Below are positions 1 through 21,967 of a stretch of DNA of 21,967 bases, piece by piece. This stretch comes from a virus. Numbering within the stretch: position 1 is the first letter of the stretch; every line of letters starts with the position of its first letter. A program made the position numbers and the translations under genes. The notes beneath the pieces are model-generated. The model was not told the DNA's origin. It saw nothing but the letters and a program-made list of their open reading frames with translations, and did no database searches. The stretch covers positions 1 through 21,967 of IMG/VR virus record IMGVR_UViG_3300043469_000036. The stretch is one strand, 5' to 3'.

Positions 1-1
1 C

Positions 2-1126
2 CAAAAGAACTATGCAGCTCTTACAGATCCTGCACTAAGATTCATTATCAATGAGGGTGGCTCAAGGTCATCTAAGACCTACAGCCTTTGTCAGATGCTA
101 ATAGTATATTGCTATCAGAATAAGAATAAGGTAGTATCAATAATTCGTAAGACATTCCCTGCACTGAGAGCTACAGTCATGAGAGACTTTCTAGAGATCA
201 TGAAGAGCATGGACATATATGAGATAAGCAATCACAATAAGTCAGAACACATCTATCAATTCCCTAATGGATCTATAGTGGAGTTCTTCTCAGTAGATAA
301 TGAGCAGAAGATAAGAGGTAGAAAAAGGGATGTAGCTTGGATGAATGAAGCCAATGAATTGTTCTATGATGACTATACTCAAATAAATATGAGAACTGAA
401 GATAAGCTAATCTTTGACTACAATCCATCTGAGTCATCCTCCTGGCTTTATGACCTACCAACTGAGGAGAGCATACTGATTAAGTCTACCTATAGAGACA
501 ATCCATTCCTACCTGATAGCATTAAAAAGCAGATAGAGGACTTGAAGAGAACTGATGAGGCGATGTATCAGATATATGCTCTAGGTGAGAAAGCTATCAG
601 TAAGAGTAACATCTATTCTAATTGGACATTCATGGCTCACAGACCAACTAAGTTCGTTAAGTATGTCTATGGCTTAGACTTTGGATACAATCACCCCACA
701 GCTCTAGTGAGAGTCTACTACTGTGACAATGATATCTTCATTGAGAAGATTATCTATGAGAGCTACCTCACCACTACTCAGCTCATAGAGAAGATGGATG
801 CCTTGAATGTAGATAAGAATATAGAAATCATGGCAGACTACTCAAGACCTGAGATAATTGCCGAGATGAACACTGCAGGGTATGATGTGCATAATGCTAA
901 CAAGGTAGTGAAGAAAGGCATAGATAACATCAAGACCTTTGGAGTATTTTGTCAGGAGGATAAGCAGATAATGAAAGAGTATGAGAACTATAAGTGGAAG
1001 AAAATTGGTGATCAGATTATGGATGAACCTGTGAAGCTGTACGATGATGCTATGGATGCTATCCGATATGCTACTACCTACATAAGGCAGGAGTATTACA
1101 CTGATGACTCCTATTATTCGTTCTAA
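2..1126 (+). CDS. terL: Terminase large subunit, 5' partial
   Basis: ATP-driven DNA-packaging motor with nuclease that cuts concatemers and fills proheads at the portal. The reading frame is open from the window edge, so the ATG at 95 is internal: a Walker A motif, GGSRSSKT, lies upstream of it at nt 56-79. A Walker B-like segment (DVAWMNEANE) follows. The C-terminal half carries the acidic residues of an RNase H-like nuclease: LDFGYNHPTAL, MADYSRPE and DDAMDAIRY. About 374 codons are visible; relatives usually have 430-450, so roughly 50 residues are missing. No terminase small subunit is seen here; it would be expected just upstream. Motif assignment is clear; the exact terminase subfamily is not decided. 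Confidence 0.95.
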   Translation, partial: QKNYAALTDPALRFIINEGGSRSSKTYSLCQMLIVYCYQNKNKVVSIIRKTFPALRATVMRDFLEIMKSMDIYEISNHNKSEHIYQFPNGSIVEFFSVDNEQKIRGRKRDVAWMNEANELFYDDYTQINMRTEDKLIFDYNPSESSSWLYDLPTEESILIKSTYRDNPFLPDSIKKQIEDLKRTDEAMYQIYALGEKAISKSNIYSNWTFMAHRPTKFVKYVYGLDFGYNHPTALVRVYYCDNDIFIEKIIYESYLTTTQLIEKMDALNVDKNIEIMADYSRPEIIAEMNTAGYDVHNANKVVKKGIDNIKTFGVFCQEDKQIMKEYENYKWKKIGDQIMDEPVKLYDDAMDAIRYATTYIRQEYYTDDSYYSF

Positions 1127-1158
1127 ACAAAAAGCAACTTAAAGATAATATAGTTATG
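1125..1158 (+). promoter_or_regulatory. Candidate phage late promoter, copy 1
   Basis: ATAATATAGTTATG at 1145-1158 runs into the start codon at 1156; the first T of the 14-bp consensus is a G here. An AAACA element begins about 19 nt upstream of the box. It lies in the 29-bp gap after terL. The same box occurs at 9633, 11345 and 13913, each time at a gene start. A promoter giving a nearly leaderless mRNA is the preferred reading; a translation-initiation element is the alternative. Confidence 0.55.
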
Positions 1159-2940
1159 AGTAATGATGTAATGAAACAAATAGCTGACAACTTAGGAGTC
1201 AGTATTATCAATGGTAGCTACCTTAGTGGCATAGCTAATTATTATGGAGTAAACTTAGCTACCTCTACTGATTTAATGAGGGACATCTTAGTTCAGTTAG
1301 GAGGCAATCCTGCTACATCTACTGACTATCTTAGAGACATAGTGATAGAGTTAGGAGGATCAGTAACTATCAATGGTAATTATATGGAGTCATGGGAGGT
1401 TATTACAGCTGTAGCTCCTGCACCTGTGAACACAATAGCTCCTGTTATATCAGGTACTACTACACTAGGTAGTGTACTCACTACTACAAATGGAACATGG
1501 AGCAACTCACCTACATCATATACATACAAGTGGAGAAGAGGTGCAGCTATAATCTCAGGAGCTACATCATCTACTTATACATTAGTTATTGCAGATTCAA
1601 ATGCAAGTATTACCTCTGAGGTTACAGCTATCAATGCATCAGGCTCAACACCTGCTACAAGTAATGCAATCACAGCACAAACATATACAGCACCTGCTAA
1701 CACAGTTGCACCTGTAATAAGTGGTACTACTACTTTAGGTAGCACATTAACATCAACAACAGGGACATGGACAGGTAATCCATCACCTACTTATGCATAC
1801 CAATGGAAGCGAGGAGCTACTAACATAGGCACTAATTCATCAACTTATGTTTTAGTTTTAGCTGATTCAGCAGCAGCAATCACTTGTGTGGTTACAGCTA
1901 CAAATGCATTAGGTAGTTCAAATGCTACATCTAATACAATTACAGCCGCTAACTATATACCTGTTAATACGGTTGCACCTGTAATCTCAGGAGCTACTAC
2001 TTTAGGTAGTGTATTGACATCAACTACAGGAACGTGGAGCAACTCACCAAGTAGCTTTGCATATCAATGGAAAAGGGGAGCTACTAATGTTGGAACAAAT
2101 GCCAATACTTATACTTTAGTTACTGCTGATTCAAATGCAGTTATGACTTGCGTAGTAACAGCAACAAATGCAGCAGGAAGTTCTGCACCTGCTACAAGTA
2201 ATTCAATTACAGCAGGTAATTATGCAGTACCTTTTGTACCGGGAGATTTTAATTTTGCTGATGGGAATACTGATTACACAACAAACACCGTTACTTTTAC
2301 CAAAAGTGGTAGGTTGTATATAGAAGGTGTTCTAGACAGTGGTGAAGGTGAATTGATAGCAATTGGTTATCTAAATGGTCAACAAATGGGTTGGTATTTA
2401 ACAAGTGCTAATGCAATAGCAAACCCAAATTCTTTTGGTGGAAGTGGTTACGGTCCTTTGCTATATACTGCATTTTATGGAGTATTTGATGTAAGTGTTG
2501 GCAATACTATGTATTTTAATATTCAAGGTAGTAGCCCTTTTGGTCGTGTTGGTAACGTATCATTTAGAATTACAAGTTTTACAGGAACACTCATAGACAG
2601 TTTTACAGCAACTAAGTCGGGTTGTTATCTTACATCAGCAACGGTTCAGTTTAAAGGATTGTTAGATGATGGTGTTGAATTAACGGCAATGAGAGCATTG
2701 AGAGATTACTACAAAGGTGATGTATATTACGATAATTTGATTGCAGAGTATTACGAAAGTTCCGTAGCAATCATACAAGGAATTGAAAGCAGCTTAGAGC
2801 CAAATGTTGACTACGAATTTATTTATCAAAGTGTTTTAAAAGTTAAAGACTATGTAGACCAATCTATGTGGGTAGAAGGTTGGAATGAATATTACAACGC
2901 TTATTTAACTTTAAAAAATAAATACATTACAAATGTTTAA
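1156..2940 (+). CDS. Ig-like repeat adhesin with CFI-box-like C-terminus
   Basis: Probable surface-exposed virion protein, a tail fibre or decoration that binds cell-surface or environmental glycans. The 594 residues fall into three parts. Residues 1-85 contain short repeats (ATSTDLMRDI / ATSTDYLRDI) and may anchor the protein. Residues about 90-358 are three tandem Ig-like beta-sandwich repeats of 89-90 residues, each starting P-x-N-T-x-APVISG and holding a TxxxxTW motif and a YxWKRG strand. From about 360 there is a beta-rich domain, then a C-terminal segment with GCYLTSA, DDGVELTAMRALRDYY and YYESS, resembling the CFI-box-type C-terminal domain seen in many phage tail proteins. The last 700 bp use more CpG and different codons from the repeats, suggesting a mosaic gene. 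Domain calls come from pattern recognition, not a profile search. Confidence 0.75.
   Translation: MSNDVMKQIADNLGVSIINGSYLSGIANYYGVNLATSTDLMRDILVQLGGNPATSTDYLRDIVIELGGSVTINGNYMESWEVITAVAPAPVNTIAPVISGTTTLGSVLTTTNGTWSNSPTSYTYKWRRGAAIISGATSSTYTLVIADSNASITSEVTAINASGSTPATSNAITAQTYTAPANTVAPVISGTTTLGSTLTSTTGTWTGNPSPTYAYQWKRGATNIGTNSSTYVLVLADSAAAITCVVTATNALGSSNATSNTITAANYIPVNTVAPVISGATTLGSVLTSTTGTWSNSPSSFAYQWKRGATNVGTNANTYTLVTADSNAVMTCVVTATNAAGSSAPATSNSITAGNYAVPFVPGDFNFADGNTDYTTNTVTFTKSGRLYIEGVLDSGEGELIAIGYLNGQQMGWYLTSANAIANPNSFGGSGYGPLLYTAFYGVFDVSVGNTMYFNIQGSSPFGRVGNVSFRITSFTGTLIDSFTATKSGCYLTSATVQFKGLLDDGVELTAMRALRDYYKGDVYYDNLIAEYYESSVAIIQGIESSLEPNVDYEFIYQSVLKVKDYVDQSMWVEGWNEYYNAYLTLKNKYITNV
1423..2229 (+). 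repeat. Three tandem Ig-domain coding repeats
   Basis: Three direct repeats of 270, 267 and about 270 bp begin at 1423, 1693 and 1960. They are similar at nucleotide level as well as protein level, for example CTACTACTTTAGGTAG in copies 2 and 3 and GGAGCAACTCACC in copies 1 and 3. This suggests fairly recent duplication or exchange and makes copy-number change by recombination plausible. Confidence 0.85.
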
Positions 2941-2959
2941 TATACCTAAACAGAACTAG

Positions 2960-4357
2960 ATGCCTAGTACTACAATCATAGCACAGCCATCTGTATTGAT
3001 GCCTGCTTACAATCCTATTAAGTATATCATAGATAATACTAATAAGAATGAGCCTGGCTTCAGATACATCTTTACGGTCTATCCTGCAGGCTCAGCTAAT
3101 GTAACAGCTCAGTATAAGACTTTGCCTGTATTTGATACAGGGTATGGTGAGCAGGATATCTCTAGGCTGATGCAGTCTTTGGTGACATGGAACTTTGGAT
3201 TAGGTATTGTAAATGAATCATGGTATCAATATGATATAAAATTTGGATTTGAATATACTGCTAATATTCTATATACTAACTCACTTTCACAAAGTACAGG
3301 AGGAGATATAGTAATACATTACAATGCTCATGGTTTTGTGCTAGGTGATCAGATTAGTATTACTCAGGCAGCAGGAGGGATTGCTGCTAATCCTACAGTA
3401 GAGGGATTGCATACTGTTATCTTTGCTAGTACTAACCTATTTGTTATCAATGCTAGATGGGATACTGTTACTGATGACACTATCAATGGCACTGTTACCT
3501 ATGCAGATTTAAGAAAGACTCAAGTATTGAATGATGAGATTATAGAAGACCAAGAGGTATTCAATGGAGCTTATAGCTTAGGTATCTATGCTCAAGGATT
3601 ATTCCCATCTACAGAGTACAATACTACACTTACTCCTAGTAATGCTTTAACATCATTGGTTGGTAATACTCAAGATAGTGCAGCATCTATTGCCACAGGT
3701 CAATTATATTTTTTAATGGTTAGAACATATAGTGTAGATACTTATGACGTCACTTATTTTGATTGGGATGATAATCAATTAACATCATCTACTGTAGCAC
3801 CAGGTACTACTGATGGATTATATAATTTCTTTGTGACTACAGATGTACCATCTGAAACTCCTATCACTCAGAACTTTTATGTATCTATAAAAGGTAGTTC
3901 TGCAGAAATTCGGTACTACTTTAAATATGACAATAGATGTGTTATCAATGAAGATTATCTTTACTACCTAGATAGAATGGGATCCTTCCAATCCTTTGCA
4001 TTTCAACTCAAGACCTATGAGAAAGGGCAGATAAGTAGAGAGATGTATAATCAGCACGTAGATGGTCAGGTGGTAGATGGCGAATGGTTGTATAGCTCAA
4101 CTGCTATAGGCAACAGAACACTAAACACTAATGTATCTAATACCTTAGAATTGAATACTAATTGGATGGACCAATACGATGCTGATAGATTCCAAGAGCT
4201 ACTAACATCCCCTCAAGTGTTCTATAATAATGGTATAGAATCAAGAGCTTGCACTATAGATGCTACATCTTTTGAGAACTTTAGACAGCGAAATAAGAAT
4301 CTAATTAAGCAATCAGTAACTATTAAGCTAGCACTTAATACTCCTATCAATGGTTAG
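2960..4357 (+). CDS. Tail structural protein with FCCH-like insert
   Basis: A 465-residue beta-rich protein without catalytic motifs, presumably part of the distal tail or tip given its place between the adhesin and the 745-residue tail protein. The N-terminal segment (LMPAYNPIKYIIDNTNK) resembles a family I associate with Bacteroidota phage tails. Residues about 114-183 (AHGFVLGDQISITQ ... GLHTVI ... NLFVINAR) match the pattern of the small beta-barrel annotated as a ubiquitin-activating E1 FCCH-like domain in phage tail proteins, looking like an inserted carbohydrate-binding or spacer module. It overlaps the next gene by 8 bp, implying co-translation. The precise tail position is inference. 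Confidence 0.6.
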   Translation: MPSTTIIAQPSVLMPAYNPIKYIIDNTNKNEPGFRYIFTVYPAGSANVTAQYKTLPVFDTGYGEQDISRLMQSLVTWNFGLGIVNESWYQYDIKFGFEYTANILYTNSLSQSTGGDIVIHYNAHGFVLGDQISITQAAGGIAANPTVEGLHTVIFASTNLFVINARWDTVTDDTINGTVTYADLRKTQVLNDEIIEDQEVFNGAYSLGIYAQGLFPSTEYNTTLTPSNALTSLVGNTQDSAASIATGQLYFLMVRTYSVDTYDVTYFDWDDNQLTSSTVAPGTTDGLYNFFVTTDVPSETPITQNFYVSIKGSSAEIRYYFKYDNRCVINEDYLYYLDRMGSFQSFAFQLKTYEKGQISREMYNQHVDGQVVDGEWLYSSTAIGNRTLNTNVSNTLELNTNWMDQYDADRFQELLTSPQVFYNNGIESRACTIDATSFENFRQRNKNLIKQSVTIKLALNTPING

Positions 4358-6587
4358 GATACAACTTAGCACAGGCTACCTAGATGTCAAAGAGGGTACA
4401 TCATTCCCTCTTAACTTTAGCATAGGGGATATTAGAGATATATCTAAGAGAACAGGCAACTTTAGTAAGACCATTACTTTAGTAGGCAATAGTAACAACA
4501 ATAACCTGTTGAATCACTACTATGATGTAAACATTCAAGCTGGCACTTTTAATATTAATCAGCTCACTAGTTGTGATGTTATTCAGGATGGTATCCCTGT
4601 TATGACTAATGCAACTCTTCAGCTCATTAACATTAAGAAGTCACAGCTCACATCAGCCTATGAGCAGATGGTGGAGTATGAGGTATTGATTAAAGAGGAT
4701 AGAGGTACATTCTTTACTGACATCTCTAATAAGTATTTGAATAATATAGATTTCTCAGACTTAGATCACTTTGTAGATGCTCAAGTAGTGATTGATACTT
4801 TTGACTATTCAGTAACAGATGGCTACAAATATGTAATGCCATTTAATATAGACAATCAGTATCAGTTTAATTGGTTCAAGCCTGCTATCTATGCTAAAAC
4901 TTACTTTGATAGAATCTTTGCTACAGCAGGATATAGTTATACTTGGGATGGATTAGTAGCTGCGAACTTTGATAAGCTACTGATACCTTACAATGGTGAT
5001 CAGAATATAGTGGATTGGAATGATTATAAAGTAGTGGCAGAGAAAGCAGCGTTTAGTGAAACAAAGACTCAGGATATACTTGGTACAGCAAATTGGACCT
5101 CTATAAATCAGTATCCTATGGAGGCTAGAAATTTAACTACAGGATGGACTGAAACAATAGATCAACAAAATTTATTTAATACTACCAATGGTCAATACAC
5201 TACTCCTCAATGGGTAGGTAATAACTCAGGTGAATCTTACATATATGAGGTATCAATGGCAGGTGAACTGTCTTTAAAATTCAATACATCAGTAAGACTA
5301 TATCCTGATGGCACTGCTGCCTATAGAGTTTTTTTATTAGTTAAAGTAGGTAATACTCCTAATGTAAAATGTTACTTACCTGATTTAATTTATGATGATG
5401 ATGTTAATTATTTTGCTACTCCTACAGTAGTATCATTAGGCACATTCAATAACATATTTACTTTCAATGCTACTACTGATGGTATAGGAGGAGGAGGTAT
5501 AGATGTAGGAGGTATACAAATAATGCAGATAGGAGTAGATGTAGTTAATACTTTCTCAATAACAGGTGATGTATATAATACTTTTGTTTATTGGCAGCCA
5601 GGCACTACTACTACTCCTCAGACTCCTAATATATATTTAAACATCACTAATTTTGATGTAACCATCCGCCCATCTGATAACATCCCATTGAACAGTGGTA
5701 TCACTACCATGAATAACTTTATCCCTGAGAAGATTAAGCAGTCAGATTTCATTAAGAGCATCTTTATGATGTATAATATTTATGCTACTGCTGATCCTGA
5801 TAATCAGAATAATCTAATCCTAATTAGTAGAGATGAGTACTATGATTCCGGTAAGGCTGTAGATTGGACTAACAAGCTGATGAAAGACAAAGAGCAATCT
5901 ATGATTTTTATCCCTGAGCTTAATAATAAGAAACTAAGACTAACATACAAGGCAGATACTGACTCACCTAATACAGTTTATACAGGTGTTACTAATGAGA
6001 TATATGGACAGGTGGAGGTAACCTTTGATAATGAGTATGTGAAAGGCATAGATGTTAAAGAGCTTATCTTCTCACCTACTCCTGTACAGCCTACAATATT
6101 TGGTGCATTCCTACCATTACTAAATGGTGCAGCACCTAAGACTAATATAAGAATCTTATATGACAATGGGCAGGTTACTGCTCAGGAGGTTATAATTAAT
6201 TCAGGGTATGATACACAAACATCTACAGGTGGAGCTTATCCATACATCTCACATTTTAGAGGAGATCCATTTAATCCTCTCTCAGATATTAACTTTGCAG
6301 AATGTCAATACTATTACTATCAAGTAAATCAGAACACTAATAACAATCTTTACAATAGTTATTGGAGGAGAACAGTAGCACAAATAAATGGAGGTAAGCT
6401 ATTGACTGCATACTTTCTACTCAATGAGGTAGACATCCAACTAATGGAGCTGAATGATAAGATAAGGATTGACAATTCATGGTGGAGTATTAATAAGATT
6501 ATAGATTACAATGCTAATGACTTAGTGCCTACTAAGGTAGAATTAATTAGCTTAGAGACTGAAATAGATTTACCTAACTTCGGATAG
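4350..6587 (+). CDS. Large tail protein, probable hub or distal-tail component
   Basis: A 745-residue protein whose N-terminus (LDVKEGTSFPLNFSIGDI followed by RDISKRTGNFSKTI, then NNNNLLNHYYDV) has the form of a family recurring in Bacteroidota siphoviruses and crAss-like phages, where the segment reads roughly 'DISKxxxxFSKxxxxPxxxNNxxxxHYY'. No enzyme motif is visible. Size and position between the tip proteins and the tape measure suggest the tail hub or baseplate. The gene holds only five CpG dinucleotides in 2,238 bp. Structural role is inferred from context. Confidence 0.6.
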   Translation: MVRIQLSTGYLDVKEGTSFPLNFSIGDIRDISKRTGNFSKTITLVGNSNNNNLLNHYYDVNIQAGTFNINQLTSCDVIQDGIPVMTNATLQLINIKKSQLTSAYEQMVEYEVLIKEDRGTFFTDISNKYLNNIDFSDLDHFVDAQVVIDTFDYSVTDGYKYVMPFNIDNQYQFNWFKPAIYAKTYFDRIFATAGYSYTWDGLVAANFDKLLIPYNGDQNIVDWNDYKVVAEKAAFSETKTQDILGTANWTSINQYPMEARNLTTGWTETIDQQNLFNTTNGQYTTPQWVGNNSGESYIYEVSMAGELSLKFNTSVRLYPDGTAAYRVFLLVKVGNTPNVKCYLPDLIYDDDVNYFATPTVVSLGTFNNIFTFNATTDGIGGGGIDVGGIQIMQIGVDVVNTFSITGDVYNTFVYWQPGTTTTPQTPNIYLNITNFDVTIRPSDNIPLNSGITTMNNFIPEKIKQSDFIKSIFMMYNIYATADPDNQNNLILISRDEYYDSGKAVDWTNKLMKDKEQSMIFIPELNNKKLRLTYKADTDSPNTVYTGVTNEIYGQVEVTFDNEYVKGIDVKELIFSPTPVQPTIFGAFLPLLNGAAPKTNIRILYDNGQVTAQEVIINSGYDTQTSTGGAYPYISHFRGDPFNPLSDINFAECQYYYYQVNQNTNNNLYNSYWRRTVAQINGGKLLTAYFLLNEVDIQLMELNDKIRIDNSWWSINKIIDYNANDLVPTKVELISLETEIDLPNFG

Positions 6588-6589
6588 AG

Positions 6590-7156
6590 ATGGCAAGAAA
6601 TAAAGGACCAGGTAATGGTGAGCAGATTGTAAGTATAATGCAAGGGTATAATACTAAGACCAATGTAACTACTGACAATCATAACTCTATTATCTTAGGC
6701 TCAGGTAATGTGATAGGAGATAGACTTAATGCTTTAATAGTAGGCAATGGTCTAAGACTAGAGAATGATGGCATAGCTACTACTAATCTTATAGTGACTA
6801 CCAGCCTCAATGGTAGAGCTGTTAGTGATATCCTACCTACCTACACTAAATACATAGTTTTGATTAGTCAGTCAACTACTAATGCACCTACATTCATAGA
6901 GCTAGAGAATACTATAGGACCTATAATTTGGACTAGATCATCAGTAGGTATATATTTTGGTACATTAGCAGGAGCTTTTACTTTAAATAAAACTTATGTA
7001 ATGCTAAGCAATGTAGTAACTAATAGTATAGTATTGGCAAAGAGAAGAGATAATGATACTATTGAGATAAATACTACTAACCTACATAGTCCTACTGCAG
7101 CTTTTCACGATACACACTTACTTAACAACACCCTAGAAATCAGAGTATATGAATGA
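6590..7156 (+). CDS. Small beta-rich tail protein, unknown role
   Basis: A 188-residue protein of unrecognised family. Residues about 30-55 (HNSIILGSGNVIGDRLNALIVGNG) have the NxIxGxxNxxIxG rhythm of trimeric beta-prism or YadA-head-like stretches found in fibres and adhesins. The remainder is beta-rich and polar with no signal peptide or membrane segment. It starts 2 bp after the preceding stop and overlaps the tape-measure gene by 8 bp, so it belongs to the tail operon. A short fibre or tip subunit is the best guess. Confidence 0.45.
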   Translation: MARNKGPGNGEQIVSIMQGYNTKTNVTTDNHNSIILGSGNVIGDRLNALIVGNGLRLENDGIATTNLIVTTSLNGRAVSDILPTYTKYIVLISQSTTNAPTFIELENTIGPIIWTRSSVGIYFGTLAGAFTLNKTYVMLSNVVTNSIVLAKRRDNDTIEINTTNLHSPTAAFHDTHLLNNTLEIRVYE

Positions 7157-9188
7157 AGTAGTAATACCACTTAAGATACAAGGCATAGCTCAGATGAAAG
7201 CTGAGTTAAGAGAATTGAAAGGAGCTATAGCTAGTGCTACTGATCCTGCACAAATGACTGCACTTGCACAACAAGCAGGTGTACTCAGTGATAGGATTAA
7301 GGATGCTAATGATGCAGTTGCTGTATTTGCATCAGGCTCTAAGTTTGAACAGGTAAGCAATGGTATTGGAGGGATTAAAGACTCATTGATGTCATTGGAC
7401 TTTGAGGAGGCAGCAGAGAAGTCTAAGACTTTTGCTACAGCTTTAGGTGGATTAAATAAGAATGATATCAGTAAGTCACTCAAAGGAATGACTGAGACTG
7501 CAGGAACTTTAGGTAAAGCATTCCTAAAACTAGGAGCTCAGATATTAATCAATCCTATATTCTACATTCCTATTATAATAGCTGCTATTGTTGCTGCTAT
7601 AGTTTTAGTACTAAAATCCTTTGGAGTATTAGATGATGTAATCAAGGCACTAATGGCACCCATCAATGCTCTGATTGATGGCTTCAAATCTATGACCGAT
7701 TGGCTAGGTCTTACAGCATTCGCAGCAGAAGAGAATGCAGAGAAAACTTTAGCTGCTAATGAGAAAGTAACTAAGTCATCTGAGGAAAGAACTGCTAGAG
7801 TTACAGGAGATTTGGGTAGAGAGATTGCTGAAGCTAAGGCAGCAGGTGAAGATACTACTAAGCTAGAGGAGGAGTTAAGTAATACTAAAATAAAAGAGGC
7901 TAATAAAAGAAAACAATCTGCTAAGGAGGCACTAGATGCTCAAAAGAAATTAGGGGATGATGCTGATCTTAAGAAAATAGAAGATTTAAAGAAGCAAGTA
8001 GCTAAAGAAAATGAAATAATAAAGCAAGGCTATAGTGATAAAATTGTAGCTAAAAATACTGCTGATAAAAAAGAATCTGATGATGCTGATAAAAAAGAGA
8101 AAGAGGCTAGTGATAAGGCTAAGGTAGCAAGAGATAAAAGAATAGCAGCAGATAAAGCCTCAGAGGCTGATATTGCTGCAGCTGCTAAGGTAGTATCTGA
8201 TTCTAAAAAGACTGCTCAACAAGTAGAGCTTGATGATTTGGCAGCAGCCTATAAGAAAAAAATAGATGAGGCTACTAAACATAAGAATGATATTACTGCA
8301 TTAGTAGAAGCTCAGGAGATTCAGACAAAAGCTATTAATAAAAAGTATGCAGATGAAGCTGCTGCTAAAAAAGTAGAGGATGATGCTAAAACTGCAGCTA
8401 ATATGGCAGCATCTCATGCAGCTAATATAGCTAAGATAGATGCTTATAATGCTGAACTTGCTGCATTGACTGATACTGAAGAGCAGAAATTGTATGATAA
8501 GTATGAAGCTGATAAAATTAAATTTGCAGATAATGAACTAGCTTTATTTAATCTAAAGAAAAAATATGAGGAGGACACAACAGCATTAAAGAAAACTGAG
8601 GCAGATAAGCAGAAAGTTATAGATGATGCAGCTCATGCTGAGAAAATGAAAAACATTGAGGCAGGCTTTAAATTAACTCAGAGTGTAGGAGAAGCTATAG
8701 CCTTTATGGCAGATACTAATATCACTGCTCAATTAAAAAAAGTAAAGAAAGGTAGTAAAGAGGAAGAGAAATTACTTAAGAAACAATTTGAACAAAATAA
8801 GAAAGCACAAATGGCTGCTGCTATTATTAATGCTGCTCAAGCTCAAGTATCTATTCTAGCTCAGTATCCTAAATTTGATGGAGGATTTGCTATGGTTGCT
8901 GCAATGGCAGGAGCTGCTATAACATCTGCAATGGCAATTGGTAAAATATCATCAACATCTTTTAGTGGAGGTGGCTCTAGTACTGATTCACCTGATTCTA
9001 GCTTAACATCCACAACAGCAGTAGCACCAGCAGCAGGACCTCAACTATTTGGGCAAGCCAACACAGGTAGTCAAGTGAATGCAGGAGGTGGCTCTAATAA
9101 CATAACAGTAACAGCTATAGTATCTGAGACTGAGATAACATCATCACAGAATCACATTAATAACATACAAAATAATTCAGTATTATGA
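7149..9188 (+). CDS. Tape measure protein
   Basis: Sets tail length and is thought to aid DNA passage through the cell envelope. The 679 residues are mostly helical. A hydrophobic segment lies at about 134-157 (INPIFYIPIIIAAIVAAIVL), followed by a long Lys/Glu/Ala-rich coiled coil from about 200 to 550. A second Ala-rich hydrophobic stretch near 555-610 (AAAIINAAQAQVSIL ... AMAGAAITSAMAIGKI) is typical of Bacteroidota phage tape measures. The C-terminus is Gly/Ser-rich. At about 0.15 nm per residue it would predict a tail near 100 nm. It overlaps the next gene by the 4-bp ATGA. Confidence 0.85.
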   Translation: MNEVVIPLKIQGIAQMKAELRELKGAIASATDPAQMTALAQQAGVLSDRIKDANDAVAVFASGSKFEQVSNGIGGIKDSLMSLDFEEAAEKSKTFATALGGLNKNDISKSLKGMTETAGTLGKAFLKLGAQILINPIFYIPIIIAAIVAAIVLVLKSFGVLDDVIKALMAPINALIDGFKSMTDWLGLTAFAAEENAEKTLAANEKVTKSSEERTARVTGDLGREIAEAKAAGEDTTKLEEELSNTKIKEANKRKQSAKEALDAQKKLGDDADLKKIEDLKKQVAKENEIIKQGYSDKIVAKNTADKKESDDADKKEKEASDKAKVARDKRIAADKASEADIAAAAKVVSDSKKTAQQVELDDLAAAYKKKIDEATKHKNDITALVEAQEIQTKAINKKYADEAAAKKVEDDAKTAANMAASHAANIAKIDAYNAELAALTDTEEQKLYDKYEADKIKFADNELALFNLKKKYEEDTTALKKTEADKQKVIDDAAHAEKMKNIEAGFKLTQSVGEAIAFMADTNITAQLKKVKKGSKEEEKLLKKQFEQNKKAQMAAAIINAAQAQVSILAQYPKFDGGFAMVAAMAGAAITSAMAIGKISSTSFSGGGSSTDSPDSSLTSTTAVAPAAGPQLFGQANTGSQVNAGGGSNNITVTAIVSETEITSSQNHINNIQNNSVL

Positions 9189-9628
9189 TAAGCTATCAAT
9201 CCATAGTAGATAAGATTATTGCATTCTATGACAATCACCTACAGGTAAAAAAGGTAGGCTCAGACTTTAAAGAGCAAATGGTAAACTTTGCTACTAAGGA
9301 TGAGAAGTATCCACTAGTCTATGTAGTACCTACAGGAGTTACTCCCTATGAGAATGTATCTATCTTTAATTTAGAGCTGTATTGCTTTGATATTATTCAG
9401 ATGGATAGAGCTAACATCACAACTATATTATCGGATACTCAGCAGATACTCCAGGATCTATACTTAGAGTTTACATTTAGTGATGACTATGACTTTGATA
9501 TAGATGGACAGCCTACATTCATACCATTGAATAATGACCTACTAGACTATGCTGCAGGATGGCAGATGAATCTTTCAGTAGTGATTAAGTCATGGACAAA
9601 TTGCCAAATTCCTGAACATTTTTCTTAA
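9185..9628 (+). CDS. Probable tail terminator or neck protein
   Basis: A 147-residue soluble alpha/beta protein. The N-terminal helix (YQSIVDKIIAFYDNHLQVKKVGSD), a central YPLVYVVPTG strand, a helix rich in D and Q (LSDTQQILQDLYLEF) and a final beta strand give the outline of small tail-terminator-like proteins. No motif makes this certain. It starts in ATGA overlap with the tape-measure gene and is followed by a late-promoter-like box. The role is inferred from size, outline and position. Confidence 0.4.
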   Translation: MISYQSIVDKIIAFYDNHLQVKKVGSDFKEQMVNFATKDEKYPLVYVVPTGVTPYENVSIFNLELYCFDIIQMDRANITTILSDTQQILQDLYLEFTFSDDYDFDIDGQPTFIPLNNDLLDYAAGWQMNLSVVIKSWTNCQIPEHFS

Positions 9629-9647
9629 TTGATATAATATAGTTATG
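9612..9647 (+). promoter_or_regulatory. Candidate phage late promoter, copy 2
   Basis: TATAATATAGTTATG at 9633-9647 runs into the start codon at 9645. GAACA lies 19 nt upstream of the box, inside the end of the preceding gene. The 14-bp box is identical to those at 11345 and 13913. Confidence 0.6.
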
Positions 9648-10094
9648 GCATATAAGAATACAGGTGAGTTTAATGTAAAGTATCCTACTCGTAGGAGAAT
9701 GGCTAACATCTTAAAGAGAATCTTAAGAAATGATATTGTACAAAACAATGGTACACTAGTAGAATCTATAAGAATCAATGCTAAAGTAACAGGATTTGGT
9801 AGCTTAGAGATTGAGATAGTAGCCATGTATTACTTTATCTTTTTGAATAACGGTGCTTTCTTATGGAATGGTGGAGTAATTACTCCTAGAGATTATGTAA
9901 ATACTTTCACAAGAGAATTAGCAGCTGCAGGTATTACTAATGAAATCTATAGTCAATATGTAGAATGGATATCTCAGAACTATCCTATCTTAGAGGTAGC
10001 TGAAATATTAGAAAGTGATCAGAGACTTACATATACATTCTATGCACTAGATCCTCCTGCAGGATTTACTCCTAACTATCCATTAACTGTCTAA
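9645..10094 (+). CDS. Probable neck / HK97 gp10-like protein
   Basis: A 149-residue protein with a basic helical N-terminus (PTRRRMANILKRILRN) and a central segment LVESIRINAKVTGFGSLEIE followed by YYFIFLNNGAF. That layout, a strand pair then an aromatic 'tyrosine-x-tyrosine near a glycine turn', resembles HK97 gp10-like head-tail joining proteins, but identity is weak. The last 12 bp overlap the convergent minus-strand gene ending at 10083. It has its own late-promoter-like box rather than reading through from the tail operon. Confidence 0.4.
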   Translation: MAYKNTGEFNVKYPTRRRMANILKRILRNDIVQNNGTLVESIRINAKVTGFGSLEIEIVAMYYFIFLNNGAFLWNGGVITPRDYVNTFTRELAAAGITNEIYSQYVEWISQNYPILEVAEILESDQRLTYTFYALDPPAGFTPNYPLTV

Positions 10095-10814
10095 AGTCTT
10101 TTTCATTCCTAAGATATTAAAGACTAACACTACAGGCATATTTAGGATATCATTGAACTTGCTTAGGTCATCATTGCATAGAGCCATGATAGTGGACTCC
10201 CAAGCAAATTTCTGCTTCTCCTGTTCTTTCTTTTGCTCTTTAATCTCATCAGCATCCTCTAGCACCTCATCATCAGTCACTACATCTACTAGTAGATTAG
10301 TATAGGTATTAGTAAAGTTCTCCCTAAATTTAATATACTCAGGTATTAATCCATAAACATCAGTAATTGGGTAATCTAAATACCAATCTAATCTATCTCT
10401 AGGACTATACTCATAAGGCTCAATGATGTCATCACCATAAACATTCTTAGATGTTCTCCTGTATAGCAATGCTAAGATATGGCAGAAGTGTTCTAAGTAG
10501 TTATTAGAGAAATAATGCTCTAGGTCTATAAACTCACCTAGTGATAGCTTACTAAATGGCTTAAGTACATACTTATCTAGCTTATTTTTATACCTCCTAG
10601 ATGGATCAGACTGTATCCATTTAATCTGCTTAGTCAATTCACTTAGCTCATCTATATCTAGCTCCTCAAAGTCAGAGATATTGCTATCTGTTAAAGCAGA
10701 AAGTACATCAATCTGATAGTTAAACATCCCATCCTCACTGCTCAGACTCCTGATCTCCAGGAACTGACTCACTGATATCTGATTCCAATGCTTTGGTAAC
10801 TTGAGATTCTGCAT
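10083..10814 (-). CDS. Probable tail assembly chaperone, second gene
   Basis: A 243-residue acidic protein starting inside the 3' end of its minus-strand neighbour (80-nt overlap) and converging on the 149-residue gene. Its start, LPKHWNQISVSQFLEIRSL, parallels IPSKMEELTLEQFQKISAI in the upstream gene: a charged residue, an Ile/Leu-Thr/Ser strand and a QF helix. The two therefore look like paralogues, as expected for siphovirus tail assembly chaperones that coat the tape measure. The C-terminal third holds a Glu/Lys/Gln-rich helix (KEQKKEQEKQKFAWES). Function is inferred from this pairing and proximity to the tape-measure and tail-tube genes. Confidence 0.5.
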   Translation of the reverse strand: MQNLKLPKHWNQISVSQFLEIRSLSSEDGMFNYQIDVLSALTDSNISDFEELDIDELSELTKQIKWIQSDPSRRYKNKLDKYVLKPFSKLSLGEFIDLEHYFSNNYLEHFCHILALLYRRTSKNVYGDDIIEPYEYSPRDRLDWYLDYPITDVYGLIPEYIKFRENFTNTYTNLLVDVVTDDEVLEDADEIKEQKKEQEKQKFAWESTIMALCNDDLSKFNDILNMPVVLVFNILGMKKTLDS

Positions 10815-11313
10815 GGTTAGTGATTTTGTAGGTTACAAAGGTAAGGTAAGGGATAGCTATATCTGCTTTGAGCTTGCTGAATAGTTTAGCTTTGTGTTTT
10901 AGATGTGCAGAATCATAATGCTCAGCATTGGATAGGTCAGTTCGTTTGAACATTAGAGCCATTATTTCAGAGATATATTCTTTATTATCTTTCTTAACTA
11001 TCTTTTCAACAATCCGAGAATCTTTCACTGAGAGCTTCATCTCTGCTCTATAAGTATAGCCATCTATCTCTATCTCTTCAACAGCATCTTTCTTAGTATA
11101 GTTATCTTTATTAAACAACTTAACATTCTCTAAGAACAGCTCAAAGTCTATATCCATCTCCTCCTCAGTTATACCTAGATACTCAAAGACTTTACAATGT
11201 TTCTCTAGGGTATCATACTCATCACTGTTATGGATAGCAGATATCTTTTGGAACTGCTCTAGTGTTAGCTCCTCCATCTTAGAGGGGATTTCTTTGCCGA
11301 ATAATTCTATCAT
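10735..11313 (-). CDS. Probable tail assembly chaperone, first gene
   Basis: A 192-residue, mostly helical acidic protein, first gene of a two-gene minus-strand operon. The N-terminus (PSKMEELTLEQFQKISAI) and the segment EYLGITEEEMDIDFELF suggest an assembly chaperone of the phage-tail type; no enzyme motif is present. The last 25 or so residues (SQVTKALESDISESVPGDQ) look disordered and are encoded in the region that also encodes the start of the next gene in another frame. A TAnnTTTG box (TATATTTG, 11337 down to 11330) lies just upstream. These are the only minus-strand genes in the window. Confidence 0.5.
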   Translation of the reverse strand: MIELFGKEIPSKMEELTLEQFQKISAIHNSDEYDTLEKHCKVFEYLGITEEEMDIDFELFLENVKLFNKDNYTKKDAVEEIEIDGYTYRAEMKLSVKDSRIVEKIVKKDNKEYISEIMALMFKRTDLSNAEHYDSAHLKHKAKLFSKLKADIAIPYLTFVTYKITNHAESQVTKALESDISESVPGDQESEQ

Positions 11314-11325
11314 AGTTTTAATTTT

Positions 11326-11359
11326 TGAACAAATATAAAAAAAATATAATATAGTTATG
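11326..11359 (+). promoter_or_regulatory. Candidate phage late promoter, copy 3
   Basis: TATAATATAGTTATG at 11345-11359 runs into the start codon at 11357, with GAACA about 18 nt upstream of the box. It shares the 43-bp intergenic space with the minus-strand TATATTTG box. Confidence 0.6.
11330..11337 (-). promoter_or_regulatory. Bacteroidota-type -7 box for the minus-strand operon
   Basis: TATATTTG on the minus strand fits the TAnnTTTG consensus of Bacteroidota primary sigma factor promoters, 16 nt before the ATG at 11313. A TTTTG sequence that could serve as the -33 element lies 23 nt further upstream (11365-11361), slightly longer than the usual 19-21 nt. It overlaps the divergent late-promoter candidate, so the two could interfere. 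Confidence 0.5.
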
Positions 11360-12319
11360 ACAAAAGATATACCAATCTATAAGATAACTATAGAGCCTGA
11401 GTATTCAGATGGTGAAGAGTTAGGGATTGAGCAAATAGCTTTCACCTCTACTCCTGCTATTATTACTAAAGGAATGGCATTTGATGAACACAAAAAATTG
11501 TTTTTTTCAGATGACTTAAAGTATAGAGTGGTAGCACCTGCAATGATTCCTATGGAGATATATAGGAATGATGAGAATGATGAGGAGTACTATGTACAAT
11601 TTACAGCTGAGACTATTGAGCAGATTCATTCTAAATTCATGCAAGACCTATCTAATCGTAATGTATTTAACCTAGAGCATGATACTGATAAGACAGTGCC
11701 TGCTTATGTACTTGAGGCATGGATAGTAGAAGACCCTAAGAAAGATAAAGCCTACTCAAGCTATGGTATTGAAGTACCTAAAGGCACATTAATGGTAACA
11801 GCTCAGGTAACTGATAAAGACTACTATAATGAGCTAGTAAAGAATGAGCAGATAGGTTTCTCTATTGAGGGATTCTTAGGCTTAAAACTAAGTAATCAAT
11901 TAAATAATAAATATAGTATGAATAAATTACCTGATGGAGAACATCTAATCGAGGGTAAGATCTATGTCGTAGTAGACGGTGAGATTATCGAGATTAAAGA
12001 TGCACCTGTTGTTGAAGAAGAAGCAATGACAGAAGAGATTGCACTAGAGACAGTAGTAGAAGAGGAAGTAATAGAGGAGACACCTGCCACAGAAGAGATG
12101 GCTATTGATCCTGCTGCTGATGCTGAAGCTATCTTAGCTATAGTTCAACCTGTAATTGATGAGCAAATCAATGCTATTATAGCAATGATAGCTGATTTAA
12201 GAAATCACATGGAGGAAGTAATGTCTGAAGGTGAGGAAGTAGTGGAAGTAGAAGCTACTAAGTTATCACAGCATGATAAATTCAGTATAGTAAGTAAATT
12301 TTTAAACAATAATAACTAA
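11357..12319 (+). CDS. XkdF-like prohead protease fused to acidic scaffold-like tail
   Basis: A 320-residue protein with two parts. Residues about 1-180 resemble the XkdF-type putative phage serine protease: LEHD with His108, then EAWIVEDPK, PKGTLMV and GFSIEGF with Ser169, the likely catalytic His and Ser. Residues about 215-310 are strongly acidic and helical (EEEVIEETPATEE, then EVMSEGEEVVEVEA), as expected of a scaffolding segment. It would help assemble the prohead and then cleave scaffold or capsid arms. It lies 16 bp before the major capsid gene, the usual place for such a protein. The protease call rests on motif spacing, not on a structure. Confidence 0.7.
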   Translation: MTKDIPIYKITIEPEYSDGEELGIEQIAFTSTPAIITKGMAFDEHKKLFFSDDLKYRVVAPAMIPMEIYRNDENDEEYYVQFTAETIEQIHSKFMQDLSNRNVFNLEHDTDKTVPAYVLEAWIVEDPKKDKAYSSYGIEVPKGTLMVTAQVTDKDYYNELVKNEQIGFSIEGFLGLKLSNQLNNKYSMNKLPDGEHLIEGKIYVVVDGEIIEIKDAPVVEEEAMTEEIALETVVEEEVIEETPATEEMAIDPAADAEAILAIVQPVIDEQINAIIAMIADLRNHMEEVMSEGEEVVEVEATKLSQHDKFSIVSKFLNNNN

Positions 12320-12335
12320 ATAAAAAACAAAAAAA
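12320..12335 (+). promoter_or_regulatory. A-rich translation start region of the capsid gene
   Basis: The 16 nt between the protease stop and the capsid ATG are almost all A (ataaaaaacaaaaaaa) with no Shine-Dalgarno. In Bacteroidota, A-rich unstructured leaders are known to favour strong translation, which fits the most abundant virion protein. Confidence 0.5.
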
Positions 12336-13277
12336 ATGAGCAAAAAATTAAGATTTGACTTGGATATTGCTAACAGTGCATTATTACAAGCTAACAGCGA
12401 AGCATTCTATAGCCGAGCTTATTTGAATGAGGAAGTAGCAGACAACTACCGTACACTACCAGGAGTCAAAGTAAAGACTAAAATTTCTAATGTAGTATTT
12501 GGACAGGTATTGCAGGCAGAAAATTGCGGATGGAACTCTTCAACTGATACACTTGCATCTGTAGAAATAAATGTAGAGGGATTATCAGCTATGGCAGAAA
12601 TTTGTCAATTTGACCTAGAGCAGTCTTTCGTATCATTACAAATGACTAAAGGATCTAATGGTGATTTTACTGTTGCATCTTTCATGGATTACTATTGGAA
12701 TGAGATGTCATTAACTATTGCTGAGAACATTGAGAAATTACGTTGGTCAGGTGATACTACATCAGGAACTCCTGCTCTTGCTTTATGTGATGGATACAAA
12801 AAAGGATTAGTTGCTGATGCTGCTAATGTAATTGAAGTAGGTGGAGCTACACCTCCAGCTGTTAATGCAGGAAATGTACTTGCTACATTGGCTACAGTTT
12901 ATGCTGCTATCCCTCCTGCTGTAATTGCTAATCAAGAAGAGTTACGAATCTATGTATCTTCTCCTGTAGCTACTGCTTATCGTGCTGCTGTTGCTGCATC
13001 TAACACTCAAGCTAACTTGACTCAAGCTCTAGACTTTACTTACTTAGGTATTAAGATGGTATTGTGTCCTGGAATGCTTAGTAAGTCTACTATCGTTGCT
13101 TCACCTCGCAAAAATTTCTTATATGCATTTGATGCTGAAGGTGATGGTAAAGCATTACGAGCTATCAACTTAGCTGATACTGTTGCTACACCTGTTATTA
13201 GAACTCGTGCAAACATGAAAATCGGATTTAAGCACGTTAATGGAGCTGAGATTGTATTCTACAACTCTGCATCTTAA
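12336..13277 (+). CDS. Major capsid protein
   Basis: Forms the icosahedral shell, probably of the HK97 fold. The 313 residues show an N-terminal arm, then FDLEQSF and YYWNEMSLTIAENIEKLRWSGD, a helix and loop typical of Bacteroidota phage capsid proteins, and a C-terminal beta-rich segment ending near MKIGFKHVNGAEIVF. It sits directly after the protease/scaffold gene. Codon use differs from every neighbour: eight of ten arginines use CGN, while the rest of the window uses almost only AGA/AGG, and CpG is 14 in 942 bp. This fits selection for high expression. A hairpin follows the stop codon. Confidence 0.85.
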   Translation: MSKKLRFDLDIANSALLQANSEAFYSRAYLNEEVADNYRTLPGVKVKTKISNVVFGQVLQAENCGWNSSTDTLASVEINVEGLSAMAEICQFDLEQSFVSLQMTKGSNGDFTVASFMDYYWNEMSLTIAENIEKLRWSGDTTSGTPALALCDGYKKGLVADAANVIEVGGATPPAVNAGNVLATLATVYAAIPPAVIANQEELRIYVSSPVATAYRAAVAASNTQANLTQALDFTYLGIKMVLCPGMLSKSTIVASPRKNFLYAFDAEGDGKALRAINLADTVATPVIRTRANMKIGFKHVNGAEIVFYNSAS

Positions 13278-13295
13278 TTAACTAATTTATAAATC

Positions 13296-13317
13296 GAAGG
13301 GAGTGAAAGCTCCCTTT
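13296..13317 (+). terminator. Hairpin between capsid and tail-tube genes
   Basis: AAGGGAG (13297-13303) and CTCCCTT (13310-13316) form a 7-bp stem with a 6-nt loop, extended by a G-T pair. Only a short T stretch follows, so it may be a leaky terminator or an mRNA 3'-end stabiliser setting capsid to tail-tube ratio rather than a full stop. Confidence 0.5.
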
Positions 13318-13333
13318 ACTTAAAACTTATATT

Positions 13334-13843
13334 ATGCCTTTAGGATGCGATGCCTTAGAAACGATAACAAAATCCTGTGACAACAACATAGGAGGAATTA
13401 GAAAAATATGGTTAAATGATCAAGAGAATGTAACTAGTCCAACTGCAGTAGCAGGTCTAATATCTACATTAGTTGTATCTGTAGATTATACTGAATTTGA
13501 GATTAACAGAAATACAGGTAACTATACAGAAGATACTGCAGTAGATCTAATCAATGGATCTTCATTTGTAACTCAGACTATTACTTTAATGTTTAATAGA
13601 AGAGAAGCAGCTAAATCAGAAGCTATCAATATATTAGCATCAGGTCAAAGATACTTGAGTGCATTAGTATTAGATGCAAATGAGAAGTATTGGTACTTTG
13701 AGAATCTACAATTAACTGCTACAGGTGAAGGATCAGGCACAGCTCGTGCGGATGGCAGTAAATATTCCGTTACACTACTTGCGGAAGCAAATTTCCTCGC
13801 TAGTGAAATAACTTCAGGAGCTGTAGCATCAGTTACTCCATAA
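13334..13843 (+). CDS. Major tail protein (tail tube)
   Basis: Subunit of the tail tube polymerising around the tape measure. The 169 residues contain INRNTGNYTEDTAVDLINGS, FVTQTITLMFNRREAAKSEA, KYWYFENLQLTATGEGSGT and ADGSKYSVTLLAEA, a series I recognise from tail-tube proteins of Bacteroidota siphoviruses. It follows the capsid gene by 56 bp and is closed by a strong terminator, giving capsid and tube proteins a short transcript of their own. The last 100 bp hold a local cluster of CpG (five between about 13745 and 13800) absent from the middle of the gene. Confidence 0.75.
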   Translation: MPLGCDALETITKSCDNNIGGIRKIWLNDQENVTSPTAVAGLISTLVVSVDYTEFEINRNTGNYTEDTAVDLINGSSFVTQTITLMFNRREAAKSEAINILASGQRYLSALVLDANEKYWYFENLQLTATGEGSGTARADGSKYSVTLLAEANFLASEITSGAVASVTP

Positions 13844-13862
13844 CCTTAACACCCTAATAATT

Positions 13863-13893
13863 AAAGCTCTGCATATTGTAGAGCTTTTTTTTT
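13863..13893 (+). terminator. Rho-independent terminator
   Basis: AAAGCTCT (13863-13870) pairs with AGAGCTTT (13880-13887) around a 9-nt loop, and a run of nine T (13885-13893) follows. It closes the capsid/tail-tube transcript; a late-promoter-like box starts 20 bp later. The stem sequence is nearly the same as in the terminator at 21002. Confidence 0.85.
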
Positions 13894-13929
13894 AAACATT
13901 TTTTGACCTTAGTATAATATAGTTATATG
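13894..13929 (+). promoter_or_regulatory. Candidate phage late promoter, copy 4
   Basis: TATAATATAGTTAT at 13913-13926 is followed by the ATG at 13927. Here the start codon is shifted 2 nt compared with the other three copies while the 14-bp box is unchanged, which argues that the box is read as DNA and not merely as start-codon context. AAACA begins 19 nt upstream. It directly follows a terminator. Confidence 0.65.
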
Positions 13930-14268
13930 ATATACATAAAAAAAGATGAGGTCAATCAGATAATCCTTACACTCACTGAGGTAAGTACACTGCCGAATCC
14001 TTATTATTTGTTTGTCTTTCAGAATGAAATGGACAAACTTTCTGCACCTATTACATTCTATACTCCTGATAGCTCAGCTTATCCTGAAAGATTCAATCAG
14101 TTTTTATTGGATGAGCCTGTAGATTTGGAACTAATCAAAGGACAGTATACATATAGCATCTATGAGTCACATATCACACCTCCAACTATTGCTAACTCTA
14201 CAGGAGTAGTGATTGAAGAGGGTAGGATGGTAGTAAGTGGACCAATAGTACAATCAATTTATGAGTAA
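13927..14268 (+). CDS. Conserved small virion-type protein, unknown role
   Basis: A 113-residue soluble beta-rich protein. The sequence (MIYIKKDEVNQIILTLTEVS, NPYYLFVFQNEMD, KGQYTYSIYES, VVIEEGRMVV) has the look of a small protein that often sits beside portal genes in Bacteroidota phages, but I cannot name a function. It is the first gene of the portal operon and ends 2 bp before the portal start. A head decoration or fibre-anchor role is possible. Confidence 0.5.
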   Translation: MIYIKKDEVNQIILTLTEVSTLPNPYYLFVFQNEMDKLSAPITFYTPDSSAYPERFNQFLLDEPVDLELIKGQYTYSIYESHITPPTIANSTGVVIEEGRMVVSGPIVQSIYE

Positions 14269-14270
14269 TT

Positions 14271-15581
14271 ATGGCATTAAAAGACTTTTTTAAAACAGTA
14301 AAGCATGAAATAGTAGAGGGATATCAATCATTCTCTACTCCATTCCTTAAAGTAGGAGGTGCTAATTTAACTCTACCCTATGTTAATGGTAGGAATCAGA
14401 CTAATGGCTACATCCCCTTTGGTCAGGATAACCTATTCCCTGAGCTACTCAATCAGATATTCTACTCATCACCATTACATGGCTCTATTGTAGGGTATAA
14501 AGTGAATGCAGCTGTAGGTGGTGGATTTAATATAGTAGCTGATAGACTTACTCCACAGGATAAGCTAGAGCTATATACATTAGAAAGAAAATTAAACATT
14601 AAAAAAGTAGTACCTGCTGTAACTCAGCAACTAATACTGCACAATAGAGTTTATTTCAAGCTATGCTTTGATGATAAGATGAAGCTGACTAAGATAGTTA
14701 ATCTATCCCCTGAGAAACTTAGAATAAACTTAGACCGTAAGAGATACTATATTTGTGATGATTGGTCTAGTAGGATTGGAGTACAGGAGATAAGGAGATA
14801 CACTCCTACCTCTAGAGATTATGAGCAGTTATTTGTATATGAGGTAGATAGCATTGGTCAGGATTTTTATTCTTTGCCATCCTATACATCAAGTTTAAAT
14901 TATGCATTTTTGAGTGGCGAGCTTTCATATTTTGCTAAAAGTAATATACAAAACTCAATCTTTCCATCCTTTGCTATGATGTTTCCTAAAAAACCTCAGT
15001 CTGAGGAGGAGAAGAACATGATACGAAATACCCTCGACAGGCTTAAAGGAGCGGCAAATGCTGGGAAAGCTGTAGCTTTTTTTTCAAATAATGCAGAGCA
15101 AATGCCTAAGATTGAGGCGTTACCAAATAATAATAATGATGGTCTATTTCAAGAGGCATCACAGCTGAATACTGAGCAGATTTGTTTCTCTCACACCATT
15201 GATCCTATACTTATGGGTATTCGTACTACAGGCTCACTAGGTAATGGCTCAGATATTAAGCAGGCTTACATCATATTTGAGAAAAATGTAGTAATGCCAT
15301 TGAGAGATATGGTATCTGACATCTTTAATGAGCTGTTATTCATAGCTAAGATAGATGCAGATTTCACTATTAATAACTATCAGATAATTAACGAGGCAAT
15401 TGTAGAACTTGAGGGAGATACCTCTAAGACTAATGATGCACTTAATAGTCTATCTCCTTTGGTAGCTACTAAAGTACTTGAGACCATGACAGAGAATGAG
15501 ATTAGAGCCTTAGCATCACTACCTCCTGTACCTGGAGGAGATAAAAGCAAAACACAAATTGCACAAACACCTATACTATAA
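14271..15581 (+). CDS. Portal protein
   Basis: Forms the dodecameric ring at one capsid vertex through which DNA enters and leaves and where terminase and tail dock. The 436 residues have portal-type segments: an N-terminal GYIPFGQDNLFPELLNQIFYSS, a HGSIVGYKVNAAVGGGF loop, a long helical stem region after FPKKPQSEEEKN, and SHTIDPILMGIRTTGSLGNGSDIKQAY, corresponding to the conserved stretch where the portal clip returns to the wing. The last base of the stop codon is the first base of the next start codon. Its position downstream of the tail-tube gene is unusual. Confidence 0.85.
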   Translation: MALKDFFKTVKHEIVEGYQSFSTPFLKVGGANLTLPYVNGRNQTNGYIPFGQDNLFPELLNQIFYSSPLHGSIVGYKVNAAVGGGFNIVADRLTPQDKLELYTLERKLNIKKVVPAVTQQLILHNRVYFKLCFDDKMKLTKIVNLSPEKLRINLDRKRYYICDDWSSRIGVQEIRRYTPTSRDYEQLFVYEVDSIGQDFYSLPSYTSSLNYAFLSGELSYFAKSNIQNSIFPSFAMMFPKKPQSEEEKNMIRNTLDRLKGAANAGKAVAFFSNNAEQMPKIEALPNNNNDGLFQEASQLNTEQICFSHTIDPILMGIRTTGSLGNGSDIKQAYIIFEKNVVMPLRDMVSDIFNELLFIAKIDADFTINNYQIINEAIVELEGDTSKTNDALNSLSPLVATKVLETMTENEIRALASLPPVPGGDKSKTQIAQTPIL

Positions 15582-16147
15582 TGCTATACTTTATAACAGA
15601 AACCTACTTAAAGAATAACACACCCATCACAGCTAATGTAGATGTCAACAATGTTACTCCTTACTTAGCTACTCAAGCTCAGCTTAGAATAATGCCTATC
15701 TTAGGCACTACATTCTATAATGACTTGCTAACTAAGTACAATGCTCAGACTTTAGATCCTGATGAGGAGGTGCTAGTTACATTTATACAGCCTATTATAG
15801 CATGGAGAGCAGCAGAAGATGCTGTATTTGGTCTTAGTCTACAGCTAAAGAATAAAGGATTGCAGACTCAGTTCGGAGATAACAGCTCATCTGTAGATAG
15901 AGGTACAATAGCATTCAGTATGGAACACTATGCACAAAAGGCTGCATTCTTTGAGCAAAGATTAATCAGATACCTACTTAAGAACAGAGCTTTATATCCA
16001 ATATTCACCGGTACAACTAATAGAGATACTGACCTTAGACCTATGATAGATGGATGTGGATGTCTATCTAATGGCTTGCTAGAATGTACAGGATTATGTG
16101 GAGGTTCAGGTAACAATGGTTACAATAATTCAATCCTAATACTATGA
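15581..16147 (+). CDS. Head-tail connector-like protein with Cys-rich tail
   Basis: A 188-residue helical protein following the portal gene with a 1-nt overlap, the usual place for a gp6-like connector. The N-terminus (MLYFITETYLKNNTPI ... YLATQAQLRIMPILGTTFYNDLL) and the helix around FIQPIIAWRAAEDAVF fit a small helical adaptor family common in Bacteroidota phages. The C-terminus is odd: residues 158-174 hold four cysteines (C159, C161, C169, C173) in a Gly-rich context, which could bind a metal or cross-link. Connector role is inferred from position and helical content. Confidence 0.55.
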   Translation: MLYFITETYLKNNTPITANVDVNNVTPYLATQAQLRIMPILGTTFYNDLLTKYNAQTLDPDEEVLVTFIQPIIAWRAAEDAVFGLSLQLKNKGLQTQFGDNSSSVDRGTIAFSMEHYAQKAAFFEQRLIRYLLKNRALYPIFTGTTNRDTDLRPMIDGCGCLSNGLLECTGLCGGSGNNGYNNSILIL

Positions 16148-16329
16148 AGCACTCAGGAGTCTTATCTATAATAGTATTCAGTTTAGGATACTTAACAGGC
16201 ATATCATTACTATTTGAGCCTGCTATATATCTTAAACTAATGGGAGGTAGTATAATAGGCTATCTTAGTTTTATTCTAGCATTACAACAAGAAAAGCGTG
16301 AAGATGAAGAGGGGGAGGAATACGAATGA
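16144..16329 (+). CDS. Small two-helix membrane protein of the lysis cassette
   Basis: A 61-residue protein with two hydrophobic segments (about 6-24 and 31-48) and a highly charged C-terminus (EKREDEEGEE). It starts in ATGA overlap with the connector gene and ends in ATGA overlap with the holin gene. Such proteins next to a holin can be a second holin or an antiholin; the sequence does not decide which. Confidence 0.55.
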   Translation: MKHSGVLSIIVFSLGYLTGISLLFEPAIYLKLMGGSIIGYLSFILALQQEKREDEEGEEYE

Positions 16330-16787
16330 AAGCACAACTATCACTATTACTAATATCAATTCAATCACAACTTTTGACACTTATATCTATATGCTTTGCA
16401 TTCTTTTTACCAATAAGTGGGATACTGCTGATGATTGGAGTATTAATATGCATTGATACTATTACAGGTATATGGAAAGCTAAGAAGATAGGAGATAAAA
16501 TTACTAGCAGAAAGCTCTCAGCTATCATTAGCAAGTTAGCACTCTATGAAGTTACTGTGATTATGTTCTTTTTGATAGACCAATTCATACTAAATGATAT
16601 TATACTAACTTTTTTTAGTGTACCATTTATGCTTACTAAAATTGTAGCTCTAGTATTATCCAGCATCGAGGTAATGTCAATCAATGAAAACTACAAAGTA
16701 GTCAAAGGCATAGACCTATGGCAGTCAATGAAGTTATTATTTGCTAGAGCTAAGGAAGTTAAAGAGGACCTAAACAAACTGAAATGA
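16326..16787 (+). CDS. Holin
   Basis: Forms inner-membrane lesions that release or activate the endolysin. The 153 residues show an N-terminal hydrophobic helix pair ([23 protein letters not shown]), then [22 protein letters not shown], a motif typical of the phage holin group that includes the toxin-secretion/lysis holins, then two more hydrophobic stretches near 78-115 and a charged C-terminus ([12 protein letters not shown]). It overlaps the endolysin gene by the 4-bp ATGA, so holin and endolysin are translationally coupled. Confidence 0.75.
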
Positions 16788-17248
16788 CTAGATGGGAACT
16801 TACATCTAAGTATGGTACTGCTAATGTAACAGGTGCAGGTTACTTAGTGAAGATTAAGCTACCTTATCCAATGCGTATAGCTTGGGACTTAGACAGCACT
16901 GTCAATACTATGATGTGCCATAAGTTAGTAGCTGATAATTTTACAGCTGTATTCAATGAGCTTCTAGCTACCTATGGATATGATAAGATTAAGGAGTTAG
17001 GAATAGACTTATTTGGTGGTTGTTTTAATTATAGAAAGATGAGGGGAGGTACAGCACTATCCATGCACTCATGGGGAATAGCCATTGATCTAGATCCTGC
17101 TAGAAATCTACTTAAAGAATCATCGAAAACTGCAAGATTTGCAAGAGCTGAGTATAAGGCAATGATAGATATTTTTTACAAGCATGGATTTATATCTTTG
17201 GGTAGAGAGAAAAACTACGATTGGATGCACTTTGAAATAAAAGAATGA
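16784..17248 (+). CDS. Endolysin, M15-type D-Ala-D-Ala peptidase
   Basis: Zinc peptidase that cuts peptidoglycan peptide stems during lysis. The 154 residues carry the complete family signature: [13 protein letters not shown] with zinc ligands His95 and Asp102, and DWMHFE with His149 and the flanking Asp146. There is no signal peptide or cell-wall-binding domain, so export through the holin lesion is expected. The length is normal for a single-domain phage M15 peptidase. It overlaps holin and spanin genes by 4 bp each. Confidence 0.9.
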
Positions 17249-17664
17249 TGAGATACTTAGCTATAATCTTACTACTCAGCAGCTGCTCTGCACAATATCA
17301 TCTTAATAAAGCAATTAAGAAAGGATATAGCTGTGAGCAAACAGGAGATACTATTAGAATTACAACACTAGATTCTATCCCTGTTATCATTCATGATAGC
17401 ATAGTGTGGGAGAAGTTTATTACTACTAAAGATACCATCATCAAATATAATACTGTCTATGTGCCTAAGACTAGACTAGATAAAAAAATAGAATATAGAC
17501 TAAAGGTCAAAACTATCTACAAAGATAGGATAGTTCAGAAAGCACAGGCTAAGGCTACAAGACCTAAGACTAGAGGCAATCTTAGTCTATTATTTGTAGG
17601 AGTAGGCATAGGCTTACTGCTATCATATCTCTTTAAATTTGCGAGGGATAAATATTTGTTCTAA
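17245..17664 (+). CDS. One-piece spanin (u-spanin) lipoprotein
   Basis: Probable last-step lysis protein that joins and fuses inner and outer membranes. The 139 residues begin with a lipoprotein signal: a hydrophobic stretch and the lipobox LSSC with Cys14. A periplasmic beta-rich and basic region follows, then a C-terminal transmembrane segment at about 112-130 ([19 protein letters not shown]) and a short cytoplasmic [10 protein letters not shown] lipid anchor at one end and a membrane helix at the other is the defining u-spanin layout, as in phage T1 gp11. It is the fourth gene in an ATGA-overlapped lysis cassette. Function is inferred from this topology and position. Confidence 0.7.
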
Positions 17665-17677
17665 GTTTACACCACTT

Positions 17678-18442
17678 ATGGTAAGAAAAAGACTGTTTTT
17701 TGACATTGAGACATCATTCAATGTTTCTGTCTGCTGGAGGGCAGGATATAATCTAACTATCAATCCAGGTGACATCATTCATGAGAGAGCTATTATCTGC
17801 ATCTGCTATAAATGGGAGCATGAGGATGATGTACAGTTCCTAACTTGGGATAAAAAGCAGTCAGATAAGGCTATGATTAAAGCATTCCTTAAAGTTATGG
17901 CTCAAGCTACAGAACTAATTGGGCATAATGGTGACCGTTTTGACCTCAAATGGATACGCACAAGAGCTTTATTACATGGTATTGATGTAATGCCCTCACC
18001 TAAGACTATAGACACGCTTAAATGGGCTAAAAGATACTTTAATTTTAACTCAAATAAACTAGACTATATAGCTAAGTATTTAGGAGTAGGTCAAAAGATG
18101 GATACAGGAGGACTTGACCTGTGGAAAGATATAGTATTTAAGAAAGATCAGAAAGCAATGGATAAGATGGTAGAGTATTGCAAAATGGATGTCACTGTCC
18201 TAGAAGCTGTATTCAATAAACTCAATTCCTACACTACTCCATCTACTCATTATGCTGTAATGGAGGGAGATGAGAAGTATTGCTGTCCTGAATGTAGTAA
18301 CTATAATATCTATTATAATAAACAGGTAGTAACTGCAGGAGGTACTATTCACCATTGGATGAAATGTAAGGATTGCAGAAAGCACTATAAAATAAATAAT
18401 AAAACTTACATAGAATTTTTGAAATTCAAATATAAGCATTAA
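17678..18442 (+). CDS. DEDDy 3'-5' exonuclease with C-terminal zinc ribbon
   Basis: Predicted single-strand exonuclease of the DnaQ/RNase H-like superfamily, 254 residues from the ATG at 17678. An in-frame TTG at 17639 would add 13 residues and overlap the spanin gene; the ATG 13 nt after the spanin stop is preferred. Exo I is FFDIET (Asp9, Glu11), Exo II is GHNGDRFD (Asp89), Exo III is YCKMD (Tyr167, Asp171). Residues 202-233 hold CPEC and CKDC pairs, a likely zinc ribbon for nucleic-acid binding. No polymerase domain is fused. It is the last gene before a strong terminator. Repair, proofreading in trans or host-DNA degradation are possible roles. Confidence 0.8.
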   Translation: MVRKRLFFDIETSFNVSVCWRAGYNLTINPGDIIHERAIICICYKWEHEDDVQFLTWDKKQSDKAMIKAFLKVMAQATELIGHNGDRFDLKWIRTRALLHGIDVMPSPKTIDTLKWAKRYFNFNSNKLDYIAKYLGVGQKMDTGGLDLWKDIVFKKDQKAMDKMVEYCKMDVTVLEAVFNKLNSYTTPSTHYAVMEGDEKYCCPECSNYNIYYNKQVVTAGGTIHHWMKCKDCRKHYKINNKTYIEFLKFKYKH

Positions 18443-18467
18443 CTTAGCACTTGTTTCCATGTTAAAG

Positions 18468-18509
18468 AAAGCAGTTGTAAGCTCCCCAGCACGCAGCTGC
18501 TTTTTTTTT
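18468..18509 (+). terminator. Rho-independent terminator after the exonuclease gene
   Basis: AAAGCAGTTG (18468-18477) pairs with CAGCTGCTTT (18494-18503) over 10 bp with one G-T pair and a 16-nt loop, followed by nine T (18501-18509). It ends the lysis/exonuclease transcript. Confidence 0.85.
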
Positions 18510-18546
18510 GTGTAAGATATGCTTTACATTATCGGTATAATTCCGA

Positions 18547-18592
18547 TTATCATGTAATTCCAAAGTAACTTATCATGTAATTCCAAAGTAAC
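18547..18592. repeat. Perfect 23-bp tandem direct repeat
   Basis: Two abutting identical 23-bp copies (18547-18569 and 18570-18592), each starting TTATCATGTAATTCC and ending AAAGTAAC. A partial third unit (TAATTCC at 18538) lies just upstream. With its position in a control region this suggests a repeated protein-binding site: an operator, iteron or recombination site. Confidence 0.9.
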
Positions 18593-18639
18593 ACTTTAGA
18601 TTATGTCCCGTTTTTTACGAAATAAATTGGACTTTTTAT

Positions 18640-18677
18640 GGTTATAACCTTAATAATAGCAAAGGTTTTAAGGTTTT
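18640..18677. promoter_or_regulatory. Palindrome GGTTATAACC and AAGGTTTT tandem
   Basis: GGTTATAACC (18640-18649) is a perfect 10-bp palindrome. The nearby AAGGTTTT pair (18662-18677) runs into GGTTTTAACC, a one-mismatch relative of the palindrome. The two look like a primary and a degenerate site for the same dimeric regulator. Confidence 0.4.
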
Positions 18678-18708
18678 AACCTGTCGGTATTTCTGCTAAG
18701 TGGTTGCA

Positions 18709-18723
18709 GTCGCAAATTGCGAC
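18709..18723. promoter_or_regulatory. Operator-like inverted repeat GTCGCAA-A-TTGCGAC
   Basis: Perfect 7-bp arms around a single A. It lies 40 bp upstream of the -33 element of the early promoter, a place suited to an activator or a repressor loop. Three CpG in 15 bp stand out in this CpG-poor sequence. Confidence 0.5.
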
Positions 18724-18762
18724 CTATCCTTATTTAGAATGAATATAAATTACACTTTTTTA

Positions 18763-18809
18763 TTGCAGTTATAAAACTTTATACTATCTTTGGCGTATAG
18801 TTATCAACA
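18763..18809 (+). promoter_or_regulatory. Early promoter of Bacteroidota type
   Basis: ATTG (TTG at 18763-18765) and TATCTTTG (18785-18792) are separated by 19 nt, matching the TTTG / TAnnTTTG arrangement of Bacteroidota promoters. Transcription would start near 18798 and reach the first ATG at 18826. Just after the -7 box are TATAGTTAT (18796-18804), part of the late-promoter box, and TTATCAACA (18801-18809), one mismatch from the classical DnaA box TTATCCACA; the operon ends with a DnaA-like gene. Confidence 0.7.
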
Positions 18810-18825
18810 ATTAAAACTTTTACAC

Positions 18826-18987
18826 ATGAAAACATTTAATCAAATCTTAGATTACTTAGAAGTACAACAGCAGGAGGACAAACTAAACACAAATCAACTG
18901 CATTTAATTATTCAGACCTTAACTACTTTTTTGAACAAAGAGCAGTTAGAGGAAATTGAGAATTTATTTAACCAATTTAAAAAATAA
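18826..18987 (+). CDS. Small helical protein, first gene of early operon
   Basis: 53 residues from the ATG at 18826. An in-frame TTG at 18790 lies inside the promoter box and is not used as the start here. The protein is helical and amphipathic with repeated Gln, Leu and Glu (YLEVQQQEDKLNTNQ; LEEIENLFNQF), with no cysteines, signal or membrane segment. The family is not recognised. First-gene position suggests an early host-takeover or regulatory role. Confidence 0.6.
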   Translation: MKTFNQILDYLEVQQQEDKLNTNQLHLIIQTLTTFLNKEQLEEIENLFNQFKK

Positions 18988-18991
18988 TACA

Positions 18992-19123
18992 ATGAAGAAA
19001 CTAATTAATTATTTTACTCCTGTAGGAGAAGAGCAGATAGCATTTGCTAAGGCATTAATGTTAGTAGTTACTGCTATCATATCAATACTTTTTTTATTTC
19101 CACTTTTAAATTTATTATCATGA
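18992..19123 (+). CDS. 43-residue single-pass membrane protein
   Basis: The ATG at 18992 follows the previous stop by 4 bp and the stop overlaps the next start as ATGA. A polar N-terminus (MKKLINYFTPVGEEQIAFAK) is followed by a hydrophobic helix to the C-terminus (LMLVVTAIISILFLFPLL). Function unknown. Consistent spacing in the operon supports translation. Confidence 0.6.
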   Translation: MKKLINYFTPVGEEQIAFAKALMLVVTAIISILFLFPLLNLLS

Positions 19124-19311
19124 ATTTTATAAACCTATTCAAAAGAGACAATACTTATTTTTCTAATTGGAAAACTAGCTACGATAGTGATGTATATATA
19201 TTTGGCACCATTGAGCCATTTACATATCATGCTGAGGAGACTGATGATGAAGAGGTATCCCTGTTTCCTTTAAGTAATGCAAATCTTAACCTATTAAAAT
19301 CTAAGCTATGA
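19120..19311 (+). CDS. 63-residue small acidic early protein
   Basis: Overlaps both neighbours by ATGA. The middle is acidic (EETDDEEVS) with aromatic residues before it (TYFSNWKTSYDSDVYIFG). No recognised motif. Small acidic early phage proteins often act by binding host proteins, but nothing here proves it. Confidence 0.5.
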   Translation: MNFINLFKRDNTYFSNWKTSYDSDVYIFGTIEPFTYHAEETDDEEVSLFPLSNANLNLLKSKL

Positions 19312-19433
19312 CATTCAACGCAATTATAAAGTTTTGGACTAGCAGGAGAACAGCAGAAGAGATAAGAGGTGGATTTAATCTGCCTCTTTACCTAAGGTAT
19401 TTACAAATCATAAACAATAAATCCAATGACTGA
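19308..19433 (+). CDS. 41-residue small basic early protein
   Basis: Begins in ATGA overlap with the previous gene and overlaps the next by 8 bp. The protein is basic and partly helical (FWTSRRTAEEIRGGF then LPLYLRYLQIINN). Function unknown. The coupling on both sides is the main support. Confidence 0.5.
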   Translation: MTFNAIIKFWTSRRTAEEIRGGFNLPLYLRYLQIINNKSND

Positions 19434-19632
19434 GTTCACACAGCTAGCTATTAAGGTCCAGGATGAAATAGCTAATGGTGATTATACTCACCAAAAATAC
19501 CTACAATTCAGAGAGTGGTACTTTCAGAACTATGATGGCAGTAAGAGGAATGCTGTCAGAGATTTCAAGATGTTTGATTTAATGTATGGCTTAGATGTGC
19601 CAATTAAAAATGATAGCAATGAAGATGTATAA
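19426..19632 (+). CDS. 68-residue small early protein
   Basis: A soluble helical protein with an aromatic centre (YTHQKYLQFREWYFQNYDGSKRN) and acidic ending. It starts 8 bp inside the preceding gene. Not a recognised family. An interaction protein or small regulator is possible. Confidence 0.5.
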   Translation: MTEFTQLAIKVQDEIANGDYTHQKYLQFREWYFQNYDGSKRNAVRDFKMFDLMYGLDVPIKNDSNEDV

Positions 19633-19771
19633 AGTAGTGTTCAAGACATTTGACTATTGGAATGGTCCTGTAAAGTTAGTGACTAGAATTATAGAGGCAT
19701 ATGATGCTGATCATGTTAAGCAGCTCATACAAAAGAATGATGATTTAATAATGCTAATTGAAGAGATATGA
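19619..19771 (+). CDS. 50-residue small early protein
   Basis: Starts at ATG 19619 (or the third codon, ATG 19625, which would repeat the 8-bp overlap seen one gene upstream) and ends in ATGA overlap with the HNH gene. The sequence (YKVVFKTFDYWNGPVKLVTR, then a C-terminal helix EAYDADHVKQLIQKNDDL) predicts a small beta-alpha fold. Function unknown. Confidence 0.5.
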   Translation: MKMYKVVFKTFDYWNGPVKLVTRIIEAYDADHVKQLIQKNDDLIMLIEEI

Positions 19772-20379
19772 ATGACATCATAAGAGAAAGGTATCCATTT
19801 GAGCCTACTAAGAAGATAGCAGATGACTTAGGATTGTCAGAGGGATCAGTTTATAATAGAGCTTATGCTATGGGTATTAAGAAAGATCCTGTTTATCTTC
19901 GTTCTACTCAATTCCCTCCAGGATATCTAGGTGGTAAAGCTACTCAATTTCAGAAAGGCACTGTACCTACTAACAAAGGACAAAAAATGTCCACAGAAGT
20001 ATATGAGAAAGTGGCTCACACTATGTTTAAGAAAGGTAATAAGCCTATGAATACTCAGCCTATAGGTACTATCCATCAGAGAAAAGATACAGGAGGTAAA
20101 ATGTACCAATATATTAAGCTAGCAGATTCAAAGTGGCAGCTCCTCAATAGATATACTTGGGAACAGCACAATGGACCAATTCCTAAGGGGATGGTAGTAG
20201 TGTATAAGGATGGTAATTATCTAAATAATGATATTACTAATCTGCTAATGATTACTTTGAAAGAGAATATGGCTAGAAATACCATACAAAGATTGCCTAA
20301 AGAATTACAGCAGGTGATTAGGTTAAAATGTAAACTAATAAATAAAATAAATAACAATGGCACAAAACAAACTAAGTGA
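19768..20379 (+). CDS. HNH-fold DNA-binding protein lacking the catalytic His
   Basis: 203 residues. Residues about 12-36 form a helix-turn-helix (TKKIADDLGLSEGSVYNRAY). Two FxKG-type basic motifs follow (QFQKGTVPTNKG near 60-71, MFKKGNKPMN near 86-95). Residues about 123-171 follow the HNH_3-like pattern: RYTWEQHNGPIPKGM, then VYKDGN, LNNDITNL and TLKENMARN. Homing-type HNH enzymes read H-x-D-G-N; here position 146 is Tyr, while Asp148, Asn150 and Asn153/154 remain. It may therefore bind DNA without cutting, or use another general base. It is often free-standing in phage early regions. Confidence 0.7.
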   Translation: MNDIIRERYPFEPTKKIADDLGLSEGSVYNRAYAMGIKKDPVYLRSTQFPPGYLGGKATQFQKGTVPTNKGQKMSTEVYEKVAHTMFKKGNKPMNTQPIGTIHQRKDTGGKMYQYIKLADSKWQLLNRYTWEQHNGPIPKGMVVVYKDGNYLNNDITNLLMITLKENMARNTIQRLPKELQQVIRLKCKLINKINNNGTKQTK

Positions 20380-20599
20380 TTTAAGAGATCACATCTTTAT
20401 GGCTCTCGAGAGATTGAGCGATGAAACATTAACAACAGACCAGGTGAATGTGGAGGTAGATAAAGCTAAGGCAATATCTCAGCTCGCAGGTACTCTAATC
20501 CAATCTGCTAAGGTAGAGATTGATTTCATTAATGCTACAGGTGTAATGGAGTCTCAATCGGATCTATTTAAGTCAGTGACTCAAACTAAATTATTATGA
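20357..20599 (+). CDS. Conserved small helical phage protein
   Basis: 80 residues, predicted fully helical (LSDLRDHIFMALERLSD, then DKAKAISQLAGTLIQSAKVEIDFI). This pattern recurs in phages of Gram-negative hosts next to regulatory genes, with no assigned function that I know. It starts 23 bp inside the HNH gene at an A-rich start and ends in ATGA overlap with the DnaA-like gene. Confidence 0.6.
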   Translation: MAQNKLSDLRDHIFMALERLSDETLTTDQVNVEVDKAKAISQLAGTLIQSAKVEIDFINATGVMESQSDLFKSVTQTKLL

Positions 20600-21003
20600 C
20601 AGAACTAAAATTTTTAAAAGAACAAATTATAAAGTATAAACTAGCTACCAACTCTAGGAATAGAGCCTATGTCTATAAGAGATACTATGTAATGTACAGG
20701 CTAAACAAATGTAAGCTATCACTTAGTGAAATTGGAAGGCTTATGAATAGACATCATGCTACTGTTATTCATGGTATCAGAATGCACAGGAGATGGTCTA
20801 GGATGCATGATAAAGTATATCTCCATGAGATACAGCCATTAGTGCAAGCTGCAGATGATCTAGATTATGAGGATAAGTACAAAGTCTCAGCATTAGAGAA
20901 GTTCAATTACATAAATGTGAGGATTCAGATGCCTTGGGAATATGATAAGGTCAATAAATTCAAAGAATATATGACAGCTAAAGAACTAGCTGAAATAATT
21001 TAA
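20596..21003 (+). CDS. DnaA domain IV-like DNA-binding protein
   Basis: 135 residues. Residues about 18-64 match the C-terminal DNA-binding domain of DnaA: TNSRNRAYVYKRYYVMYRL, then LSLSEIGRLMNRHHATVIHG, the DnaA signature helix-turn-helix. There is no AAA+ ATPase part, so it cannot by itself act as a full initiator; it may recruit the host DnaA or helicase, or regulate transcription. It is the last gene of the early operon and is followed by a terminator and the AT-rich repeat region proposed as origin. The C-terminal 60 residues are acidic and not recognised. Confidence 0.75.
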   Translation: MTELKFLKEQIIKYKLATNSRNRAYVYKRYYVMYRLNKCKLSLSEIGRLMNRHHATVIHGIRMHRRWSRMHDKVYLHEIQPLVQAADDLDYEDKYKVSALEKFNYINVRIQMPWEYDKVNKFKEYMTAKELAEII

Positions 21004-21023
21004 AGCTCTTCGGAGCTTTTTTT
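21002..21023 (+). terminator. Rho-independent terminator with TTCG tetraloop
   Basis: AAAGCTC (21002-21008), loop TTCG, GAGCTTT (21013-21019), then a run of T to 21023. UUCG loops are unusually stable. The stem overlaps the stop codon of the DnaA-like gene, so termination follows directly. Confidence 0.9.
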
Positions 21024-21311
21024 GTGCTGTATAATTCCCTTACTGATATTGACTTGTATAGAATTAGAACGAAAGTACAATTCACACCCCTATACTCTAT
21101 AATATATATATTTTTATTTACAATATATTTTTAATAAAAAAAAAATTATTTTCATATTGGGGGGTGAACAGTTTTTAGAAAAAAAAAGTGTTTTTTCGTT
21201 CTAATCTTCTACAGCCCAATAACAATAGGAGTTAAGACAGCACAAATAATAGCACAAAACAGCACAAATAATTTATTTTTGCACTTTAGTATCAATTATA
21301 AATTAATTTAT
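21024..21311. other. AT-rich noncoding region, candidate replication origin
   Basis: About 290 bp with no gene. ATTAGAACGAAA (21063-21074) is an exact inverted match to TTTCGTTCTAAT (21194-21205). Nested inside, TTCACACCCC (21081-21090) and GGGGGGTGAA (21159-21168) pair with one mismatch. Between them lie about 70 bp of almost pure A/T, as expected of a DNA-unwinding element. Direct repeats follow at 21237-21272. Position between a DnaA-like gene and a primase gene supports an origin. Confidence 0.45.
21237..21272. repeat. Iteron-like AGCACAAA direct repeats
   Basis: ACAGCACAAATAAT occurs exactly at 21237-21250 and 21259-21272; a third, shorter copy (AGCACAAAAC, 21251-21260) sits between. 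Spacing of start points of the AGCACAAA core is 12 and 10 bp. This could be a protein-binding array such as iterons. Confidence 0.75.
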
Positions 21312-21319
21312 TACATTTG
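21312..21319 (+). promoter_or_regulatory. Bacteroidota-type -7 box before the primase leader
   Basis: TACATTTG fits TAnnTTTG and lies 18 bp before the small leader ORF at 21337. A good -33 element at the usual spacing is not obvious: TTTAG at 21285-21289 is 22 nt away and TTTTTG at 21276-21281 is 30 nt away. Confidence 0.5.
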
Positions 21320-21336
21320 CAAACAACATAATCGCC

Positions 21337-21426
21337 ATGATAAAAAACATTAGAGAGTATAAATCCCTGCAATTCCTCCTGGCGGTTGTGTTAAGCAGGG
21401 ACTCTCACTTTTTATTTATACTATGA
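21337..21426 (+). CDS. Possible 29-residue leader peptide coupled to the primase gene
   Basis: A short frame from ATG at 21337 (MIKNIREYKSLQF ... SRDSHFLFIL) stops with TGA at 21424-21426, overlapping the primase ATG as ATGA. The same overlap joins most other genes here, so coupled translation is likely. The codons CTG, CTC, GCG and GTG are rare elsewhere in this phage. Because the same bases form a strong hairpin, the frame could be a by-product of RNA structure. Confidence 0.4.
   Translation: MIKNIREYKSLQFLLAVVLSRDSHFLFIL
21353..21406 (+). promoter_or_regulatory. Structured leader hairpin upstream of primase gene
   Basis: GAGAG (21353-21357) plus TCCCTGC (21364-21370) pair with GCAGGGA (21395-21401) plus CTCTC (21402-21406): 12 base pairs with a 6-nt bulge TATAAA on one side and a 24-nt loop. 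The loop contains CCTCCT, the anti-Shine-Dalgarno core. CTTTTTATTT follows, giving a weak terminator-like or attenuator layout 16 bp before the primase start. An alternative pairing, AATCGCCA (21330-21337) with TGGCGGTT (21380-21387), competes with it. Confidence 0.5.
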
Positions 21427-21967
21427 AAGTAACTTTTTACAAATCAATTAAGGATGTATCACCTTATCAGAATAAGGATGTAGGATTCTACCTAGATAGG
21501 ATTAAAAATGGCAAGTCTGAGCAGTTATGTAAGGACCTTAGATTCTCTACTGATAAAGAGGAAAGGAAAGCCATTAAGATGCAACTGCCTGTTGTTACTT
21601 TTGGAGGTGATTTCAGTAAGAGAAATAATGCATCTTTAAGAAAGGCATCAGGATTACTTACTTTAGACTTTGATGAGGTGCAGGATCTACCTGCTCTGAT
21701 TGTAGAACTGAAAGCTCATAAATCTATCTTTGCCTGTTGGACATCACCATCAGGCAATGGAGTAAAAGCTCTAGTCAAAATACCAATAGTACAGGATGAC
21801 AAAGAATACAAAGAGTATTTTAAGCAGATATCTGCAGTATTCAATGGAGTAGATGAATCAGGGAAAGATATTGCAAGAGCTTGCTTTGAATCTTATGATC
21901 CTGATATCTATGTTAATTTAGATGCTATTAATTATATCATTGACTATGATGTTATCCCATTTGAGAC
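21423..21967 (+). CDS. BT4734/VirE_N-type primase, 3' partial
   Basis: N-terminal domain of a Bacteroidota primase-helicase-type protein; 181 residues are visible and the gene continues beyond the window. The family pattern is present: PVVTFGGDF near 56-64, GLLTLDFDE with the paired acids at 82-85, SPSGNGVKALVKI at 108-120, and DESGKDIARACFESYDPDIY near 144-163. Proteins of this type often continue into a second primase or helicase domain, which cannot be seen here. It would prime replication from the proposed neighbouring origin. It starts in ATGA overlap with the small leader frame. Confidence 0.75.
   Translation, partial: MKVTFYKSIKDVSPYQNKDVGFYLDRIKNGKSEQLCKDLRFSTDKEERKAIKMQLPVVTFGGDFSKRNNASLRKASGLLTLDFDEVQDLPALIVELKAHKSIFACWTSPSGNGVKALVKIPIVQDDKEYKEYFKQISAVFNGVDESGKDIARACFESYDPDIYVNLDAINYIIDYDVIPFE

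Follow-up and report, generated by a model that had tools for sequence, protein, structure and literature searches.

The predicted leader of a phage primase-helicase gene

The window (the whole stretch of DNA that was analysed) is a 21,967-base virus record from a freshwater phage in IMG/VR. Near its 3' end lie, in order, a gene for a small DnaA domain-IV-like protein (positions 20596-21003; PF08299, E = 3.6e-10), a terminator, an AT-rich intergenic region of 320 nucleotides (nt), and a primase-helicase gene with an N-terminal BT4734-like/VirE_N domain (21423-21967, + strand; PF08800, E = 9e-20), which runs off the contig. The small protein corresponds to domain IV of DnaA without the AAA+ part and is possibly the phage's origin- or operator-binding protein; such a gene stands directly upstream of the leader described below in the window's clade and at loci L148, L158, L160, and L170. 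The intergenic stretch 21018-21320 contains the inverted repeats GAATTAGAACGAAA and TTTTCGTTCTAATCTTC, repeats of GCACAAATAAT, and a CCCCTATAC..CTATA motif that is also present in L158, L160, and L170, and it is a candidate origin or operator.

The sequence TACATTTG (21312-21319, + strand) matches the consensus TAnnTTTG of the Bacteroidota -7 promoter box. Since this box is placed at -12 to -5 relative to the start site in Flavobacterium psychrophilum (PMC9723704), transcription is predicted to start at about position 21324.

The RNA that would follow contains two helices, both on the + strand. The first to be noticed, here called S2, is the two-part 12-bp stem of an earlier note made from the sequence alone, and the coordinates given there are right: GAGAG (21353-21357) pairs with CUCUC (21402-21406) and UCCCUGC (21364-21370) with GCAGGGA (21395-21401), enclosing a 24-nt loop (21371-21394) that contains CCUCCU. 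A 6-nt bulge, UAUAAA (21358-21363), separates the lower and upper parts on the 5' side. The T-rich stretch reported 3' of the stem is also present, as the U-rich tail ACUUUUUAUUUAUACU (21407-21422) that extends from S2 to the primase AUG. The second helix, S1, is formed by AACAUAAUCGCCA (21325-21337) and UGGCGGUUGUGUU (21380-21392); its 8-nt core pairs AAUCGCCA (21330-21337) with UGGCGGUU (21380-21387) and can be extended to 13 bp. This upstream pairing had been described as an alternative to the stem. The pairing itself is borne out by covariation (see below), but it uses other nucleotides than S2 and is not an alternative fold. S1 and S2 share no nucleotides, and the two together make an H-type pseudoknot in the order S1a-S2a-S1b-S2b (S1, 21325-21337/21380-21392; S2, 21353-21370/21395-21406). 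Its 5' edge is 1 to 2 nt from the predicted transcript start, with S1a at about +2, and its 3' edge is 16 nt before the primase AUG. A 13-bp S1 leaves 2 nt between S1b and S2b, so that full S1 and full S2 cannot coexist; on steric grounds, the coexisting S1 is probably the 8-bp core with a 7-nt loop L3.

The pseudoknot scores -37.7, compared with a mean of -11.5 for dinucleotide shuffles, none of which (0/1,000) reaches it; the energies are stacking sums without loop terms. Nested-only folding of the leader is unremarkable (z = -1.2) because it is blind to the pseudoknot. No further pseudoknot of this layout adjoins a TAnnTTTG promoter in the window. The reverse complement of any pseudoknot scores well too, and the strand was therefore assigned from the promoter, the G-U pairs, and the direction of the genes. 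A stretch around the S2 bulge, AGUAUAAAU (21356-21364), is complementary at 9 of 9 positions to AUUUAUACU (21414-21422) beside the primase AUG, a match that is not significant alone (shuffling, P of about 0.13).

Compensatory changes in the window's clade

Near-identical leaders occur on about 50 contigs. In the covariation analysis of related leaders, which had been proposed as a check, compensatory changes were found in both S1 and S2. Variants of S1 stay paired: UCGCCA/UGGCGG in the window, CUGCCA/UGGCGG, and ACAGCCA/UGGCUGU (L013). Two more divergent types, C and D, come from relatives with a Prim-Pol-type primase. Type C has GAACAGCCAA/UUGGCUGUUC as S1 and UCCCCCUA/UAGGGGGA as upper S2, and type D has AAUCACCCU/AGGGUGAUU and CCCCUGCC/GGCAGGGG, respectively. 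Double changes affect four of the eight S1-core pairs and four of the seven upper-S2 pairs, with no mismatch in pairs 1 to 7 of either helix, as counted in a hand register that favors the structure and was used because MAFFT alignments of type C or D with types A and B misplace S1. For the same reason, the tool count on alignment A7 gives type D as unpaired in S1.

Other parts of the leader behave differently. Lower S2 (GAGAG and CUCUC) and the bulge are invariant in types A to D, and GAGAGUAUAAA and CUCUC are invariant in the types of the window's clade. Loop L2, AAUUCCUCC (21371-21379), which lies on the 5' side of CCUCCU, is not conserved and has the counterparts AAAUCUCC, AAUUCCACC, UCAAC, and AUCUUAUCAU in relatives. 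The core pattern GAGAGTATAAANCC-N(18-48)-GGNCTCTC was found in 87 stretches in IMG/VR, and among the matches listed, those checked belong to the window's group; it was found 0 times in 84,980 species genomes, and a blastn search of the leader against phage records returned chance matches only.

Judged by this sequence comparison, S1 and S2 form an H-type pseudoknot that compensatory change keeps within the clade and whose topology is kept in relatives of unrelated sequence, as described next.

The same layout in leaders of unrelated sequence

Searching with the primase matched 564 relatives, and 80 loci were taken from among the matches listed. Distant relatives (39 to 60% identity) have leaders without sequence similarity in which the parts follow one another as in the window, ahead of the replication operon: TAnnTTTG promoter, S1a, S2a, S1b, S2b, AUG. 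Across all families, S1a sets in between about -1 and +10 relative to the predicted start of the transcript. Leaders were picked solely as the stretch from the TAnnTTTG box to the first gene and were thinned at 85% similarity, which does not reach full independence; 27 of the 29 non-redundant leaders so obtained beat at least 95% of 200 shuffles, most of them with 0/200 shuffles reaching the score. Among 300 other TAnnTTTG sites on the same contigs, 5.0% beat 95% of shuffles. A score of -22 was reached by 26 of the 29 leaders and by 2% of the 300 control sites. The hand register and the pseudoknot finder are both biased toward the model, and the shuffles, control sites, and permutations serve as safeguards. 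When 15 phage records were scanned, promoter plus pseudoknot was found 12 times, compared with 0 in shuffled DNA. Eleven of the 12 matches lie at the replication operon; the twelfth precedes a VRR_NUC gene in G001, where it is a second copy of the element.

Covariation was also seen outside the window's clade. In family E (6 leaders), 114 of 114 cells are paired, and 4 of 8 S1 pairs have changed, always on both sides, the remainder being nearly invariant; 0/500 shuffles reach its covariation score, and slid controls are far lower. In the leaders of L234, L236, L248, L160, L156, and L157, every change in S1 is compensated, and L1, L2, L3, and S2 hardly vary, which suggests that the S1 sequence is free or even diversified.

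The Baltic Flavobacterium phage elemo, a cultured isolate, has the same layout before its replication operon (0/1,000 shuffles reach its score). With the same scan, no clear promoter-adjacent element was found in the cultured phages lotta8-2, FPSV-S1, Panino, phi46:1, and Leef_1. An Rfam search with the window leader, which included STAXI, preQ1, and SAM-II, gave one chance match far below the gathering score, and 19 related loci gave no family match except one tRNA. A conserved unpaired motif common to all families was not found, so there is no evident ligand site. A literature search found no description of these leaders, which is weak evidence given its partial coverage.

The leader belongs to the operon start

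The gene that follows the leader differs among phages. Near-identical A-type leaders precede the VirE_N-type primase of the window and a Prim-Pol-type primase in L068, L089, and L092, and the exchange of the VirE_N/BT4734-like for the Prim-Pol primase begins exactly at the AUG after the leader. Comparison of these three loci with the window shows modular replacement of the replication primase. In L156 to L159, the leader precedes an inserted gene family of 315 amino acids (aa), and in L278 a gene of 133 aa. The leader thus belongs to the operon start and not to one particular gene. The same phages have second pseudoknots of this layout, which lie upstream of a VRR_NUC nuclease gene at L317:2693 (G001), L256:8158, L255:5807, and L262:7685.

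The similarity of A-type leaders across exchanged primase genes could reflect recombination, and cruciform DNA likewise requires complementarity, so that chance or a DNA-level feature such as an operator or a recombination hot spot might account for the element. We consider this extremely improbable: the helices cross, G-U pairs are kept in S2 on the + strand, and the element recurs downstream of operon-start promoters, all of which favor RNA. It is also very improbable that the transcript is a primer or origin RNA, with the AT-rich, repeat-bearing intergenic region upstream as the origin. The position of the leader between the DnaA domain-IV-like gene and the primase gene, and the inverted repeats and GCACAAATAAT repeats upstream, would suit such a replication RNA, but the second copy in G001 precedes the operon of a VRR_NUC gene, the first genes differ among leaders, and the narrow range of distances to the AUG would be left unexplained.

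The 29-codon frame and the CCUCCU loop

The last bases of a 29-codon frame (21337-21426, + strand) overlap the primase start at 21423 as ATGA, as had been noticed from the sequence, and the frame might encode a coupled leader peptide in the window's clade. Of 29 haplotypes of types A to D, 25 keep the frame open and the ATGA overlap intact, including type B, in which three single-base deletions cancel one another. L090 and L006 have truncated versions, the frame of L133 stops 3 nt short, and type D lacks it; the invariant GAGAGUAUAAA falls in one reading frame in type A and in another in types B/C. Most other families, E and F included, largely lack a frame of this kind, and L235 has a similar overlapping one. 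Leader-peptide attenuation or coupling, in which ribosomes on the frame would open S2 and then start again at the primase AUG that the frame overlaps, could draw on the retention of frame and overlap in most A to C haplotypes and on L235; the frame's start codon has its first base within S1. We nevertheless regard it as improbable, since the peptide sequence is not conserved, types B and C use another frame, and the frame is broken or missing in the leaders just named. Of the stem and the peptide, the two features whose conservation in related phages the earlier note had singled out, the structure is kept and the peptide is not; the RNA is the conserved object. Within the window's clade, an additional layer of control may come from coupling through ATGA.

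Bacteroidota ribosomes do not rely on Shine-Dalgarno pairing. CCUCCU is replaced by UCUCCU in type B, by CCACCU in L039 and L044, and by unrelated sequence in types C and D. The suggested contact of the CCUCCU loop with ribosomal sequence is unlikely because the loop is not conserved among types, and CCUCCU was rejected as an anti-Shine-Dalgarno mimic on the same grounds.

Two arrangements between S2 and the start codon

In nearly all leaders, the 3' end of S2 lies 13 to 25 nt before the AUG. A U-run (a stretch of 8 nt with 6 or more T, no farther than 25 nt from the AUG) is present in 16 of 17 leaders outside family F, compared with 15% of 501 other open reading frames. S2 and the U-run together resemble the anatomy of a terminator, with a loop that is long for a classical one; a strict terminator scan (loop of 3 to 8 nt) does not list the window helix. 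In family F, the U-run is absent, and a second copy of the S2 3' strand lies beside the AUG. This second S2b copy covaries with S2a (mean of -10.1, compared with -4.6 when permuted; 0/20000 permutations). In family F (L263 to L294 and L170), L1 also contains an additional conserved hairpin, and AAAGG pairs with CCUUU within the pseudoknot. Complementarity of the start codon region to S2a was considered as a general feature outside family F and rejected, as matched pairs were no better than permuted ones.

A 5'-terminal fold might simply shield the replication mRNA from decay without any switching, and the placement of S1a so near the predicted 5' end in every family (about -1 to +10) would agree with such a stabilizer. 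This is quite improbable, as it leaves the U-run and the second S2b copy of family F unexplained.

From comparative sequence evidence, we think it fairly probable that the replication operon mRNA has at its very 5' end an RNA switch that acts in cis, formed by the leader. During transcription, S1 would form first and would then shape whether and how S2 forms. S2 would be the read-out, because it directly abuts the start codon. In the window and in most families, the terminator-like S2 and U-run, 13 to 25 nt ahead of the AUG, make premature termination the likely output; a close alternative is that the initiation region is blocked. In Flavobacterium johnsoniae, mRNA structure near the start tunes initiation (PMC6847099). 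In family F, the second copy of the S2 3' strand would occlude the start codon. Given the long S2 loop and the lack of a U-run in family F, a single output does not fit all families. The most natural candidate trigger would be a product of the same operon or the phage replication machinery, which would amount to autogenous control. For the window's clade, a further possibility is that ribosomes translating the 29-codon frame melt S2 and pass on to the primase gene by coupling. The earlier note had proposed an attenuator, a leader-peptide switch, or a structured RNA that controls the primase level; covariation supports a structured RNA, probably one that controls the operon, and the readings of the upstream pairing, the leader peptide, and CCUCCU are revised.

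Relation to known systems

The closest published system that we found is the operator of T4 gene 32, and by analogy the leader may act likewise. In T4 and RB69, a 5'-terminal pseudoknot is followed by an unstructured, UUAAA-rich initiation region that is bound by gp32, and the fold outlasts sequence divergence (PMC535899), as it does here. Both systems concern a phage replication gene, with a pseudoknot at the 5' end of the leader and a short unstructured A/U-rich stretch before the AUG; the 5'-terminal position is predicted here from S1a at about +2, covariation, and shuffles. Here, however, the helices and loops are larger, S2 and a U-run adjoin the AUG, and the first gene is a primase gene in Bacteroidota phages without Shine-Dalgarno use. 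UUAAA or UAAA repeats over the initiation region were not found in the window tail ACUUUUUAUUUAUACU.

An autogenous translational operator of this type, the purely translational version of the switch explanation, would have a DUF3127, ERF, primase, or DnaA-C-like protein bind the 5' pseudoknot and spread over the U-rich initiation region. Beyond the similar layout in T4 and RB69 (PMC535899), it can point to the operon of L068, which encodes ERF and DUF3127 proteins, and to the S2b copy near the start codon in family F. By this analogy it deserves serious consideration but is rather unlikely, since in most families a terminator is the better fit to S2 plus U-run, and the gene 32 region of RB49 reportedly has no pseudoknot (PMC535899), so that such an operator is not universal even among T4-like phages.

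The STAXI motif comprises pseudoknots near genes for SSB, topoisomerase, and antirestriction proteins (PMC2864571). The present leaders share the proximity of pseudoknots to DNA-handling genes; STAXI is tandemly repeated, whereas the leaders are usually single copy and have no Rfam match.

Intrinsic-terminator attenuators in bacterial and phage leaders have a helix and then a U-run before the first gene, as do most leaders here outside family F, but in these the helix that resembles a terminator encloses a long loop, and RNA from farther upstream pins that loop. The preQ1-I, preQ1-II, and SAM-II riboswitches are H-type pseudoknots just upstream of a start codon, and their outputs, termination or start-codon occlusion, are interchangeable. 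The leaders share the pseudoknot shortly before the start codon and would share the interchangeable outputs; unlike the riboswitches, they have no conserved unpaired ligand-binding core across families and no Rfam match. The terminator-like and second-S2b arrangements would both have their output where the first gene begins, in the manner of exchangeable riboswitch platforms.

More tentatively, and with slightly less confidence than an even chance would warrant, the leaders may be members of a widespread class of regulatory phage RNAs that is defined by topology and not by sequence: a 5'-terminal H-type pseudoknot that opens the replication operon mRNA in many Bacteroidota phages, with interchangeable outputs (a helix resembling a terminator, or a decoy strand next to the AUG), and that senses a common phage or host signal, for example, the level of a replication protein. 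To our knowledge, few structured regulatory RNAs are known in Bacteroidota phages. That the fold is kept in place while its sequence is replaced indicates strong selection on RNA topology. The leader offers a direct route to studying how Bacteroidota phages time DNA replication, and the cultured phage elemo makes it open to experiment now.
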